64,000 nucleotides of DNA. It comes from a virus. The notes beneath the pieces are model-generated. The model was not told the DNA's origin. It saw only the letters and a program-made list of their open reading frames with translations, and did not search any database. Positions within the stretch are counted from its first letter, which is position 1. The number at the start of each line of letters is the position of its first letter. The DNA lies in the IMG/VR virus record IMGVR_UViG_3300030339_000003, positions 62,001-126,000 of that record. One strand, given 5' to 3'. Below, piece by piece: positions 1-64,000 of this stretch. A program made the position numbers and the translations under genes.

Positions 1-1422
1 CACATGATAGTTATAATACGCTTCGCGTAATTGAGCAAACGCATCGTCCACGTTACGCATGTTTTCTTCATCTTTGTCACGGTTGAAGAAAGCTTTAGCA
101 TCTAATACAGAAACCTTTTCAGTACCTTCCTCGATAATTTCATCTTCTAACAAAGGAATCAGTTTAGTAGGATCAGATAAGATCATTTCTTTATCCACAT
201 CTTTAAAACGAATTGAACGAGACGTCCAACCAGCAAATGAAGATTCATTATCAAAGTCATATTGCACTAAGCGCACACAACCACTGAATAATGTTTCTTC
301 TGAACGTTGACTTGGATTTCTTTTTAATACATGTTTAATATATTTCCAGTTGGATTCATCAATGGTAAACCAATTAGACAAACACGTTTTACGGAAATAA
401 CCTTTGATATTAAACATCTGAACATTATCTGGTTTAATATTTTCCAGATCTTCACGGTAACTACCATTAGGACCATAATACGTTTTAGCATACCCATCAT
501 TAACAGGTGGCGCCGCATTATAATCAATAGGCTGATGACGTGATGATTGCGCCATACGTAAAGGAATTTCATACAGCTCTTGGTCACCACGGTATTGTGA
601 CTCAGGACTGTCGATTACTTGAGGCATACCAAATGCTACCAGTTCTGGGAACACTTGAGCACCATTGAGTGAACTTTCTCCTTTATTAGTAAAGTCCATA
701 CGATCGTACGGAGATTGCTCGTCAAACACAGCCCAGATTGCAGAAGCAATTTCTTTCTTCTGTTGGAACTTAGACAACAGTTGAATGATATCTGGGGTTT
801 GGTTATATAAATAATGCTTGGCCTTACTAAAGCCATGCAACCAGGCAATAATTTCAATATTTAAAATATTGACGACTGCTATGTCTAATGCATTAAACAT
901 CTCATTAGGATTGACCGTCATGTTGCCATTCGTTTGGCCTTTCTTTATAATCTCCATCATTAAACGACTGAACCAAAAAGAAGCGTTAGTCATAATGTTG
1001 TTTGAAAAGTCAATGCGCTTTAAAATGAATTGCGCAAATTCTTGTTTGGCTTGAGAGTTCTCATTACCCATACGCCCGTAGTTATTTAAGATCTGATAAA
1101 AACGGGAATGGAAGCGACCTATACGTGATATCTTAGCTTCTTCTAAGAAAGCAATACCATAACGCGCTGCGTGATCGCGATAATAGTTGGTAGTCTCTTT
1201 TGAATTAGCACCACGAGCTTCTTCCAATTGCTGAAGAGTTACGTCTTCATACATATTGTTATATTGTGGATCGTACTCGATAGTTTGCTGCGCCGTGCGA
1301 CGCAGCTCACCACGTAGAGCATTGGTGTAACTATTTTGTTGGGCCATTCCTTGACCCGGTTCGGCACCCGCTCCCGCATTTGGCTGACCAACTGTTGCGG
1401 TGTATTTATTAGGAGCTAACAT
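1..1422 (-). CDS. Unknown phage protein, 3' end cut by the window edge
   Basis: The frame stays open from an ATG at 1422 to base 1, giving at least 474 residues with the C-terminus outside the window. AGGA lies ten bases before the ATG. The N-terminus is Gly/Ala/Pro/Gln-rich and low in complexity, and the rest is soluble, Tyr/Asn-rich and mixed helical. I see no catalytic motif, signal peptide or membrane span. It follows the probable RNAP beta N-terminal gene by 6 bases and is probably cotranscribed with it. I do not recognise the family; by position it may be a conserved phiKZ-group protein encoded next to gp123. Confidence 0.8.
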   Translation of the reverse strand, partial: MLAPNKYTATVGQPNAGAGAEPGQGMAQQNSYTNALRGELRRTAQQTIEYDPQYNNMYEDVTLQQLEEARGANSKETTNYYRDHAARYGIAFLEEAKISRIGRFHSRFYQILNNYGRMGNENSQAKQEFAQFILKRIDFSNNIMTNASFWFSRLMMEIIKKGQTNGNMTVNPNEMFNALDIAVVNILNIEIIAWLHGFSKAKHYLYNQTPDIIQLLSKFQQKKEIASAIWAVFDEQSPYDRMDFTNKGESSLNGAQVFPELVAFGMPQVIDSPESQYRGDQELYEIPLRMAQSSRHQPIDYNAAPPVNDGYAKTYYGPNGSYREDLENIKPDNVQMFNIKGYFRKTCLSNWFTIDESNWKYIKHVLKRNPSQRSEETLFSGCVRLVQYDFDNESSFAGWTSRSIRFKDVDKEMILSDPTKLIPLLEDEIIEEGTEKVSVLDAKAFFNRDKDEENMRNVDDAFAQLREAYYNYHV

Positions 1423-1428
1423 TATTAA

Positions 1429-3111
1429 TTATTCCTGTGAATCGATGGTTCTTATTTCCCTGAACTTTAATCGCTTCTCCATTGACTCAAGTAACTCAAG
1501 TCTTTCCGGCCGCACCCCTGTCAAATTACCGCTGACGGTGTACACACATGGGGCCAGATAACCACTAGCATTCGGGTAAGGTTTGGTTACACGCTGATAG
1601 CTATTGATAAAGGCTTGTGTTGCGTTGGTCAAATTGGCTGTGTCATGAACATCGAAATCCCCAGACGACTGCTTCCTTTTACCCGTGAATACTTTATGCT
1701 GAGGCATGCAACCCAGCATATATTCCGAAAAAGGATTATCTGTTGGTGTGGGTTCCAATATCATATTCGATATACGCGCGTTATCGATTGACCGCAGCTT
1801 AAAGCTATTATTAGTCAAGAACTGTTTAAGTTTGTGGTAACTTAATTCGGAATTATTTTTGATATAATGTTTAAATTGGTTTGCTAATGTGATCATACAG
1901 TCGAACGTGAATTCCAACGAAGCAAGCTCTTTATGCAACATTGAACTACGATCGGTAGTTTGAACAATTTCAGAACGGTTGGCAATGATGTAGTTGAATA
2001 GTTCAAATATATCTTTGACATAAACCGACTGAGACGCAAAGTTTTTGATTGAATCCTCGTCTAAGTAATCGTTGTTGATGGAATCAAAATGTTCCAGCAT
2101 TAAACGCATGATGTATTCGTTGGTATCACCAGGACGAACACTGCAACGTCCGATTAATAATTTCCAATAGTCAGGGTTATCGATCTGGTCTAGATCAAAG
2201 TAGGATGGCATACAGCTTGCTACGAACAATAAGCCCGCACAATACTGCAAACCGATACTACTGAGTTCTTTACGACGCACATCTTTATTACGTATCGCGA
2301 TAGCAATATCCAGCGAAACGAATTCACCCAAGAATTTGTTATTTGAAGCACCACTCAATGTAAAGATTTCCCAACGATCTTCGGGTTTACATTGACTGAC
2401 CAAAACATCCACAGAACCAATTTCGTAATCACATTCGCCATAACGACTGATCGCTTGATCGAAGCCAATGTTACCAAACAAATACCAGGCCAATAAAGGA
2501 TAAGGTGTTTTCTTGCTAGTAACGTCACGGGTACTTGATGCAGAATAGAAACGGTTAGCGGCTAAGTTAATGTTAAAAGTAGAATGCGGTAGATTTGGAA
2601 CTTCCGTATGGACTTTATCGAAACGGAAGAACTCTGCACCAATTTTAGTTTTCAGTGACAATACTTTAAAGAAGATAGACTTCTCTTTCGTCACAGACAA
2701 ACCACGTTCTGCTAATACGATCTGGAGTGAGTACATTGAGTCACGCAAGAACATATCACCATAACGATCACAAAAAGATAGCATTGTGTAAATCGGTGGT
2801 AACGGCATTTTTTCACCGGTAGTGGGATTAATCCAGCTGAAGTTAATCGTTACTGGATAATACGACTCACGATGTGTTTCATAAACCTTAGGTTGCTTGT
2901 TCTTTAAGTACTGAATAAACTCCTTTGGTTTAACACGTTTGATCCCATCGAACACAACGCCTTTATCTTCGACGCTGCCAAAGATCATACGGTAAATATT
3001 GTTTAACCAGCGATGACCACCCTCAAATTGCTTGAGATGAAACCCTTCAGTGATTGCCTTATTAAAACGAGGCATTGTTTCATCTACACGCTTTACTAAT
3101 CTAGGGTCCAT
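1429..3111 (-). CDS. Probable non-virion RNA polymerase beta N-terminal subunit (phiKZ gp123-like)
   Basis: 560 residues. Near the C-terminus two stretches line up with the rifampicin region of bacterial RNAP beta: NPFSEY (about 459-464) resembles NPLSEI, and GYLAPCVYTVSGNLTGV (about 517-533) resembles GRICPIETPEGPNIGL. This suggests the N-terminal half of a split beta subunit. The position two genes past the major capsid gene matches phiKZ gp123 beside gp120, an established subunit of the non-virion RNAP that transcribes late genes. The start at 3111 was chosen because GGGAG lies five bases upstream; an ATG at 3114 and a GTG at 3123 are alternatives. The match is by eye and distant; synteny strengthens it. 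Confidence 0.7.
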   Translation of the reverse strand: MDPRLVKRVDETMPRFNKAITEGFHLKQFEGGHRWLNNIYRMIFGSVEDKGVVFDGIKRVKPKEFIQYLKNKQPKVYETHRESYYPVTINFSWINPTTGEKMPLPPIYTMLSFCDRYGDMFLRDSMYSLQIVLAERGLSVTKEKSIFFKVLSLKTKIGAEFFRFDKVHTEVPNLPHSTFNINLAANRFYSASSTRDVTSKKTPYPLLAWYLFGNIGFDQAISRYGECDYEIGSVDVLVSQCKPEDRWEIFTLSGASNNKFLGEFVSLDIAIAIRNKDVRRKELSSIGLQYCAGLLFVASCMPSYFDLDQIDNPDYWKLLIGRCSVRPGDTNEYIMRLMLEHFDSINNDYLDEDSIKNFASQSVYVKDIFELFNYIIANRSEIVQTTDRSSMLHKELASLEFTFDCMITLANQFKHYIKNNSELSYHKLKQFLTNNSFKLRSIDNARISNMILEPTPTDNPFSEYMLGCMPQHKVFTGKRKQSSGDFDVHDTANLTNATQAFINSYQRVTKPYPNASGYLAPCVYTVSGNLTGVRPERLELLESMEKRLKFREIRTIDSQE

Positions 3112-3134
3112 CATAACTCCCACAAGTCAATTAT

Positions 3135-4148
3135 TTAACACATCAACTTGTAAACCGTTAGACCTAACCCTAGCACAGCTGAGATGTTCTTCACCGTAGA
3201 ACCGAAACCATCGTGTTGACTTTTTAGTTTCAACATATTGAATTCACTCTTTTGCGTCGCTTCCTTTATTGTGTAACTTTCCTTTAACCTTCCAATGCTA
3301 GAAGCGTGGTTAGCTAACTTAATTTCAAGTTGAGCAATTTTACCGATTTGTCGTATCGCATCATCTGCATATACTTGGATCGATTTCTTATTTTCTACTG
3401 CCTGCTTTTCTAGTTTGATTATTTTCTCTGTATTGCCTCCTTGTAGTTCTGCTTCTCTTTTTGTGGTAAATATACCATACTCTTCCAGTAATTTTTCATT
3501 AATATCATTAAACCCAAAGTATTTCTTTAAATAAACATTTCCATCAATATTTGAAACTATGTACAAGCCGGGTACGGCATTTAGTGTACGCTGACTTTCT
3601 AACTTAATTGCCCTGCCTAATAAATTAACCCAAAGTGATCCATAACGGTTATCAGGATCCACCAGTTGAATGGAGGTCGTCAAACTATTATCTTTTAACT
3701 CTGTGTCTTCTAACTTATCAAGTGCAGCTTGTGGTGTGTTACGCGCGTGTTTATTTGATCGGTTCTCTGATGCAAATAAAGTTATGCCTAACATTTCTGA
3801 ATGTATTACGTCGTTCTCTACTGTATGCTTTGCTGTTAACTTAATAGTCGTTGCAAAAGCACGATTACCAGAATAGGTGCCCAACATTCTTTTCTTTTCT
3901 TCTTCTAACCACACGATCATGTTTTGGATGATTTCTTTATCCAAAGGAGTCAACGCATCGTCAATGTTTAAACGCAACATCGCAATGTCTACATTTAATA
4001 ATTTTACTTCAATGTTTTGTTCTTTATATACTGACGGCTTTTCAGGACGTGCTACTTCGTAAGACAAGCCACCTTTTACTTTAACCCAGATAGAACTATC
4101 TGAAGTGTTATCAATACGATAACTCAACTTAAACCCATTTGTTGACAT
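3135..4148 (-). CDS. Unknown protein with coiled coil and C-terminal membrane anchor
   Basis: 337 residues. The N-terminal 200 residues look like a compact mixed domain of no family I recognise. Residues about 240-315 are rich in Lys, Glu, Gln and Ala with heptad spacing, suggesting a coiled coil. The last 20 residues (NISAVLGLGLTVYKLMC) form a hydrophobic segment, so the protein is probably tail-anchored in the inner membrane or a phage-made membrane compartment. It is preceded by a CTATATTAT promoter-like element at 4206-4219, so it may be an early gene although it lies between the capsid and RNAP genes. AGGA precedes the ATG. Function unknown. Confidence 0.8.
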   Translation of the reverse strand: MSTNGFKLSYRIDNTSDSSIWVKVKGGLSYEVARPEKPSVYKEQNIEVKLLNVDIAMLRLNIDDALTPLDKEIIQNMIVWLEEEKKRMLGTYSGNRAFATTIKLTAKHTVENDVIHSEMLGITLFASENRSNKHARNTPQAALDKLEDTELKDNSLTTSIQLVDPDNRYGSLWVNLLGRAIKLESQRTLNAVPGLYIVSNIDGNVYLKKYFGFNDINEKLLEEYGIFTTKREAELQGGNTEKIIKLEKQAVENKKSIQVYADDAIRQIGKIAQLEIKLANHASSIGRLKESYTIKEATQKSEFNMLKLKSQHDGFGSTVKNISAVLGLGLTVYKLMC

Positions 4149-4163
4149 TACATTTTATCCTAA

Positions 4164-4181
4164 TTTTTTTGGCCAAAAAAA
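4164..4181. repeat. Perfect 18-bp palindrome in a 5' leader
   Basis: Seven T, GGCC, seven A, with exact dyad symmetry, between the promoter-like element at 4206-4219 and the ATG at 4148. In RNA it could form a weak A-U stem; in DNA it could be a protein-binding site. No known element is recognised. Confidence 0.5.
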
Positions 4182-4205
4182 TCAACTATGTTCAGTGTTA
4201 CCAAT

Positions 4206-4219
4206 AGATAATATAGGCT
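4206..4219 (-). promoter_or_regulatory. phiKZ early-type promoter-like element
   Basis: Minus strand reads AGCCTATATTATCT, nearly the same as the copy at 55903-55916 and close to those at 50981-50994 and 60973-60986. phiKZ early promoters, used by the virion RNAP, share TATATTAC in an AT-rich setting. It lies about 60 bases before the gene starting at 4148. Confidence 0.5.
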
Positions 4220-4250
4220 TCAAATATAAACGGCTAAATATAAATAAGGT

Positions 4251-4286
4251 TAATACTCCTACTCCCTTGCGGGAGTAGGAGTATTA
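4251..4286 (-). terminator. Hairpin terminator after the major capsid gene
   Basis: Perfect 16-bp stem with a TTGC loop, read as GCAA (a GNRA tetraloop) in the minus-strand RNA. It lies 81 bases beyond the capsid stop, far more than the 3-21 bases seen elsewhere, but 22 bases beyond the stop of the -1 frame extension. Confidence 0.85.
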
Positions 4287-4308
4287 TATTTAAGACGACT
4301 GTCTTTTA

Positions 4309-4398
4309 TTACAGCAAGTATTCGGTATCACTTAGACTACCATAGTACGTTGCCGGAATACGAAGAGTTAAGGCGCCGTCACGTCTTTGGTAAAAACC
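4309..4398 (-). other. Candidate -1 frameshift site and C-terminal extension of the major capsid protein
   Basis: The capsid frame ends at 4368. The -1 frame is open across the stop and continues to tandem TAA TAA at 4306-4311, ending in RIPATYYGSLSDTEYLL. A run GGTTTTTA at 4391-4398 (capsid codons GTT TTT ACC) lets the Phe tRNA re-pair one base back. From memory it resembles the GGUUUUC slip site of T7 gene 10, which makes the longer capsid form 10B. A slip there would replace the last seven residues with 27 others. The new stop lies 22 bases from the terminator, the normal spacing in this genome. Not proven; the alternative is an unusually long 3' leader. Confidence 0.45.
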
Positions 4399-6617
4399 GG
4401 TTTCACTTCGGTGTTAACCAGTTCTACTTTGCTTACCGCGTCAGGATCAACAGCGCCAGCAGTAGTAGCAACAGACTGACCAGGAGCGGTACGAATGTTA
4501 ACGCCACCCAGTTTGCTGAAGACACCATTGTCGTCCAGGAAGTCAACAGCGTCGAGGATGTCGAGACGACCCATCAGCACGTTGAGGTTCCATTGACGGT
4601 AGCAAGGCATGGTCATCATGACGCCGTAGTCTACGGTACCACGAGTTACGTTGCCGTGCAGAACGATGTTTTCTTTAGCGATGTTAACGCCAACACCGGC
4701 CAGTGGGTTGATACGATCTTCGGTAGAGTCATTGGTAGGGATAATGAAGATCTTACCAATCATCAGGTCGAAGTTAGTTGGAACGATTTCGAAGTTCTGC
4801 ATGGCAGAAATACGGGAATCGCCAACACGCATCAGGAAGCGCGCCAGGTTCTGGTGAGCAATGACGGTCCATTTGGTTTTCTCAACGCCAGAGTACTCGT
4901 TGATAGCCGCGATGTTCGATTTGAATTCCAGAGCTGCTGCAATATCCTGGATTTCATAAAGAACCAGCGCACAAATGTTTTCGAACACGTCAACGTTGTC
5001 CGGAGAGCTGATATGATCTTGGATACGCAGGGAGCGCAGTACTGCAGCTGGGCGGCAGAACATACGACCTGGCAGATCATTACCACCGGTGTTGTTATCA
5101 ACAACAGGCTGGCCATCGATGCTACGCAGATAATCGAAGTGATTAAACGCTTCATCGAATGCTTTACGGGAACAGCGAGTCTGAATGGTCACACCCATAT
5201 AGGAGATCGCATCATCCAGAGATTCTTTGTTCACGTCTTCTGCACGCACAGGGTATTTGACGGAAACAGGAGTCTGACGGTTAGTGGTCAGTTCTTTGTT
5301 TGCATCATACACTTCCAGGCGGTAACCGAAGTTGCCGTTGTTGGCGTTGGTCAGGTTCATTTCAGGTGTTGCACCGTTAACGGTAGAACCCTGCAGTTTG
5401 CGCATCAGAACTTTCTCTGCATCGGTGCCGTTCACGTGAGTGATACGAGCGCCATCAACCAGACGGGTCAGTGATTCGATAACCACTTTACCGGTAGTCA
5501 GAGACAGGGCAGTTGTTTGACGGTTATAACGACCAGTCATACGGATGTGCAGGTTAGGCTCGTAACCAGCAGTATAGAACGCCTGGAACAGAGCTTTAGC
5601 AGAAGCGCCTTCATCATCAACGATCTGAGATGCGGCAACATGACGCAGAGAAATATCAACGTCACGGTCGTTCGAGTTCTGACCGATAGACGTTGGCGCC
5701 ATATTGGTGTTGGTCATTGAGCTAGTGTCAATGAAGAACTGGATTTTAGTACCGTCGAGAGTACCTTCAACGCCGACTTCGGTGATGCGGATAGATGCTG
5801 ATTCGATATCATCAGTATCAGTCCAACCACGTTGGCCAGGAGCTTGGCAAAGACCGAGCAGTGAAGGAATAGACGCAGGAACCGCCAGCATTTGGGTCAG
5901 GTGGTCTTGACGGCCATATGCGTCGCCGGAAGCGTAAGCAGCAGGAGTAGCAGCTTTGATAGTAGGATCCAGGAACAGATCGTAGTTATCATCAGCTTCT
6001 TCTTCTGGGAATACCGGGTAGATGCGCAGCAGATCGTCTTTGAACAGATCGCCAGTACGCAGCACACCGAAGATCGGAGTCAGTTCAGTCATTGATTCCC
6101 ATGCGTTTGCGCCGTTGACATAAGAGCCAACACCCGCAGCACGGACGTTCATGCGAACACCTTCGTCTTCGTATTTGATCTGGATAGTTTTGTACAGCTG
6201 CTCAGCAGCGGCAGTTTGCAGACGGGTCTGAGTGTTCAGAACGATGTTAACTGCTTTGGTAGTAGCTGAGCTACCTTCAAAGTTGTTCATCGTAAAGCCT
6301 TCAAGACCTTCGCGTTTTGCCATAGACTTTACGTCAGCGTCGGTAATAACGTTTTCAACAGCTTTTGCGTAGTCAGTACGACCCATAGAGGCAGCGACCG
6401 CGGAGAAGTTTGAAGCGTTAACGTTTTGTTTCAGACCGCGACCAAAAGCAGAGACACCGGATTCAGCATTGCTAAAACCATTCAGTTGCTGTTCAGCGGC
6501 GCCAAAAGATTCCATACCGGATAAGGAGGAGAACTTTTTGTTATCAATCAGATCCAGTGTTTCTTTAACCAGGTTACCGGAAAGGCGAACGCTGGCGCGA
6601 ACATCTTTTAAAGTCAT
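4368..6617 (-). CDS. Major capsid protein (phiKZ gp120-like)
   Basis: 749 residues, almost exactly the length of phiKZ gp120. It forms the icosahedral shell. The N-terminal 100 residues look like a delta/propeptide region with candidate head-protease sites of the (S/A/G)-X-E type: GME at 34-36, AAE at 40-42 and NAE at 50-52. The mature part is rich in Asn, Asp, Thr and Val, as in HK97-fold capsids. The gene is visibly richer in G+C and CTG codons than its neighbours, fitting high expression. AAGGAT sits six bases before the ATG, with a TTTTATG promoter-like element and a perfect 16-bp palindrome upstream. A -1 frame extension is possible at the 3' end. Identification rests on length, composition and synteny. 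Confidence 0.85.
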   Translation of the reverse strand: MTLKDVRASVRLSGNLVKETLDLIDNKKFSSLSGMESFGAAEQQLNGFSNAESGVSAFGRGLKQNVNASNFSAVAASMGRTDYAKAVENVITDADVKSMAKREGLEGFTMNNFEGSSATTKAVNIVLNTQTRLQTAAAEQLYKTIQIKYEDEGVRMNVRAAGVGSYVNGANAWESMTELTPIFGVLRTGDLFKDDLLRIYPVFPEEEADDNYDLFLDPTIKAATPAAYASGDAYGRQDHLTQMLAVPASIPSLLGLCQAPGQRGWTDTDDIESASIRITEVGVEGTLDGTKIQFFIDTSSMTNTNMAPTSIGQNSNDRDVDISLRHVAASQIVDDEGASAKALFQAFYTAGYEPNLHIRMTGRYNRQTTALSLTTGKVVIESLTRLVDGARITHVNGTDAEKVLMRKLQGSTVNGATPEMNLTNANNGNFGYRLEVYDANKELTTNRQTPVSVKYPVRAEDVNKESLDDAISYMGVTIQTRCSRKAFDEAFNHFDYLRSIDGQPVVDNNTGGNDLPGRMFCRPAAVLRSLRIQDHISSPDNVDVFENICALVLYEIQDIAAALEFKSNIAAINEYSGVEKTKWTVIAHQNLARFLMRVGDSRISAMQNFEIVPTNFDLMIGKIFIIPTNDSTEDRINPLAGVGVNIAKENIVLHGNVTRGTVDYGVMMTMPCYRQWNLNVLMGRLDILDAVDFLDDNGVFSKLGGVNIRTAPGQSVATTAGAVDPDAVSKVELVNTEVKPVFTKDVTAP

Positions 6618-6662
6618 GTGCTAATCCTTAATTAAGCGAATTTTTTAGTACTCGATATAAAT

Positions 6663-6678
6663 AAACAAATATTTGTTT
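6663..6678. repeat. Perfect 16-bp palindrome upstream of the capsid gene
   Basis: AAACAAATATTTGTTT, with exact dyad symmetry and no loop, about 45 bases upstream of the capsid ATG and just downstream of the promoter-like TTTTATG. It would fit an operator or a leader structure; no known binding motif is recognised. Confidence 0.5.
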
Positions 6679-6685
6679 GCTCAAC

Positions 6686-6694
6686 GCATAAAAT
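6686..6694 (-). promoter_or_regulatory. Late-type promoter-like element (TTTTATG) for the capsid gene
   Basis: Minus strand reads ATTTTATGC about 70 bases before the capsid ATG. The same word occurs between operons at 13783, 17098, 22905 and 33111. phiKZ non-virion RNAP promoters have a short TATG core. Confidence 0.4.
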
Positions 6695-6709
6695 ACTACT
6701 TAGATGGTT

Positions 6710-7267
6710 TCAGTAACCTTGTTCTAGCGCATAGAATGCGTTGCTCAAAGTGAATTCATCTGGACCTACATTTACTATAGGATTAAAGTGAACGTCCTGA
6801 TAACCATATACACGGAATAAAACATCAGTGATTGCTAATGAAAGTTTGTCCCCTTCCAATAAAGTCCAGCCGGGATAGTCGATTTCCTTACTGCCTTTGT
6901 TAGCAATCATAACTACAATCCCGGAATTACCGTTATGGTAGAAATATGAGTTATGTTGATCTAACAATTCAATAAAATATTGTGTAATGTCTGCGCCGTT
7001 CTCAACACGAGCTTTAAGTGGCTTGTGTTCTGGCAAATCACTGCCTTCAAAATAATCGCGATGCTCTTGTTTACCCAAGAGATTCGCCATCACTCGTTGA
7101 AGTAAAATGAAACTGGCTGCCTCATCAAATGATAAATTTTTATGAAGTGCTGTGACGTTATCCAGCTCTGAATATCCTATACCTACTTTTTTAATAAGAT
7201 CATTTAGGTCTTCAGTGACGAGCAAAAAATCGATCTTAGTATTTTTGTTCTTTAAAATAAATTTCAT
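6710..7267 (-). CDS. Unknown 185-residue protein upstream of the capsid gene
   Basis: Soluble acidic protein with no signal peptide, membrane span or motif I recognise. The start at 7267 (MKFILKNKNT) is preferred because GGTGG precedes it and it avoids the divergently transcribed ATPase gene. An in-frame ATG at 7297 would overlap that gene by nine bases. It ends 92 bases before the capsid start with no hairpin between, though the capsid has its own promoter-like element. Function unknown; position suggests a role linked to head assembly or late expression, but this is only context. Confidence 0.75.
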   Translation of the reverse strand: MKFILKNKNTKIDFLLVTEDLNDLIKKVGIGYSELDNVTALHKNLSFDEAASFILLQRVMANLLGKQEHRDYFEGSDLPEHKPLKARVENGADITQYFIELLDQHNSYFYHNGNSGIVVMIANKGSKEIDYPGWTLLEGDKLSLAITDVLFRVYGYQDVHFNPIVNVGPDEFTLSNAFYALEQGY

Positions 7268-7288
7268 ATCTACCACCGGAGTTAAGAA

Positions 7289-8839
7289 ATGGGACATCTG
7301 TTAATGTTGGTAAAAGTATTAACGTGCTTTTATCATGCCAAGACTTTAAAAGACAAACTGCTAATGAACGAATTGGCTGATTTGTTAAAGACCATCAAAA
7401 CGCCGACAACAGATGTATTTGTTCAAGACCGTAAAGTAGATGCCGAAATTCGTTCTACTATAGATTGGGTCATAGAACAACCAGATGATGAAGCAATCAT
7501 AAAATCAATGCTTTTGCAACGTGTTTATAGCTTTGTAAACAACGCACCGGAACTTAAAGAACTCATTAGTGCAGGATTTGAAGATTATCCGACTAGTGAA
7601 CGTACTCGTCAAATTATTTATAAACATATCGAAGAAATTCGTAAAGAACAAGAAAATACAAAGATCAATACAGCTTTAAAGAAAAAGTTTAAAGATTTTC
7701 ACTTTAAAGAATTGCATACCTTGGGTAAAACTGAATGGCTTGACTTGATGGAAGCTATTCAAAATAAAGTTAACCATAACTACAATGAAGAAAAACAAAC
7801 AGAAATTGTTGAATCGGTAAACAGTGAAGATAAAAACGTATTCTTAGAAATTGTACAACGAGCACAGAACGAAAGTAATGGCAGTGGTATTATCAAGTTA
7901 GGCATTCAAGGCATGAACCGTGGGTTAGGTCCAGACCAAGGTCAACGTCGTGGTAAGACTTACTTATGGAACGCATTGACTAACCGTGGTAAGTCTTTAA
8001 TGATGGGTCATGCAATTGCAAGTTGTGGTTTGTATAACAAAGCTCAACCTATGTTGCGTAACAAAGCTAAGATACCTACAATCGTCCTGGACTCTGCGGA
8101 AGATGGCATTGAACTTATCCTAACCCGTATGTACAAACTTATCAGTGTGGCTAAGACAGGCACTGTAGTGCCGTTTGAAGAAGTCACTGCTGAAATTGTT
8201 CACAAAACTATTACCGAAGCCTTTATTGAAAATGGTTGGTATTTTGTATTCAACCAAATTGAACCTAACAAAGATAACTTTAATAACTTCTGTTCACGTC
8301 TCCGTCGTTTAGAAATGAAAGGTCACGAAATCATTTACTACGTTTATGATTATCTGGCTATGATGGAACTCGATGGCATTATCGGTGACTCCAAGTCTGA
8401 CCGGTTACAGATGTTATTACGTAAAGCTCGTGCCTTTACTTCTGCTCGTGGTATTTGTTTCAATACACCTCATCAACTTAACCCTGACGCTAAACGATTA
8501 TTACGAGAATCAGATGATGACTCGGAAATATACTTCGCACAGATGGTTGCCGGTAAGTCAATGACCGAAGGGTCTACTAAATTGACGAACGAAGTTGATG
8601 CTGAAATAACTATACATGTTGCCAAAACAACAACCGGTAGTTATTTCACTTACGCCATAGGTAAGATTCGTGGTGAAGCGGGGGAAATAGAATACAGCTT
8701 TGGTATTTATGATCTAGACCCTGTGTTAGGGTTAGTGCATGATATCAATGAGAAGAAACCTAAATGTCGTCGTAAGATAAGTCAACGCTTTAATGAGAAC
8801 GGTGATACCGTAGATGATTGGGATGCCTTAGCGGCATAA
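7289..8839 (+). CDS. DnaB/RecA-type P-loop ATPase, probable replicative helicase
   Basis: 516 residues. An N-terminal helical part (1-190) precedes a RecA-like core. The core has KLGIQGMNRGLGPDQGQRRG (about 203-222), resembling the entry to the DnaB ATPase domain, and a degenerate P-loop NALTNRGKS (228-236) that keeps GKS but lacks the first Gly. It also has a Walker B-like strand YYVYDYLAMMELDG and a segment with TPHQLNPDAKR that resembles the DnaB H4/sensor region. It probably unwinds DNA at the phage fork. The start at 7289 has GGAG eight bases upstream; MNEL at residue 27 is an alternative. A bidirectional terminator follows. Helicase activity is inferred. Confidence 0.7.
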   Translation: MGHLLMLVKVLTCFYHAKTLKDKLLMNELADLLKTIKTPTTDVFVQDRKVDAEIRSTIDWVIEQPDDEAIIKSMLLQRVYSFVNNAPELKELISAGFEDYPTSERTRQIIYKHIEEIRKEQENTKINTALKKKFKDFHFKELHTLGKTEWLDLMEAIQNKVNHNYNEEKQTEIVESVNSEDKNVFLEIVQRAQNESNGSGIIKLGIQGMNRGLGPDQGQRRGKTYLWNALTNRGKSLMMGHAIASCGLYNKAQPMLRNKAKIPTIVLDSAEDGIELILTRMYKLISVAKTGTVVPFEEVTAEIVHKTITEAFIENGWYFVFNQIEPNKDNFNNFCSRLRRLEMKGHEIIYYVYDYLAMMELDGIIGDSKSDRLQMLLRKARAFTSARGICFNTPHQLNPDAKRLLRESDDDSEIYFAQMVAGKSMTEGSTKLTNEVDAEITIHVAKTTTGSYFTYAIGKIRGEAGEIEYSFGIYDLDPVLGLVHDINEKKPKCRRKISQRFNENGDTVDDWDALAA

Positions 8840-8850
8840 AAGCAAACATA

Positions 8851-8882
8851 TAACTACTACTCCCGCAAGGGAGTAGTAGTTA
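8851..8882. terminator. Bidirectional hairpin between convergent genes
   Basis: Perfect 14-bp stem with GCAA loop (GNRA on the plus transcript). It lies 11 bases after the plus-strand ATPase stop and 3 bases from the stop of the minus-strand gene at 8886. Nearly the same stem recurs at 41678-41709. Confidence 0.85.
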
Positions 8883-8885
8883 GTA

Positions 8886-10235
8886 TTATGCTGCTGTTGA
8901 AGTGACTTCATTTTCAAAAATAAAGAATACTAACAAATCGGTCATTTCACGAAACACAGGTTGTGGGTCACCTGGAGTATTCATCATTAAACGCGATCTT
9001 GCTCCTATCACCACTCCTTCACGTTCTACCAAGTTTTCATTGTTAGTCGTGTAGTAGTATTTACAAGGCATACCGGGAACAATCAAAGCAGAGTTAGAAG
9101 AATCCCAAGGAATCCTTAATATCTCACCGTCGTATAATGCGTTAGCACTTAAACCTTTCCAAACGTTGGACGTAGGTTCTGCTTCAAAGACAGAGATTTC
9201 TTCACCTGATGTACGCTGTGAAGTTTTGTACTCTGTAAGTGTGTCGGTACGCGTAGTAACTGCTGCACCTTTTTCGTAATAGTTACCTGCTTTAGAGATA
9301 ACTGCATCAGGATTAATGATGCGCTTACCAACCCCTTTGTTTTGTTTGGTAATATCGCTACGGCTGTCATGGTTAGCTTGTCCTGTTGACAAAATGATAG
9401 TGTGGGTGCCATTGATGTAATACGTGGTTTCTACGGCTGGTACAGCGTCTTCTGGAAGACGATAGATATCCAACACACGTTTAGCGGTATCATAGCGACC
9501 CATTTTAAATAACGGGTAAACATAGAACATACCCTTCCGATAATAACACCCCAGCCCTTTAGAGTACATTCCGTATTTAGTATCGTTTTGTAAATACCCA
9601 GGCAAATCCATTAAACGTAACCCGTCTTTCATTTCAATATGTTTAAAGACTTTTGGGTTATCTATTGGAGTGACCATATCTACGCCACGAAACGCATCAG
9701 GGCCTGTTAATGTAAGTTCCTGACCTTTCTCTATCAGTTCATTCATTAACACCGTGTCGAGCGTTCCCATGAGGGCTACGTCACCTACCATTTCATTTCT
9801 CAGAGCAGCAAAACCTAATTCTTGTAATTGGAATGTTACCCCAACCATGTTTAGGTTATCCATGTTCTTTAAATTACTAAGTTGAGTGTTGTTACCTTCT
9901 TTTTCTGGGTCACTACCGATTAACGGAATGGCGCGATACAAACGTGATGTTTGTTTAATCCCTTGTCTAAAAATTAATTCAATTTTTAAATCATCACAAT
10001 AAGGGACCACATCTTTTAAATATACCCCGGGCTGTACTTGCACTAACAAACGAAAGTCATCTGAACGTGCAGTAGCAAACATTGCATCGCAACTAAATGC
10101 AGTCGGGAAATATAAAGGGATGTGTTGTGTTGGGGTAATAACCGAAGCAGTGAGCTTGTAGTAGTCTACAGTGCCTGCTACGGATATCGCCTTAGCTTGT
10201 TTTAATAAGTTAAGTAGCGGTCTTGATATTTCCAT
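8886..10235 (-). CDS. Probable virion structural protein (449 residues)
   Basis: Mixed, beta-rich protein with many Tyr, Thr, Gly and Asn residues and no membrane span or catalytic motif, the usual look of a phage structural component. It is the last of four closely packed minus-strand genes (8886-13761) separated by one base or by ATGA overlaps, which suggests that their products are made in fixed ratio and assemble together. The operon lies between the capsid and inner-body genes and starts at a TTTTATG element. I do not recognise the family; a neck, tail-completion or baseplate role would fit the context. Confidence 0.75.
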   Translation of the reverse strand: MEISRPLLNLLKQAKAISVAGTVDYYKLTASVITPTQHIPLYFPTAFSCDAMFATARSDDFRLLVQVQPGVYLKDVVPYCDDLKIELIFRQGIKQTSRLYRAIPLIGSDPEKEGNNTQLSNLKNMDNLNMVGVTFQLQELGFAALRNEMVGDVALMGTLDTVLMNELIEKGQELTLTGPDAFRGVDMVTPIDNPKVFKHIEMKDGLRLMDLPGYLQNDTKYGMYSKGLGCYYRKGMFYVYPLFKMGRYDTAKRVLDIYRLPEDAVPAVETTYYINGTHTIILSTGQANHDSRSDITKQNKGVGKRIINPDAVISKAGNYYEKGAAVTTRTDTLTEYKTSQRTSGEEISVFEAEPTSNVWKGLSANALYDGEILRIPWDSSNSALIVPGMPCKYYYTTNNENLVEREGVVIGARSRLMMNTPGDPQPVFREMTDLLVFFIFENEVTSTAA

Positions 10236-10236
10236 T

Positions 10237-10962
10237 TTATCCCCAAACGCCGTATTGTTCCTGAGCTTTGTTTAATGCCGTAATGGAATCACGAGCTTTA
10301 AACTCAGGAACGTTAACATAGTTACTTGGAGGTGTTGGGTCACCGAAGGTCGGAATGTGCCGTGAATTCAACAGATCATAATAAGACGTGAATTCTGGAA
10401 CCGGGGAACGACTAGCTCCACCGCGCACACCAGGCATGGCCATGATACTTAACATATCGGCCAACCCATTGATTTCAAGATCTTTAGTTTTCTTACCAAG
10501 TGCACGTTGTTCGCTGTTAATGGCATACAGTTTTAATTTGCGGTAATCGTTATAAAGATAAGCACTCACCGATTCTAATCCTTTAATCTCCGCCATTGGA
10601 AGATTACTGTAACCCGAGTGTGTAATCATTAGCTCGTACCACAGTGAATTGTATTCTTGAATCGTTTCGTAGATTTCTACAACGTTTTTCTGAGCTTTGT
10701 TAATAGTAACCGGAGAAGAGTCATTAACACGCTCCATAAGGTCTATCAGCGCTGCAACAGTAATACGACGTTCAATAGGGCGTTCGTAAAACTCGTGGTC
10801 AGGAACCGTGTTTTCATGCATCTTAAATTCACGGTCACGGATTTCATCGGTTGACATTGTGTGAGTAGGCAATATCCACACCGGATATAAACGTTTAGTT
10901 AATATCACCCACAAAACCGATAAACGTTGGCGTATCGCCTTGTGTCTTTCAGGTGTTATCAT
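10237..10962 (-). CDS. Unknown, probable virion or assembly protein (241 residues)
   Basis: Helical protein with a basic N-terminus and Pro-rich C-terminal part (FGDPTPPSNYVNVPEF). Its ATG overlaps the stop of the preceding gene as ATGA, and it ends one base before the next gene, so translation is probably coupled. No domain recognised. It shares the operon with three larger structural-looking proteins and is likely a connector, minor structural or assembly protein, though this is inferred from context alone. Confidence 0.75.
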   Translation of the reverse strand: MITPERHKAIRQRLSVLWVILTKRLYPVWILPTHTMSTDEIRDREFKMHENTVPDHEFYERPIERRITVAALIDLMERVNDSSPVTINKAQKNVVEIYETIQEYNSLWYELMITHSGYSNLPMAEIKGLESVSAYLYNDYRKLKLYAINSEQRALGKKTKDLEINGLADMLSIMAMPGVRGGASRSPVPEFTSYYDLLNSRHIPTFGDPTPPSNYVNVPEFKARDSITALNKAQEQYGVWG

Positions 10963-12236
10963 ATCAGTTTACCCATGCGTTTAGATTTGTGTATCATGGC
11001 AATTAAAATTACACCGTAATACAGTTGTTCACGAGGAGTAAGATCCCAATACCCTTCTAACGTATCATTAATCTTTCTCAAGTCAATGATGTTATTTTTG
11101 AATACATTAACAACTAATGATTCAAAAGGTGTTTGTGGATGACCTTGGTAGAATTCGGGAGTAAACAAATAATCAATTGGTTTAGCCGGGATTGGATTGT
11201 CATCACGAATGTTATCATTCCAACTTACCCAACTGGACATATCACGGAAGTTTTCAGGATCCGTTACAACTACACCGTCAAAGTTAGAAGAACGAATGTT
11301 ACCGTGTAAACGCGTGGAATAAAAAATACGCGTATCCAAAATAGCCGCTTGATTGTTACAACGTCTTAAAAGATTCCAGTCGTTGCGAAATAAGACGTCC
11401 CAGATGTTGTAGGTGCCGTGCTGTGCTCCTTTGTTGCCACCGTATTCAAGTGACTGCAACTGAACGCGTGGATACGTTCCTAGGGCTTCTGAACCGACAA
11501 CTGTAGAGAATACCTTAACTAAGTAAGGGTCGTAATAATGTTTATTCCCGATGGTATAGGATAATGTACGCTCGTCTTCCCAATAGAAAGCTTCATACAT
11601 GTAATGCACTAAAGTCGGATACCAGCTATTGAGTTTTTGTTTATAATCAAATTCACCCTGGGTAATGATAGGGTTGCCACCGTTAATGTGTTGGTCGCGG
11701 GTATAAACTAATTCCTCAATAACAAAGCTATCCAGTTCATCAGCAATGGCTTTACTGACAATACCTTCAAGCACATAGTCAATGGTATAAACTTTGTTGG
11801 CTGTCATTTCACCGAATTTAACTTCAGTTACTGTAAACAAGCCAGCGTAGCCATCACCGATATCAGAAATAAACGCATCACCTTTACCCGGGACTAAACC
11901 AAAGTTAGTTAATGCGCTACCTGTTTTACCTGACGTCGCATTAGCAACATTAAAATCAAAAGACAGATCGGATTCTTTTAAGATAACTTTGCGGATACGA
12001 GTGTATTGTTGATAAACGCCACTACCGGGTTGATATGCGTGAGCTTCAGTTCCGCTTTTAGTAACATTACGATAGTACTCGACTAATCGCGGATGGCCAG
12101 GAACCATTGAAAGGATACTGTTTTCGTTCTGATAAACAGAATCTACAATTGGGTGGTGATATTGTTCAGAATAAATCTTTGGTGCTTCCGGTGCCGGTAA
12201 GTTGGAGTCGCCTACCGGAGTGATATTTAAAGCCAT
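10959..12236 (-). CDS. Probable virion structural protein (425 residues)
   Basis: Rich in Tyr, Asn, Asp and aromatic residues. The central region (about 60-140) has beta-strand patterns and the stretch DIGDGYAGLFTVTEVKFG, typical of tail or neck structural proteins. No enzyme motif, membrane span or head-protease site is evident. It lies one base after the 507-residue protein gene and overlaps the next gene by four bases, so the four-gene set is probably translated together. Exact role unknown; tail-terminator, neck or baseplate are possibilities. Confidence 0.75.
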   Translation of the reverse strand: MALNITPVGDSNLPAPEAPKIYSEQYHHPIVDSVYQNENSILSMVPGHPRLVEYYRNVTKSGTEAHAYQPGSGVYQQYTRIRKVILKESDLSFDFNVANATSGKTGSALTNFGLVPGKGDAFISDIGDGYAGLFTVTEVKFGEMTANKVYTIDYVLEGIVSKAIADELDSFVIEELVYTRDQHINGGNPIITQGEFDYKQKLNSWYPTLVHYMYEAFYWEDERTLSYTIGNKHYYDPYLVKVFSTVVGSEALGTYPRVQLQSLEYGGNKGAQHGTYNIWDVLFRNDWNLLRRCNNQAAILDTRIFYSTRLHGNIRSSNFDGVVVTDPENFRDMSSWVSWNDNIRDDNPIPAKPIDYLFTPEFYQGHPQTPFESLVVNVFKNNIIDLRKINDTLEGYWDLTPREQLYYGVILIAMIHKSKRMGKLI

Positions 12237-12237
12237 G

Positions 12238-13761
12238 TTAATATCCTTTTGGCATTTGAGTTATGTTACCTGCGCATAATCCCAAATACATTTCATAGTT
12301 GTTCCAATGACGTGGAGCATCTACAGGCAAGTTATAAGGCGCATCAGTTTCCCAATCGTCTGGCAGTTTATCCCAAGGGAACCAAGGATAGATGCCTGGG
12401 ATGATTCCTTTATCCCCTGGGTGATCACGTAAGTCATCCCAAATGCTTGGGTCATAGTTGTCAACATCATAATCGATATTGATTAACAGATGATGCATAC
12501 GGCTAGTGGTTGCTGTACGCGTAATGTAAACATTACCTAATTCATCTAAACGTAATTGGGAAGGTAGCACTTGTAAATCAGCGGCATACACTTCAAACAT
12601 AAACGGAGTGAAGTGATGGGTGAATGCAAATGCTCTACGACGGATGATATAATTTTTAGTCGTTTCATTCCAGGTAAAACGAGGAATGTCAAAAATATTG
12701 CACAACAGTTGTTCACCCGGTACGTCATCCACAGACAACTGAACTTTAATAACAGGAGACAAGTTATTGAAGTTTGGTGACTCCCAAGAATCGTGAGCAG
12801 GTAATGACAAATGGAATGGCGCTTGGGTGCTACGATCGTTGTCTGTAAAGGCCGCCCCTGCAACGTATTCAGGGTTAGCACTAGTCGCGTATGGATTAGA
12901 CGTGTCATAGCGCTCACCTTTGTTAGGGATCCATTTATCGTCAATTTGATCTTGGTGAACGGATAACGGATAATCAATATTCCAACCGGTGAATTCGTTA
13001 TGGAAGAAAGTATATGAGAACCCTACTTCGTATTGACCAAAGATTTCTGCTTTTTGTGGTAAACGAATTTCAGGATCTTCGAATTCAACAACAACATCAC
13101 GAACCATGATTGGGAAAGCTAATGTTTTGTAGTTGCCCGCTAAGTTACTAATGATGGTAAATGGATGTTCTTGCATTTCCGTCAAGTAATCCATAAACCC
13201 GTCCGTACGAAGTTTATTCTTAACTAACAGATCGTGAATATTTTTGATTAGCTCAACAATGCCATCGTTTACTGGTAAGTGTGCAGTTGGACTAAAAGTA
13301 AACATGGTTAAGTCACGTGAACGAATGTTATTAATTCTGTTAACGAACTCTTGTGCTTTTTGACGACTGGTAAAATGGGTGATGACTTCAACAACCACTT
13401 GCCGTCCTTCAAATACTGGTGACATGCCTAGTTTAGTTAAAGCGTCTAACCAAAAGTAAGCTTCCGTACGTGAACGACCTTGGTTGTGATAACCCGCATT
13501 AAAAGGAGATGGGTTAACTGTAGCGTCCACATATACTTTATTACGGAAAGTGCCATTCGTATAGAGGGAGTCGGCTGGGTTAGAACCAAAGTCCGCACCT
13601 ACTAATTTGGTAATCTCTGATTCACCACGAAAATAGATGTTCATGCTGTTTTGCAAATCAAAGTGTTTCAATACTAAACGAATCGAGTCATAAATGGTGG
13701 GCTGGGTAAAAGACCGGTAGATCTCCATGGCGTCGACAAACGTGCTGATCATTGCGCTCAT
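12238..13761 (-). CDS. Probable virion structural protein (507 residues)
   Basis: First gene of the four-gene operon. AGGAA lies about eight bases before the ATG and a TTTTATG element sits 22 bases upstream. The product is rich in Asn, Tyr, Pro, Asp and Trp with a C-terminal segment containing several Pro-Trp pairs (GIYPWFPWDKLPDDW). This is consistent with an elongated, beta-rich tail or baseplate component. No catalytic motif or membrane span. Family not recognised; assignment to the virion is from composition and neighbours. Confidence 0.75.
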   Translation of the reverse strand: MSAMISTFVDAMEIYRSFTQPTIYDSIRLVLKHFDLQNSMNIYFRGESEITKLVGADFGSNPADSLYTNGTFRNKVYVDATVNPSPFNAGYHNQGRSRTEAYFWLDALTKLGMSPVFEGRQVVVEVITHFTSRQKAQEFVNRINNIRSRDLTMFTFSPTAHLPVNDGIVELIKNIHDLLVKNKLRTDGFMDYLTEMQEHPFTIISNLAGNYKTLAFPIMVRDVVVEFEDPEIRLPQKAEIFGQYEVGFSYTFFHNEFTGWNIDYPLSVHQDQIDDKWIPNKGERYDTSNPYATSANPEYVAGAAFTDNDRSTQAPFHLSLPAHDSWESPNFNNLSPVIKVQLSVDDVPGEQLLCNIFDIPRFTWNETTKNYIIRRRAFAFTHHFTPFMFEVYAADLQVLPSQLRLDELGNVYITRTATTSRMHHLLINIDYDVDNYDPSIWDDLRDHPGDKGIIPGIYPWFPWDKLPDDWETDAPYNLPVDAPRHWNNYEMYLGLCAGNITQMPKGY

Positions 13762-13782
13762 ATTGGGTTCCTGTAAAAGTTA

Positions 13783-13791
13783 ACATAAAAT
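13783..13791 (-). promoter_or_regulatory. Late-type promoter-like element (TTTTATG)
   Basis: Minus strand AATTTTATGT between the terminator at 13796-13826 and the start at 13761: the terminator then TTTTATG then gene order also seen at 22905. Confidence 0.4.
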
Positions 13792-13795
13792 TTAC

Positions 13796-13826
13796 TATTA
13801 CTAGCGGGGTAACCCCGCTAGTAATA
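13796..13826 (-). terminator. Hairpin terminator
   Basis: Perfect 14-bp stem with a three-base loop, 9 bases beyond the stop of the gene ending at 13836. Confidence 0.8.
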
Positions 13827-13835
13827 TATTTATTA

Positions 13836-14588
13836 TTATTCGGTAAGCAATACAGGAAAGCCAGCGCTATCAGTATTTTTGATAGACAACGTAAATAAAC
13901 GTCCTGCTTGAGTTTTAACAACAAACATTGAACAAGAATCAAATTGCTCAATTCCCATTACTTGACCTGCCGCAATATCGTCAATGACGCCAGGTAATAT
14001 GGCTGGGTTATCTTTACACGCTATTGTTAAGGCATTAATATATTTGGATGATAATTTATTGCCGGTGAAAACTTTACTTGTCGGATGAACCATGATGAGG
14101 CTTAGTGCAGCAGCACAGATATCTTCTTTAAAAGAAGGCACAAGGCTTTTGTTACTTGCACTAGATTTCACATGACTTGCCGCAACAACCTTAATATTAC
14201 ATTTACCAAAATATAACAGAGATTTATCTGATACATTTAACGTCAATGTTTTAAAAGGTTGGTTCATCGCATTCAGGTCCACGGTAGTAGTGTCGTTATC
14301 GTAATCCGTATTGCGTATTAAACCTAAACCGGTAGCCTTGCTAAAAGCTTCCCAGACGTCGTTTAACGTGCACAGATCATTAACTGCCACCGTAGGAGGT
14401 TCAATGCCAAATAACCCTTCCAGGTTTGTCTTGTTAAGAATAACAGACGCTTGGACACCATTGAGTGAATAAACAATCTTAGCCGTATTGCGATCGATTG
14501 CATCTACGTATAAAAGTTTACTTCCTTCTGGTAATGACTGAACGAGTAAAGCTTGGTTAGCGATACTAATGTTTTCTAAAGGGGTCAT
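13836..14588 (-). CDS. Unknown, probable virion-associated protein (250 residues)
   Basis: Mixed alpha/beta protein with no membrane span or recognised motif. Its ATG overlaps the stop of the preceding inner-body-like gene (ATGA, 14585-14588), indicating translational coupling, and a terminator follows its stop. The pairing with a cleavable inner-body protein suggests that it acts in the same structure or helps assemble it. Function otherwise unknown. Confidence 0.75.
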   Translation of the reverse strand: MTPLENISIANQALLVQSLPEGSKLLYVDAIDRNTAKIVYSLNGVQASVILNKTNLEGLFGIEPPTVAVNDLCTLNDVWEAFSKATGLGLIRNTDYDNDTTTVDLNAMNQPFKTLTLNVSDKSLLYFGKCNIKVVAASHVKSSASNKSLVPSFKEDICAAALSLIMVHPTSKVFTGNKLSSKYINALTIACKDNPAILPGVIDDIAAGQVMGIEQFDSCSMFVVKTQAGRLFTLSIKNTDSAGFPVLLTE

Positions 14589-15994
14589 TTGGTTTCCTCT
14601 TTCTTAGGCGCAACAAAAATGCCAGGAGTGATACCTTTGATCGCTTTACTGATTGCATTGATTTCTTTACGTTGGTTAGCAAGCTTGGTCTTCAGTTCAT
14701 TAAAACGATCTTTAAGTTCTTTAGACTTTTCACTAATAGCCGCTTTTTTCACCTGGATAGCATCTTTGTCTTCATCATCAGGACTGCCGGACGTAGTACT
14801 ACTTTCCAGTGCTTTTAAATCAGAATCAATTTGATCAAATTCTTTTTGTAATTCAGTTGATGCATTAAAGCTGGTGGTAAACACTATCATCAGCTTGTCA
14901 ATAACGTTAGAAGCATCAGACACTGTATTCAAACCTGACACTGCAGTAACTGCCGCATCATTACCGGTGTTCTGAGCTAAACGAGTGACACTTGCTTTAA
15001 CGTTGTCAGGAATAGCCGCATCCTTTTCACTTACTGCATTCAATGCTTTCTTATTGGCATCTGCTGCAGTTTTAGTGGCATCAGCAATTTCTTGCAATGA
15101 CTTATCAAAATAGTTTTCTTTCATCGCAACTAAACCATCACGAATCATTTGATAAGCTTTCTGCATACCTGTTTTAACTTTATCCCATACCGCACCTTCT
15201 TGTCCTGCTAAACGATCAAGATTCAAACCGTTACACATTAAGATGCCTGAAAGATAACGTTGGTCATAGGACTGCTGAGCGTAAGGAGTGTACTGTTCCG
15301 CATTAATGAATTGTTCTAATCCACCAATCATTGTACTGTAATGGTCGAGTGTATTAAACGATTCAGTACCTTGGATTTCACCCACAGCAAAGACTTCAGG
15401 ATCAATAGTTGTTTCTTCACCCAGGTCTGTAGGTCTTTCTTCTACGTTCTGACCAAAGTGTTCACCTACGCCTTTAGCTGAACCATACTTAGCCACCATG
15501 AACGTACACAATGCTTGACACAATACACCAATACGATCTAAACGATCAACGATATCGTTTAATTGATCCAGGTCATGTGTTTCATTATCTACACATTCCA
15601 TGTAGCCTGTCTTAAGCGTACAAATGGATTCTTTCAGATGAGCTAATCCCGCAGGTACATCGTATTCAGTACTGGCATTACCTAACGAACATACCGCTGA
15701 TGCAATTACCATAGGACTGTATGGTTTGTTATCAGTAAGGAAGTTATCAATGTAATTACTTAATGCCTGGTTAGTATGTGTTAAACAGTCAATGTAATCT
15801 AGCCAATAGTCGCATGCTATCATTACTGCTGTATTGATTTGTTTCTTAATATCTTTAACTTCACCAAATGTAACGTATGGAGCTATGCTTTCTCTAATAT
15901 CTTTAAACTCATCTGAAGTAAAGATAGTCTCCCTTTCATCCTTATTCAGTACCAGTAAAGTATTGAGTAGCTTCAACAAACTAATATCTATCAT
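14585..15994 (-). CDS. Inner-body-type virion protein with long propeptide
   Basis: 469 residues. It carries the shared inner-body module: GTE at 209-211, then RYLSGILMCNGL (246-257) and GQEGAVW (264-270), followed by a Lys-rich helical tail. phiKZ inner-body proteins are cut after (S/A/G)-X-E by the head protease; a cut at 266 would leave about 203 residues. Unlike its paralogues it has a large helical domain before the sites, rich in Cys (about nine), so the propeptide may be a folded scaffold or chaperone. The C-terminal half is Ala/Lys/Asp-rich with coiled-coil potential. A very strong AGGAGG-like site precedes the ATG. Confidence 0.7.
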   Translation of the reverse strand: MIDISLLKLLNTLLVLNKDERETIFTSDEFKDIRESIAPYVTFGEVKDIKKQINTAVMIACDYWLDYIDCLTHTNQALSNYIDNFLTDNKPYSPMVIASAVCSLGNASTEYDVPAGLAHLKESICTLKTGYMECVDNETHDLDQLNDIVDRLDRIGVLCQALCTFMVAKYGSAKGVGEHFGQNVEERPTDLGEETTIDPEVFAVGEIQGTESFNTLDHYSTMIGGLEQFINAEQYTPYAQQSYDQRYLSGILMCNGLNLDRLAGQEGAVWDKVKTGMQKAYQMIRDGLVAMKENYFDKSLQEIADATKTAADANKKALNAVSEKDAAIPDNVKASVTRLAQNTGNDAAVTAVSGLNTVSDASNVIDKLMIVFTTSFNASTELQKEFDQIDSDLKALESSTTSGSPDDEDKDAIQVKKAAISEKSKELKDRFNELKTKLANQRKEINAISKAIKGITPGIFVAPKKEETK

Positions 15995-16060
15995 TCCTTC
16001 CTCCCCCTTTCAGGTTTAGCGACATTATATCAAAACCCTAGTGAGAAAATAATTATACCT

Positions 16061-16084
16061 TGTTGTGGGGTTTCCCCCACAACA
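16061..16084 (-). terminator. Hairpin terminator
   Basis: 10-bp perfect stem with TTTC loop (GAAA in minus-strand RNA, a GNRA tetraloop) followed by an AT-rich run. It is 94 bases past the stop at 16179 but only 11 bases past the stop of the -1 frame extension. Confidence 0.8.
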
Positions 16085-16095
16085 GGCATTAGGCT

Positions 16096-16194
16096 TTATA
16101 AGTGATAACCGCTAGGATAACCATTCGTACTATACGGCATTTCACGCACAATACGTTCAGCGCCTACGGTAAAGTCACTTAAGCCTCCTTTTTT
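16096..16194 (-). other. Candidate -1 frameshift site and extension of an inner-body protein
   Basis: At 16188-16194 the gene reads A AAA AAG in the frame required for classical tandem -1 slippage, the heptamer used by E. coli dnaX. Eight bases later the zero-frame stop TAA occurs, while the -1 frame stays open for about 30 residues, ending MPYSTNGYPSGYHL at TAA 16096-16098. The terminator follows 11 bases later. A GGAGG lies just after the slip site; no good start codon for a separate small gene is spaced to use it. Frameshifting is inferred. Confidence 0.5.
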
Positions 16195-17060
16195 CTGAAA
16201 GACTTAATGGTCAGTTTATCAACCATTGATTTGATCAGAGAACGGAAAGTTGTTTTCATGTTCTGAATGATTGAATAAGACTTCATCGTTTCTTTCAAAG
16301 AAGCCAGGCGTTCTCTTACTTCATCGCTGACTGTTTCACTACCGGACTTAATTTTATCTTCGATCTTTTTGATCATTTCGCTGGTTTTGTTAGCGGCCGC
16401 TTTGATGTCAGCAGTAATGATACCGCGGAACTTAACAAAGTAAGCAGCCCACAATTGAGCGCGAATAGAAACAGCTAATGCAATTCCCAGACCTTGTTTA
16501 CGGGCTGTGGCTTGTACGCTTTCCATAACAGCACCCAGCTTTTCGATAGCCGCTTCCAGTTTTTCTTGGAGGTGCATATCGTCAGCCATGATTTTTGCTT
16601 TCACAATACCGGCTTTAGCTTTTTGTACAGCAGACTGACCCAGGGCTTTAGCTTTATCGGCAGCACTAACGATGGCTTCTTTAACAGAAGAAGACATTTC
16701 GGCACCGCTATCAGCTTTTTCCAGCTCAGCAGTTTCAGCTTTGATTTCAGCATCTTCTTTGGTATCTTTTTCTTCTGAGTCTTTGCCAAAGAAGAAACCC
16801 CAAATGCCCGTAAAGATATTACGGATATACTGAATACTTTTACTGAAACCAGTTTTGACAGTTGACCATACAGACTCATTGCCGTGTACTGCATTACCTG
16901 GCAACATACCTGAACCAACCATCGCACCAGCCAGATAACGAACGCAATATGATTCGTTACCGTCCAATGCATCCATTGATCCCTGGATAGACATGGACTC
17001 GTGGGTCTGGTCTAAGTCTTCAGGCAACAGTGGTTCGTCTAAAACAATATCATCTTCCAT
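16179..17060 (-). CDS. Inner-body-type virion protein with -1 slippery 3' end
   Basis: 293 residues. It has an acidic N-terminal propeptide (1-36), GNE at 34-36, RYLAGAMVGSGM (41-52) and a second GNE at 60-62, then an amphipathic aromatic segment (IRNIFTGIWGFFFG) and a Lys/Ala-rich helical tail. This layout is shared with at least five other proteins in the window and matches phiKZ inner-body proteins that are processed after (S/A/G)-X-E and packed inside the head around the DNA. A TTTTATG element lies 38 bases upstream, and AAGG precedes the ATG. The 3' end carries A AAA AAG before the stop, so a longer form is possible. Confidence 0.75.
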   Translation of the reverse strand: MEDDIVLDEPLLPEDLDQTHESMSIQGSMDALDGNESYCVRYLAGAMVGSGMLPGNAVHGNESVWSTVKTGFSKSIQYIRNIFTGIWGFFFGKDSEEKDTKEDAEIKAETAELEKADSGAEMSSSVKEAIVSAADKAKALGQSAVQKAKAGIVKAKIMADDMHLQEKLEAAIEKLGAVMESVQATARKQGLGIALAVSIRAQLWAAYFVKFRGIITADIKAAANKTSEMIKKIEDKIKSGSETVSDEVRERLASLKETMKSYSIIQNMKTTFRSLIKSMVDKLTIKSFRKKEA

Positions 17061-17097
17061 TATAAATCCTTAAAGGGGGTTAATTTGTGTGGTGTAA

Positions 17098-17106
17098 GCA
17101 TAAAAT
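17098..17106 (-). promoter_or_regulatory. Late-type promoter-like element (TTTTATG)
   Basis: Minus strand ATTTTATGC about 38 bases before the ATG at 17060, overlapping the end of the upstream gene. Same word as upstream of the capsid gene. Confidence 0.4.
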
Positions 17107-17585
17107 CAGAATACGGCTGTTAACGTACCTGTAAACCAAACAGAGCGTGTAATAGCTACTGATAATGTACGATCGACAATAGAAAGATCAACATCATCGA
17201 TAGAAAGAGACACCAAACCGGTTAACCAGATTAAGAGATTAAACAGACGTGTAGGTTCATCAGAAGACGTTGGGATTACATTAACTAATCCGTTCACTGA
17301 GCCGTTTGTAAAGGTCGTAGAGACATCAAAACGTTTATCCAGTAAACTGACCACTGGTTGGGTAAAATCATTACCTGCGTAATCTGAGAGATCTACAGGG
17401 TGAAACGTAAGCGCGCTCAAATCTACTTTGTCAATTTTAACCAAGTTAGACTTGTTAGTACGGTCGTAAGCAATAAAACGTTTATCGTCCAGGCCAACCA
17501 TAACAGGTGATGTTAATGGATTGCCTGTTTTAACGCTGTTTACTGCCTTTAAGATGGTTCCAATGTCAATACGGTTTATATTCAT
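17106..17585 (-). CDS. Unknown 159-residue protein in the inner-body operon
   Basis: Beta-rich, Val/Thr/Ser/Asp-rich protein without a protease site, membrane span or known motif. It overlaps the upstream inner-body gene by ATGA, so the two are translationally coupled. Its pattern resembles the 250-residue protein at 13836, which is coupled to another inner-body gene in the same way; a partner or accessory role is therefore plausible. Function unknown. Confidence 0.75.
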   Translation of the reverse strand: MNINRIDIGTILKAVNSVKTGNPLTSPVMVGLDDKRFIAYDRTNKSNLVKIDKVDLSALTFHPVDLSDYAGNDFTQPVVSLLDKRFDVSTTFTNGSVNGLVNVIPTSSDEPTRLFNLLIWLTGLVSLSIDDVDLSIVDRTLSVAITRSVWFTGTLTAVF

Positions 17586-18688
17586 TTAAATGCCTTTTTC
17601 ATGATGTCATGTGCTGCAGTGTCTGCACGCTGTAATGCACTTAACCCATTCTTAACAAATGAAATATAACTTACCAATGAACCTACGGCAGCAGTCATCG
17701 TGTAAGCTTCCGCTGTTGACATCCCTTCCAGATCGTTATCAGTTTTCAGTTTAATCCCAAACAACGCAGATTCTTGTTTAGAAATATCAGCAATCGCCAT
17801 TAACATGTCGGCGGTCTTAGCGAGTTTCTTCGCCAGATCGTCGTAGCGCGCCTTACTTACTTTAAACTTAGCGTCTTTAACCTCAGTAGGTTTAATCGGC
17901 ACTACGCTGAACTGGAGCACTTTACGCTTAGGTTCCGTCTGAATATCAAACCACGTAGAACCCACCAGCTTAGCATAACTGAAACGTTTCTTTTCAGCAG
18001 CTGTACCTTCGGCTACGGTTGTACCTAGATCACGAGCAATGGTGTTACCAAAGTTAACAACATCAATTAACTTAACTGATTTGTCTTGTACTTTAGCAAA
18101 CAATGATTTAGCTTCTGGGAATGAATCTTTAATAGACTTCATTTTACCTAAAACAAAATCAAGTTCTTTGGTTAACCAATCCAGGTTTTCAGGATAGGAC
18201 TTAAGCTTGTGACTATCTAAAATTAATTTAGCATTACCTGGGTAAGCAAGTTCTTTATCGAACTCAATTTCCCCTGCTTTAATCTTAGCTTCCAAACGAC
18301 CTAAGTCAGTTTTAGATTTCTTACCAAAGCCAAAGAATACTTCGCCCAGCCATTTGAAGAAGTTACCGATCATAGAGAAGAAACGTTTAATCAATGTCCA
18401 CAGCGTACTAAACAAGCCTTCGCTGCCATCGATTATAGATTGACCCTTAGGTAACAGGTGTTGGCTAAACTTTAAGTACAATGATTCAGTACCCGTCAGT
18501 TCGTCTTTATCTTTCTTAGACAATTCGTCATGCTTAACTTTAATAGTTTGCTTGCCATCATCTAAGAAATCATCAACACTTTTCTTATCCATTTCATAAA
18601 GCTGTTCAATAGTCGGGGTAGTAACGTAGCGACCATTGATATCCTCGGACTTTACATTATGATCAAAATCTTTAAATAAAGTAGTCAT
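17582..18688 (-). CDS. Inner-body-type virion protein
   Basis: 368 residues. A Lys/Asp-rich propeptide leads to GTE at 66-68 and GSE at 88-90, followed by GLFSTLWTLIKRFF and FKWLGEVFFGFGKK, the aromatic amphipathic segment of the family. The remainder is Lys-rich and helical. The two (G)-X-E sites about 22 residues apart match those of its paralogues. By analogy with phiKZ it would be cleaved by the head protease and packed in the capsid inner body. It starts the transcript after the terminator at 18708-18737 and is coupled to the 159-residue gene downstream. Confidence 0.75.
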   Translation of the reverse strand: MTTLFKDFDHNVKSEDINGRYVTTPTIEQLYEMDKKSVDDFLDDGKQTIKVKHDELSKKDKDELTGTESLYLKFSQHLLPKGQSIIDGSEGLFSTLWTLIKRFFSMIGNFFKWLGEVFFGFGKKSKTDLGRLEAKIKAGEIEFDKELAYPGNAKLILDSHKLKSYPENLDWLTKELDFVLGKMKSIKDSFPEAKSLFAKVQDKSVKLIDVVNFGNTIARDLGTTVAEGTAAEKKRFSYAKLVGSTWFDIQTEPKRKVLQFSVVPIKPTEVKDAKFKVSKARYDDLAKKLAKTADMLMAIADISKQESALFGIKLKTDNDLEGMSTAEAYTMTAAVGSLVSYISFVKNGLSALQRADTAAHDIMKKAFK

Positions 18689-18707
18689 AAATAAAAAAGC
18701 TCCGTTA

Positions 18708-18737
18708 ATACTAGCCTGGTTTTACCCAGGCTAGTAT
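18708..18737 (-). terminator. Hairpin terminator
   Basis: 12-bp perfect stem with a six-base loop, 21 bases after the stop of the inner-body gene ending at 18759. Confidence 0.8.
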
Positions 18738-18758
18738 AAGGTTTTAGAACGTTAACAC

Positions 18759-20006
18759 TTAAACGTGTGCAGCGATACCGTCGATCACAGCGCCACAGAT
18801 GTCAGCAGCCAGGCTGTTAACAGTTTTGGTCAGAGTTGCAGCAGAAGATGCTACAGCTTTAACCAGTGCAACTTTCTTGCCTGCATCAGCATCAGCGCCA
18901 GCGGCATTGATATAGCCAACCAGTTTGTCGCGTTTTGCAGCTGCGAATTTCTGATCAACTTTAGCAGTTTCCAGAGATTTCAGATGTTTCTCAACACCGG
19001 TCAGTGCAGTTTTCAGAGCGCCAACGTTGTTAACTTTAGGAGCCGCTTCACCTTTAGACAGGGTAGCAAACTTCTCAGTTTTAACAGCGCGCAGGCCCAG
19101 TGAACGTGCAGCTTTAGCAGCATCTTCCAGGGAATCGGTTTTGCCTTCGCTGGTGAACACCAGGCGCAGACCAGCGAATTCGCCGATGTAGTTGGATTTA
19201 TCACCTTCTTTCTTCTCTGCAGTTGCAGCGAATTCAGTGATTTTGGATTTCATGGTAGAAACCAATGCGCCGTAAGCGGTATTGAATTCACCCAGGCCGA
19301 TTTCGCCATCGAGCAGGTTAGCGTAAGCGCCAGTTGCTACTGCAGCGTCAGTCAGTGCCAGAGCTTTCTCGAACAGACCTTTTTCGCCGTAGTTGACGTA
19401 GCCGTTCCAGCTGCCGAGTTTGATTTTCTCTTTAACTTTAGCGCCTTCTTTATCCAGCGATACGCGGACGTTAGCGGCTTTCTTCTGCAGACCTTTAACT
19501 TTGTTAAACAGGCCAGTGAAGAATGCAACAACACCGTTGAAGATACGACGGATGAATTCCAGGACAGCTGCACCAGCGCCTTTCACTTTATCCATCAGAC
19601 CTTCCATACCGTCGCGAGCAACAGTTTCGGTAGTAGAAGCATCATAAAGATCTTCTGCGCCGACACGTGATGCGCCTTTAGAAGGTGCGCCGCCCAGGTG
19701 ACGAGCTGACAGTTTAGAAGCGTTGTTGTACAGGGATGCGAATGCACGGCTGTCGAAGTTACCAGATTTCAGCATGGATTCCATACCTTCAACGGCTTCA
19801 ACAACTTCTTCGCTTGCTTCTTCAATGGCGTCGATCTGGTCAGCCATTTCTTCGATCACTTCGGACTGTTCCTGAATTTCAGCAGTCGCTTCGGCAACTT
19901 CAGCGCGAATTTCTTGCATCACTTCAACAACAGCTTCAGTACCAGCAGCGCCTTCTTCGGACAGACCCAGTTCTTCAGTTCCAGCATACAGTAATGAATT
20001 AAACAT
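18759..20006 (-). CDS. Inner-body-type virion protein with acidic coiled-coil propeptide
   Basis: 415 residues. Residues about 24-75 are almost all Glu, Ala, Val, Ile and Gln in heptads, a strongly acidic scaffold-like coiled coil. Candidate head-protease sites are GTE 9-11, GTE 22-24, GME 74-76, GAE 116-118 and GME 133-135. The family's aromatic segment (FIRRIFNGVVAFFTGLFNK) follows, then a Lys/Ala-rich basic tail. Cutting would remove the acid part and leave a basic DNA-compatible protein. The gene is G+C-rich with CTG-type codons like the capsid gene, suggesting very high expression; it is my best guess for the most abundant inner-body protein. Confidence 0.75.
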   Translation of the reverse strand: MFNSLLYAGTEELGLSEEGAAGTEAVVEVMQEIRAEVAEATAEIQEQSEVIEEMADQIDAIEEASEEVVEAVEGMESMLKSGNFDSRAFASLYNNASKLSARHLGGAPSKGASRVGAEDLYDASTTETVARDGMEGLMDKVKGAGAAVLEFIRRIFNGVVAFFTGLFNKVKGLQKKAANVRVSLDKEGAKVKEKIKLGSWNGYVNYGEKGLFEKALALTDAAVATGAYANLLDGEIGLGEFNTAYGALVSTMKSKITEFAATAEKKEGDKSNYIGEFAGLRLVFTSEGKTDSLEDAAKAARSLGLRAVKTEKFATLSKGEAAPKVNNVGALKTALTGVEKHLKSLETAKVDQKFAAAKRDKLVGYINAAGADADAGKKVALVKAVASSAATLTKTVNSLAADICGAVIDGIAAHV

Positions 20007-20031
20007 TGATAACTCCTGATAAATGATTTTG

Positions 20032-20049
20032 TTTTTACTTAAGTAAAAA
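20032..20049. repeat. Perfect 18-bp AT-rich palindrome between genes
   Basis: TTTTTACTTAAGTAAAAA in the 54-base gap upstream of the gene at 18759-20006, next to a second near-palindrome (AGTTTATTTAATTAAATAACT, 20050-20070). Could be a regulatory site or a weak processing or terminator structure. Confidence 0.45.
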
Positions 20050-20060
20050 AGTTTATTTAA

Positions 20061-21044
20061 TTAAATAACTTTTGAAAAGATACCCAAGACGTCTTGAATA
20101 TACTTGTCAACGTAGTTCACTACGCGCGGAGTGAATCCACTATAAAATGTAAGTGCAATCGCATCACCCTTTAAAGTGTTTTCCGCCTCGTGTATAATTT
20201 GGTTCCCTACGTTCTGGATTTTGCTCAATCCAGTATCTGCTTCTTTAACGACGTCAGACCAGGCTTTAATGAAATCAAGATAAGTGGCATAAGATTCTTT
20301 AACTTTTTGGTGCACGCCATTTAACTTATTAATTTGATTTAAGATGTGTTGGACTTCGCTTTTAGAAACCGACAAAGTATGCGATTCACCTGCGGGTTTA
20401 TCTCCGGACATAGAATACTCGATATTACCATCAGTATCCTTGAACTTAATCACCCGGCCAGCAGGTAATACATGAGATAAAGCCCAACCGTTATTTTTAT
20501 TGGGTAGTGTTAAAGGAGGGTAAGTAATCCCTTCGAACTCTTTAACAATCGCCATAACAGCGCTGGTGTTTGACGCACTTTTGTATTTGCGAATAGTGAC
20601 CAGCTGATGACCAAGGTAGTCGTTCACCTTACCCATGTGAGCCGTCAACAGTTCTGCCGTCTTAATCAGTTCTTCCAAGTCACGATCAAAATCTGACCAT
20701 TGGCCTGTGGATGTGATTGAACCAACTAATACCGTTGAAAGAGTAAAGTCATAATGCTCTTCTTTCAACGCCCCATTAATTTTGCTGGACAACATTTTGT
20801 TATCGTCAAAAACTTTGTGCAGTTGTACACCCAGTTTTTTGATGCCGACACTAAACAGGTTAAAGGATTTTCCACCTACCCATTGTGTGACAGATAACAG
20901 ACCGGTACCCAGGTCTTTCAGGTTGTCCACAAAATCTTCATTACCAACACGTGAGTCAATAGTATTTCTAATACTAGAAGCTAACGTGGTAAGTTCTGCA
21001 TGATTATTTAAACAAACGATACGGTGTTCACGAATATCATTCAT
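20061..21044 (-). CDS. Probable inner-body-type virion protein
   Basis: 327 residues, with one candidate head-protease site GNE at 34-36 in the context DSRVGNEDFVDNL and an amphipathic stretch after it containing Phe-Trp-Phe residues (QWVGGKSFNLFSVGIKKL). The rest is helical and Lys-rich. It overlaps the 440-residue gene upstream by eight bases. Similarity to the family is weaker than for its neighbours and rests on the site, the following segment and position. Confidence 0.65.
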   Translation of the reverse strand: MNDIREHRIVCLNNHAELTTLASSIRNTIDSRVGNEDFVDNLKDLGTGLLSVTQWVGGKSFNLFSVGIKKLGVQLHKVFDDNKMLSSKINGALKEEHYDFTLSTVLVGSITSTGQWSDFDRDLEELIKTAELLTAHMGKVNDYLGHQLVTIRKYKSASNTSAVMAIVKEFEGITYPPLTLPNKNNGWALSHVLPAGRVIKFKDTDGNIEYSMSGDKPAGESHTLSVSKSEVQHILNQINKLNGVHQKVKESYATYLDFIKAWSDVVKEADTGLSKIQNVGNQIIHEAENTLKGDAIALTFYSGFTPRVVNYVDKYIQDVLGIFSKVI

Positions 21045-22359
21045 TTTTACCTTCTTTCACAAAATTAATGGTGTCGTTACACAGGCCCGCTACAGCGTTC
21101 AAGGTTAACACCAGATAACGCGTGAAATCAGAGGTGATGTTCAGCAGGTCTTGTTGGTTCTTACGTACCAGCATAGAGTACATCGCTAATACGCGTTGTT
21201 TCAGAACTGGGTCACATTCTAGTTTCAGAATATTGTCACCAATTTCTTCATAGTCGCGATCATTGATGCGATGCTTGTTTGCTTTTTGACAAACTTGTAA
21301 CCAGCTTTCCAGTAACTTAACGGAAAGTTGAGAAACGTGTTTAATGGTGTCGCTGCTCAGAGTATCGATTTCTTGTTCGATATCCAGGAAGTCTGCAGTT
21401 TCACGTTTGTTCAGACGTACACCAATATCGGTAATACGTGAATCAAACCAATCGTCAATTGCTTTGGTAGAATCAACCTTTAAAGGTGTCTTCCAACGTG
21501 TATCAACTAAATGACGATCACCCATTAGATTGACTGAACGCATAACACGCAGCCATGGAACATTGCGAGGTGAAATATCAACCTTGCATTCTTTGAAACC
21601 AGGGTTATTCAAAATAACCGAAGTTTTCATCAGCTGAGCGATAACCTGATCATCGGTCTGCAGACCTTCAAAGCCGGAGAACACTGACATAATCTGCGTC
21701 AATTCTTTTTCAGAATAGTCGTAGTAGTTAATGGTCAGCGCAGTTGTGGTTTTGTAAAGGTTCAGGATTTGGTTATACCAGTCTTCCTTTACTTCGCCAT
21801 TAACTTTCAGCAGGTTGTATAAACGAGCCGATAAATTAAAACGTTCCAGACCTTCCGGGAATTGTTTCAATTGCTTAGTTGCGGTATCGATCAAACGAAA
21901 ACGTTCAACCAAAGACTCGGCATCTTCAGTCACCAGGGTATACGCTTCCTGGAACTTAGCAGCAATGGTCTTAGTGAAAGTCTTGGTAGATTCAACAACG
22001 TTGTCTAAAAAGCCCTCACAAGCCGCTACACGAGACGCAATGAATACGCTTGGGCGCAGAGTCAAACCAAAAGCTTCAGCGCCTTCAACGCGGGTAGCAT
22101 TGAATTCAACATCAGAACCATCGGTAGTGATAACACGCAGTTCGGATAACTGACCGTCAATTTCAATGGCGTCTTCAGGAGACAGCTCGTGGGGTTGCTT
22201 GTTTAAAAGCAGATCTTTGATCGCTTCAACTTTGTTAGCAGAACCCAACACTTCGTTTGTGATCAAATTTAAATCACGGGATGACTGCGCAACTTCCAAT
22301 AACTCAGCGGACTTAACAACTGAGATAGCAGCCAGATCACTATCCAGGTCATTTGACAT
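21037..22359 (-). CDS. Probable inner-body-type virion protein
   Basis: 440 residues. An acidic N-terminal region (1-92) is followed by GAE at 93-95 and ACE at 113-115, about 20 residues apart as in the clear family members, then a Lys/Phe-containing helical segment (ESTKTFTKTIAAKFQ). The long C-terminal part is helical and Asp/Lys-rich without known motifs. It overlaps the genes on both sides by 8-11 bases, indicating a coupled operon from 22864 to 20061. Function inferred from family and location. Confidence 0.65.
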   Translation of the reverse strand: MSNDLDSDLAAISVVKSAELLEVAQSSRDLNLITNEVLGSANKVEAIKDLLLNKQPHELSPEDAIEIDGQLSELRVITTDGSDVEFNATRVEGAEAFGLTLRPSVFIASRVAACEGFLDNVVESTKTFTKTIAAKFQEAYTLVTEDAESLVERFRLIDTATKQLKQFPEGLERFNLSARLYNLLKVNGEVKEDWYNQILNLYKTTTALTINYYDYSEKELTQIMSVFSGFEGLQTDDQVIAQLMKTSVILNNPGFKECKVDISPRNVPWLRVMRSVNLMGDRHLVDTRWKTPLKVDSTKAIDDWFDSRITDIGVRLNKRETADFLDIEQEIDTLSSDTIKHVSQLSVKLLESWLQVCQKANKHRINDRDYEEIGDNILKLECDPVLKQRVLAMYSMLVRKNQQDLLNITSDFTRYLVLTLNAVAGLCNDTINFVKEGKNE

Positions 22360-22864
22360 AACGGTTCTCTCCTAATACGACCAAAATTAAACGTGCCAGG
22401 AATTCAACACCAATACCACGTAACAAACGATAGTAATCAAAGTTAGTTACGCTATCTAACAAGATAGGAGACTTTTGTTCAGTACTCCGGGTAATGCTGC
22501 GTTTTTCCCATGCATTCATATTGCTGTTGTTATAAATGACGGTGGATTCGCCAATGGAAATATTAGAACCGATACTGCGAGCACTCAGCTGACCGTTTAA
22601 ATACAGTAAGATAGTGCCCACAATATTTGCACACGGACCTAATCCATTTTTATAGTTAGCCACAAGCCAACCTTTAAAATCTTCCCCAATTAATACACGC
22701 GCAGCACGCAGCACTTCTTGATACGAGCGTGAACTCGTTTTCATTTTGTAGTCTTGGGTTGACGAATTTAAGAACGTCCTGATATTGGTACTGGCAGCCG
22801 CAATATCCGCGTCTCTGACATTACCATTAACAAACCCATTTTTCACCTGCACATAAGTACCCAT
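22349..22864 (-). CDS. Unknown 171-residue virion-region protein
   Basis: First gene of a three-gene coupled operon (22864-20061) behind a TTTTATG element. It has a Gly/Asn-rich N-terminus, a central hydrophobic helix (NIVGTILLYLNG) and a C-terminal FLARLILVVLGE segment, neither clearly transmembrane. No protease site or catalytic motif. It probably serves inner-body assembly, given its neighbours; not recognised otherwise. Confidence 0.7.
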   Translation of the reverse strand: MGTYVQVKNGFVNGNVRDADIAAASTNIRTFLNSSTQDYKMKTSSRSYQEVLRAARVLIGEDFKGWLVANYKNGLGPCANIVGTILLYLNGQLSARSIGSNISIGESTVIYNNSNMNAWEKRSITRSTEQKSPILLDSVTNFDYYRLLRGIGVEFLARLILVVLGENRYVK

Positions 22865-22904
22865 TGTGCGTTAACTCCTAAAATAGTGTTAAGGTATAAA
22901 GTAA

Positions 22905-22913
22905 GCATAAAAT
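22905..22913 (-). promoter_or_regulatory. Late-type promoter-like element (TTTTATG)
   Basis: Minus strand ATTTTATGC directly after the terminator at 22920-22941 and 41 bases before the ATG at 22864. Confidence 0.45.
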
Positions 22914-22919
22914 CTCTTA

Positions 22920-22941
22920 CTAGGAGGGTTTCCCCTCCCAG
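22920..22941 (-). terminator. Hairpin terminator
   Basis: 9-bp stem (one G-U pair in RNA) with TTTC loop, GAAA in the minus transcript, 9 bases after the stop at 22951. Confidence 0.75.
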
Positions 22942-22950
22942 CAAAGGTAT

Positions 22951-23841
22951 TTATTGGTAGGATTCAACGATACCCGAAATGGTTGCAGAGTTCTTAATGA
23001 TTTTGCCGCGGTACTTTTCAATACGGTAATCTAAAGCAGCATCTTCCGACCCGTTCTTCAAATTGATCGCTTGAGATATTTTCATTGACAGGTATTCGTT
23101 GTTATCTTGTAATTCACGAATACGCCACAAATTAATATCTTTCATTAATGAATCGAACCAGTACTTAGGATTCAATGCATGCAACCCAAAGCCACGGTGC
23201 AGTTCAGGACGTTTGTCACCCAGACCTTCCAGCACAGCTGCCGACACTTCATCATCCGCAGCAAGTTCTGGGATAGATTCGATTTCTTTAATCAGAAGAG
23301 TAGAACCCTTCAATAAAGAAATACTGATGTTGGCAAACAAAGTACTTGAACCGTTTAAGAACAGCATTTCGTTCTTGGTCAAATATTTGTCAATGCGGAA
23401 ATTGGTTTCGGTCGACATGGTCAATAAACAGTCTAACAGTTTGTTAGCGTATTTGATCCAGTAATCGAGTTGTTCGATAGTGGAAAGCAGATACGTTTGT
23501 TTAACAGTCAGATCAACACCAGACCAAATGGAATCCGAATAATGGTTAATATTTTTCAGCAGTTTATCGTGCAGAGAAACAATAACTTCAGAAACGGTTG
23601 ACAGCAAAGTCAAAGGCGGAGTGTCGGCGCTGTAAGGCAATGCACGCGAAATCGCATTATTAATGGATTTCAATACTGCCCAGCTACGACCTTCAGACTC
23701 CAACGTAATGCCATTGGCTTCCAGGATGTTAATATTATCAATGATATTTTTAGCACCCACATCAACAACACTGAGCAGAGATACTACGCTTTTCTTTTCA
23801 ATGTTCTTAACGGTACGTGCATAAGCTACAACGTCGGTCAT
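22951..23841 (-). CDS. Unknown, probable virion protein (296 residues)
   Basis: Helical protein with Leu/Ile/Ser-rich composition. It lacks the clear double protease-site module, but a segment HALNPKYWFDSLMKDINLWRI near residue 230 has the aromatic amphipathic look of the family. It lies two bases after the 377-residue gene, so they are cotranscribed, and it ends at a terminator. A distant inner-body relative or partner is possible; no function is assigned. Confidence 0.65.
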   Translation of the reverse strand: MTDVVAYARTVKNIEKKSVVSLLSVVDVGAKNIIDNINILEANGITLESEGRSWAVLKSINNAISRALPYSADTPPLTLLSTVSEVIVSLHDKLLKNINHYSDSIWSGVDLTVKQTYLLSTIEQLDYWIKYANKLLDCLLTMSTETNFRIDKYLTKNEMLFLNGSSTLFANISISLLKGSTLLIKEIESIPELAADDEVSAAVLEGLGDKRPELHRGFGLHALNPKYWFDSLMKDINLWRIRELQDNNEYLSMKISQAINLKNGSEDAALDYRIEKYRGKIIKNSATISGIVESYQ

Positions 23842-23843
23842 AA

Positions 23844-24977
23844 TTAGCGGCCCATGAGTATGCGCGTTAAAGCTTCCAAGGTATCTGCACCTTCTGCTTT
23901 CTTCGCTTTGTTTTCGATATCTTTCATCGTGAACGTTTCAATGGAGAAATCGCCATTGTCGATGAAATGGAATACGCCATTACGTTCTTCATCACAAATA
24001 ATGATGCGGGACGCTTTAATGGCTTTAAAGATGGCTGGTAAAGAACGTTCGTTCAGGAAACGACGACCTACTTTTAATTCGATTTGTTTTGCAACATCCA
24101 TACCGATAATGAAAGTGTTAGCCATAGTGTTCAAAGAGAACACGCCAGAACGTAAAGCGGCTGCTTTGTTCAGACGTTCGCGTTTCGACATTTCGTCATA
24201 GTAGCCAGTCAGGTCATCGTTACGAATTTTGAATTTCTCTTTAACGACATCACGACCTGTAAAGAATTCAGGATAAGTGATTTCGCCAGAGTTGACCATA
24301 TCCAAACGCGCAAAGAAACCTTCTTCTACTTTTGCTGCACTGAAAATGTTTTCTAACAACTGTTGGCTAGCGGGCAAAGGGATTTCACGGAATACCAACG
24401 GAAAATCTATTTTAACACCAGTTGGTCCAATTGCGGTACTTTTAACAACCTTGCCAATGGCGAGGTTAGTGTGCTCTGTGAGTTCTGGATAAGACTGGCC
24501 ACCAATAACAATACTAGCATCACCATTACCAACAGCGGGTTGCTCGGCCGCATTAGGTGCTCCTTGTTTATTCGGCACCGGACCTGAAGTCGTTAATGCT
24601 TCACAGCCCATTAAGCCTACTAGTCCTGCACGACGCGGCTGTACTTCTCCCAGAATATCATTAATTTTGATACCATTAGCTTCTGCATTCTTAATCGCGA
24701 AGTGAGTCAAAATAGCCTGGATGTCGCGAGCCATGACAACTTGCATTAAGCCGTTCATATAAGAAGCGTGAAGGATGCTTTTATCAATTACGACGATCGG
24801 TTTGATTAACGCACGGTTTGCACTTTGAGTAATAGAACTGTCATTGAGCAAATTGTATGTATAACCCGCCTTGTCCGCAATGGAGGAAGCGCTATTAATT
24901 TCTTTATTATCTGGGAAAACCATTTTGGCTGCATCCAGCAGCAATTTTCCAATTCCTATGATGGTACCTAATGCCAT
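23844..24977 (-). CDS. Unknown, probable virion protein (377 residues)
   Basis: Start taken at ATG 24977 (MALGTIIGIG) with AAAGAGG upstream; the longer frame would need TTG. The N-terminus is a Gly/Ile-rich hydrophobic helix that could contact a membrane. A Pro/Ala/Gly-rich linker around residues 120-150 follows a candidate head-protease site (GLMGCEALT). The C-terminal half is mixed alpha/beta. It is transcribed divergently from the plus-strand gene at 25005, only 27 bases away. Role unknown; inner-body or head protein likely by location. Confidence 0.65.
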   Translation of the reverse strand: MALGTIIGIGKLLLDAAKMVFPDNKEINSASSIADKAGYTYNLLNDSSITQSANRALIKPIVVIDKSILHASYMNGLMQVVMARDIQAILTHFAIKNAEANGIKINDILGEVQPRRAGLVGLMGCEALTTSGPVPNKQGAPNAAEQPAVGNGDASIVIGGQSYPELTEHTNLAIGKVVKSTAIGPTGVKIDFPLVFREIPLPASQQLLENIFSAAKVEEGFFARLDMVNSGEITYPEFFTGRDVVKEKFKIRNDDLTGYYDEMSKRERLNKAAALRSGVFSLNTMANTFIIGMDVAKQIELKVGRRFLNERSLPAIFKAIKASRIIICDEERNGVFHFIDNGDFSIETFTMKDIENKAKKAEGADTLEALTRILMGR

Positions 24978-25004
24978 ACTAACCTCTTTATTTATGGTCA
25001 AATT

Positions 25005-26138
25005 ATGAGTGAAAAATTTGATATCAACAGTTTGGCGGGGTTGACAAAGACACCAGGTCTAATCGTCCCTGAACTATTAAAGAATACTTCAATCGCCGCG
25101 AGTACAAAAACACAAACTTCATCAGATATTGTTTTGTCAAGTGATGATAGAAATATTTTGCTGGACTATGCTTTTTCTGAACAAGGTGGACCGGGGTATC
25201 AATCCGCTTTGGTTAAATCGTTATCTGGTTTAAGGATGTATGGACCAGGTCACCAACAGATCCCTATAGCAGATGATGCCATAGGATTGGCATTTACTTC
25301 TCGCCCTTTGTTGAATTTATCTGATGATAACGTTCAATTGTCCCCAATATTGCAACCGTTCTATCGTTCTAGACCCAACAGTATTATGTCATATGTTCGT
25401 GGGTTATTAGACAAACAATGGGGATTGGCAAACAGCGGAACAATTAAATTCTTAGATCCTAAAACGGCTTGGCTGACACCTTTAACCAACTACCTCAAAG
25501 TCAGCAGTGGTTTCCCGGATCTCTCCCTTACGATCTCTACATCGTCTCCTGGGTTCAGACAAGAAGTGTATCGTTGGGTATCAGGTATTTTAGAACACAA
25601 CGGTTCTTATCAAATACGTCAAAGTTATTACATGTCCCAGCCTAAGTTTTTACCTTTCTTATTTGAAGCGTGGCTGAACTATATTAACGAAGTAACATTG
25701 GGTGACAATGGATTAGAACCGTATGGCGAAGCATTAAAACAAAGCTACCAAGATTACGATTGTCGTATTTACCATATTATCCTTAACCGTAATATGCGTA
25801 ATATCGAATGGATCTTCTGTAGCGCTTCATCATTACCTTCTACTTACCCGTCAGGTGCTTTCAGTACTATTGACAGAACACAGAACTCTTTACGTGGTCA
25901 AGGTCAAGACGAATTTGATATTCAATTCGACTCTATCGGTTTCCGTTATGGTAACGCATCTGTTGCTAAGATGTTTAACTCCACAACAGAATACTTTAAT
26001 CCCGATATGAAAGATGACCAGCGTGCAAATAAAATGAGAGCTTTGGAATTTAGTGAATACTACGGTTCGGGCTACAACCAAGTTTATCCTTATATTAATT
26101 TGGATAAAATGATTTTACAATATTGGGTGGCGAAATGA
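25005..26138 (+). CDS. Probable virion structural protein, short leader (377 residues)
   Basis: Rich in Ser, Tyr, Asn and Gln, beta-leaning, with a segment FDIQFDSIGFRYGNASV near the C-terminus that fits a tail or baseplate protein. No enzyme motif or membrane span. The ATG at 25005 has no Shine-Dalgarno sequence; a TTTATTTATGG element ends only about ten bases upstream, so the transcript may be nearly leaderless. The next gene overlaps its stop by ATGA, which ties its role to that large baseplate-like protein. Confidence 0.7.
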   Translation: MSEKFDINSLAGLTKTPGLIVPELLKNTSIAASTKTQTSSDIVLSSDDRNILLDYAFSEQGGPGYQSALVKSLSGLRMYGPGHQQIPIADDAIGLAFTSRPLLNLSDDNVQLSPILQPFYRSRPNSIMSYVRGLLDKQWGLANSGTIKFLDPKTAWLTPLTNYLKVSSGFPDLSLTISTSSPGFRQEVYRWVSGILEHNGSYQIRQSYYMSQPKFLPFLFEAWLNYINEVTLGDNGLEPYGEALKQSYQDYDCRIYHIILNRNMRNIEWIFCSASSLPSTYPSGAFSTIDRTQNSLRGQGQDEFDIQFDSIGFRYGNASVAKMFNSTTEYFNPDMKDDQRANKMRALEFSEYYGSGYNQVYPYINLDKMILQYWVAK

Positions 26139-29056
26139 CAATTCAAAACAGTGATCTCTTAGTTTTACCCGCAAACCCCATGCGTGGTTTAAACTGGTTA
26201 TTTGATCAAGTGGAGCAAACCTGGTTCGATCAAACGACTGCGATCAATAGCGGAACACATCCCGCTATCTTTTGTGCCGATCTGAGTGTCAGTACGACGT
26301 ATGCGTTTCTGAACTCATTGAGTGACGCAATCAGTCAAGTGTTTCCTGAACACGCTCGTTCAATCGGTGAACTCAGTCGCAATATGTCAACTGAACAGTA
26401 TTACGGATTATTTGGCACACCAGCTAAAGGTACTGTTAATTTAGTATTGGCTTTACCTAACTTAATTCGTTTTGCTCCGGCTGCTACAGATACCGTTAAT
26501 GGTGTTGATCTTAATTACCAGAAATTGTTAATTCCAAAAGATACCACGTTTGATGTTAACGGTTATGAGTTCGCAATCAGTAACGGTATTGAAATCCGTT
26601 ATAACGAACGTACTGGTGTAGCCGTTGTATACGACTCGACAACCAATAACCCGTTTAACGTTATCGGTACTAACGTACTGCAAAAAGAAATCCGCAGTGT
26701 TCAAGGCACCGATTACATTATCATTAACGTTCCTGTGCAGCAATTGGCTACGGGTATTAAAGATAACGTTCCTTCTACACAAGGTTCGGGTTGTTCGGGC
26801 ACTATTACCTATACCGATTTCCTTTACGGTATCCGTGCCTTTATTACGCAGAACGGTGTTAAGTCTGAATTGAACGTCGCTTATGATAAAGCGGTATTCG
26901 ATCCAGGCATTGCTACGTTAACTGTTAATTTAAACACAACACAGTTAAGTTACGATTTTGCCATCCCGGATGTTTATATTGAAAACGGCTTAGGTGTGGG
27001 TACGGTTTCTATTTATACCTATACCACTAAAGGTACGTTGTCTAAAGACTTCCAGGACGTCGATACGCGTGAGTACAGTACAATCTATCGTGACTTCCGT
27101 TATTCGGCAGGTAACCTTAATGCGTATTCCGCTCCGTTAACAACAATGGGTGGGATTGTTTGGAAATTTAACTCTGCTGTTGAAGGGGGCTCTTTACCTA
27201 CATCGTTTAGCAAAATTAAATACGGTGTGGTTACTGGGCGTCGTCAACAAAAGCAACCTATTACTTCTAATAACTTGGAAGGGAGTGTGTCTGCTGCCGG
27301 ATATTCTGCGGTTAAAGCAATTGACTATGTTACTAGTCGCTTGTATTCATTAACTAAAGAACTCCCATTACAATCAAACAAAGACTTCTACAGTGGCGTT
27401 AACTGCATTGTTGGATCTAACTTGATCAGTGGGCAGCAATTGGTTAACTCGGGCGTTGTGTTCGATAACAAACTGCGCGTGACTATTCCTTCCGGTACAA
27501 TGTTTGATGTAACCAGTGAAGTTCCTGTGCTGTTAACAAAGACCCAGGTCGACACTATCAAAGGTTGGTCGTATAACCGACTCGTAAGTAACATGGCTGA
27601 TTTGACTTATTCTTATTTGCCGTATCATTACGTGTTCGATATGACGAACAACCAGGCTTCTATCCGTACGTACTACATGGATAACCCTTCAATGGGGGTA
27701 CAGAGCTTCCAAGAAGAAAATATTAACTTGGGTATTGCTGTATCGGTCGATAGCTCTACGATCACGTATGAGAACAATGGTTACACTATCCGTATCCAAA
27801 CATTATCAGACGATTCGTTCAAAACGTTGCTGCAAGAAAACATCGGTGTTCAGATGTCTATTGCTAATGCGAGTTCAACTACGTGGGCAAGTGTTAAAGG
27901 TGAATTAGAATACAAGACGGTTGACGGTGAATACGTTTATAAATTCCGTCTGGAAACTAATTTTGATTTGGATAACTCAGATCAATTACATTTAACCAAC
28001 TTTAGTCAATACGGTGCAATCCAACCAGACACTATTATTAACTTAACGCAAGATTTCATCTTTGTGTTCTTGCAGAAAACAACAGCATGGAACACGGTGA
28101 TTGAAGCCGACAGTTATATTGACCATAATCTGTTCCCTACGCCTTATAACGCGATTATTCAAACAATCATTACTGCTAACATCGGTAAACGTTTGAACTA
28201 CGTGTATAACCGTTTACGTCCATTAATCGGTGAAGGCCAATACCAGGTTTACTTGCACGATATTCCTTCTGTGTATGCAGAAGACATCTACAAGCGTGTT
28301 AATGGTGAATTGGTGTTTGATGATAATAACCTAGCCGTTCTGTTACACAAGAAAGGTGAAGTTATTTATGATGATGCCGGGTTAATGCAATTGGAACATC
28401 GTGCCGGGGATTACGTTAAAGACATGAACGGTAATTTTGTTGAACTGTCCGCACGTAACCTAAGTTATCATTGGGACTTTGTTGGGTTTGATGCGGTATA
28501 TGCATTGTCTCTTGATCAGTATGACATTTCTTTTGCTCAGAACATCAAAGACTATATTGCTAATGCCATCAGTGGCGATTTGGCATTGTTCTCTGACAGT
28601 GTTATTGACCAGACCAAATTGGTATTCCAACCACGTAACAAATTGGGTTACCGTAACGTTGTTATAAACAACAATGCGGAAATCACAATGAAACAAGATC
28701 TGTCATTTGAAGTGACGTATTACTTGACCAAAGCCGGTTACAATAATACCAACTTAAAAACATCATTGAAAACTAACACGCCTAAACTGATTAACAATTA
28801 TTTATTACCGAATAACACTATCGGGGTAAGTAGTTTGGTGAAAGCATTGTTAAGTGACGTTACTGATGATGTTGTGGATGTTAAGATCAATGCGTTTAGT
28901 GGTAATGCTGCAATTGATGTCATTAGTAGTTTGAACGCACTGAGTGGATTTAGTATTCGTAAGAAACTGACCTTAGGTGATGACAAACGACCAAGCATTG
29001 AAGAAGCGTGTAGTGTTGATTTCCTTCAACATGCTCCTGAAACAATTGGCTTATAA
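26135..29056 (+). CDS. Large virion protein, probably baseplate wedge (gp6/J-like)
   Basis: 973 residues, the longest gene here. The region about 90-210 (GTVNLVLALPN, then LIPKDTTFDVNGYEFAIS, then RSVQGTDYIIINVPVQQ) follows the pattern of baseplate J/T4 gp6 wedge proteins, where a small strand pair precedes IPxGTxFxxxGxxF and a repeat-like strand set. The rest is beta-rich and Asn/Thr/Tyr-rich. Start taken at ATG 26135, which overlaps the preceding stop and follows GGTGG. A bidirectional terminator follows. The family call is by pattern only; a tail fibre or other large tail protein is the alternative. Confidence 0.55.
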   Translation: MTIQNSDLLVLPANPMRGLNWLFDQVEQTWFDQTTAINSGTHPAIFCADLSVSTTYAFLNSLSDAISQVFPEHARSIGELSRNMSTEQYYGLFGTPAKGTVNLVLALPNLIRFAPAATDTVNGVDLNYQKLLIPKDTTFDVNGYEFAISNGIEIRYNERTGVAVVYDSTTNNPFNVIGTNVLQKEIRSVQGTDYIIINVPVQQLATGIKDNVPSTQGSGCSGTITYTDFLYGIRAFITQNGVKSELNVAYDKAVFDPGIATLTVNLNTTQLSYDFAIPDVYIENGLGVGTVSIYTYTTKGTLSKDFQDVDTREYSTIYRDFRYSAGNLNAYSAPLTTMGGIVWKFNSAVEGGSLPTSFSKIKYGVVTGRRQQKQPITSNNLEGSVSAAGYSAVKAIDYVTSRLYSLTKELPLQSNKDFYSGVNCIVGSNLISGQQLVNSGVVFDNKLRVTIPSGTMFDVTSEVPVLLTKTQVDTIKGWSYNRLVSNMADLTYSYLPYHYVFDMTNNQASIRTYYMDNPSMGVQSFQEENINLGIAVSVDSSTITYENNGYTIRIQTLSDDSFKTLLQENIGVQMSIANASSTTWASVKGELEYKTVDGEYVYKFRLETNFDLDNSDQLHLTNFSQYGAIQPDTIINLTQDFIFVFLQKTTAWNTVIEADSYIDHNLFPTPYNAIIQTIITANIGKRLNYVYNRLRPLIGEGQYQVYLHDIPSVYAEDIYKRVNGELVFDDNNLAVLLHKKGEVIYDDAGLMQLEHRAGDYVKDMNGNFVELSARNLSYHWDFVGFDAVYALSLDQYDISFAQNIKDYIANAISGDLALFSDSVIDQTKLVFQPRNKLGYRNVVINNNAEITMKQDLSFEVTYYLTKAGYNNTNLKTSLKTNTPKLINNYLLPNNTIGVSSLVKALLSDVTDDVVDVKINAFSGNAAIDVISSLNALSGFSIRKKLTLGDDKRPSIEEACSVDFLQHAPETIGL

Positions 29057-29064
29057 GAAATATA

Positions 29065-29096
29065 TACTACTCCTACCCGTGAGGGTAGGAGTAGTA
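29065..29096. terminator. Bidirectional hairpin between convergent genes
   Basis: Perfect 14-bp stem with GTGA loop (GNRA on the plus transcript), 8 bases after the 973-residue gene and 9 bases from the stop at 29106. Stem shared with 51364-51395. Confidence 0.85.
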
Positions 29097-29105
29097 GTAT
29101 TATGT

Positions 29106-29795
29106 TTAGAACTTAGTTTCAAGAATTTCGTCAAACACTGAAACGATACGCGCTAACAAAATGAATTGTTTCTTAGCCGCAATCAAATCATGGTGGGAAT
29201 TGATATAACGAATTTCCTGATTAATGACGTTGTTTTCTTTGCTTTCACGCAACTGTTCTTTACCAGTACGCATGACCACTTCAGACAACCCAGTCATTGC
29301 ATCACCGCAACACCAGTTATGACCTTTACCCAGTTCCGCATAATTTTCAGGGTTAACATAGTTGACGTTAACATCGACATATGCACGGAAAGATTGCGCA
29401 AACGCACACACAACAGATTTTAAATAGCCGTAGCGAGTAGGTGGTAAACGGTCAGGGTCGTTGGTCAATGCAAACACTTTATCCGACAATTCAGTAATGG
29501 CCTGATAAAACAGATCATTCAGTGCAATGGAGAAAATGTAAGCTGGACCAAACTTGAGATTAAAGCTCATGATGCTCGAGATAACAATCCAACGCAGATC
29601 TTGATTGTCAGATGAATTATAACGTGTCATCAGTTTGTCTTTAATTTCAGTACGCAATGGGTCGTCGATACAGTGCAGCAAATCCAGAGCTTCATTAAAC
29701 GTTAACTGATGTGGGATAGTAAACCCCAGGGATTCAGTAATAACGTTTTCAAAGTTGTCCGTCATTGTTTTCAATAACTTTAACGTGTCGCTCAT
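29106..29795 (-). CDS. Unknown 229-residue protein downstream of an inner-body gene
   Basis: All-helical looking protein with a Cys-Cys pair (NWCCGDAM) and no membrane span or known motif. It is eight bases downstream of the 500-residue inner-body gene and ends at a bidirectional terminator, so it is the last gene of the operon 33056-29106. Function unknown; a structural or assembly partner is likely from context. Confidence 0.7.
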   Translation of the reverse strand: MSDTLKLLKTMTDNFENVITESLGFTIPHQLTFNEALDLLHCIDDPLRTEIKDKLMTRYNSSDNQDLRWIVISSIMSFNLKFGPAYIFSIALNDLFYQAITELSDKVFALTNDPDRLPPTRYGYLKSVVCAFAQSFRAYVDVNVNYVNPENYAELGKGHNWCCGDAMTGLSEVVMRTGKEQLRESKENNVINQEIRYINSHHDLIAAKKQFILLARIVSVFDEILETKF

Positions 29796-29803
29796 AATTA
29801 TCC

Positions 29804-31306
29804 TTAGGCCAATTTACCGAAGCCCAAACGACTTCCTATTTTGTTTAATGCGTCTTGAGCACCCAGCACATTAACTTCAATAAGTTCGTGTGTTGTAGTG
29901 CTTATTTTTTCCATCACGGTTTGTGCATCTGCTTCTTGCATGAATACCATTTTGGTAGGAAGACCACTAGCCGATAACGGAACATTAAAGTTAGGATTAG
30001 TTGCTTTAGCTTTTAGCATCAATTCCTTAATAACTTTAACATCATTGGCCAAACCAGCAAACATGAAACGCAATGCATTATCATACCAGCCAGTCAAATC
30101 TTTTAAGGTATTACGCGCATTCTTAACGATAGTTAAAGTCATGTTGGCAAAGTTAGTGAATTGGCTCACAACGTTTGTCATTTGCTGATAAGTAACCAGA
30201 TAATCATTATTACCAGTAGCTTGTGTAATAGCGCGTACTTTGGCTAATTCACTTGCATCAGTTAAATCGTAAAGTTCTTTTAAGAACCCTTTGATTTCGT
30301 TCTGTTCACCAGTCTTCATATCACGGGTCGCAGAGAAACCAATCAACTGATTGATCTTATCCACAAATGCACTGTCAGCCAATACCTGCGCAGTCTTAAT
30401 GGAAGCAGTCAATTGTTCATTGATAGTGACAAAGTTGTTTTGCAGGGTTTCTTCAGTTACTTTGATGCCAGAAGATTTATCCAGCATTTCTTTTAATGCA
30501 CCAACAATTTCTGGAATGTTAAAAGCTTTAATAACTTCCAGCATGTCAGTCTGCAGGCCAGCCAGATCGCCGTCTAAATAATTTGCACGACTGTTGTTAC
30601 GCAAAACAGTTTGAATGTGTCTGGTGACGCGTTGTTTAGCCGTTGTGGCTGCACGTGAAGAACGCCCAATGCTGTGCAGTACTTTGTCAGCCAAAGGAAT
30701 AACTTCAGTCAGACTACCCAAGGCTTCTTTTTCATTAACCAATTTAGAGGTTAAGAATTTCAGCTGAGGGATACGGCGTTGGTTGGTAGGCAGATCTTCC
30801 AGGTAATGGTTGATATCCAACAAATGCGCCGGGAAACCTAATGCGGTCAGATAACCAGCCAGTTCTTCTTTTAGTTTAGGGAGTTCCGTAGCAATAACTT
30901 CTGCTTGGCGATCACTTGGTCCAAACCCAAAGATGAATTTAACTTTATCCACACACCACAACACAATTTTCTTAATGAAACGGATAACGGCAACAATGCC
31001 TTTTTCCAATCCATCCATAACCGTAGTGAAGAAACCTTCGCCACCAAACCGTGAATTATAAGAACCACCAGTTGGGTCAGCTTTGTTACTTGGCATCGGG
31101 ACGTTATAAAAGTCAGCCAATGCTTTAGTAACGATGCCGGTCTTAACGTAGTGCTCAACACCAGCAACCATTGATTTTACTTTATTTTGTTTGTCGTAAT
31201 GAATAACTTCGGTCAGATCAATTGTCTGATTTTCAGCATCATCAAAGGAGATGTTATCAATGTTGTCATCGCCGTTAATGCTGTCGACGGTAACCGTATT
31301 ATTCAT
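29804..31306 (-). CDS. Inner-body-type virion protein (500 residues)
   Basis: The largest clear member of the family here. An acidic Asp/Asn-rich propeptide leads to GVE at 49-51 and GGE at 88-90. Then comes GFFTTVMDGL and a long aromatic amphipathic stretch (IRFIKKIVLWCVDKVKFIFG), followed by an Ala/Leu/Lys-rich helical body of about 380 residues. Processing after (S/A/G)-X-E by the phage head protease is expected from the phiKZ precedent. It overlaps the 137-residue gene upstream by eight bases. Confidence 0.75.
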   Translation of the reverse strand: MNNTVTVDSINGDDNIDNISFDDAENQTIDLTEVIHYDKQNKVKSMVAGVEHYVKTGIVTKALADFYNVPMPSNKADPTGGSYNSRFGGEGFFTTVMDGLEKGIVAVIRFIKKIVLWCVDKVKFIFGFGPSDRQAEVIATELPKLKEELAGYLTALGFPAHLLDINHYLEDLPTNQRRIPQLKFLTSKLVNEKEALGSLTEVIPLADKVLHSIGRSSRAATTAKQRVTRHIQTVLRNNSRANYLDGDLAGLQTDMLEVIKAFNIPEIVGALKEMLDKSSGIKVTEETLQNNFVTINEQLTASIKTAQVLADSAFVDKINQLIGFSATRDMKTGEQNEIKGFLKELYDLTDASELAKVRAITQATGNNDYLVTYQQMTNVVSQFTNFANMTLTIVKNARNTLKDLTGWYDNALRFMFAGLANDVKVIKELMLKAKATNPNFNVPLSASGLPTKMVFMQEADAQTVMEKISTTTHELIEVNVLGAQDALNKIGSRLGFGKLA

Positions 31307-31712
31307 GGCAACCTCTCAGTTCCTGAAGTAAGTAACTTACCAGGTCTTTATATTCTTGAAGTTCACTGATGCATGGGAGCACAACAGTGCCTTCATTAGT
31401 AACCGGAGTAACTTTAACATAGTTACGACCCAATGAAGTCAGTGAAGATAAAGACAGGTTAATGAAAGACAACACGCCAGTCCAGATCAATTCATAACCG
31501 ATTGGAGACACGGAGTTCCAGCAATCCAGTTTATCACGGTATTTGTCTTTTTCTTCATTTGGGACAAAATACGTTGGGTTATAAATAAAGTGGGCACGAA
31601 CAATGGCGTCGACGTAAGCGTTATCAATCAGCTGACGGTGATATTTTGGACACGTTACTCCCAGTTCGTTCAATTTGGTTTTAACACGTACAATGTGATC
31701 TAAGTGAGACAT
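31299..31712 (-). CDS. Unknown 137-residue protein
   Basis: Small soluble protein with His/Tyr-rich N-terminal half (TCPKYHRQLID, AHFIYNPTYFVP) and a helical C-terminus. No motif recognised. It lies between the metallopeptidase gene (nine bases upstream) and the 500-residue inner-body gene (overlap of eight bases), so it is produced with them. Role unknown. Confidence 0.7.
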   Translation of the reverse strand: MSHLDHIVRVKTKLNELGVTCPKYHRQLIDNAYVDAIVRAHFIYNPTYFVPNEEKDKYRDKLDCWNSVSPIGYELIWTGVLSFINLSLSSLTSLGRNYVKVTPVTNEGTVVLPCISELQEYKDLVSYLLQELRGCHE

Positions 31713-31721
31713 AACGAATCC

Positions 31722-33056
31722 TTAAGCTGTAAGTTCATTTAATTTAACATCTAAAATAGCCATTTCATTATTTGCAATAGCTTGTGTGAAATGTTCGAAT
31801 TCTTGTGCTTTGAAATCAGCACCTTGGATAATACGGCCAATCATGCGGTCAACAAAAGTACCTGAAATGATAGGACGGTATTTTTCACAATCACGTAGTA
31901 AGATAGCAGCACGTTCTGCAATCTCAGATTTATCTTTAGCGCTCATGTTAGGAACTTCTTTCATCTTAGCGATGAGTTGTCGGATGCCATCTTCGTAGCG
32001 ACGGAAAGGACTGTTGTACGCGCCGGAATAAGAACTTACCCCATAGATTAATAGCATCAATGGTGCAGTTACGGCAATCCAACAAATAATGCCAGTTACG
32101 CCAGCAACTAAAATCAGTTGGAAGAACATAGACCCAATAAATAAAGCAGTCATGCCACAACCCCAAAGGATTGAACTAGTGCGCGTAGAGGACATTACAG
32201 CAATACCAGCGATCAACCCGCGATCAAAGCCCATACGAATAGCGTAAACGTCTGCCAGTACTTCAGAAGACATTGTAGCCACACCTAAAGATAATGCGCG
32301 TGCGGAGTTACGACGATTGATCAAAGCATTAAAATAAATCAATGTTTCTTCTGGAGATGATTCGGCAATCGTTTCAATATCGTCTTTATTATCAACGGTG
32401 GCTTCTAACAAACCCGCCACACTACGAATAACCATAACGCGTTTTTCAGATGTTGGTTGCGCACCTAATGCGTTAAGGGCGCCGCGAATAATAAAGTTAT
32501 CGTTACTGGTAATATCCACCATGGCGCAGGCAAAGAACGCATGACCCAGTTCGTGCGCAATACAACCGGCGGTAACTTCAGGATGTTCAACTTTAAAACG
32601 TTCCAGTTTTTGCTTTTGGAATAACACATCGACCATTGTTCCCAGATAAAGTTTTAAAGGTACTTCAGCATACGCACCGTAAACTTTGCCCGTTTTATAA
32701 TCGATACTACCTTTAAAGGCTTTACCTTTATTTTTGGTGTACCAGTTAGATAAATTAGTATCAGTAACGTCAAAGTATTTATCAATGCCGGGAATGTTCA
32801 AAATATTGGCAGGTGAAAAATATCCAACGTCAATTGCAAAGTTTGGTTGCTGCATCATTTCGACTGAAATGTTATTAAAGCCAGTGTATTTTTCGATGAC
32901 TGGTAAGATCGAATCTTTAACTGTCCCTTTAAGAACACCATTAACAAGATGCGGGGTAATCGCTTCGGTTAGAGCAGAACGGAAATCATCATTTTGAAAG
33001 TTGATAAATTCTAACCCTGAGCGTTTCCCCTGTTTTAAAAAATCAATACCCAGCAT
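31722..33056 (-). CDS. Membrane zinc metallopeptidase-like protein (HELGH)
   Basis: 444 residues. CIAHELGHAFFACAM contains the HEXXH zinc-binding motif at about residues 168-172 (His168, Glu169, His172 as ligands and catalyst), inside a gluzincin-like helix. A long hydrophobic stretch around 294-340 (LFIGSMFFQLILVAG, then IICWIAVTAPLMLLIYG) gives two or three membrane spans. The third zinc ligand may be one of the Glu residues in the 210-260 region. Start taken at 33056 because AAGGACGGGAAGT precedes it; the longer frame would begin on the promoter-like TTTTATG. Its location in an inner-body operon suggests a role in maturation or at the membrane. Substrate unknown. Confidence 0.6.
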   Translation of the reverse strand: MLGIDFLKQGKRSGLEFINFQNDDFRSALTEAITPHLVNGVLKGTVKDSILPVIEKYTGFNNISVEMMQQPNFAIDVGYFSPANILNIPGIDKYFDVTDTNLSNWYTKNKGKAFKGSIDYKTGKVYGAYAEVPLKLYLGTMVDVLFQKQKLERFKVEHPEVTAGCIAHELGHAFFACAMVDITSNDNFIIRGALNALGAQPTSEKRVMVIRSVAGLLEATVDNKDDIETIAESSPEETLIYFNALINRRNSARALSLGVATMSSEVLADVYAIRMGFDRGLIAGIAVMSSTRTSSILWGCGMTALFIGSMFFQLILVAGVTGIICWIAVTAPLMLLIYGVSSYSGAYNSPFRRYEDGIRQLIAKMKEVPNMSAKDKSEIAERAAILLRDCEKYRPIISGTFVDRMIGRIIQGADFKAQEFEHFTQAIANNEMAILDVKLNELTA

Positions 33057-33076
33057 ACTTCCCGTCCTTATTTTAT

Positions 33077-33089
33077 TACTATATAGGCA
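33077..33089 (-). promoter_or_regulatory. Promoter-like element upstream of the metallopeptidase
   Basis: Minus strand TGCCTATATAGTA, a variant of the AGCCTATATTATC element seen at four other sites, about 20 bases before the ATG at 33056. A TTTTATG lies further upstream at 33111-33118. Confidence 0.3.
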
Positions 33090-33110
33090 ATTGAATAGAT
33101 TCATTTTAAA

Positions 33111-33118
33111 CATAAAAT
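33111..33118 (-). promoter_or_regulatory. Late-type promoter-like element (TTTTATG)
   Basis: Minus strand ATTTTATG 55 bases before the ATG at 33056, in the divergent region shared with the plus-strand polymerase gene at 33135. Confidence 0.35.
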
Positions 33119-33134
33119 ATCGAGGGTCGATTAG

Positions 33135-34913
33135 ATGACCGAAATCGTTAGTTCACCGATCGTGGGACGTGTTTGTAAACATGTTCATCAAGGTTTTAGT
33201 CGTATTAATAAGTTTGATGACTTAACAGCCTTAAAAATAACTAACGTCCATGCTGATGGTTCACGTAGCGAAGAATTTAAACTCATTAAAAACTTCCAAC
33301 AGCCATTGTGGATTGTCAAGCCAGAACATCGTAAATTTAAACAGCAAAAAGATTACATCGAGCAAAAGAAATGTCGTCCATTTAAAAGTAATGCGGCTAA
33401 GATGGCTTATACCATATCTAACGTATTACATGGTCAGCCCAATCCAAAAGCTGATTTACGTATGATGATGTCATCACCGTATGTGTTCGGTATCGACCAA
33501 AGCGTACCAGTATTCTTAAAACAAAAGTATTTTGATTTGTATGAAGAATACCAACAAACCGAACGTTATACCGTGGCGGGTTATGACGTTGAAACCGATA
33601 TGGAAAAACCAGACCAGCCCGTAATGATGGCGTCTGTGACCTTTCGGGAACGTGTATACTTTGCAACGGTGCGTAGTTGGTGGGATGGTTTAACTGACGA
33701 GGAAATACTTGCAGGGTTAAAAGCGGAAGAAACAAAACGTTTTGCAGAAGAACTTAAAACGCGTAAATGTGTTATCGAATACGAAGTGGTCGATACACCG
33801 GCTGAAGTTGTTAAACGATGTATTGATAAATTCCATAGTTGGTCGCCTGACCTTGTAGCGTCATGGAATGCAACATACGATATGGAGAAAAACGAAGAAG
33901 CATTAAATGCAAATCGTTATCCTTTATCTCGTATTTATAGTGACCCCACTATACCTGACGAATATGCTTTTTATCGTTTAGATAAAGGTCGCACACACAA
34001 GATCAAAGAAAACGGTGACAAGTCCTCATTAGAACCACAAGAGAAGTTTCCTACTGTGCGTTGTATGGCTCGCTGGCAATGGTTGGACTTTATGTCTTTC
34101 TATGCTATCAAACGCGCGGCTGGCGGTAAGCTTGATAGTTATACGTTAAATGATTGTGCAAAGCGTGAAGGTGTTGAAGGTAAACTGTATACCGAAGAAG
34201 GTAGTCACTTAATTGAAGGTAAAGCTGACTGGCATCGGTACATGCAGAAACATCATAAATTCATTTATTCAATGTACAACATTAAAGATAACTGGATTAT
34301 GGAAGACTTAAATGATAAGACATTAGACTTATCTATGTCATTCCCGTTGTTAATTAAGTCATCTGAATACTTTAACTATCCAAGCCAACCACGTATCATA
34401 TCTGATGCATTGTCATTTATTGCGCGTGACAACGGTTATGTGTGGGGTTGTGTTGGTAACAACACCAAGAACGAATTCAATGACATGCTTCCTACGCTTA
34501 AGAACTGGATTGCATTGTTACAGACTGAGAAGAACGCAGACAAAGGCTATAAACTGTTCCAAGGTCTTATGGACGTTTACAGTACTGGTCGTTCTAGCGT
34601 ATCAGACGTTGACGTTGAAGGTGCTTATCCTACAGCTACATTGACTGCTAACGTAAGTAACTTTACCACGCAAATTGAAGTGTGTCGTATGCAAGGTAAA
34701 GATCCACTTAAACAACGTGAAATCAGTATTAACTATGCGAGTAGTCCAGAAGCTAACGCGATTGGATTGTGTGAAGAACTTTATCACTTCCCATCTTACG
34801 ATAATGTTCAAAACGTATTCGAAAGAATTTTGGCTGAAAACAATGTATTGACTAAGTTCAAATCATTTGTAGATAACAAAGAAGAAGTTGTGGATGTTGA
34901 AGAAGTATTTTAA
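33135..34913 (+). CDS. B-family DNA polymerase fragment: 3'-5' exonuclease and palm motif A
   Basis: 592 residues. All three proofreading motifs are visible in order: Exo I DVETD (151-155), Exo II NATYD (245-249) and Exo III YNIKD (381-385), as in T4-type polymerases. Polymerase motif A follows as DVDVEGAYPT (491-500; compare DxxSLYPS). I cannot find motif B (KxxxNSxYG) or motif C (YGDTDS) in the remaining 92 residues, so the palm is incomplete. Either the rest is encoded by another gene, as in a split polymerase, or this is an exonuclease relic. GAGGG precedes the ATG and a bidirectional terminator follows. Acts in genome replication. Confidence 0.75.
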   Translation: MTEIVSSPIVGRVCKHVHQGFSRINKFDDLTALKITNVHADGSRSEEFKLIKNFQQPLWIVKPEHRKFKQQKDYIEQKKCRPFKSNAAKMAYTISNVLHGQPNPKADLRMMMSSPYVFGIDQSVPVFLKQKYFDLYEEYQQTERYTVAGYDVETDMEKPDQPVMMASVTFRERVYFATVRSWWDGLTDEEILAGLKAEETKRFAEELKTRKCVIEYEVVDTPAEVVKRCIDKFHSWSPDLVASWNATYDMEKNEEALNANRYPLSRIYSDPTIPDEYAFYRLDKGRTHKIKENGDKSSLEPQEKFPTVRCMARWQWLDFMSFYAIKRAAGGKLDSYTLNDCAKREGVEGKLYTEEGSHLIEGKADWHRYMQKHHKFIYSMYNIKDNWIMEDLNDKTLDLSMSFPLLIKSSEYFNYPSQPRIISDALSFIARDNGYVWGCVGNNTKNEFNDMLPTLKNWIALLQTEKNADKGYKLFQGLMDVYSTGRSSVSDVDVEGAYPTATLTANVSNFTTQIEVCRMQGKDPLKQREISINYASSPEANAIGLCEELYHFPSYDNVQNVFERILAENNVLTKFKSFVDNKEEVVDVEEVF

Positions 34914-34932
34914 ACAAAAATAAATAAGTTTA

Positions 34933-34964
34933 TATAACTCCTACCCTTGCGGGTAGGAGTTATA
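34933..34964. terminator. Bidirectional hairpin between convergent genes
   Basis: Perfect 14-bp stem with TTGC loop (GCAA in the minus transcript), 19 bases after the polymerase gene and 10 bases from the stop at 34975. Confidence 0.85.
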
Positions 34965-34974
34965 GTTATGTTTG

Positions 34975-35553
34975 TTAAATTTTGTAAGCGACTAATTTAC
35001 GCATGAAGTAGTTGAGGTTATCCGCTGATGCTTGATTAAAAGTACGGGACAACGTTTCAACATCTTTAAGCTTAGCTGCTTTAGCACGAGTAGGCCAGGA
35101 CTTCGCTAAACGTACCAGGTAAGTAATTAACAAACGATAGTTAGTTACAGATGCAGAAGGATAACCGTCTTTCTCAATGCCGTGTGTAAGGCGTAATACA
35201 GTGCCGTCATCCATAGCCGATTTACAGTTACGCAGAGTATTGATCAGATAAAGGATGCCTGTTTCAAAATCCATATAGATCTTGGTACCTAACAGGCGGC
35301 CAGTTAACTCAATAAAGTTAATCGCTTCATCACGACGTTCTTTATCAGTACGGAAACCAAGTTCACGGTTAATGTATTTGAAATGCTTGTCTACTGCTGC
35401 AGTATATAACGCTACAGTTTCGCTCATTTCAGTTACAGGGGTTTCAGGTTGAACCGTGGTAGATGCATCGTTAGTGGTTTTTGTATCAACCACAGTCGTT
35501 ACAGGCTCTGTAGTGACGGTTTCTACTACAGGTGGAGTATAGGTACTTTTCAT
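34975..35553 (-). CDS. Unknown 192-residue protein with Thr/Val-rich N-terminus
   Basis: Start taken at ATG 35553 (MKSTYTPPV) with AAAGGT upstream; an ATG at 35586 lacks such a site. Residues 5-45 are a Thr/Val/Pro-rich low-complexity linker, and the remainder is a helical, Arg/Lys-rich domain. No membrane span or catalytic motif. It is a single-gene transcript flanked by terminators at 34933-34964 and 35589-35616. Function not recognised. Confidence 0.7.
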   Translation of the reverse strand: MKSTYTPPVVETVTTEPVTTVVDTKTTNDASTTVQPETPVTEMSETVALYTAAVDKHFKYINRELGFRTDKERRDEAINFIELTGRLLGTKIYMDFETGILYLINTLRNCKSAMDDGTVLRLTHGIEKDGYPSASVTNYRLLITYLVRLAKSWPTRAKAAKLKDVETLSRTFNQASADNLNYFMRKLVAYKI

Positions 35554-35588
35554 TATAATGACCTTTATGTAAAATGACGGAAACATAG

Positions 35589-35616
35589 AATCAGTAGGGT
35601 GTTACCCCTACTGATT
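35589..35616 (-). terminator. Hairpin terminator
   Basis: Perfect 11-bp stem with six-base loop, 4 bases after the stop at 35621. Confidence 0.8.
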
Positions 35617-35620
35617 TGAG

Positions 35621-36031
35621 TTATGTTTTCTTTGATATTTGATTAAAGGTATCGGCAGCAGCTCGTTTAGATTTCTCTAAGGCAGCAGCTTCTGTTTCTT
35701 CTTGTGCTTTACGAAGATCATAGTTGATACGATCTTCGATACCAATGGACAACCCTTCAATCAATCCTGCTACAACTTCTGTAGGTAATTTCAAGTATAA
35801 TTCCAAAGGAATAATGTCTTGAAGTTTGTTTGCAGAATAGTGACGACCGACAGACACAATAGATAAGTCGTGGTCGTACACATGTTCAGCAGGATGGTAC
35901 TCAATGGAATCATGGGCTTTTGGTTCAAATGGATTCGTGTAACCCATTTTAATACGATAAAGCATCATGTCGTAAAACATAAGTTTATCGGGGGGAATAT
36001 CTTTTATCGATTTCCCCACCAAATTACCCAT
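35621..36031 (-). CDS. Unknown 136-residue protein
   Basis: Small protein with a Met/Tyr-rich N-terminus and a C-terminal charged Ala/Glu/Lys helix (KAQEETEAAALEKSKRAA), likely a short coiled coil. It is 23 bases downstream of the 588-residue gene, and a terminator follows, so it is the last gene of a transcript from 38534 to 35621. The ribosome site is weak; the start is uncertain. Role unknown. Confidence 0.65.
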   Translation of the reverse strand: MGNLVGKSIKDIPPDKLMFYDMMLYRIKMGYTNPFEPKAHDSIEYHPAEHVYDHDLSIVSVGRHYSANKLQDIIPLELYLKLPTEVVAGLIEGLSIGIEDRINYDLRKAQEETEAAALEKSKRAAADTFNQISKKT

Positions 36032-36054
36032 ATACTGCAGATAGACAGGATCGT

Positions 36055-37821
36055 CTATTCGAGTATCCTTGAAAGGGCTTCTTCCATTGCATTCTCTCCA
36101 ACCCTCGCTCGTCCAGTAAACGTCTGGCTGGTTAGGGTAAAAAAAGCATTGATGACGTTAATAGGTGTATAACCTAATTCTTCCATCCCTGCTGATTTAC
36201 CTGAACAGTTTTCACACGTGTAGTTGGACATGCCCACAAATGTCTTGGACATATAAGGGTAGTGGCGCACGATGGTATCAATGAGGTCAGCACCCATTTC
36301 CTGGTTTTCCAGAATGATGTCGATAAGACCTTTGTTGAACTCATCAGGCGGTGATTCGCTGCGACGAACGATGGTAACGTTTTGTTCTGGGTCGTTATCT
36401 GACATGGTGTGGTATTCAGACACGTAATGCAGATAGTCGGTACCCACCAGACCATTCAACAGTTCGTCACGACGTTCAACGAATTGCTGTTCGGTAATAC
36501 TGGTCTGTTGAATTTGGCTGATTTTTTCTTTGATGTGTTCGGCAAAGAATTCTTCTGCTTCAAACGATTCAGACAGTGTCGGTGCTTTCAACACAAACCA
36601 GCTGTTTTTCAGATGGTTATAAACCGGCTGAATGTCATGCTGATAATTAGTACCGCGTTGGAACGCAATTGATTCTTCACGGCTGTATTTACGACTGAAG
36701 TTAATCATGTTGCCATAAGCGGCAGCTTCTTCTTTCGTATCCAACCATTTGCGATTACGAACCAATACAGACGGGTCAACGACTTTTGTTCTAGTCCAGT
36801 CGCAGCTATCTTCACCTAAACACTGCAATTGGAAATTAACACCACGCGGATAAGCGTTATCCAGCAAAGCAGTAGCAATAGCTTGCATGTCAGTGATCAA
36901 AATAACGTCAGCCAATTCATCAAAATCATTGACATCTTTCATTGACGTACGAATGGTGCGATCTTTAATGAAATTCCAAATAACGCGAATAACAGCGATG
37001 TTAGATAATGCCGGAACGTTTTGCTGAACATGACGAACGTGACCAGTGACAGCTTTAGCGATATTGTTAATGAGATCAGCCAGATCAAGTTTGCCAGACT
37101 TCTTATAGCTAAGTGCAACATAAGAGTTACGCAGCAACAGATCGTACTGGTAAGCTTCGCCCGTAGAGTTTAACGAAGTACGGCGCATGAATTCAGACAA
37201 TGAAAAACGTTTATCGTCTTTAGCACGACTAGGGACTACACCATTAACATCGGCTGTAGCAATTTTGGTAGTACGTTGGTTTTGGTTGGAGATACCCTGT
37301 TCGTTAAGAATCGGGAACTGCACCATAACCGGGTCAAAGATGTTTTGAATGAACCCATACAGCGCCAAGAAGCGAGTATTGAGAACTTCCATATCAATGC
37401 CAGGATAATGTTGATCACAGTACTCAGTCCATTTGGCAACCGCTGCTTGACATTCAGAAACCGTGATATCCAATTTATCACGTTCTTTATCGCTCATGCT
37501 CAAATAACCCAAAGAAGCACGATAGAGCGTCCAGTCAGTAACTGTTTCATTCAAACGGTTATAGTTGTCTTTATTCAAACCGATGAATGTTTTAAAGAAC
37601 TCAACACCTTTACCGTTAGAATCGAAATCGCCTTTAGTGTCCGGCTTTGATGGAGTAGGGTCAGCCATCAATGTGGTTTCTGCTGTTTGAATATCAGCAA
37701 TCTTTACCAAAGGTCTTTCAGCTGCAGGCTGCACATTTGGTGGAGTGACCGGCGCAGCTGGCTGTTGTTCAGCTGAGTGATTAATATCAGTGGCGATTTG
37801 TTCCAGATCTTTATCGTTCAT
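36055..37821 (-). CDS. Unknown large protein with CxxC near the C-terminus
   Basis: 588 residues. A Pro/Ala/Gln-rich disordered N-terminus (1-60) precedes a mainly helical body. Near residue 545 NYTCENCSGKSAG has a CxxC that could bind metal but has no second pair visible nearby. No enzyme motif, membrane span or head-protease module. It starts ten bases after the 233-residue gene. It may be a structural or morphogenesis protein conserved in this phage group, but I do not recognise it. Confidence 0.7.
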   Translation of the reverse strand: MNDKDLEQIATDINHSAEQQPAAPVTPPNVQPAAERPLVKIADIQTAETTLMADPTPSKPDTKGDFDSNGKGVEFFKTFIGLNKDNYNRLNETVTDWTLYRASLGYLSMSDKERDKLDITVSECQAAVAKWTEYCDQHYPGIDMEVLNTRFLALYGFIQNIFDPVMVQFPILNEQGISNQNQRTTKIATADVNGVVPSRAKDDKRFSLSEFMRRTSLNSTGEAYQYDLLLRNSYVALSYKKSGKLDLADLINNIAKAVTGHVRHVQQNVPALSNIAVIRVIWNFIKDRTIRTSMKDVNDFDELADVILITDMQAIATALLDNAYPRGVNFQLQCLGEDSCDWTRTKVVDPSVLVRNRKWLDTKEEAAAYGNMINFSRKYSREESIAFQRGTNYQHDIQPVYNHLKNSWFVLKAPTLSESFEAEEFFAEHIKEKISQIQQTSITEQQFVERRDELLNGLVGTDYLHYVSEYHTMSDNDPEQNVTIVRRSESPPDEFNKGLIDIILENQEMGADLIDTIVRHYPYMSKTFVGMSNYTCENCSGKSAGMEELGYTPINVINAFFTLTSQTFTGRARVGENAMEEALSRILE

Positions 37822-37832
37822 TACACTTTACC

Positions 37833-38534
37833 TTATTGTGCTGGCTGGTTAACTTCGATTGGCGCGTCTTCTTCAGTAGCGTCAGAGCCGTATTCATCTG
37901 CTTCTGCAGCAGTAACTTCTTCACCAGTAACAGGCAAAGGAGTTGCATATTTAGGACGGATACGAGCCATACGTTCCATGGCGTAACCAAACACGGTTTG
38001 CTGATAGGTGGCGTCAGTTGCATTGTGCTCATGCATATAACCGTCGATCAGTTTACTGTGGTCATAGATAGCGGTCATGACTTCTTTTGCTATCATGTGC
38101 AGTTCTTGTGACTTGTCGGCTAAGTCAAACAACAATTCAGGCGGAACATCAGACAGCTTACCATCTTTGGTTAAGATCATGATGATGTCGGCGTTTTCAT
38201 TAAACAACACGCTAATGCGGTCGAAGTTTACAATCGCTGATGTTTGATGATCATCAGGTGTTACTTTACCTTCGGTCACGATACGTTCAAACACTTCAAC
38301 TGCACAACCGGTAGCCGCACTTACTTGGATGGTTTCACCAATCAAAGAATGCACATCGCTGATAGATGCCTGGCGACCAGTGATTTGCTGACCACGCATC
38401 AACAAATTAGTAACGTACTTACGATCAAATTGCTGAACCGGTTTACCCACGATTACTTTAGGCGCTTTGTTTTGACGTTTAGTACGATTTTTTAAATGTT
38501 TGGCCTGTGCTTTACTTGAATTATTTTTGGACAT
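37833..38534 (-). CDS. Unknown 233-residue protein with basic N-terminus
   Basis: Start taken at ATG 38534 (MSKNNSSKAQ); a longer in-frame start at 38603 would run into the divergent plus-strand gene at 38568. The first 35 residues are strongly basic (KHLKNRTKRQNKAPK), suggesting nucleic-acid contact; the C-terminus is acidic (about 210-233). The middle is helical without known motifs. First gene of the 38534-35621 transcript. Function unknown. Confidence 0.7.
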   Translation of the reverse strand: MSKNNSSKAQAKHLKNRTKRQNKAPKVIVGKPVQQFDRKYVTNLLMRGQQITGRQASISDVHSLIGETIQVSAATGCAVEVFERIVTEGKVTPDDHQTSAIVNFDRISVLFNENADIIMILTKDGKLSDVPPELLFDLADKSQELHMIAKEVMTAIYDHSKLIDGYMHEHNATDATYQQTVFGYAMERMARIRPKYATPLPVTGEEVTAAEADEYGSDATEEDAPIEVNQPAQ

Positions 38535-38567
38535 GTTATGACTCTCTTTATAGATTAAGGTATAATA

Positions 38568-39494
38568 ATGGAAACTGTTAATGACGCTACGGCGCATAAC
38601 CACGCGGTGGTTTTGAACTACATAGGTAACCTCTGGTTAGAATTCAGTTCCCAGGTACCTAGTGAACACATAGCGTTATATGAACGTGGTATCGCTACTG
38701 TTTTATTTGCTTACCCAGATTCACTGATGCCTTCTCAAATTATTGAACTGTTGAGCGACGAAACATTGGCGCCAGAAGATCGCGGCATGGCACTGCGTTA
38801 TGTTTTACTCGACCAGTTAGTTGATATAATCAATAAGATGGGCGTTACGTTAAATAAAGATTTTGTTGAAGTTAAACACTTAACAGAATTTTTAAATATG
38901 GCTGAGTTCTTTTACGTGTGCTCAGAAATAGAAGATGCTTACAATACAATCTTACCGTTGCTGTTAGCGTCTGATAACGCACCTAAATATCGTTTAATCG
39001 GTTGTTTGGGTAAAGCCTTCTTTTTTGAAAATGAAGACCCTGATGTTTCAGAATACGAATGTCTTATTGATGACGTAGCGGAGTCAACGTTAAAAGCGTT
39101 AGCCGATGCAATTACCCAAGAAGACACTTCGGACGTCCCACCTGATTCCGTTATACTTCGCTTGAAAGCCAACCAAGCAATTTATGGCGAAACACTGGCG
39201 TATCAGTACGTTAGAAAAGGTGGGTCTTTGTGTAATGCCTTAGAAACGTATTTGAGCTATTTCCGTCAACAACTTAATGCACTGTTAAATGAAGACGGGA
39301 TTGAATACACAGTTCAATACGGTAAAGACATTATTGCTTTACATCTCATTAGTGACCTTAATGATTCTCAAATTGTCGACAAACTGTTAACGTTCTTTGA
39401 CGGTCGTGTAGACAACATTGCTGCTGTATTCCAAATTGAGAAATTAGTTAAGACATTGGTGTTGGGACAGGATTCTACTGATGAACAAGATTGA
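38568..39494 (+). CDS. Unknown 308-residue acidic protein coupled to an RNAP subunit
   Basis: Helical, Leu/Asp/Glu-rich soluble protein without known motifs. AAGGT lies six bases before the ATG. Its 3' end overlaps the gp80-like RNAP gene by 14 bases, so the two are translationally coupled and probably work together, for example in loading or packaging of the virion polymerase. That role is inferred from coupling only. Confidence 0.7.
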   Translation: METVNDATAHNHAVVLNYIGNLWLEFSSQVPSEHIALYERGIATVLFAYPDSLMPSQIIELLSDETLAPEDRGMALRYVLLDQLVDIINKMGVTLNKDFVEVKHLTEFLNMAEFFYVCSEIEDAYNTILPLLLASDNAPKYRLIGCLGKAFFFENEDPDVSEYECLIDDVAESTLKALADAITQEDTSDVPPDSVILRLKANQAIYGETLAYQYVRKGGSLCNALETYLSYFRQQLNALLNEDGIEYTVQYGKDIIALHLISDLNDSQIVDKLLTFFDGRVDNIAAVFQIEKLVKTLVLGQDSTDEQD

Positions 39495-40776
39495 TTTCTT
39501 AAAAGCATCATTTGCTAATCGCGCTTACAATAATAAGGAATACATGGTATCCCTTATTACGATTGGTTTTGATGACCCGGAAAATAAAGCAATCCTCTCA
39601 CCTCTTCCTTATTGTGTATGGATTGAAGACAACAAGTATCATTTCAACGATGAGAACAAAGTAGAACACATCTTAGAAGGTTCTGTCACTGAACCTGTCT
39701 TTATGATGGATACCTTGTTATCGTTGCCTCATGAATTCCATCCGGTATTAGATGCGGATACTGAAACAACTTTTGGTATCTTCCTCTTTAACGTGGTGTT
39801 GTTCTATGAAACTGTAGGCAAACTGATTCCTTATTTAAATAAAGAATTAACTAAGGATAATATCAAGCCTTGGATTTCTGAATTAATGTGTGATGAATTA
39901 CCAGGCATACCTATTCCAGAAGGTAAGGCGGGTATTAAGAAAGTCTTGCAGATATCGCGTAACGCTAACTATCTTGAAGGCATATTGGTTCATATCGTCA
40001 AGTGTGGTTCTCAAGACTCATTAACAATCAGTCCGGCTATTCTTAAACGTAAAGCGGAATTGATTAAAGAACACAAAGATCATTTGACCGACCCTATTGT
40101 ATTCAACAACATTGTTGAAGAACTCGTTAATATGGACATGGAAATTCAAAAGAAAGGCGCATCTAATACTTTCTATATTTCCAAAGACTATATCAGTAAC
40201 TGCCGTAAACGTATGTTCATGGTGTTTGGTATCGAGTTCAATAGCGAAACAGGCCAATGGGTTCCTTTATTAGATCCACTGACTGAAGGCTGGGATCCTA
40301 ATCTCTTAACTGATTACATCAACACCACTATCGAAGGTTCTTATAACCGCGGTAAAGCAACAGGTGAAGGTGGTGCTCGCGTTAAAGATATTCTGCGTGT
40401 TATGGGTTCGAGTCATGTGTCAGAAGAAGACTGTGGGTCTATTGTCACAGAACAAATCGATATCCGCGAATACAACCGTAGTCAATGGGTGGGTGCGTTT
40501 ATATTGTTGGCCAATAAGCCTACGTTGTTGACTAATGAACTCAGCAAGAAACTGCTAGGTAAAACAGTAGATGTACGTGTACCGCAGTTCTGCTTAACAA
40601 CTGATGGTAACTACTGTAAGATTTGTTTAGGTTCCGGGTTAGGCAAGTACTCTACTCGTTTAGCATCTGACACGGTTAAGGTACCAACCACGTTCATGTT
40701 AACGAGAATGAAAGCGAGTCACATATCAGGTAGTAGTAACGCCAAAATGAATCTTGAATATGTGTTTAGAACATAA
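39481..40776 (+). CDS. Virion RNA polymerase beta' C-terminal subunit (phiKZ gp80-like)
   Basis: 431 residues. The C-terminal third has the signs of beta': SHVSEEDCGS (compare the EDCG motif before the zinc region in bacterial beta'), the LLGKTVDVRVP segment, CKICLGSGLG with paired Cys, and TFMLTRMKASHISG in place of the QSIGEPGTQLT(M)RTFH bridge region. It resembles the shorter beta' C subunit of the phiKZ virion RNAP, which is packaged in the head and transcribes early genes. A second, longer beta' C subunit is at 46815, so both polymerases are represented. AGGA precedes the ATG. Confidence 0.75.
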   Translation: MNKIDFLKASFANRAYNNKEYMVSLITIGFDDPENKAILSPLPYCVWIEDNKYHFNDENKVEHILEGSVTEPVFMMDTLLSLPHEFHPVLDADTETTFGIFLFNVVLFYETVGKLIPYLNKELTKDNIKPWISELMCDELPGIPIPEGKAGIKKVLQISRNANYLEGILVHIVKCGSQDSLTISPAILKRKAELIKEHKDHLTDPIVFNNIVEELVNMDMEIQKKGASNTFYISKDYISNCRKRMFMVFGIEFNSETGQWVPLLDPLTEGWDPNLLTDYINTTIEGSYNRGKATGEGGARVKDILRVMGSSHVSEEDCGSIVTEQIDIREYNRSQWVGAFILLANKPTLLTNELSKKLLGKTVDVRVPQFCLTTDGNYCKICLGSGLGKYSTRLASDTVKVPTTFMLTRMKASHISGSSNAKMNLEYVFRT

Positions 40777-40785
40777 AAAATAAAC

Positions 40786-40797
40786 AGCATTAATGCT
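40786..40797 (+). terminator. Small palindrome followed by T run
   Basis: AGCATTAATGCT followed by TTTT in the 38-base gap between the gp80-like gene and the inner-body gene. At most a weak attenuator; the stem is five pairs. Confidence 0.3.
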
Positions 40798-40814
40798 TTT
40801 ATAGGAATCTTTAA

Positions 40815-41666
40815 ATGAGTGATACCGAACTTATTAGTACGGGCAGTATGGATTACGTATCAGGAACTGAATCCTACGCTATGCGTTATTTCCAAGGCGT
40901 ACTGTTCAGTAATGGCATTATTAAATTATCCGATGTAAACGGCATGGAAGGATTGTTCAGTTCCGCTGCTGCCAAAATCAAACAATTTATTAGTTGGATT
41001 TATAAACAACTTAAATCTTTATGGAATATTTTCTTCGGTCCCAGAGCAACCGTTAAAGTAACTGGAGCCGATGCAGTAAACATGTGGGATACAAAGTTTA
41101 CTCTAAAAGAAGGGGCAGCAGAAAAATTAAGCGGTCTACTTAAAGTTGAACATACTAAACTTGAATCTGCATTGGCGCGTTATTTTTCTAAACAAACCGA
41201 ATGGAAAATTAACGTACTTAAATTAGGTGAAGAAATAGGGTTTAATCATTTAAAAGTTGATAAGGATGAGTTGGCTGCCAAATATTGGGAGTCTATCAGT
41301 AAAAGAATGCAAATCAATATTGAAAATATTGAAAAGTCTTCTACCTTACGAGGTTTCGTTAATAATTTTAATGATCATATCACGCTTACGGAAAACTTGT
41401 TTAAAAACATCATGCTGCACGCTCCAGGATACATTGATGATTTTAAGAATAACGAGTTTGCCGAATCTGATAAAGTAGAACAATCTGTTTTAAACGATTC
41501 AGAACGTATTAAAACTGAAGAGCTTTATAACAAGTTCGTGGCTTTGATGATAAGTGGTAACAACTTACGATTAGCAGTCATGAAAGATCTTAACCACTCG
41601 CTTAGTATGTTGGATCAACAAATAATGGCTTTCAACAGACGCGATTACTTTGTAACAAAAAAATAA
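40815..41666 (+). CDS. Inner-body-type virion protein beside the virion RNAP gene
   Basis: 283 residues, the cleanest copy of the family module: GTE at 17-19, SYAMRYFQGVLFSNG, GMEGLF at 43-48, then FISWIYKQLKSLWNIFFG and a Lys-rich helical body. It matches the minus-strand paralogue at 16179 residue by residue in this region (ESY, RY, G, SNG/GSG, G-X-E). It is on the opposite strand and 20 kb from the main cluster, downstream of the virion RNAP subunit, which raises the idea that it travels with that polymerase in the head. AGGA precedes the ATG; a terminator follows. Confidence 0.75.
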   Translation: MSDTELISTGSMDYVSGTESYAMRYFQGVLFSNGIIKLSDVNGMEGLFSSAAAKIKQFISWIYKQLKSLWNIFFGPRATVKVTGADAVNMWDTKFTLKEGAAEKLSGLLKVEHTKLESALARYFSKQTEWKINVLKLGEEIGFNHLKVDKDELAAKYWESISKRMQINIENIEKSSTLRGFVNNFNDHITLTENLFKNIMLHAPGYIDDFKNNEFAESDKVEQSVLNDSERIKTEELYNKFVALMISGNNLRLAVMKDLNHSLSMLDQQIMAFNRRDYFVTKK

Positions 41667-41677
41667 ATAAATTATAC

Positions 41678-41709
41678 TAACTACTACTCCCGCAAGGGAG
41701 TAGTAGTTA
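41678..41709. terminator. Bidirectional hairpin between convergent genes
   Basis: Perfect 14-bp stem with GCAA loop, 11 bases after the inner-body gene and 17 bases from the stop at 41727; nearly identical to 8851-8882. Confidence 0.85.
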
Positions 41710-41726
41710 AGTTATATGAATGCAAG

Positions 41727-41903
41727 TTATTTTTGAGATGTACGTAAATGGACATCTTCAGCTTTAATTTCTGGGCGCGCTCGTTGTTCCATTGGGATGT
41801 AACGATAACCAATAGTGCCATCTTCACGAGTATATTTTTCATGAGTACGGAACTGCTGTGTAAAAACAAACTCTTTCTTCATCGTCAATTTACTTAAAGA
41901 CAT
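41727..41903 (-). CDS. Unknown 58-residue basic protein
   Basis: ATG at 41903 with AAGGAA upstream; the frame reads MSLSKLTMKKEFVF and ends LRTSQK. It is charged, with the central segment YTREDGTIGYRYIPMEQR. It is the last gene of the small-gene cassette, nine bases after the 124-residue gene, and is followed by the bidirectional terminator. Good ribosome site, tight spacing and terminator support a real gene. Function unknown. Confidence 0.65.
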   Translation of the reverse strand: MSLSKLTMKKEFVFTQQFRTHEKYTREDGTIGYRYIPMEQRARPEIKAEDVHLRTSQK

Positions 41904-41912
41904 TACAATTCC

Positions 41913-42287
41913 TTAGTGTTTACACGTGTAAATATAGGCGTCATTTTCTTTATCAAAAGAAACACTGAAATCTGGATGACGTTGGATAACGCGGAGAGCC
42001 ACGTGGCCTTGGAAAGGTATTACTGACGGGCTTTCGGGAATGATTAATTTTGAAACCAATTCTTTTTCAACAATAACTTGATTTAACATTACCGTACTAT
42101 GATCGACATGACGTTCACTGTGTAAAGTGAATTTAAAAGTATGATTGCGAATAGAATGATGGGTTGATTTTTCTTCCCAAGTTGCATTCTTTGCTTCTTC
42201 AACAATTAATTCAATGACACTATTAATTAAGTTGCTAAAGATTAAATGTTTGGGAGGAACTTCAAAAGCTTTCATTGGCTCTACCAT
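41913..42287 (-). CDS. Unknown small cassette protein (124 residues)
   Basis: Soluble alpha/beta protein with no known motif. Its ATG overlaps the previous stop by seven bases (an internal ATG at 42275 is an alternative start). Like its neighbours it has an N-terminal helical half and a C-terminal strand-rich half ending in an aromatic segment (YIYTCKH). Part of a ten-gene cassette of small phage proteins, a typical place for host-takeover or anti-defence factors. Confidence 0.65.
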   Translation of the reverse strand: MVEPMKAFEVPPKHLIFSNLINSVIELIVEEAKNATWEEKSTHHSIRNHTFKFTLHSERHVDHSTVMLNQVIVEKELVSKLIIPESPSVIPFQGHVALRVIQRHPDFSVSFDKENDAYIYTCKH

Positions 42288-42709
42288 ACCCAGTAGTATC
42301 CTTTTTCATTACATTTGATTAATGTGTTAGTTAAACCGGAACGAGAATAAGCTGCATTAAAGATAAAGTCTTTAACATAATCTTTATTACGATCAAAATG
42401 TTTAGAATTGACTTTGATTGTTTGACAACATACTTCTCGCCCAAAATGATGGTCGTATTCTTTCCACACGTAAGCAGTAATTTCAATACGAGGGCTTATA
42501 ACATAAAGATGAGTTAACACCTTTCCGTTCGTAAGTTCACCAGGCGATTGTCTATAACGTAGATAATTACTTAAAGCAATTTCATAAATCTGTTGAGTAA
42601 TTTCTATTTCGACGTTACACTTTAATATTTCATTAAAATCGGCAACAGTCAATGCCGCTGTTGCTGGGTCATAAATAGTTGTTATATCGGGTAAAATGTT
42701 TTTAGACAT
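42281..42709 (-). CDS. Small cassette protein, paralogue of the gene at 42715
   Basis: 142 residues. The C-terminal half, with ITAYVWKEYDHHFGREVCC and ending GYYWVW, lines up with that of the upstream neighbour (LTCHVWKSLTADEVCC, ending GIYLTW): VWK, EVCC and the final aromatic-x-W are shared at equal spacing. This is a tandem duplication. The paired Cys in EVCC may be structural or bind metal. No database family recognised. Five bases separate it from its paralogue. Confidence 0.65.
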   Translation of the reverse strand: MSKNILPDITTIYDPATAALTVADFNEILKCNVEIEITQQIYEIALSNYLRYRQSPGELTNGKVLTHLYVISPRIEITAYVWKEYDHHFGREVCCQTIKVNSKHFDRNKDYVKDFIFNAAYSRSGLTNTLIKCNEKGYYWVW

Positions 42710-42714
42710 ATCGA

Positions 42715-43032
42715 TTACCAGGTTAAATAGATACCATTATGATCACTACGTACAGTAACCCCTTTAAACTGATTCAAACACATCATAATGAATTCGTTTA
42801 AATAGTTGATACCATCGCCTCCCTTATTAGGAGAGGCTGTGATACCGCAACACACTTCGTCTGCCGTCAATGATTTCCATACATGACACGTCAAGCCAAC
42901 ATTACCCACTTGATATGTCTCAATAACGGAATCTTTACCTTTTTTACGTTCTAATGTTGCAACGCTGGGATATTCTTTTAACATGGAATAGTAAAGCTGA
43001 ATCATTGTGGATGTAACGCTTTTGTCTCCCAT
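42715..43032 (-). CDS. Small cassette protein, paralogue of the gene at 42281
   Basis: 105 residues from ATG 43032 (MGDKSVTST), chosen because it follows the upstream stop by two bases and has GGGATT before it; a longer frame to 43104 would overlap the upstream gene heavily. Shares VWK, EVCC and a C-terminal aromatic-x-W with the next gene. Unknown function; member of the same tandem pair. Confidence 0.6.
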   Translation of the reverse strand: MGDKSVTSTMIQLYYSMLKEYPSVATLERKKGKDSVIETYQVGNVGLTCHVWKSLTADEVCCGITASPNKGGDGINYLNEFIMMCLNQFKGVTVRSDHNGIYLTW

Positions 43033-43033
43033 G

Positions 43034-43378
43034 TTAATCCCACAACTTAATAAAGAGTTTGTTTTCAGTAATGATGGCGATTTCATAATAAGGCTTACTG
43101 ACACGCGCTAATGAACTCAACGTTGCCATATAAGTTTTGCCATCTTCTACATCATCAAACATGGCATCAATAGTCGCTATTTCATTTTCTAAATAACGTT
43201 CTTCCATACCAAAATAACATTGCGGGATAGTGTAATTGTCTACTACTACCTTACGGACATCTCGATTAAATCCGTTACCCGTAATTACAGAATCAATACG
43301 ATTTAACAAAAGCTCAAATAAGGCGTTTGATTGTTCGCCCGTAATATCTTCTGGGAAATCATACTTAACAATTTCCAT
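43034..43378 (-). CDS. Small cassette protein, likely paralogue of the gene at 43378-43800
   Basis: 114 residues from ATG 43378 (MEIVKYDFPED), which shares bases with the preceding stop as TAATG; a start at 43444 is possible. The N-terminus lines up with the upstream protein (MEKIYSDVLRIPEG) and the C-terminal halves share helix and strand order, suggesting a second tandem duplicate pair. Acidic, soluble, no known motif. Confidence 0.6.
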   Translation of the reverse strand: MEIVKYDFPEDITGEQSNALFELLLNRIDSVITGNGFNRDVRKVVVDNYTIPQCYFGMEERYLENEIATIDAMFDDVEDGKTYMATLSSLARVSKPYYEIAIITENKLFIKLWD

Positions 43379-43800
43379 TACTTGCTTAGGAACGATTTCA
43401 GTAACCACTTTTTCGTTGTCAGTGTTTTTAGTTCTATTTTCCATATTGGGAAACTCGCCAGTACGTTGATAGTTGCACGATTAAGTTCTAAGAATTCTTT
43501 AATAAATGAACGCGAACCTATTTCAAATTCATTAACGAAATCTAAGTAACTGGTTGATTGATAGTTCAACATTGACGACCAAGATTCTTCACCTAAGAAT
43601 CTGTTCGCGAACTGTTGTTGTATAACCAAAGAATTCTTAGTTATGTGAGTATCCAACTGTTCAAAGAAGTAATCGTCATCAAATGTTGCTGCACATTCCC
43701 CACGCAATATACTGACCTGCAATACATCACAAGCAAAATTAGTGACATCGTCAGTATAACCTTCAGGAATGCGTAATACATCACTGTATATTTTTTCCAC
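43378..43800 (-). CDS. Small cassette protein (140 residues), GTG start
   Basis: The reading frame starts with GTG at 43800, 20 bases inside the upstream gene, with a weak GGCG site. It is acidic and Phe/Glu/Leu-rich and ends in a Lys-rich tail (TTKKWLLKSFLSK) that could touch nucleic acid or membrane. Probable paralogue of the gene downstream. Function unknown. Confidence 0.6.
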   Translation of the reverse strand: MEKIYSDVLRIPEGYTDDVTNFACDVLQVSILRGECAATFDDDYFFEQLDTHITKNSLVIQQQFANRFLGEESWSSMLNYQSTSYLDFVNEFEIGSRSFIKEFLELNRATINVLASFPIWKIELKTLTTKKWLLKSFLSK

Positions 43801-44203
43801 TTGACGCCTTAGTAATTTTAATTTTACCGCTGAGGGTTAATGTTACGTAAGTTCCGGTCAAGTACTTAACACGTATGTTAAAAGCTTGATCTTTATTAAG
43901 TGTTTCAAAATGGTCATTGATGTCGTGTTTTAAATGCACACGGCGAACTTCTGTCGACCAAAACAAAGGACACTGTTCTTCAATAACAAATTGAGCACGG
44001 AAGCTGACGAATTCTTCCCCAGAGAAAATAATATCAACAACGGGATCATTAGATATTCTTAACGAACCATTATAATGAGGATTAACTTTATAATATTTGA
44101 AATGATCTTTAACGATGGAATGAACGACATCGATCTTATTTAATCCAATTGTGCGATAATGATCGGCGTAATGATTACGTAATACACGTTTTGTTTTAAA
44201 CAT
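43781..44203 (-). CDS. Unknown small cassette protein (140 residues)
   Basis: Two adjacent ATGs at 44206 and 44203 follow AAAAGGGG; the second has better spacing. It is His/Tyr/Lys-rich with a basic N-terminus (FKTKRVLRNHYADHYR) and basic C-terminus. It heads the distal half of the cassette, directly behind a TATATTAC promoter-like element at 44244-44254 and the terminator at 44271-44298, so it is likely transcribed early. No known family. Confidence 0.65.
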   Translation of the reverse strand: MFKTKRVLRNHYADHYRTIGLNKIDVVHSIVKDHFKYYKVNPHYNGSLRISNDPVVDIIFSGEEFVSFRAQFVIEEQCPLFWSTEVRRVHLKHDINDHFETLNKDQAFNIRVKYLTGTYVTLTLSGKIKITKASSGKNIQ

Positions 44204-44243
44204 CATAACCCCTTTTAAAAAATAAATAGTTATCAATACTAAT

Positions 44244-44254
44244 AAGTAATATAG
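44244..44254 (-). promoter_or_regulatory. phiKZ early-type promoter-like element
   Basis: Minus strand CTATATTACTT, containing the full TATATTAC word known from phiKZ early promoters, about 40 bases before the start at 44203. Confidence 0.5.
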
Positions 44255-44270
44255 TGTTAAAATATAATAA

Positions 44271-44298
44271 CTTACTAACTGGTTGCCCAGTTAGTAAG
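44271..44298 (-). terminator. Hairpin terminator
   Basis: Perfect 12-bp stem with TTGC loop (GCAA in RNA), 5 bases after the stop at 44304. It splits the small-gene cassette into two transcripts. Confidence 0.8.
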
Positions 44299-44303
44299 GA
44301 GTG

Positions 44304-44636
44304 TTATTTTTTAGTAATGATGTAATCGCTACGGAACATGTCAGCTGGAGTTGGGTGCCATACGTCTTGATCAAGCACATTTGAAGATGTCCACATAATT
44401 AAAACATCCATAGTTCCAAAATCACTAACGGCATTTCTCTTTGTAACTTCATGTTCTTTATCAGTCCAACTCACAGATTTAATACTAATTGAACCCCTAG
44501 GGAAATCTAACAAGAAATTCAAAGCAGTACCAAAGGTTACATATTTCAATGTTCCTTTTGCTTCGAGTTCAGCAATGAGTTTCTTATCGATTTTGTCTTT
44601 TACAGTTTTTAATGAAGGTTTATAAGGACTAAGCAT
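44304..44636 (-). CDS. Tad2-like (DUF2829) protein, copy 2
   Basis: 110 residues from ATG 44636, which overlaps the previous stop and has GGAG seven bases upstream. TFGTALNFLLDF (34-45), a Trp after SIKSVS, a strand ending LIMWTSS and VWHPTPADMF...Y (92-105) follow the DUF2829 pattern tFgeAl-x-lk-x-G ... W-x-pS-x-aDllaeDW. DUF2829 includes Tad2, which sequesters the Thoeris signalling nucleotide gcADPR. It is a diverged tandem copy of the gene at 44629. The acidic residue after DMF is replaced (RSDY), so ligand use may differ. Family call by eye. Confidence 0.55.
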   Translation of the reverse strand: MLSPYKPSLKTVKDKIDKKLIAELEAKGTLKYVTFGTALNFLLDFPRGSISIKSVSWTDKEHEVTKRNAVSDFGTMDVLIMWTSSNVLDQDVWHPTPADMFRSDYIITKK

Positions 44637-44913
44637 CAGCAAGCTCCAATACCCATTCAGTGTCAAAAAGATCTGCGGTAGACGGGTGCCACGGCAGCAC
44701 TAAGCCATTAGAAAAAGTTATTACGGCCATTCGGAGTTTAAATTCTTCACTATACTGAATAGTGACGCGTGCTGTTTCATTACTCCAATGTTTGCACCAC
44801 ATACTTACTTTACCGGGCAATGCACTAACTAACATTCCCCATGCTTCACTAAATGTTTGTTTTTCTAAGAACTTTTCTTCTTCCAAATACATCATTGTTT
44901 CTAAAGCGGTCAT
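44629..44913 (-). CDS. Tad2-like (DUF2829) protein, copy 1: candidate Thoeris anti-defence
   Basis: 94 residues. QTFSEAWGMLVSALPGKVSM (19-38), Trp43, and PWHPSTADLFDTEW (74-87) match the start and end blocks of DUF2829 (TFgeAl..., and pW-x-pS-x-aDllaeDW). Tad2 proteins of this fold bind gcADPR and block Thoeris defence. Length is normal for the family. GAGG lies five bases before the ATG. It is followed by a second, diverged copy with an overlapping start. Sponge activity is inferred; some DUF2829 proteins have no known role. Confidence 0.6.
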   Translation of the reverse strand: MTALETMMYLEEEKFLEKQTFSEAWGMLVSALPGKVSMWCKHWSNETARVTIQYSEEFKLRMAVITFSNGLVLPWHPSTADLFDTEWVLELADA

Positions 44914-45093
44914 TTAAACCTCGTCTACCGGTACATGATTCTTTAATACAATAACTAAAGCCTCTAATTCTTCCAGACTGTAGTCGCCATCAAGCGTTAC
45001 CCGTTCAAGTGTCTGTTGATCCATCCATTTACCAGATTGCTTTATAGTGGCTCTGGCTTGATCGAGTGACATTTGTTTTATTTGCCTTTGCAT
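44914..45093 (-). CDS. Unknown 59-residue protein upstream of the Tad2-like pair
   Basis: ATG at 45093 with AAGGA six bases upstream; the stop abuts the ATG of the next gene exactly. The product is helical and charged (begins MQRQIKQMSLDQARATIKQS and ends KNHVPVDEV). It is the first gene of the transcript after the terminator at 45110-45129. The tight junction with the Tad2-like gene supports a real, cotranscribed gene. Function unknown. Confidence 0.65.
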   Translation of the reverse strand: MQRQIKQMSLDQARATIKQSGKWMDQQTLERVTLDGDYSLEELEALVIVLKNHVPVDEV

Positions 45094-45109
45094 ACATAGT
45101 CCTTATAAG

Positions 45110-45129
45110 AAGTGAGGCGAACCCCACCC
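45110..45129 (-). terminator. Hairpin terminator with UUCG loop
   Basis: Minus RNA GUGGGG-UUCG-CCUCAC (45112-45127) with one G-U pair, extendable by wobble pairs, 8 bases after the helicase stop. Confidence 0.65.
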
Positions 45130-45135
45130 TTATTT

Positions 45136-46683
45136 TTAATACATAAATATGCCGCTATCTACGTTCTGATAACTTAAACTACTTTCTTCAAACAGTTCTT
45201 TACGATAGTGATGATAAGACACATGTTTATCAACATCGTCACACACGGTATAACCAAAGATTAAGTCAACACCGTTATGTAATGGGTTTTTGTTTTCACG
45301 AACACGACCACGCATCTGATAGTTACGTTGGACGGATTTAACGTTATGGAAACTGATACACGTAATTAACCCAGGAATGTCTTTACCTGTACCACAACTG
45401 CCAGGTGTACTAAAGACTATTTCGTGCTTACGGTATTCATCCTTGGTATCAGCTTTACCGCCTTGTTCACCAGTAAACGATATGGCGTCCAGTTCAGGAT
45501 AACGTTTCTTAAGTTCTTCTACCATGAACTTGCAAGTTTCTACTTTAGTAAAGAAGAACAAACATTTGGATTCCGGTTTACGGCGATTAAGATAGTATTC
45601 TCTGAAACACCACAACATCAACTCGATATAGTGTGGACGTAACTTTTTGTTATCCATGATGGATGCTTCAAAAGTCGTGTCATTATAAACACCACGAGCA
45701 GTTGTTCGTATTTTGTTTTGCCTGGTATTAATACGATAATGGATTGCTTTGATGTGCATGTGTGCGGTATACACGGTATCTTTTAAACGAACGCTTTCAG
45801 GGAACAAGTACTTATAGATTTTGTTCGTGAAAGGATCTTCCGCTTTAAAGGTTGCTGTGTTACCGATTGTTTTCTTAATGTTACCAAACATCAAGGACAA
45901 ATAAACCTGATGAATGGATTCATGCACTTCATCGTAAATACGTAAGCCAGGACGGAACAACTTATAAACATCATCCAGCGTTGGATAGGTTTCATCCAAA
46001 CGTGACTTACGTACCATGACGTCAATTTTACTTAATGAAATAACTAAGATCTTGGGATTGATTACCCCAGATTTTAATTGATCCATTAATACGTCTAAAC
46101 CGCCCGCATCTGCCACATGATAATCTTTGGGTTGTAAGTCTAAGAACTTACCACACTCGACATTCCAAATAGGAAGGAAGCGAGCATTACCAATAATGAC
46201 CACACGTTCACCAGCAGCTACAGCAGCATATAAATCTAACCAACCTTTACCTACACCTGTGGCTGCATTATTTAACTTTAACGGCCCGTCGTCGGTCAGG
46301 TAAGGCATCCAGTCGTATTGCTCTGGTTTGTTAGGTTGATCGAATCCTACTTTAAACTTTAATTCAACTTTAATAGGTTCTATTAACGGTTCATCGTCAA
46401 TTAAAATATCGTTGTCACTATAACCACGTTGGGTTATGAAATTCTTTAAGTCGGGTAATAACGTTGAGGTTATACGGAGTTCTGTTTTGTCTTTATTAAA
46501 TCTTGCGAAACGATGCGTTACCCCATAAGTCTGAATCATTGGGTTAGATTCAGAAGGTATCATACCGAACTTAAATAAATGATGGTGACAAAACGGAAGA
46601 AGAATCTTTCGTGCAAATTCTTCGGCATAACCGTGTATTCTCAGGTAGCTATTAGCGACGCTTATCGTACACTTGTATCGCAC
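45136..46683 (-). CDS. Superfamily 2 helicase (phiKZ gp75-like)
   Basis: 515 residues. Motif I is AATGVGKGW (140-148; Gly replaces the usual Thr/Ser after Lys), motif Ia/Ib region follows, motif II is DEVH (251-254), and motif VI is QMRGRVRE (about 460). The segment FFFTKVETCKFM begins the second RecA domain. The lack of Thr/Ser in the P-loop is unusual for an active helicase. In phiKZ a putative helicase gene lies directly beside the gp71-74 RNAP genes, as here. GTG start at 46683 with AGGAG seven bases upstream. Probably acts in transcription, replication or recombination. Confidence 0.8.
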   Translation of the reverse strand: MRYKCTISVANSYLRIHGYAEEFARKILLPFCHHHLFKFGMIPSESNPMIQTYGVTHRFARFNKDKTELRITSTLLPDLKNFITQRGYSDNDILIDDEPLIEPIKVELKFKVGFDQPNKPEQYDWMPYLTDDGPLKLNNAATGVGKGWLDLYAAVAAGERVVIIGNARFLPIWNVECGKFLDLQPKDYHVADAGGLDVLMDQLKSGVINPKILVISLSKIDVMVRKSRLDETYPTLDDVYKLFRPGLRIYDEVHESIHQVYLSLMFGNIKKTIGNTATFKAEDPFTNKIYKYLFPESVRLKDTVYTAHMHIKAIHYRINTRQNKIRTTARGVYNDTTFEASIMDNKKLRPHYIELMLWCFREYYLNRRKPESKCLFFFTKVETCKFMVEELKKRYPELDAISFTGEQGGKADTKDEYRKHEIVFSTPGSCGTGKDIPGLITCISFHNVKSVQRNYQMRGRVRENKNPLHNGVDLIFGYTVCDDVDKHVSYHHYRKELFEESSLSYQNVDSGIFMY

Positions 46684-46777
46684 GGTTTTGCTCCTAATTC
46701 ATTATTTATGAATGCACCATAGTCTCATAACATCCAAAACCAGTTTATTTTTAATGATAAATACATAAATAATGATA

Positions 46778-46805
46778 AACCTCCTACCCTTGCAGGTAGG
46801 AGGTT
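46778..46805 (-). terminator. Hairpin terminator
   Basis: Perfect 11-bp stem with six-base loop, 9 bases after the RNAP beta' C stop. It is followed by an AT-rich leader with two copies of AATGATAAA before the helicase gene. Confidence 0.8.
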
Positions 46806-46814
46806 ACTCGTAAG

Positions 46815-48821
46815 TTAGTGGGCGGCACCAGACCAATAACAGGCTAGTGGGTTAGGTTGACGTTCTTTAATCAAGAAAGATTTAAAGTTATTTAAAATGA
46901 TTTGTTGATGATCGTAAATCATTTCAGTACCAAAGTCACGATGGTAAATGGTGTTCTGGAACGAAGTGAAATAACGAGGAGCGTCACCGTTAACCAAAGC
47001 ATAGTTTCCTTTATTAGGATTCTTCGCCATAACCGCGTGCAACAATATTTCACAATGGAGAATGTTAATACCCTTGAACTTATGGTTTAGCATTTCCCAC
47101 ATTTCTACCAGGACTTCACCAAAGCGTTCTGGAGTAACTGGAGTATCTTTCCACTGCTGGTTACGTTTAGACCAGGAGATAAATGATTCAACTTCACGGC
47201 GATAAATATCCATGTCTTCATGTGTATACGGTAAAGTAAACAATGGAGACGTTGGTGGCCACTCGGATAAATCAACAGAGATAAATTTCTTATCTACAGC
47301 TTCCCAACCATTGTCAAAGATGAACTCTAACAGATCTTTAGACATACGTGCAGCACGCGAAGGAATGGCAGTTTTGACTGAACGCTGGAAGACTGACTTG
47401 TTACCGATCATAATGTCTTCGATCAAACAACTTAATGTTGCTTCTTCGAAATACGATAACTTGTCAATTGTTACATCATCCAGACTATCCAGGGAACGAA
47501 TGTCAGTAAGTTCTTTAATTACAGCAGAACTCACAATCAATTTAGTTCCTTCGACGCACAGTTCTTTATTCAAGAATATGTCATCGCCATTCGTATTGAT
47601 TGCATCGCGGTCTTGCAAACGAACAGAGAACGGAGTCGCCACAGTATTACGCAAGATATGTTTAATAGATAACATACCCTGACCGATTGGACGACAAACG
47701 GCTGTACCGGAATAGATACCGATGTTACCGTCCATTTGCATCATCACGTTAAATGGAAACGCCGATTTTAATTGCCCAGCACACACACCACAAGGAATTG
47801 CGGGGTCATGTGATTTACAATAGGGAATCGAACGAATGTATAACGTGTCACCCACTTTAACTGATTTACTGAACGTTGGGGTGATCAGATGCTGAACACC
47901 TTCTTTGTCTACGTGATACTTGCCAAAACAAGCATGCAGGAACTCACGAGACGCGATCTTGATAGGAACCGGAAGATTACTATCACAATCTAAGAAATGA
48001 TCAAACCCACGCACTACAGCCGCATACAGATGGTTTTTACGGTGGAACCATTCGGCACCCTGCAATGCTTTACCTGAGGTAACCAATGCTTTGGAGGCAC
48101 TGTTACGTTCAGCTAAAGAATCCGCCAGGTTAACGATACCTTCCGCATAACCATTCATGATACCATTTGGGAAGATTGAGTTATTAATGTCAAATACAGC
48201 ACCACGACAAATGATGGTTTGATACGCTTGGTTATAAGACGTACCGCCTGTACGACAAAGTAATGCTAATTTTGCATTATCTAAATCGACATCCGTTGCC
48301 ATAACTTCAATGAACTCAGTTTCCCCTTCATCGATCGTAATAACTAAACGCATTACACGATCTTTGATATCTTTGATCTTTGGGTGGTCCATGATCTCGA
48401 TAACATCATCCATTGTTACTGAGATAGCATAACGTTCAGTCATTGCTGTCAACAGGTTGTTCATCTTAGCATGCCAAAGATGAATTAACATTTTGATGTT
48501 ATCGGTTTCTACTGGATCTTTCATATCGTGCATGACGATCGGCAAAAACACATTAATAGGTTTAGTTAATAATGTGTCGTTACTGACGACCAAGTTCTGG
48601 TTTGGAATCCATGCACTAATGACTTCATTAACTGAATATTTAAAGTCGTTATAAAGACGATGAATAGACAGACCTAAATGCGTCAACATTAAAGATTGTG
48701 TGTCGCTGATAACTGTCTTGCCGTGATCATCAGTAACTTCCACTGCTTTAAAGTATCCAATCCAACGCAACACCATTGATTCCGGCGTATTAGCAAATTC
48801 ACGCAAATTAACTTTAATCAT
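46815..48821 (-). CDS. Non-virion RNA polymerase beta' C-terminal subunit (phiKZ gp74-like)
   Basis: 668 residues. RSIPYCKSHD and CGVCAGQL give a four-Cys/His zinc-type cluster as in beta', followed by GNIGIYSGTAVCRPIGQGML and SIKHILRN, which line up with the beta' segment GEAVGxxAAQSIGEPGTQLTMRTFH that forms the bridge/trigger region. It overlaps the beta C gene upstream by one base (TAATG), an order matching phiKZ gp71-73 then gp74. With the gp55-, gp68- and gp123-like proteins it would form the enzyme that transcribes middle and late genes, working in the phage nucleus. Confidence 0.85.
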   Translation of the reverse strand: MIKVNLREFANTPESMVLRWIGYFKAVEVTDDHGKTVISDTQSLMLTHLGLSIHRLYNDFKYSVNEVISAWIPNQNLVVSNDTLLTKPINVFLPIVMHDMKDPVETDNIKMLIHLWHAKMNNLLTAMTERYAISVTMDDVIEIMDHPKIKDIKDRVMRLVITIDEGETEFIEVMATDVDLDNAKLALLCRTGGTSYNQAYQTIICRGAVFDINNSIFPNGIMNGYAEGIVNLADSLAERNSASKALVTSGKALQGAEWFHRKNHLYAAVVRGFDHFLDCDSNLPVPIKIASREFLHACFGKYHVDKEGVQHLITPTFSKSVKVGDTLYIRSIPYCKSHDPAIPCGVCAGQLKSAFPFNVMMQMDGNIGIYSGTAVCRPIGQGMLSIKHILRNTVATPFSVRLQDRDAINTNGDDIFLNKELCVEGTKLIVSSAVIKELTDIRSLDSLDDVTIDKLSYFEEATLSCLIEDIMIGNKSVFQRSVKTAIPSRAARMSKDLLEFIFDNGWEAVDKKFISVDLSEWPPTSPLFTLPYTHEDMDIYRREVESFISWSKRNQQWKDTPVTPERFGEVLVEMWEMLNHKFKGINILHCEILLHAVMAKNPNKGNYALVNGDAPRYFTSFQNTIYHRDFGTEMIYDHQQIILNNFKSFLIKERQPNPLACYWSGAAH

Positions 48822-50920
48822 TATGAAGGATCTCGATCGTCTGGACGTTCATGTCGCAGTATATAACCAGAATCAGAAAGCATGTCTGCACCCATAATCA
48901 AAGCACGGTTTGTTTTGATCTCATCATCATTAACGATTACATCAATATCAAATGGATCTTCCGCAGCAATTAAACGACGCACTACGTTATTACGAACGAT
49001 CTCACTATTCGCAATAGCCAATTGTTTAATTGTTTCACGTGGACCTTTTTGAGCCACCATCCAACGTGACTCCGCTTCACCTTGGTTACGACTACCTTTG
49101 TTAATATACGCTTCCGTATATTTGTCAGCTTGACTATTAGAAGTCGGCAGACCAAAGGCGTTGGCTTTAGGGAATGCTTGTGAACTGTCATCAGTACCAA
49201 ACTTATCCAACAACAGATAATCCATTGTTGTAATTAGAATTGGATAATGAGATTCGCCTTCATGGCCGAATGAGTCACGGAACATAACCTTCTGCAGTTG
49301 ATAGTCAAACTTCTTACGCAGTTCACGAACAACGTTAACACCGTACAATTCTGAGTCAGAACGCACTTGAGCAGAAATAATATCTTTACACACGTAATCG
49401 ATATGCTCTGCTTTATCTAGGTCAGTCAAGAATTCACTTTTAACAATCTCAGCAAATTCTGGGAAACCAGAAGTATAGAAAGACATAACCAAATCCCAGG
49501 CAGCTTTATAATTACCTTGTTTCCGGAAGTCTTTCAGTTCTTGGTGGATCTGCATGTTGATAAAGTTAATCGTCGATGTATTCAGCATTGACATAATCTG
49601 ACGACGGAATGCCGGCGTGTTGTTGATAATGATATCGCAGTGTTCACCATTAGCGTAACGCGGAGCATCTTGCCAAGGAATGACTTTAACCGCAACACCT
49701 TTGTCCCCATCCAGACCCGCTAATTTAAACTTAACGCGCCCGACAACTTCTTCTTTCAGCAAGATCTTAACTTTCCAATCTTTCTGACGAATGCCTTTGA
49801 ACGAATAAGACAATTGGTTTAACGTATTGTTACGACGGCTGAAACAACCGTAAGCATTACGAATAAAGCGATCGAGTTCATAAGACATTTCTGGTTCAAT
49901 ACCACCGTTCTTGGTGATCTGACGTTCCCACCAGTTAATGATATCCAGATAGAAATTGTTCTGAACATTTTCATGTTCTTTCAGTGCATCGGTGTGTTGT
50001 TGACGAATTTGATCAGTAGAACGATTGTGGCTACGATCTTTCAGCTTTTCGCCTTCAACTTTAACATCCATCAAAATAGATGATGGTGGTGCACGGAATA
50101 GCTTGTCAAATGCATAGTCAGGTTGCATCAAACCTTTCTTGGTTAAAGACACCAAAGGATTGGACGCTGTACGACGCCGGAAGCCCATAACAATACCATC
50201 ACTACGGATACGTTCACCAGGTTGTGCAAACGGCTGAGGATCGTCTATGGTTCCATATAAGTTCAATGGGATCCATTCTGATTCATTCCACTCAAACCCA
50301 CGATCGTGTTTGAACATGCACATCATCTTTTCACGTGCATAACGGTCGGTGATGACAATACCATCTTCTTCGGTAGCATGAGATGACATCGCGCAAACAA
50401 TCGTACGAGTAGAGAACATCCACTCACCAGACGGACTGATACGCGGGGTCTTGGCAAATACTTCACCTTTAGAAAACGTTGCGGTAGGACTCAAACGACG
50501 AATCATATCGCGGTCATAAACGTATTCAAACCCGACGTAAGTATTTTGTGCGTTGAAACGTGGTAACACTAATAAATCCAGATAGTTCTTATCTTCGTTT
50601 TTGAATGCTACAAAGATTTCTTTCCAGCCATCTGACAATATGCCATCGCCTTTGCTAGACTTTACGTTGAATACTTCTTCAACGGTCATGTCAGAAGGAC
50701 ACACTACAGAACGAGCAACATCACCATATTGCTTTTCAAAACCACTTGTCAACATACGAGTGGACGAACCGTTAGTGACAACGGATTTACCGACCATGTT
50801 ACCTTCCATATATAAACGTGAAGCCGAGTCCATATATGGGAAGACGTTTAAATTCGTATTTACCCCAACAGTGTCTGGATAACACTGGTTTATTTTAATT
50901 TTGCCTGTAAGTTTCTTCAT
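48821..50920 (-). CDS. Non-virion RNA polymerase beta C-terminal subunit (phiKZ gp71-73-like)
   Basis: 699 residues. ATEEDGIVITDRYAREKM (182-199) matches the beta segment FEDSILISERV. GDKGVAVKVIPWQDAPRYA (405-423), followed by an INN segment, matches GNKGVISKILPVEDMP, with the Lys residues that line the active site conserved. In phiKZ the gene is interrupted by an intron (71-73); here it is continuous. A CTATATTATTT promoter-like element lies about 65 bases upstream and AAAGGT precedes the ATG. The gene is translationally coupled to the beta' C subunit. Confidence 0.85.
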   Translation of the reverse strand: MKKLTGKIKINQCYPDTVGVNTNLNVFPYMDSASRLYMEGNMVGKSVVTNGSSTRMLTSGFEKQYGDVARSVVCPSDMTVEEVFNVKSSKGDGILSDGWKEIFVAFKNEDKNYLDLLVLPRFNAQNTYVGFEYVYDRDMIRRLSPTATFSKGEVFAKTPRISPSGEWMFSTRTIVCAMSSHATEEDGIVITDRYAREKMMCMFKHDRGFEWNESEWIPLNLYGTIDDPQPFAQPGERIRSDGIVMGFRRRTASNPLVSLTKKGLMQPDYAFDKLFRAPPSSILMDVKVEGEKLKDRSHNRSTDQIRQQHTDALKEHENVQNNFYLDIINWWERQITKNGGIEPEMSYELDRFIRNAYGCFSRRNNTLNQLSYSFKGIRQKDWKVKILLKEEVVGRVKFKLAGLDGDKGVAVKVIPWQDAPRYANGEHCDIIINNTPAFRRQIMSMLNTSTINFINMQIHQELKDFRKQGNYKAAWDLVMSFYTSGFPEFAEIVKSEFLTDLDKAEHIDYVCKDIISAQVRSDSELYGVNVVRELRKKFDYQLQKVMFRDSFGHEGESHYPILITTMDYLLLDKFGTDDSSQAFPKANAFGLPTSNSQADKYTEAYINKGSRNQGEAESRWMVAQKGPRETIKQLAIANSEIVRNNVVRRLIAAEDPFDIDVIVNDDEIKTNRALIMGADMLSDSGYILRHERPDDRDPS

Positions 50921-50980
50921 TAGTCTACCTTTATTCGAAACATTATTTGTTAGTAATCAGCAATCCCGCCTCTTACATCT

Positions 50981-50994
50981 AAATAATATAGGTC
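50981..50994 (-). promoter_or_regulatory. phiKZ early-type promoter-like element
   Basis: Minus strand AGACCTATATTATT upstream of the RNAP beta C gene, fitting early expression of the non-virion RNAP by the virion RNAP. Confidence 0.5.
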
Positions 50995-51017
50995 TGAATT
51001 TATCTTAGGGAATACTT

Positions 51018-51347
51018 ATGCCAATCGCTTCTATCAGTTCGATACAATCTAACGATGCTTATTACACGGAAGACTTTAAAACATTAGTGCGCTCCAATAA
51101 AGAAAACATTATAGCTAATTCTTTTAAAGTGCCTATCGCCATTGCCGAATTTAAGTATGCCTTTAAAACTTCACAGTACCAGTTCCTACGTACTCAAAAC
51201 GTAGACCCTAAATATTGGTGGGTGTGTTCTTATATCAATGGTTGGGATAAGCCTACTTTTGACATTCAACGTATTGACGGATGGTTAAGACCAAACGAAG
51301 ATTACATTGATAACATGTTAGCACGTAATAATACCGAACGTAGTTAA
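51018..51347 (+). CDS. Unknown 109-residue protein, possible LysM/gp53-like baseplate protein
   Basis: The segment DPKYWWVCSYINGWDKPTFD followed by a WLRPNEDY end resembles the LysM-like pattern of T4 gp53-type baseplate proteins (dpryyWlil-x-N-x-i-dp ... G-x-L-x-iP). AGGGAA precedes the ATG. It is a lone plus-strand gene inside a minus-strand early block and has its own bidirectional terminator. The resemblance is short, so the call is tentative. Confidence 0.45.
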   Translation: MPIASISSIQSNDAYYTEDFKTLVRSNKENIIANSFKVPIAIAEFKYAFKTSQYQFLRTQNVDPKYWWVCSYINGWDKPTFDIQRIDGWLRPNEDYIDNMLARNNTERS

Positions 51348-51363
51348 ATAAAAAAAGATATAC

Positions 51364-51395
51364 TATTACTCCTACCCGTGAGGGTAGGAGTAATA
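51364..51395. terminator. Bidirectional hairpin between convergent genes
   Basis: Perfect 14-bp stem with GTGA loop, 16 bases after the 109-residue gene and 21 bases from the stop at 51417. Confidence 0.85.
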
Positions 51396-51416
51396 TGGTT
51401 ATTTAATAATTGTTGC

Positions 51417-52841
51417 TTACCAGAAAGGCTGGATTGGCTCACCGGCTGTCAATGGAGACGGCAGTGGTTGTGACTGTTGTTGATAACCATACATCGGTTG
51501 TTGTGGTTGTTGGTAACCATAGACTGGTTGCTGCTGGCCATAGTTAACGTAACCACCCATAGGCTGCTGCATTTGTTGCATGCCACCTTGACGCTGAATG
51601 AAAGTACCCATACGAGTACAAACATAAATTGCCGGTTGGTTCATCGCATCTACAATAAAGTGCAGAACGCGCTGTTGGGTTTGGTCGACTTCTGAACGCT
51701 GGTAACGATCACCATTGGTCATCTGCGGGATAGTGAAGTCGTAATCGATACCATTGATATTACGAACATCACGCGCTTGGTTTGCAGTTGCAGCTTGAGT
51801 GTTATTACCCATATTGGTAACGTTAGCTACCATTTGTGACGGCTGAGTTGTTGTTGCACCAGAAATAGACAACAGTGATGACATACCAGAATTAATTGCC
51901 GCAGCAGATTCTTCAGGTTCGTTATACACATTGTGACTATTGTAATCGAGTTCTGGTACTTGACGATAGAACTCAGGCGCTTCTTCCATCATTTCATGCC
52001 AGCTGAGATCAATGGCAAATACAGATTGCTTATCGAAATCAGCACGGAACATGTTCTGCGCGTAGTTGATCTGTTCAGCCAGGTCTACATAGCAAGACAT
52101 GAATGCGGTGAAACGAGCAGCTACTGGAATAACAGATTCGTATTCGGCAGTACGCAGTGTTTCGTCATCGAACAAAATAACGTCAAACAAATGAATCGCA
52201 ATGCTCAAACCTTCCATTGAAATCGGAATGTTGTTCACTTCGATTTGTTTGGTAGCCGCTTCGCCTTCGTAACGTGTGCGCGCACGAACCATTGCATCAT
52301 AGAACGGATATGATGGTTTGGCTTTGTAGTACACGCGCTGGGCGTGAGCTTTAGCAGTCTTGCCGCCTTTGGTTGTTTTGATGTGAATAAAACGGTTGTC
52401 AACGTTGTCTTCGATTTCAACAGACATTTTGGCAAACAGATTAAACACTTCGTCACGCACTGAACGTTTCACTTTCTTCAGCGGATAAACCACATCGCGT
52501 ACTTTTTGGTTCCAAGATTTCTTTGGTTCCTTAGTGGCGATATCAAACAACGGAACAATCATGTCACGGAACAGCGACAGCAGACGGATAGAAACCAGGC
52601 GACGAACCAATTTAAATACTTCGGTTTCTTTAGAAAGAATGTTTTCGCACAGTGGGTGGAAATACACTTTCTTGTCACTATCTTTGTTCAGCGCTTCGGA
52701 CGTAGGCAAATACAAATCTTTGCCATCGATACGCAGAGGATAATCAGTACCCGCCAAATTTAAAGACATACGGAAGTCTTTATCAATCTTACCATTCCAG
52801 GATTTGTGGATGGCTTCGTATAAACGATTTAGTTCATTCAT
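51417..52841 (-). CDS. Unknown protein with Gln/Tyr/Pro/Gly-rich prion-like tail
   Basis: 474 residues. Residues 1-330 form a mixed folded domain; FHPLCENILSKE near residue 65 is similar to FHPLNEYLNMAL in the 520-residue protein at 54304, hinting at distant kinship. The last 60 residues are low complexity with repeats of YGYQQPQQPMYGYQQ type and many Gln, Tyr, Met, Pro and Gly. Such tails often drive condensation or multivalent binding. It is the last gene of a transcript with the probable fifth RNAP subunit. Function unknown; a transcription or nucleus-associated role is plausible from context. Confidence 0.7.
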   Translation of the reverse strand: MNELNRLYEAIHKSWNGKIDKDFRMSLNLAGTDYPLRIDGKDLYLPTSEALNKDSDKKVYFHPLCENILSKETEVFKLVRRLVSIRLLSLFRDMIVPLFDIATKEPKKSWNQKVRDVVYPLKKVKRSVRDEVFNLFAKMSVEIEDNVDNRFIHIKTTKGGKTAKAHAQRVYYKAKPSYPFYDAMVRARTRYEGEAATKQIEVNNIPISMEGLSIAIHLFDVILFDDETLRTAEYESVIPVAARFTAFMSCYVDLAEQINYAQNMFRADFDKQSVFAIDLSWHEMMEEAPEFYRQVPELDYNSHNVYNEPEESAAAINSGMSSLLSISGATTTQPSQMVANVTNMGNNTQAATANQARDVRNINGIDYDFTIPQMTNGDRYQRSEVDQTQQRVLHFIVDAMNQPAIYVCTRMGTFIQRQGGMQQMQQPMGGYVNYGQQQPVYGYQQPQQPMYGYQQQSQPLPSPLTAGEPIQPFW

Positions 52842-52854
52842 TTCTTTTTATTCC

Positions 52855-54279
52855 TTAACTAACGAAAAATTCTTGCAAATTGGACACGTAGCTTTCAGCC
52901 ATTGATTTCTGGTTTTCAGAAGAAGCAATGTTGGAACTGGTACGGTTGATGGTATAACTTGGGAACACCCAATTCATTTCAGTGGATGGATCGTTGTTAT
53001 ACGTCATCGAGATAACGATTTCTGACAGGATACTACATTTGACTTTCACGCCAATCAATGTTGCAGCACCCCATTGACGCGCAGCATATTTCTGGAAGAA
53101 GCTTTGTTCCAGATAATCTTTAAAACGTTCTGCACGAGCATTGACTGCGTTATCGTTATCCAAAATAGATTGTGGAATGCCTGGTTTAAAATAGATACCG
53201 CCGTTAACATTTAAATGGTTAACTGCATTGGACGCAACAAAGTCCAACCCCATTAAGCCGCAGTCGATTAACGCATGCATAGTAATGAATGCAAGTTCGT
53301 TAGCCGTTGTTTCGTTTTGGTTAGCCGTGCCCAACTCGTTAGACATCATACGATGGTCAACAGCTGCAACCGCAGTAGCTACACGCTTGTTACCAATGAC
53401 AACATTATCGAAGCCAGAGAATACGGAACGCAATTCACCAAAGCTAAATCCAACAAAACCATTCCAAGTCGCCATGCCCAGTGCTGATGACATCATCGCT
53501 AAGAATGGATGCTCGTACACTTCCATATCAGAGATGCCATTCATAGACAATGCCATGTTTTCGCTCAACACGTTATTGCTGACTTGGTTACTTGATACGG
53601 ATGCCGCATGACGAATAACAGTTTGTGCGTGTGCAACTGGGTTCAGGTTTTGTGCTTTAGAAACAACAACACCCTGGGAATTCAGATCGCTTGAACTCGA
53701 CCCCATGTACTCACGTTCAGGAGTTGATTCTTGCATTTCTTGGAAACCAATACCGTGGTTAACGATATCAACCGGACGAATACTTTTAAGTTCCCGCGTT
53801 AAGGTTGGAGACGCTAACAGGAACTGGGAGTTTTCAGTGATTGCACGTTTGTTCAATGACAGTCCATTGATTCCCACGGCACTACTGGTTTCGCTAGTCC
53901 AACTACGCACCGGTTGAAAAATAACTTCATCTGGTACTTGGCCCAACATGACATCACCACCGCCAGTCAAATAACCCAATACTGACATTTTGGTTTCAGT
54001 CAAATTGTTTTCGATAACCGTGAGTTTCATGATACACAAACCACGACGAAGACTCCAACCGTCTTCCATATCAACTAAACCACCATGCTGCGCAGTAAGA
54101 CCACCAGCAGCCGCACCCAAACGAGCAATGGTAGAACCCTGAATGCCACCATTGTAACGTTCGTTGTATGCCTGATCAACGATAGAAGGATCCATATCGA
54201 TTCGGTTAGTACGATGGAACTGGTCGTGCAAGTTGTTACCGATTCCATAAAGAACTTGGTCTAAGCGCATCTCTGCCAT
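52855..54279 (-). CDS. Unknown protein (474 residues) in the RNAP gene block
   Basis: Begins MAEMRLDQVLYGIGNNLHDQ; rich in Asn, Ser, Ala, Gly and Met, with no catalytic motif or membrane span. A Gly/Ala-rich early region (GSTIARLGAAAGGLT) and a long central Ser/Asn-rich stretch suggest a flexible structural or scaffold protein. It lies between the probable gp68-like gene (24 bases upstream) and the prion-like protein gene (13 bases downstream). By order it corresponds to the phiKZ gp69-70 position. Not recognised. Confidence 0.7.
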   Translation of the reverse strand: MAEMRLDQVLYGIGNNLHDQFHRTNRIDMDPSIVDQAYNERYNGGIQGSTIARLGAAAGGLTAQHGGLVDMEDGWSLRRGLCIMKLTVIENNLTETKMSVLGYLTGGGDVMLGQVPDEVIFQPVRSWTSETSSAVGINGLSLNKRAITENSQFLLASPTLTRELKSIRPVDIVNHGIGFQEMQESTPEREYMGSSSSDLNSQGVVVSKAQNLNPVAHAQTVIRHAASVSSNQVSNNVLSENMALSMNGISDMEVYEHPFLAMMSSALGMATWNGFVGFSFGELRSVFSGFDNVVIGNKRVATAVAAVDHRMMSNELGTANQNETTANELAFITMHALIDCGLMGLDFVASNAVNHLNVNGGIYFKPGIPQSILDNDNAVNARAERFKDYLEQSFFQKYAARQWGAATLIGVKVKCSILSEIVISMTYNNDPSTEMNWVFPSYTINRTSSNIASSENQKSMAESYVSNLQEFFVS

Positions 54280-54303
54280 TTTGTTTTGCCCTTTTGCTTT
54301 GTA

Positions 54304-55866
54304 TTATTGGTTAATTTCTTGAACTAAACGAATCAGTTCATTTTTGATTTCTACTTCGATATCGATCGGGAACAGTTGTCCTTTTTTCACTTCACGATAG
54401 ATATCCGGTTCGTCGAGTACGCCATATTCCAGATTACTTATCCAGTTATGGGATTCGAGTTCTTCCAACAACTCTTTAACGAACAACACTGCTTCGTTAA
54501 ATGAACCTCCTTCATTGTTTTTCGCCTGCACGTCACACAACTCAGAAAGTATTACTCGATCTTCAGATGTTAATTGTAAGAACGAGTTACCCGATGTTTG
54601 ATCTTTAGTACGATCAATTTGGGCACAACACAACGCTGGCAAATAAGTATAACCGCGTTCTGTTAACAGCACCTGTGCTAACGCAATAGCTGGAGTCAGC
54701 TGATTATAGTCACAGTAATCGTATAAACGTTCGGGCACTTCATATGCAAAAGCTAATTGCATAATGGTGATCATTGGCTTGGTTAATTGGAAATCCCAAA
54801 CCTGAGGAAAACGATCGTAAACGTTATTTACCAATTCCTCATTTTTAATACCCAAACCAACACATTGATGTTTGAAACGATCTTTATAGCGCAGCTGGCC
54901 TTTTTCATCACGCAAACCAAAGCTAAAGTATTCCGCTGTTTGTGTAATCACAACCATTGGAGTTTCTTCTGTGATTTGGTGTTCATCCAGGTACGATGTA
55001 TTATCTTCATCATCACCGAATGATTTCTTTTCACGATAACCACCCACATTGTTTTCGTACTGCTTAACCTCTGACGAAATGTGGTTGATGATTGATTTAC
55101 CTGCCGGATCTGTTTCCGGAATGATTGCTACCGATAAACGATTAAACAAGATACGATACAAAATCATAATCATTGTGTATTCGCTGTTATCGATATCAAT
55201 GTTAGCGGTGTGGTTAGATGGTTTCTGGAAGCTATGGTTTACATAACCTACCAAACGTTTCCAGCCATACGTTTCAGTAATCATTGCGATCTTGTGAATT
55301 GACTTGCCACAAATCAATTCCGCATAGTTAGAGCCAGTCATTGGTGTTAAACGTGCCAACAGACCATAGAACACTGGGAACAACATGCGAGATAAGAAAG
55401 TCATTTTGACTAACTCAATATAGTCATTAACCAGGAACGTTGTTTCTTCTGGATAATAACCATGGTCTTTTGTTTTCTTAAGATCTTTTGGTATGACCAT
55501 GAACTTGGTGGAATACGCAAAGAAATTAAACAAATTGTTTGGTTTGATGATTTCGAGAATAGAATAAAGCAATGGCTCGATCAAAGACATTTCTTTTTCA
55601 TAGTTGATGAAATCATTATTTTCAATGATATCAGCAGCTGTCTGATAAAGATGGAACAACTGAGTATGTTGTTTTTCGTCCAACGCCATGTTCAAATATT
55701 CATTCAAAGGATGGAACAGATTGACTTCTTCATCTGTTTCTTCTTTCTTTGGGTTGTTTAACTTAAGTGTTCCTTCACCGATGAACTCCACTACATCATC
55801 ACCATTCCTAACAATGATTTTGTTGAAATTCTTTTTGGAATTACGCTTAATGGATATGTTAATCAC
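54304..55866 (-). CDS. Candidate fifth subunit of the non-virion RNAP (phiKZ gp68-like by position)
   Basis: 520 residues from a GTG start at 55866, chosen because AAAGGA lies six bases upstream and because the longer frame starts with TTG and runs through a promoter-like element. It has no sequence motif I can name. The reasons for the call are its size, its place four genes upstream of the beta C gene (as gp68 lies before gp71-73 in phiKZ), and an early promoter-like element directly upstream. gp68 is an essential subunit without bacterial homologues. The neighbouring 474-residue proteins are the alternatives. Confidence 0.45.
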   Translation of the reverse strand: MINISIKRNSKKNFNKIIVRNGDDVVEFIGEGTLKLNNPKKEETDEEVNLFHPLNEYLNMALDEKQHTQLFHLYQTAADIIENNDFINYEKEMSLIEPLLYSILEIIKPNNLFNFFAYSTKFMVIPKDLKKTKDHGYYPEETTFLVNDYIELVKMTFLSRMLFPVFYGLLARLTPMTGSNYAELICGKSIHKIAMITETYGWKRLVGYVNHSFQKPSNHTANIDIDNSEYTMIMILYRILFNRLSVAIIPETDPAGKSIINHISSEVKQYENNVGGYREKKSFGDDEDNTSYLDEHQITEETPMVVITQTAEYFSFGLRDEKGQLRYKDRFKHQCVGLGIKNEELVNNVYDRFPQVWDFQLTKPMITIMQLAFAYEVPERLYDYCDYNQLTPAIALAQVLLTERGYTYLPALCCAQIDRTKDQTSGNSFLQLTSEDRVILSELCDVQAKNNEGGSFNEAVLFVKELLEELESHNWISNLEYGVLDEPDIYREVKKGQLFPIDIEVEIKNELIRLVQEINQ

Positions 55867-55902
55867 ATTAGTTCCTTTAATTATAGTGGGAATTATACAC
55901 TC

Positions 55903-55916
55903 AGATAATATAGGCT
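55903..55916 (-). promoter_or_regulatory. phiKZ early-type promoter-like element
   Basis: Minus strand AGCCTATATTATCT, identical over 14 bases to 4206-4219, about 37 bases before the GTG at 55866. Confidence 0.55.
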
Positions 55917-55929
55917 TCAAAATTAATAG

Positions 55930-55953
55930 CTAGGTAGGGTTTCCCCTACCTAG
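55930..55953 (-). terminator. Hairpin terminator
   Basis: Perfect 10-bp stem with TTTC loop (GAAA in RNA), 18 bases after the SSB-like gene stop. Confidence 0.8.
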
Positions 55954-55971
55954 TTGTATTAGGGTTATTGT

Positions 55972-56709
55972 TTACCAATCGATTTCGTCGAATGCTTCTT
56001 CAACTGGTTTGCTTGCGCCATTACCAGCATTTGCTGCGCCGCCGTTATTACGTGGCTGCCATTGTTGACCACCACCTGCGCCGCCTTGACCACCAGCACC
56101 ACCAGCATTAGTTACACGCGGTGTCCATGCAGCACGTTCCATATCGTTAAGCAGTGATTCGTGGAAGTTACACCAGGTGCGGGCAGAAGCACGAGAAGGC
56201 AGACCGGCGTCATCTTTGATTTCACCAGTAACTGTTTTGATTTTCCAGGATGCGCAGTTCTTCAGACGGAACAGAACTTTAAAGCGGAAGTCAGCTTTAA
56301 CGTATTCCAGCGATACACGACCATCGGGTTCACGACTAACAATCAGGTTACACATGTTGATTGGATCGTCGGTCAGTTTGTTACCTGTCGCGGTACGCAT
56401 CCAGCCACGTTGGTTAATTGGAATATTAACTGATGCGAATGAACATTTTTCATCGGATGCCTGACGAACTGCTTCGAACAATGTACCGCGTTCGTTATAG
56501 TCCAGTTCCACTTCACGCGTGGTTTTCTTTTGATCACTCCACACGTTATCATAAACGCGCAGAACAATACGGCCATTTGCTTTCTGTTCGAAACGCAGGG
56601 CACCGTTGTGTTTTGCACCTTGTACGGGTTGTTCGGTTTCTGGGTGCGGTTGCATGTAATCGTTTAAGATTGTTTTAGCGCGCGGTGTACCCTTTTGATA
56701 TTCAGCCAT
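55972..56709 (-). CDS. Single-stranded DNA-binding protein-like
   Basis: 245 residues. A beta-rich N-terminal domain with alternating aromatic and basic residues (1-185) suits an OB-fold. It is followed by a Gly/Asn/Gln-rich flexible linker (about 200-230) and an acidic aromatic tip, EEAFDEIDW, which recalls the DDDIPF tip that bacterial SSBs use to recruit partners. The gene is G+C-rich like the capsid gene, implying high expression. It is monocistronic, with a terminator after it and a TATATTG element upstream. Likely coats ssDNA in phage replication. The fold is inferred; only the tail pattern is clear. Confidence 0.6.
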   Translation of the reverse strand: MAEYQKGTPRAKTILNDYMQPHPETEQPVQGAKHNGALRFEQKANGRIVLRVYDNVWSDQKKTTREVELDYNERGTLFEAVRQASDEKCSFASVNIPINQRGWMRTATGNKLTDDPINMCNLIVSREPDGRVSLEYVKADFRFKVLFRLKNCASWKIKTVTGEIKDDAGLPSRASARTWCNFHESLLNDMERAAWTPRVTNAGGAGGQGGAGGGQQWQPRNNGGAANAGNGASKPVEEAFDEIDW

Positions 56710-56756
56710 TTCGATGTTGCTCCGTAATTTGAGATTTTTTAAATTTGAGTTAGATT

Positions 56757-56773
56757 AGTCTACAATATAAAGG
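56757..56773 (-). promoter_or_regulatory. Possible early-type promoter element
   Basis: Minus strand CCTTTATATTGTAGACT about 50 bases before the SSB-like gene; a weaker match to the CTATATTAC word. Confidence 0.3.
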
Positions 56774-56783
56774 TAACGCAGTT

Positions 56784-57572
56784 TTAAAATAACATTTTTA
56801 ATCCTGCTTTCTCGATACTTTGTGGTAATCGATTAATATCTGATCTGACTTTACTAAAAGAAGTTCCGGACGTCCAATTACTGGATTGGGCTAAATCTTC
56901 TACAAGTCGTTTTAATCCAATTTTGGAATTATAAAAGTTGGTAGCTTTGTCACCAAACACTTGAATGGTGAGCTTATTAAATGGCATGTAGAAAAGGTCT
57001 TTGCCTCCGGTTAATTTGGTGAACCATTGGGTGTATGGTTTTGCAGTGCCCGTGTAAGACTCCAATAAACGCAACCGTGTGGTTGATGGAGTTAAAGTCA
57101 GGTCTACTACATGATGCGTAATGATCAACCCCTTGCCTTGGAATACAGGTAATGTAGAATCATTACGTGTTACTTGTTTAGGAAAGTCTTTATAGAAACG
57201 ATCACAGATTTTAGTAATCAATTCGTATTTGGCTTTCCCTTTAGCCGACATAGTTTCTAAAGTAACCAACTCGGCTTTATTGAATAAACTTTTTAATGAT
57301 TTGTACGAAGGATAATAAACAGTAAATGCAATAGCCTTTGGACCAGTTGATTCTGCTAACCACTTAGCGATTTCAGTAAGGTCGGTTTTAGCCGCTACAT
57401 ATATTTCGTCTACTGTTGGGTCATCATCCTTAGCATATGCTTCAATGGTATTACGCACTAAAGTCCGCAGGTTAATTAAAAAAGTTCCTACACCTTTCAG
57501 TTCACCAAATGCATCTTTTTCAAATGCTAATGATGTTCCAACGGACATGTTGTAAGCACCTAATGCCCTCAT
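56784..57572 (-). CDS. Unknown 262-residue protein coupled to an SbcD-like gene
   Basis: Its ATG overlaps the stop of the phosphoesterase gene by four bases. Mixed alpha/beta, with strands such as GLIITHHVVDLTLT and a basic C-terminus (IGLKRLVEDL, NRLPQSIEKAGLK). No Walker motif, so it is not an SbcC partner. Coupling suggests a DNA-processing or repair role alongside the nuclease; family not recognised. Confidence 0.7.
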   Translation of the reverse strand: MRALGAYNMSVGTSLAFEKDAFGELKGVGTFLINLRTLVRNTIEAYAKDDDPTVDEIYVAAKTDLTEIAKWLAESTGPKAIAFTVYYPSYKSLKSLFNKAELVTLETMSAKGKAKYELITKICDRFYKDFPKQVTRNDSTLPVFQGKGLIITHHVVDLTLTPSTTRLRLLESYTGTAKPYTQWFTKLTGGKDLFYMPFNKLTIQVFGDKATNFYNSKIGLKRLVEDLAQSSNWTSGTSFSKVRSDINRLPQSIEKAGLKMLF

Positions 57573-58690
57573 AAGAATTCCTTTATTAACTCGTGGATTT
57601 CATCAGCGGTAATATCCGTACCTTTAATGTCGGGTTCAATGACAGGCATAACTAACTCAAAGATATTTTCTTTGGTTACAGAAACGCCCTCATATTCATC
57701 CATGGTAAACAGCTCATCGTCAACAATAGCTTCATCATTTTCAGAGTCTTCTGCAAAACCAAAGTCGGGATATTCTTTTTCAAGAGCATTGACAATTGGA
57801 TTGACAACTGAACGATGGCCGCCTTGTAAACGGAATTGAGATGCTTTAGGAAACTTTTTACTTTGCAACAATGCCTTTACTTTATTAATTACGTGTTCTG
57901 GAAGATCTCCAATTTGAACTTTAATTGTAATATAAGGCAGAGCATTCTTGTTCACCCAAAATGTGGGTTTGAAATATTCTTTCTTTAAATCTAAATCAAT
58001 TATCCACGCACCTTTATCATGTTCTTCACCGTGACGACAACGATCAAAAGAACCGTTACTGTAGATCTTGTTACCGTTGTGTGAAGGTACGTGGATGTGC
58101 CCTGAAAAGATCCCATACTTAACAATGGATTCCCAACGGGTTTCCATGTGCGCGTGACGTCTTCCTTTTTCAGGCAATTGGTAATAAAATCCGCCATGTA
58201 GAGCAATAAGATCTACTTGACTTAATCCGGCAGCAGACAATGTATTTAAAGCAAGTTCCCATATTTCGTCTGGTGTTTTAGACGCCATATTATCGGGAAC
58301 ATACATGACTGTTAATCCATCTAGATCGTCAAATGTTTCGATGGATATTTTATCAAAATGTTTGACGTCCATGTCTTCTTCTACGGTTAACATGATGTGT
58401 TGGATTTGATCCCAATCATGTAACGTAGTTCCTTCTACAAAACGTACCTTTCCTTTTGGATTAGCTTTCTTATACCGTTGGAAAAGGTCTTTGAAGTAAT
58501 TTAACGTATACTTAAATTCTTCATCTTCTTTTTCTACACGACGATCAAATACATCCCCGGTGAAAAACAATATATCAATGGTACTTAAATCGACGTCAGT
58601 ATATAGAAAGGTTGACAAGTTTCGTAAGACGTGTGCAGTGGGAGTGCGTCTATGAGAAGTGTGATGGTCTGAACTTGATATTAGACGCAT
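57569..58690 (-). CDS. SbcD/Mre11-like metallophosphoesterase (probable nuclease)
   Basis: 373 residues. The phosphoesterase motifs are visible: SSDHHTSHR (6-14; D-x-H, with His in place of a more usual Leu-His), FFTGDVFDRR (42-51), EGTTLHDWDQ (GNHD-like; near 90), LIALHGGFYY and SGHIHVPSHN (metal-binding His residues). A C-terminal acidic region resembles the capping domain of SbcD-like proteins. It probably cuts DNA ends or structures in replication or recombination, like T4 gp47. No SbcC ATPase gene is adjacent, which is unlike the usual arrangement. Confidence 0.75.
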   Translation of the reverse strand: MRLISSSDHHTSHRRTPTAHVLRNLSTFLYTDVDLSTIDILFFTGDVFDRRVEKEDEEFKYTLNYFKDLFQRYKKANPKGKVRFVEGTTLHDWDQIQHIMLTVEEDMDVKHFDKISIETFDDLDGLTVMYVPDNMASKTPDEIWELALNTLSAAGLSQVDLIALHGGFYYQLPEKGRRHAHMETRWESIVKYGIFSGHIHVPSHNGNKIYSNGSFDRCRHGEEHDKGAWIIDLDLKKEYFKPTFWVNKNALPYITIKVQIGDLPEHVINKVKALLQSKKFPKASQFRLQGGHRSVVNPIVNALEKEYPDFGFAEDSENDEAIVDDELFTMDEYEGVSVTKENIFELVMPVIEPDIKGTDITADEIHELIKEFL

Positions 58691-58704
58691 TCCGTTTTAT
58701 CCTT

Positions 58705-59529
58705 TTAACACGTCGGTTGGTCTTCGTCGGTTTCTCTATTATTGTCATTGTCGTTAATATTTACTGTTTCTTTTGCAGAAGCAGTTAACGTTTTGTCATT
58801 CAACAGATGTTCCGGAATAGTGTACCAGGCACCACAAATCAGTTTAACCAATTTGTAATCTTCCAGGGACGCCACACCGTCACGTTCTTCGGTTTCAAAA
58901 ACCTTTTTAACAAAATCCAAAGTTTCCATATCGGCTTTACCTTCAAACACAACATCACGCACGTAGAAAGCTTTGCGTAATGCTTCAGGATAGACATTGT
59001 GTTTGTGGTAGAAATCAATAGGAATCAGATCATGCATAGGAATGCGTGCTTTTTCAGGATCCAGGAACGTGCTGGCTTTATCAACAATATCTTTGCCATC
59101 AAGTTGAGGGATTTGACCTTCCATGATTTCACGGGCAGAGTTAGCCATAGCCGCAGACGTTTGGCGCATGATGTCGCGTTCAATCGGTGTCATCTGATAA
59201 CCGGAAATAGGTTTGATGACGAGCAAGATCTTTTTAGGATCATTGTCATCGATAACCAATACAGACATTGTGTGTTGGTTACTGATTTTACCCCATTCAA
59301 TGAAGTTGAAATAATTGACGCCGGTAGTGTCGTTGACCGCAAAAGGCAACAACCACTTTTCAACGAATTCTGATTCGGTCATTTCAGTGTACGCGTTAAG
59401 CGGAACACCTTCGGTCGTCAGATATTGTTCGCCGTTAATTGGAGTCACGCCAACTGAATCAGCAAACTTAAAATCTTCCATCATTTTGGCATAGTTGCTT
59501 GCTGACATACCATTTAATTCAGGACTCAT
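58705..59529 (-). CDS. Unknown 274-residue protein
   Basis: Acidic soluble protein with an Asn/Asp/Glu-rich tail (NINDNDNNRETDEDQPTC). The N-terminal half holds strand patterns (TMSVLVIDDNDPKKILLVIK) and the rest is helical. No known motif. It overlaps the upstream 134-residue gene by ATGA, so the two are coupled. It belongs to the early block between RNAP genes. Function unknown. Confidence 0.7.
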   Translation of the reverse strand: MSPELNGMSASNYAKMMEDFKFADSVGVTPINGEQYLTTEGVPLNAYTEMTESEFVEKWLLPFAVNDTTGVNYFNFIEWGKISNQHTMSVLVIDDNDPKKILLVIKPISGYQMTPIERDIMRQTSAAMANSAREIMEGQIPQLDGKDIVDKASTFLDPEKARIPMHDLIPIDFYHKHNVYPEALRKAFYVRDVVFEGKADMETLDFVKKVFETEERDGVASLEDYKLVKLICGAWYTIPEHLLNDKTLTASAKETVNINDNDNNRETDEDQPTC

Positions 59530-59930
59530 GTACCACTCCTATGTTTTTCTAACAGTTGGAAATTATTAGGGTTAACTTCGACAATCTTTGATAAAGAATA
59601 GGGAATGTTATTATCAGTTACAGTAACATTGACCGCCAAGTTATATAAAGATTGCGTGTTATCAACCTGAATAAATTGACAATCCACGTTAACAACTGGA
59701 AATTGTTCCTGCATATATAATTTCAGGAATTCTTTAACGGCTGCTTGTAATTCGTTTTGCTTTTCGCCATAACGTTTCCATAATGCATAGAAACTAGGGA
59801 TGTTGCCAATCGATTTGGATTGAGATTCTTTTGCCACAAACCAATAATAGAAATGTAATTCCATTCCTTTATTTATCGATTTGGTTTCCCACCCGATACC
59901 TGATGACATAGTTGCAATGCAGTGAGTCAT
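59526..59930 (-). CDS. Unknown 134-residue protein
   Basis: Small alpha/beta protein (WETKSINKGMELHFYYWFVA at the start, strands near the C-terminus). No motif recognised. AAAGGAAAC lies before the ATG, and the end overlaps the next gene by four bases. Occupies a position in the gp55-to-gp71 interval, an early block in phiKZ-like genomes. Role unknown. Confidence 0.7.
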   Translation of the reverse strand: MTHCIATMSSGIGWETKSINKGMELHFYYWFVAKESQSKSIGNIPSFYALWKRYGEKQNELQAAVKEFLKLYMQEQFPVVNVDCQFIQVDNTQSLYNLAVNVTVTDNNIPYSLSKIVEVNPNNFQLLEKHRSGT

Positions 59931-59991
59931 TTTGTTTCCTTTAAATTATTGTACCATCATAGATTTGAAACAAAAAAATAAAAAGAATTAA

Positions 59992-60013
59992 GTGAGGAGC
60001 CGAAGCTCCTCAC
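59992..60013 (-). terminator. Hairpin terminator with UUCG loop
   Basis: Perfect 9-bp stem with CGAA loop (UUCG in RNA) and a long U-rich run after it, 3 bases past the stop at 60017; a typical intrinsic terminator. Confidence 0.85.
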
Positions 60014-60016
60014 ATT

Positions 60017-60439
60017 TTACAACACTTTAACAATGCCTTTGATATAGCCATCGTTCATAAGGGCGTTTAACTGGTGCGCATAAATTACAGCGCCGACAGA
60101 ACCCGTGTTCAAATACACTTGACCGTCTTCAACAGTTACTGGGTTTAAACATGTTGGATAAGAGCGGTGAACTGGACAAACGTGTAAGATACCACGATGT
60201 TGAAACAATGCAAACAACTGATAAGGATTCGGACCAGCTGTTTCATGTTTGTTGTGTCCGTCTTTATATAATGCATGAGCTGCTAATGCATCAAGGACTT
60301 GCTCGGTAGATTCGCTGAACTCAGTATAAGGAGAAACTCGAATGTCAAGTTTACCCGCATACTTTTCATCCAGGTCTTTGTGGTTTACAACAGGACCGGT
60401 GGATTTAACTTCTTGATTGAATACGAATGGATTTTGCAT
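60017..60439 (-). CDS. Unknown 140-residue protein
   Basis: Contains HVCPVHRSYPTCLNP, a Cys/His-rich stretch that could bind metal, and a helical C-terminus. No catalytic motif or membrane span. It is 39 bases downstream of the membrane-like protein gene and ends at a strong terminator. Function unknown. Confidence 0.7.
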   Translation of the reverse strand: MQNPFVFNQEVKSTGPVVNHKDLDEKYAGKLDIRVSPYTEFSESTEQVLDALAAHALYKDGHNKHETAGPNPYQLFALFQHRGILHVCPVHRSYPTCLNPVTVEDGQVYLNTGSVGAVIYAHQLNALMNDGYIKGIVKVL

Positions 60440-60478
60440 TTTTGTTACCCCAAATAGTTTAATAAGTTAAAAGAACAA

Positions 60479-60916
60479 TTACATCCAGTTATTCATTTCG
60501 GATGTTTTCTTGCTTGCATTGATACCGACTTGAGTCAGACCATAACCCAGATCAATGCCAATAACCAGACCCAGTGCTTTGCCCAGGCCATTGTCTTGCA
60601 TACCAAAGCATTCGGTGATCCACTTGGTAGCCAAATAAGAAGCACCCACGCCAGCAGCAGCACCTAACAATGCAGAACCGCTAACATTGTCAGAACCACC
60701 GATAGTGATACCAGCAGTCACAGTAGCCGCGATTGCAGCAACAACATCAGCTTTCAACCAGTTGTCTTCTTTACCTGTGAAGGTTTCAGTTACTGGTTCT
60801 GGTTGTTTTGGAACAGCGCTGAATGCAGCTTGGCCAGGAGCAGTTTTACCGTCAGCAGAACCGCACAGAGTAGCCATATTGATAACGTCAACAGAAGAAG
60901 CCAATTTGTTTTCCAT
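60479..60916 (-). CDS. Gly/Ala-rich membrane protein
   Basis: 145 residues. Residues 55-80 (VVAAIAATVTAGITIGG) and 82-100 (SALLGAAAGVGASYLATKW), then 112-130 (ALGLVIGIDLGYGLTQVG), are Gly/Ala-rich hydrophobic segments with GxxxG-type spacing, suggesting two or three packed membrane helices. A charged, probably exposed N-terminus precedes them. A full TATATTAC element lies 57 bases upstream. Such proteins may insert in the host inner membrane or in phage-made vesicles early in infection; that is inference. Confidence 0.7.
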   Translation of the reverse strand: MENKLASSVDVINMATLCGSADGKTAPGQAAFSAVPKQPEPVTETFTGKEDNWLKADVVAAIAATVTAGITIGGSDNVSGSALLGAAAGVGASYLATKWITECFGMQDNGLGKALGLVIGIDLGYGLTQVGINASKKTSEMNNWM

Positions 60917-60972
60917 GATAAATCCTTAATTAAGTGGGAGGTTAATAAACATTATTGTTTATTTATCTACCC

Positions 60973-60986
60973 AAGTAATATAGACT
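60973..60986 (-). promoter_or_regulatory. phiKZ early-type promoter-like element
   Basis: Minus strand AGTCTATATTACTT, containing TATATTAC exactly, upstream of the membrane-like protein gene at 60916. Confidence 0.55.
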
Positions 60987-61022
60987 TGAAATCAACTGTA
61001 ATCTAAAAAAATAAACATAGTC

Positions 61023-61054
61023 TAACTATCTTCCCCGTGAGGGGAAGATAGTTA
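61023..61054 (-). terminator. Hairpin terminator
   Basis: Perfect 14-bp stem with GTGA loop on the plus strand (UCAC in the minus transcript), 3 bases after the stop at 61058. Confidence 0.85.
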
Positions 61055-61057
61055 TTA

Positions 61058-61516
61058 TTAATAGTAAGCGACTTCAACGTATTCAGGAACCAGGCGAGCG
61101 TAGGCTAATTCTTCAGTGCCATAAACAAAAACATTGGTAACCAGTAAGTTGGAAGGGATTTTGTTATCGTCTAAAGTCAAAGCTAATTCAACTTTAATAT
61201 CCAACGTAGGAACACCCAAGTCAGCCAACAACTTATCCATGTAAGTGTTTACATTATAAGTGCTGCGAATTTGTGTAGCAAAGCTCTTTAAAGTGGAAGC
61301 ACTACCGGTATCATTTAAACGTTGAGCAAAAGCCTTGTTCAGACCAGTCACTGTAAAACGGTAAGCGGTATCAAGATCCACAAAATAGATATTGCGGATT
61401 GATTCAATTGTAGAAACCCTTACATTAGACAATGAACTAAAATCAATTTCATTGTTGACAACAGGCAAAGTAGCGAGTCGTAAGGGCGCGGAATTTAAGA
61501 TATCAGCGGCGGGCAT
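61058..61516 (-). CDS. Unknown 152-residue protein
   Basis: Soluble mixed alpha/beta protein with a central conserved-looking stretch (YFVDLDTAYRFTVTGLNKAF) and a C-terminal aromatic end (YVEVAYY). Followed by a strong terminator and preceded by one at 61581-61600, so it is monocistronic. No motif recognised. Confidence 0.7.
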   Translation of the reverse strand: MPAADILNSAPLRLATLPVVNNEIDFSSLSNVRVSTIESIRNIYFVDLDTAYRFTVTGLNKAFAQRLNDTGSASTLKSFATQIRSTYNVNTYMDKLLADLGVPTLDIKVELALTLDDNKIPSNLLVTNVFVYGTEELAYARLVPEYVEVAYY

Positions 61517-61580
61517 GGCAAATCCTTATTAATTGGGAACTCATACGATTCTCATATAAAATAAAAAATACAGTAAATAA

Positions 61581-61600
61581 CCCCTTACCGAAGTAAGGGG
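61581..61600 (-). terminator. Hairpin terminator with UUCG loop
   Basis: Perfect 8-bp GC-rich stem, CGAA loop (UUCG in RNA), followed by an AT-rich run, 6 bases after the stop at 61607. Confidence 0.8.
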
Positions 61601-61606
61601 CATTGT

Positions 61607-62365
61607 TTAAATGGCGATATAGAAAGATTGATTGAAACGGTAGAATTTCGGATTGGCGTTGGTTTTGATTTCTTTACACGCGTTAGGGTACATGCGAATC
61701 AGATCATGAGTCAGCAACGTTGGGTTCGAGTCTAACAGTTTCATCAGAGTTCGGGCTTTAAGCGATAACGTCGGAGGGAGCGTAATCGTTTTCAATTTAA
61801 CAACGGAGTCATCGGCATTGCCACGATCTTCAAAATCAAGCTTAACAGCAACAGGCTGAATACCTTCTTCAGTTTTTACTGATTTAGCAATTTCGTTAAT
61901 GTTTTTGGCAAAAACGATTGTGTTGGTTAACGACGTGCTTTTATCATGATACGCCAAAATAGGGTCAATCAATGTTTCTTTGATTGTTTTCAGATACACG
62001 ATTGTGTTTGGTGTATAACCTGCCAAAGACATTTCACACAAAGATTCATCAAGTATGGCATTAGCATACGGATAATGCTTTAACAAACGATCAGTATTAA
62101 CATCGCCTAACACGCTCGCAAACCATGCTACTGCAAGAGGATTAGCAACCACGCTGAAACGTTCATCGAATTCACTTTGAGCGACGACTACTTCTTTTTT
62201 CTCAAGGCGGTCATGAATAACACGAACCAGCCAAGCAATGTTTTCTTTATGGTTATGCATAGAAAGTTCTTTGAGTGGTTTAAACCATTCGATGTTAACC
62301 AGTTTGTCCATGTCTAATGTGGAAGAAGCATATGGTTCTAATTTAAACATTGTTCTTTTACCCAT
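61607..62365 (-). CDS. Unknown 252-residue protein
   Basis: Mostly helical, with a basic N-terminus (GKRTMFKLEPYAS; an alternative ATG at residue 6) and a basic C-terminus. No known motif, membrane span or low-complexity region. Flanked by terminators at 61581-61600 and 62372-62399, so it is its own transcription unit in the early block. Function unknown. Confidence 0.7.
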   Translation of the reverse strand: MGKRTMFKLEPYASSTLDMDKLVNIEWFKPLKELSMHNHKENIAWLVRVIHDRLEKKEVVVAQSEFDERFSVVANPLAVAWFASVLGDVNTDRLLKHYPYANAILDESLCEMSLAGYTPNTIVYLKTIKETLIDPILAYHDKSTSLTNTIVFAKNINEIAKSVKTEEGIQPVAVKLDFEDRGNADDSVVKLKTITLPPTLSLKARTLMKLLDSNPTLLTHDLIRMYPNACKEIKTNANPKFYRFNQSFYIAI

Positions 62366-62371
62366 GAAGTA

Positions 62372-62399
62372 AATATTTCCGCCTTTCGACGGAAATATT
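62372..62399 (-). terminator. Hairpin terminator
   Basis: Perfect 10-bp stem with an eight-base loop, 6 bases after the stop at 62406. Confidence 0.75.
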
Positions 62400-62405
62400 A
62401 ATTAG

Positions 62406-63062
62406 TTAAAATTCTTTATCTTCAGTTTTGTAATCGCGTCTGTATTCGCCAGTTGGGCTGGTGATGTCCAGATATTGATTTGCCAGATGATCATTGACAG
62501 CTGCCCAAGTCTTGTGCACGTTAACACGTTCACGGAAACTCAGACGACCACCAATTGAATCATGGAAGTGCGTATGAAGCCAGCGATCTTTTTCATCACG
62601 TTCTTCTTTACGCGCTACACCATCATTAGCTTGACGGAAGAAATAGTTCTCACGCCCTATGCCATGGTTGTGCGGGCTAAGATCGCCACCATAACCTTCA
62701 ATGATTTCATCATCATACAACTTACGAACATTTGGGTTCGCCATGATATATTCGCGCATCAAACCTTCGGCATTTTGCAAACCAGAGATTGTACCCAAAT
62801 AACCTACTTCGAAACGACCCACGTATTCGCCCTGACTATCACCTAACAGACGCGCAGAATATTCCCATAACCGAGAACTTACAAATTGTGTAAATTCCTG
62901 ATTAAGTTGCGTAGCTTTTTCAGCGATCCATCCAGTTAAACCAGAAGGAACATGTTCATTTTGATTTCCAACATATTGCTGATAAGCTCCAATACTTTGT
63001 TCTGTTTGGGAACCTGCTGCGGCGAAAGCGAATATATCACTACTGTTTAGCGACATCTTCAT
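62406..63062 (-). CDS. Unknown 218-residue protein coupled to the RNAP beta' N gene
   Basis: ATG at 63062 with AAGGAG four bases upstream (ATG 63056 is an alternative); it starts inside the last 23 bases of the RNAP beta' N gene, indicating coupling. Rich in Gly, Glu, Tyr and His, with GDLSPHNHGIGRENYFF and WLHTHFHD as His-rich segments that might bind metal. In phiKZ numbering it would be the gp56 position. Not recognised. Confidence 0.7.
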   Translation of the reverse strand: MKMSLNSSDIFAFAAAGSQTEQSIGAYQQYVGNQNEHVPSGLTGWIAEKATQLNQEFTQFVSSRLWEYSARLLGDSQGEYVGRFEVGYLGTISGLQNAEGLMREYIMANPNVRKLYDDEIIEGYGGDLSPHNHGIGRENYFFRQANDGVARKEERDEKDRWLHTHFHDSIGGRLSFRERVNVHKTWAAVNDHLANQYLDITSPTGEYRRDYKTEDKEF

Positions 63063-64000
63063 CCAACTCCTTTTTGATTGCATTCATAAACATGTTCAAG
63101 TTCATTAAATGCGTGGACGGTAGACCTGCTAGATTACTTACTTTGAATGGGATGTTCTTATCCAAAGTTTGATGATGCCCAAAGGAACCATATGCTTTTG
63201 CTTTTGATTCATTATCTAAATGAATACGGATAGGCATTTGGTCACCATCGAAGTCAGCATTATAAGACGCACAAGCCAATATGCTAATCTTCAACGACTC
63301 ATCATCTAAACTACGGTTTACACTTACCCAGAAAGACTTAATGCTCAAATATTCGTTTGATGGGTTTCGATGTGATTCCCCTAAGATCTTTCTTTCTTTT
63401 TCCATGCGGGCTAAGAAGTCATCAATGATCGGATCTACCGTATACATTGACACGTTCAAATGACGCATAGCTTTTAATGGTGTAAACCCGCGACGATACA
63501 ACATACTTGTCAAATGCACAGACAGCATCGAAACGGCTAACTTCCACGGGATAACAATTTCATTTGGATCTACCAGGCCAGTGATTGACGTAATAACACG
63601 ACGACCAGTTACCGGTAAGTTACCCGAACAAATATGTTTACGACTGATAGCTTTTTTATGGAAGATGCTGCGCTTATTCAGTTTCTTCACATACATATCA
63701 GTCAACTCGATTAACTTACGACCTACAAGGCTTTGGTTAGAAGCAAGTTCACGAGGAGTCAACGGACTGAATTCAGTAGACTTCTTACAACCAGCAATGG
63801 TGTAATAAATCTGTTTGGTTTCGAGCTGACCTTCTACACCCCAAGTACCGCGTTCATTCGTTTCCAAGATGGTCGAATAACGACTCGGCACTTTGATGTA
63901 ATGACAAAAAGCTTTATCTTTAAATTTGGTCCAAAATTCCCAAGCGTCAGCTGCTAGTTCTTTTAATCCTGTAAACTTAGAACCTGGGCCCATGATCAAA
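63040..64000 (-). CDS. Non-virion RNA polymerase beta' N-terminal subunit (phiKZ gp55-like), 5' end cut by the window edge
   Basis: At least 320 residues visible; the start is outside the window. NADFDGDQMPI contains the NADFDGD motif whose three Asp residues hold the catalytic magnesium in all multisubunit RNAPs, preceded by the region VTGRRVITSITGLVDPNEI (compare the beta' switch and rudder approach). Fourteen genes separate it from the beta C gene, close to the gp55-gp71 interval of phiKZ, which favours the non-virion enzyme over the virion gp180. C-terminal bases overlap the next gene. Confidence 0.85.
   Translation of the reverse strand, partial: LIMGPGSKFTGLKELAADAWEFWTKFKDKAFCHYIKVPSRYSTILETNERGTWGVEGQLETKQIYYTIAGCKKSTEFSPLTPRELASNQSLVGRKLIELTDMYVKKLNKRSIFHKKAISRKHICSGNLPVTGRRVITSITGLVDPNEIVIPWKLAVSMLSVHLTSMLYRRGFTPLKAMRHLNVSMYTVDPIIDDFLARMEKERKILGESHRNPSNEYLSIKSFWVSVNRSLDDESLKISILACASYNADFDGDQMPIRIHLDNESKAKAYGSFGHHQTLDKNIPFKVSNLAGLPSTHLMNLNMFMNAIKKELDEDVAKQ

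Follow-up and report, generated by a model that had tools for sequence, protein, structure and literature searches.

In a branch of the phiKZ-like jumbo phages, the 3' end of the major capsid protein (MCP) gene very probably constitutes a programmed −1 frameshift cassette that makes a minor form of the MCP carrying a C-terminal peptide tag, judging from comparison of the sequences. The strength of the case differs between the phages: −1 frameshifting at the 3' end of the MCP gene is almost certain for the EL/RisingSun-like branch as a whole, and it is likely, at G_GTT_TTT, for the phage represented by the window (the whole stretch of 64,000 nucleotides of viral DNA that was analysed), which is the least certain case. 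A programmed −1 frameshift that gives a longer capsid form had been proposed in a first-pass annotation of the window, and comparison of 36 genes strongly supports that proposal. The majority of ribosomes would end at the zero-frame stop and produce the 749-aa MCP, and a minority would slip −1, on G_GTT_TTT in the window's phage and on CCCAAAC, GGGAAAC, AAACCCG or AAAAAAC in its relatives (mostly with the aid of a hairpin some 6 nt farther on), to produce a C-terminally extended MCP with the tag. We infer that slippage occurs, that it is rare and that the extended MCP enters the capsid; the tag may then dock a shared partner, and frameshifting would limit the capsid to a small number of docking sites.

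Features of the window's phage are listed in Table 1. The zero-frame MCP is a clear member of the phiKZ gp120 family, matching PF25620 (PhiKZ_MCP) with E = 3e-117 and 392.7 bits (cut-off 27), and its PHROG assignment is phrog_3231, major head protein. The run that had been noted at 4391–4398, seven codons before the capsid stop, is indeed present: GGTTTTTA at 4398–4391 reads CCG GTT TTT ACC in the MCP frame, and the slip site lies 21 nt from the MCP stop. Its likeness to the T7 slip site, which had been put forward as well, is borne out by the T7 sequence, in which G_GTT_TTC, the same type of site in the same phase, lies 9 nt before the gene 10 stop (NC_001604); G_GU is given as the T7 site in a review (PMC5009743). 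Translation also confirms that the −1 frame remains open past the capsid stop as far as TAA TAA at 4306–4311, giving YQRRDGALTLRIPATYYGSLSDTEYLL, and the predicted long form of the MCP would be 742 + 27 = 769 aa. The spacing of the next hairpin had been offered as a further argument, namely that stop-to-hairpin distances in the window are 3–21 nt except for the 81 nt of the capsid gene. That range holds for 17 of the 19 window ORFs with a clear hairpin and the MCP value of 81 nt stands, but one further ORF has a gap of 94 nt. The latter is a minus-strand ORF of 296 codons at window position 16179. Translation of the extension would shorten the capsid gap as had been stated (to 22 nt by the earlier count); we measured about 20 nt from the −1 stops.

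Table 1. Features of the MCP gene 3' region in the window, and tagged proteins encoded elsewhere in the same genome
Feature	Coordinates	Strand	Basis
MCP gene, zero frame, 749 aa, phiKZ gp120 family	4368..6617	−	ORF; PF25620; phrog_3231
Candidate slip site G_GTT_TTT (T7 gene 10 type, Val-Phe codons)	4392..4398	−	Sequence
Zero-frame stop TAA, end of short MCP form	4368..4370	−	ORF
Putative −1 extension YQRRDGALTLRIPATYYGSLSDTEYLL and double stop TAA TAA (4311–4306)	4306..4392	−	−1 translation; 35 equivalent MCP tails
Core tag motif PATYYGSL inside −1 extension	4333..4356	−	Same motif C-terminal on two other proteins of the genome
5' arm GACGGC of possible stimulatory stem, 11 nt past slip site	4375..4380	−	Folding
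3' arm GTCGTC of possible stimulatory stem	4294..4299	−	Folding
Terminator-like hairpin TAATACTCCTACTCCC-GCAA-GGGAGTAGGAGTATTA	4251..4286	−	81 nt past zero-frame stop, ~20 nt past −1 stops
775-aa virion structural protein, phrog_3222 (outside window)	L073:16653-18980	−	Related to solved PHIKZ128 (9xqs; also 11lx, 36za)
214-aa phrog_18233 protein, ending IPATDYGHL plus ten residues (outside window)	L079:7296-7940	−	Own genome

For the comparison we assembled 36 distinct MCP genes of the EL/RisingSun-like branch from phage records and IMG/VR, among them those of Pseudomonas phage EL, Erwinia phage RisingSun and Shewanella phage FishSpeaker; the sampled MCPs are about 40–97% identical to the window MCP, and 25 representatives among the 36 genes are more than 7% divergent in their final 300 nt. 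Scans of viral contigs with the FishSpeaker and phiKp_32 MCPs alone gave no match, and no relative was found in bacterial genome contigs. Two EL-like records are peculiar in other ways: in Pseudomonas phage vB_PQ1 (L069, PQ516283.1; 488 features) the MCP gene is split into several ORFs, which looks like the result of sequencing errors, and Pseudomonas phage MIZ-Pa99 (L065, PV472050.1) is filed under Straboviridae and has an extra CDS annotated directly after the MCP.

All 36 MCP genes have a tail of similar form in the −1 frame past the stop. It reads SVSPANYGRLEYPELP in EL, RLIPSTNYGRLG in RisingSun, SINPYYYGNLGTDVNQDVGV in FishSpeaker and LIILPSTFYGELDQQAYLG in the 64% relatives, with VIRVAAAYYGVLDPE or SLPDTYYGVLKSFT among other relatives; the tails are about 10–27 aa long and their consensus is [IL]P.T(Y/D/N)YG.L. 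The core YG.L occurs within 75 nt of the stop in the −1 frame of 35 of the 36 genes (the exception is L007, below) and in the other two frames of none of the 36, at a chance rate, from shuffled sequence, of 0.5% per gene. In ten independent close pairs the −1 frame of the tail region has a pN/pS of 0.24 (31 synonymous and 22 non-synonymous changes, P = 2.5e-7), or 0.18 once the pair formed by the window's phage and L007 is left out; the values for the remaining two frames are 1.14 and 1.80. Indel or synonymous drift that breaks the −1 frame in relatives had been named in advance as the observation that would count against an extension, and we find the opposite, since the tail is kept in frame and in position and is under purifying selection. 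The suggestion that both the −1 peptide and the GGTTTTT run might be conserved fared unevenly: the peptide is kept, but the run is confined to the 97% relative. Both tail and heptamer (below) are absent from 10 of 10 phiKZ-like relatives outside the branch (phiKp_32, pTD1, Vibrio phages 5 and 2 TSL-2019, PDCC-1, Miami, OBP, AH04, pAEv1810 and FLC8), and the cassette thus marks one branch within the gp120 family.

An in-phase heptamer of the form X_XXY_YYZ ends 0–9 nt before the stop in 30 of the 36 genes; heptamers of this form occur 21 times in 26,495 codon steps along the same ORFs, a frequency that predicts 0.11 genes. The heptamers used are CCCAAAC or CCCAAAT, GGGAAAC, AAACCCG and AAAAAAC, and most relatives have CCCAAAC, GGGAAAC or AAACCCG at the stop. 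Four relatives (L014, L016, L029 and L059) have only the imperfect heptamer AACCCCG, which mispairs in the P site, as the T7 site does. It counts against slippage that AAC and CCG are not known as the best A-site codons for it in bacterial ribosomes. The 85–100 nt past the heptamer fold more stably than their dinucleotide shuffles (mean z −3.4; below −2 in 33 of the 36 genes), and the main stem mostly starts 6–7 nt past the heptamer; its arms are TCCCTTCAACC/GGTTGAAGGGA in RisingSun, ACCCTTATTAC/GTAATAAGGGT in FishSpeaker and CCGTGAG/CTCACGG in EL. The kept −1 frame, the heptamers, the hairpins and the purifying selection together support the frameshift reading.

Canonical heptamers are missing from the window's phage and from L007, its 97% relative, where the only candidate is an identical G_GTT_TTT, and the family might frameshift while the site of this particular lineage has decayed and its tail become vestigial. 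Decay would fit a non-canonical heptamer that lies far from the stop and is followed by a weak stem (in the window z is −1.1 to −1.3, and 24 of 200 shuffles are equally good; L007 retains the stem with an altered 3' arm, z −2.2). It would also fit the motif of L007, TYYRSL, in which R replaces the motif G, and the mild constraint that is all this pair shows when taken alone (pS 0.37, pN 0.18). However, the −1 frame is open without an indel in both phages, and indels start directly after its stop; the window tail can be aligned to the tails of the 64% relatives as P.T(F/Y)YG.L....YL; G_GTT_TTT is the type of site that works in T7; and the tag is kept on two other proteins of the same genome. 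We consider decay unlikely, and functional −1 slippage at G_GTT_TTT is the reading that we prefer for the window's phage.

The two other proteins were found by scanning the phage's own genome for the motif (Table 1). The C-terminus of the PHIKZ128-like protein has three tandem copies, LVLPGTYYGN...LLIPPTYYGVL...LIIPPTYYGTV, and its relatives in the branch mostly have one to four (for example LPETNYGRL, GPADYGRL and DPANYGRL in EL gp104, LPDTYYGEL in G017 and VIPRTYYGDL in L089); copies are absent from the PHIKZ128-like proteins of Klebsiella phage Miami, Vibrio phage VP4B, FishSpeaker and the metagenomic phage L094. The best phrog_18233 homologue ends with the tag in 19 of the 19 branch genomes with a readable locus, a count for which loci were chosen without reference to the motif and motif-found loci were set aside as circular. 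In RisingSun, gp89, gp197, gp205 and gp206 carry the tag at or close to their ends, and gp206 was detected by mass spectrometry of lysate (PMC6034870). When a motif profile that drew only on MCP tails from other phages was run against each of five genomes (the window's phage, EL, RisingSun, FishSpeaker and G017; about 70,000–140,000 ORF positions per genome), the C-termini of PHIKZ128-like and/or phrog_18233 proteins ranked at the top in all five. An AlphaFold2 model of a phrog_18233 protein (pLDDT 88.6) places the tag as a predicted coil after a confident domain. The model of the MCP itself, from a 23-sequence alignment, is poor (pLDDT 55, with the C-terminus below 50). Untagged phrog_18233 paralogues end in another repeat, KYDGTYKYDGTIKY or RYNGKHRADGSVRAL (L177 ORF 1453-2070 and L179 ORF 1396-2064), which is possibly a second kind of C-terminal tag.

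Its recurrence at the ends of other proteins in these phages makes the motif look like a docking tag that several proteins share. The role that we find most plausible for the tag is docking of a virion component common to its carriers, with frameshifting setting its low copy number on the capsid, but this is a tentative reading of the sequences to which we give less than an even chance. One peptide might, with the same reservation, serve as a common socket that is present in tandem on the PHIKZ128-like protein, singly on phrog_18233-type proteins and in few copies on the capsid. A different role, in which the tag marks clients of the phage's GroEL-like chaperonin and is not a virion docking site, is suggested by gene order. 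The chaperonin gene of the window's phage (L079:8868-10493) adjoins its phrog_18233 gene, in EL the phrog_18233 protein is ORF147 and adjoins the GroEL-like chaperonin ORF146, and this adjacency is kept in most relatives. In other phages, MCPs are known to be chaperonin clients. Nonetheless, the chaperonin is also present in 9 of 10 phiKZ-like outgroups that have no MCP tail, and because it occurs in such tail-less relatives we do not favour the client reading and consider it improbable. In addition, the tagged genes of RisingSun and FishSpeaker lie 10–20 kb from the chaperonin gene, a client mark would be odd on only a minority of MCP copies, and the EL chaperonin is reported to have the endolysin gp188 as its partner (PMC7185714).

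Several candidate readers of the tag were considered and rejected. The chaperonin is not co-distributed with the MCP tail. A sortase-type LPxT tag, brought to mind by LPxTYYG, was set aside on finding that sortase PF04203 is absent from seven tag-bearing phages. Sequence searches find phrog_18233 proteins in 21 of the 23 records that bear the tag and in none of the 10 outgroups. When folds are compared, however, virion and tail proteins of jumbo phages without the tag share the phrog_18233 fold, so that this co-distribution is weak evidence; a search of the PDB with the protein gave no match below E 0.001.

Other explanations of the conserved stretch fare worse. It could be a non-coding RNA or terminator element in which the peptide reading is coincidental, as the region is filled by strong hairpins and a terminator-like hairpin comes next. 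This is very improbable: substitutions are codon-structured in the −1 frame only, it is the peptide motif and not the DNA that recurs, through different codons, at the ends of two other protein families, and the slippery heptamers would be left unexplained. A separate tiny peptide made by re-initiation near the MCP stop, and not a fusion, might be imagined from the in-frame ATG at the stop (TAATG) in 3 of the 36 genes (L020, L024 and L059). Upstream of the motif in the −1 frame, however, 33 of the 36 genes have no ATG, which makes separate initiation unlikely, and 27 of the 36 have no ATG, GTG or TTG; heptamers are conserved instead of start codons, and we give re-initiation hardly any credence. 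Stop-codon readthrough or transcriptional slippage in place of ribosomal frameshifting is scarcely credible either: the extension does lie directly past the stop and there are short A, C or T runs at the site, but the conserved frame is −1 and not zero, the MCP stop codon varies among relatives (TAA, TGA or TAG), and runs of 3–6 bases are short for polymerase slippage.

Ribosomal −1 frameshifting, the reading that we retain, is a mechanism of the same kind as in the known frameshift-extended coat proteins. Such −1 extensions are known in T7, T3, A2, A118 and A500, and PSA uses +1 (PMC5009743); as proposed here, two coat forms come from one gene by programmed frameshifting. The echo of T7 10A/10B that had been suggested holds for the type of site and for the gene context, an MCP gene with a −1 slip near its 3' end and a minor C-terminally extended form, but it does not extend to the sequence of the extension. 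No YG.L was seen by eye in the −1 frame past the T7 site, and the tail is not homologous to that of 10B, which is extended by a longer, unrelated sequence and depends on a distant CCCC in the terminator (PMC5009743); here the tails are 10–27 aa with a linear motif, and the window's relatives differ from T7 in having canonical heptamers at the stop and an adjacent hairpin. T3 and A2 add an Ig-like domain (PMC5009743), for which tails of about 10–27 aa are far too small. Ig-like domains resemble the tag in being an accessory module found on several virion proteins, either frameshifted or in frame (PMC5009743), but they are folded, whereas the tag is a linear motif of about nine residues that is tandem on one protein.

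In keeping with the first-pass annotation's belief that such a capsid form had not been described for phiKZ-like phages, we found no earlier description in a literature search with little coverage of subscription journals. The RisingSun paper, which detected the MCP at 75% coverage, never mentions frameshifting (PMC6034870). The annotations of EL, RisingSun and FishSpeaker give the short capsid protein only, and a minor capsid form has therefore probably been missed. Three points are new: the group of phages concerned, the occurrence of both canonical and T7-type sites in a single gene family, and the nature of the extension, a short motif found as well at the ends of other proteins of the same phages. 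If the proposal is correct, a widespread branch of phiKZ-like jumbo phages joins the few smaller phages in which capsid frameshifting is known, and the many natural variants of site and hairpin in that branch are available for comparison. Should the docking role also hold, the number of capsid sockets would depend on how efficiently ribosomes frameshift, one and the same plug would attach a shared partner, such as an adhesin, fibre or assembly factor, to both head and tail, and the shared tag would offer a direct way to study the mounting of extra parts on large virions.
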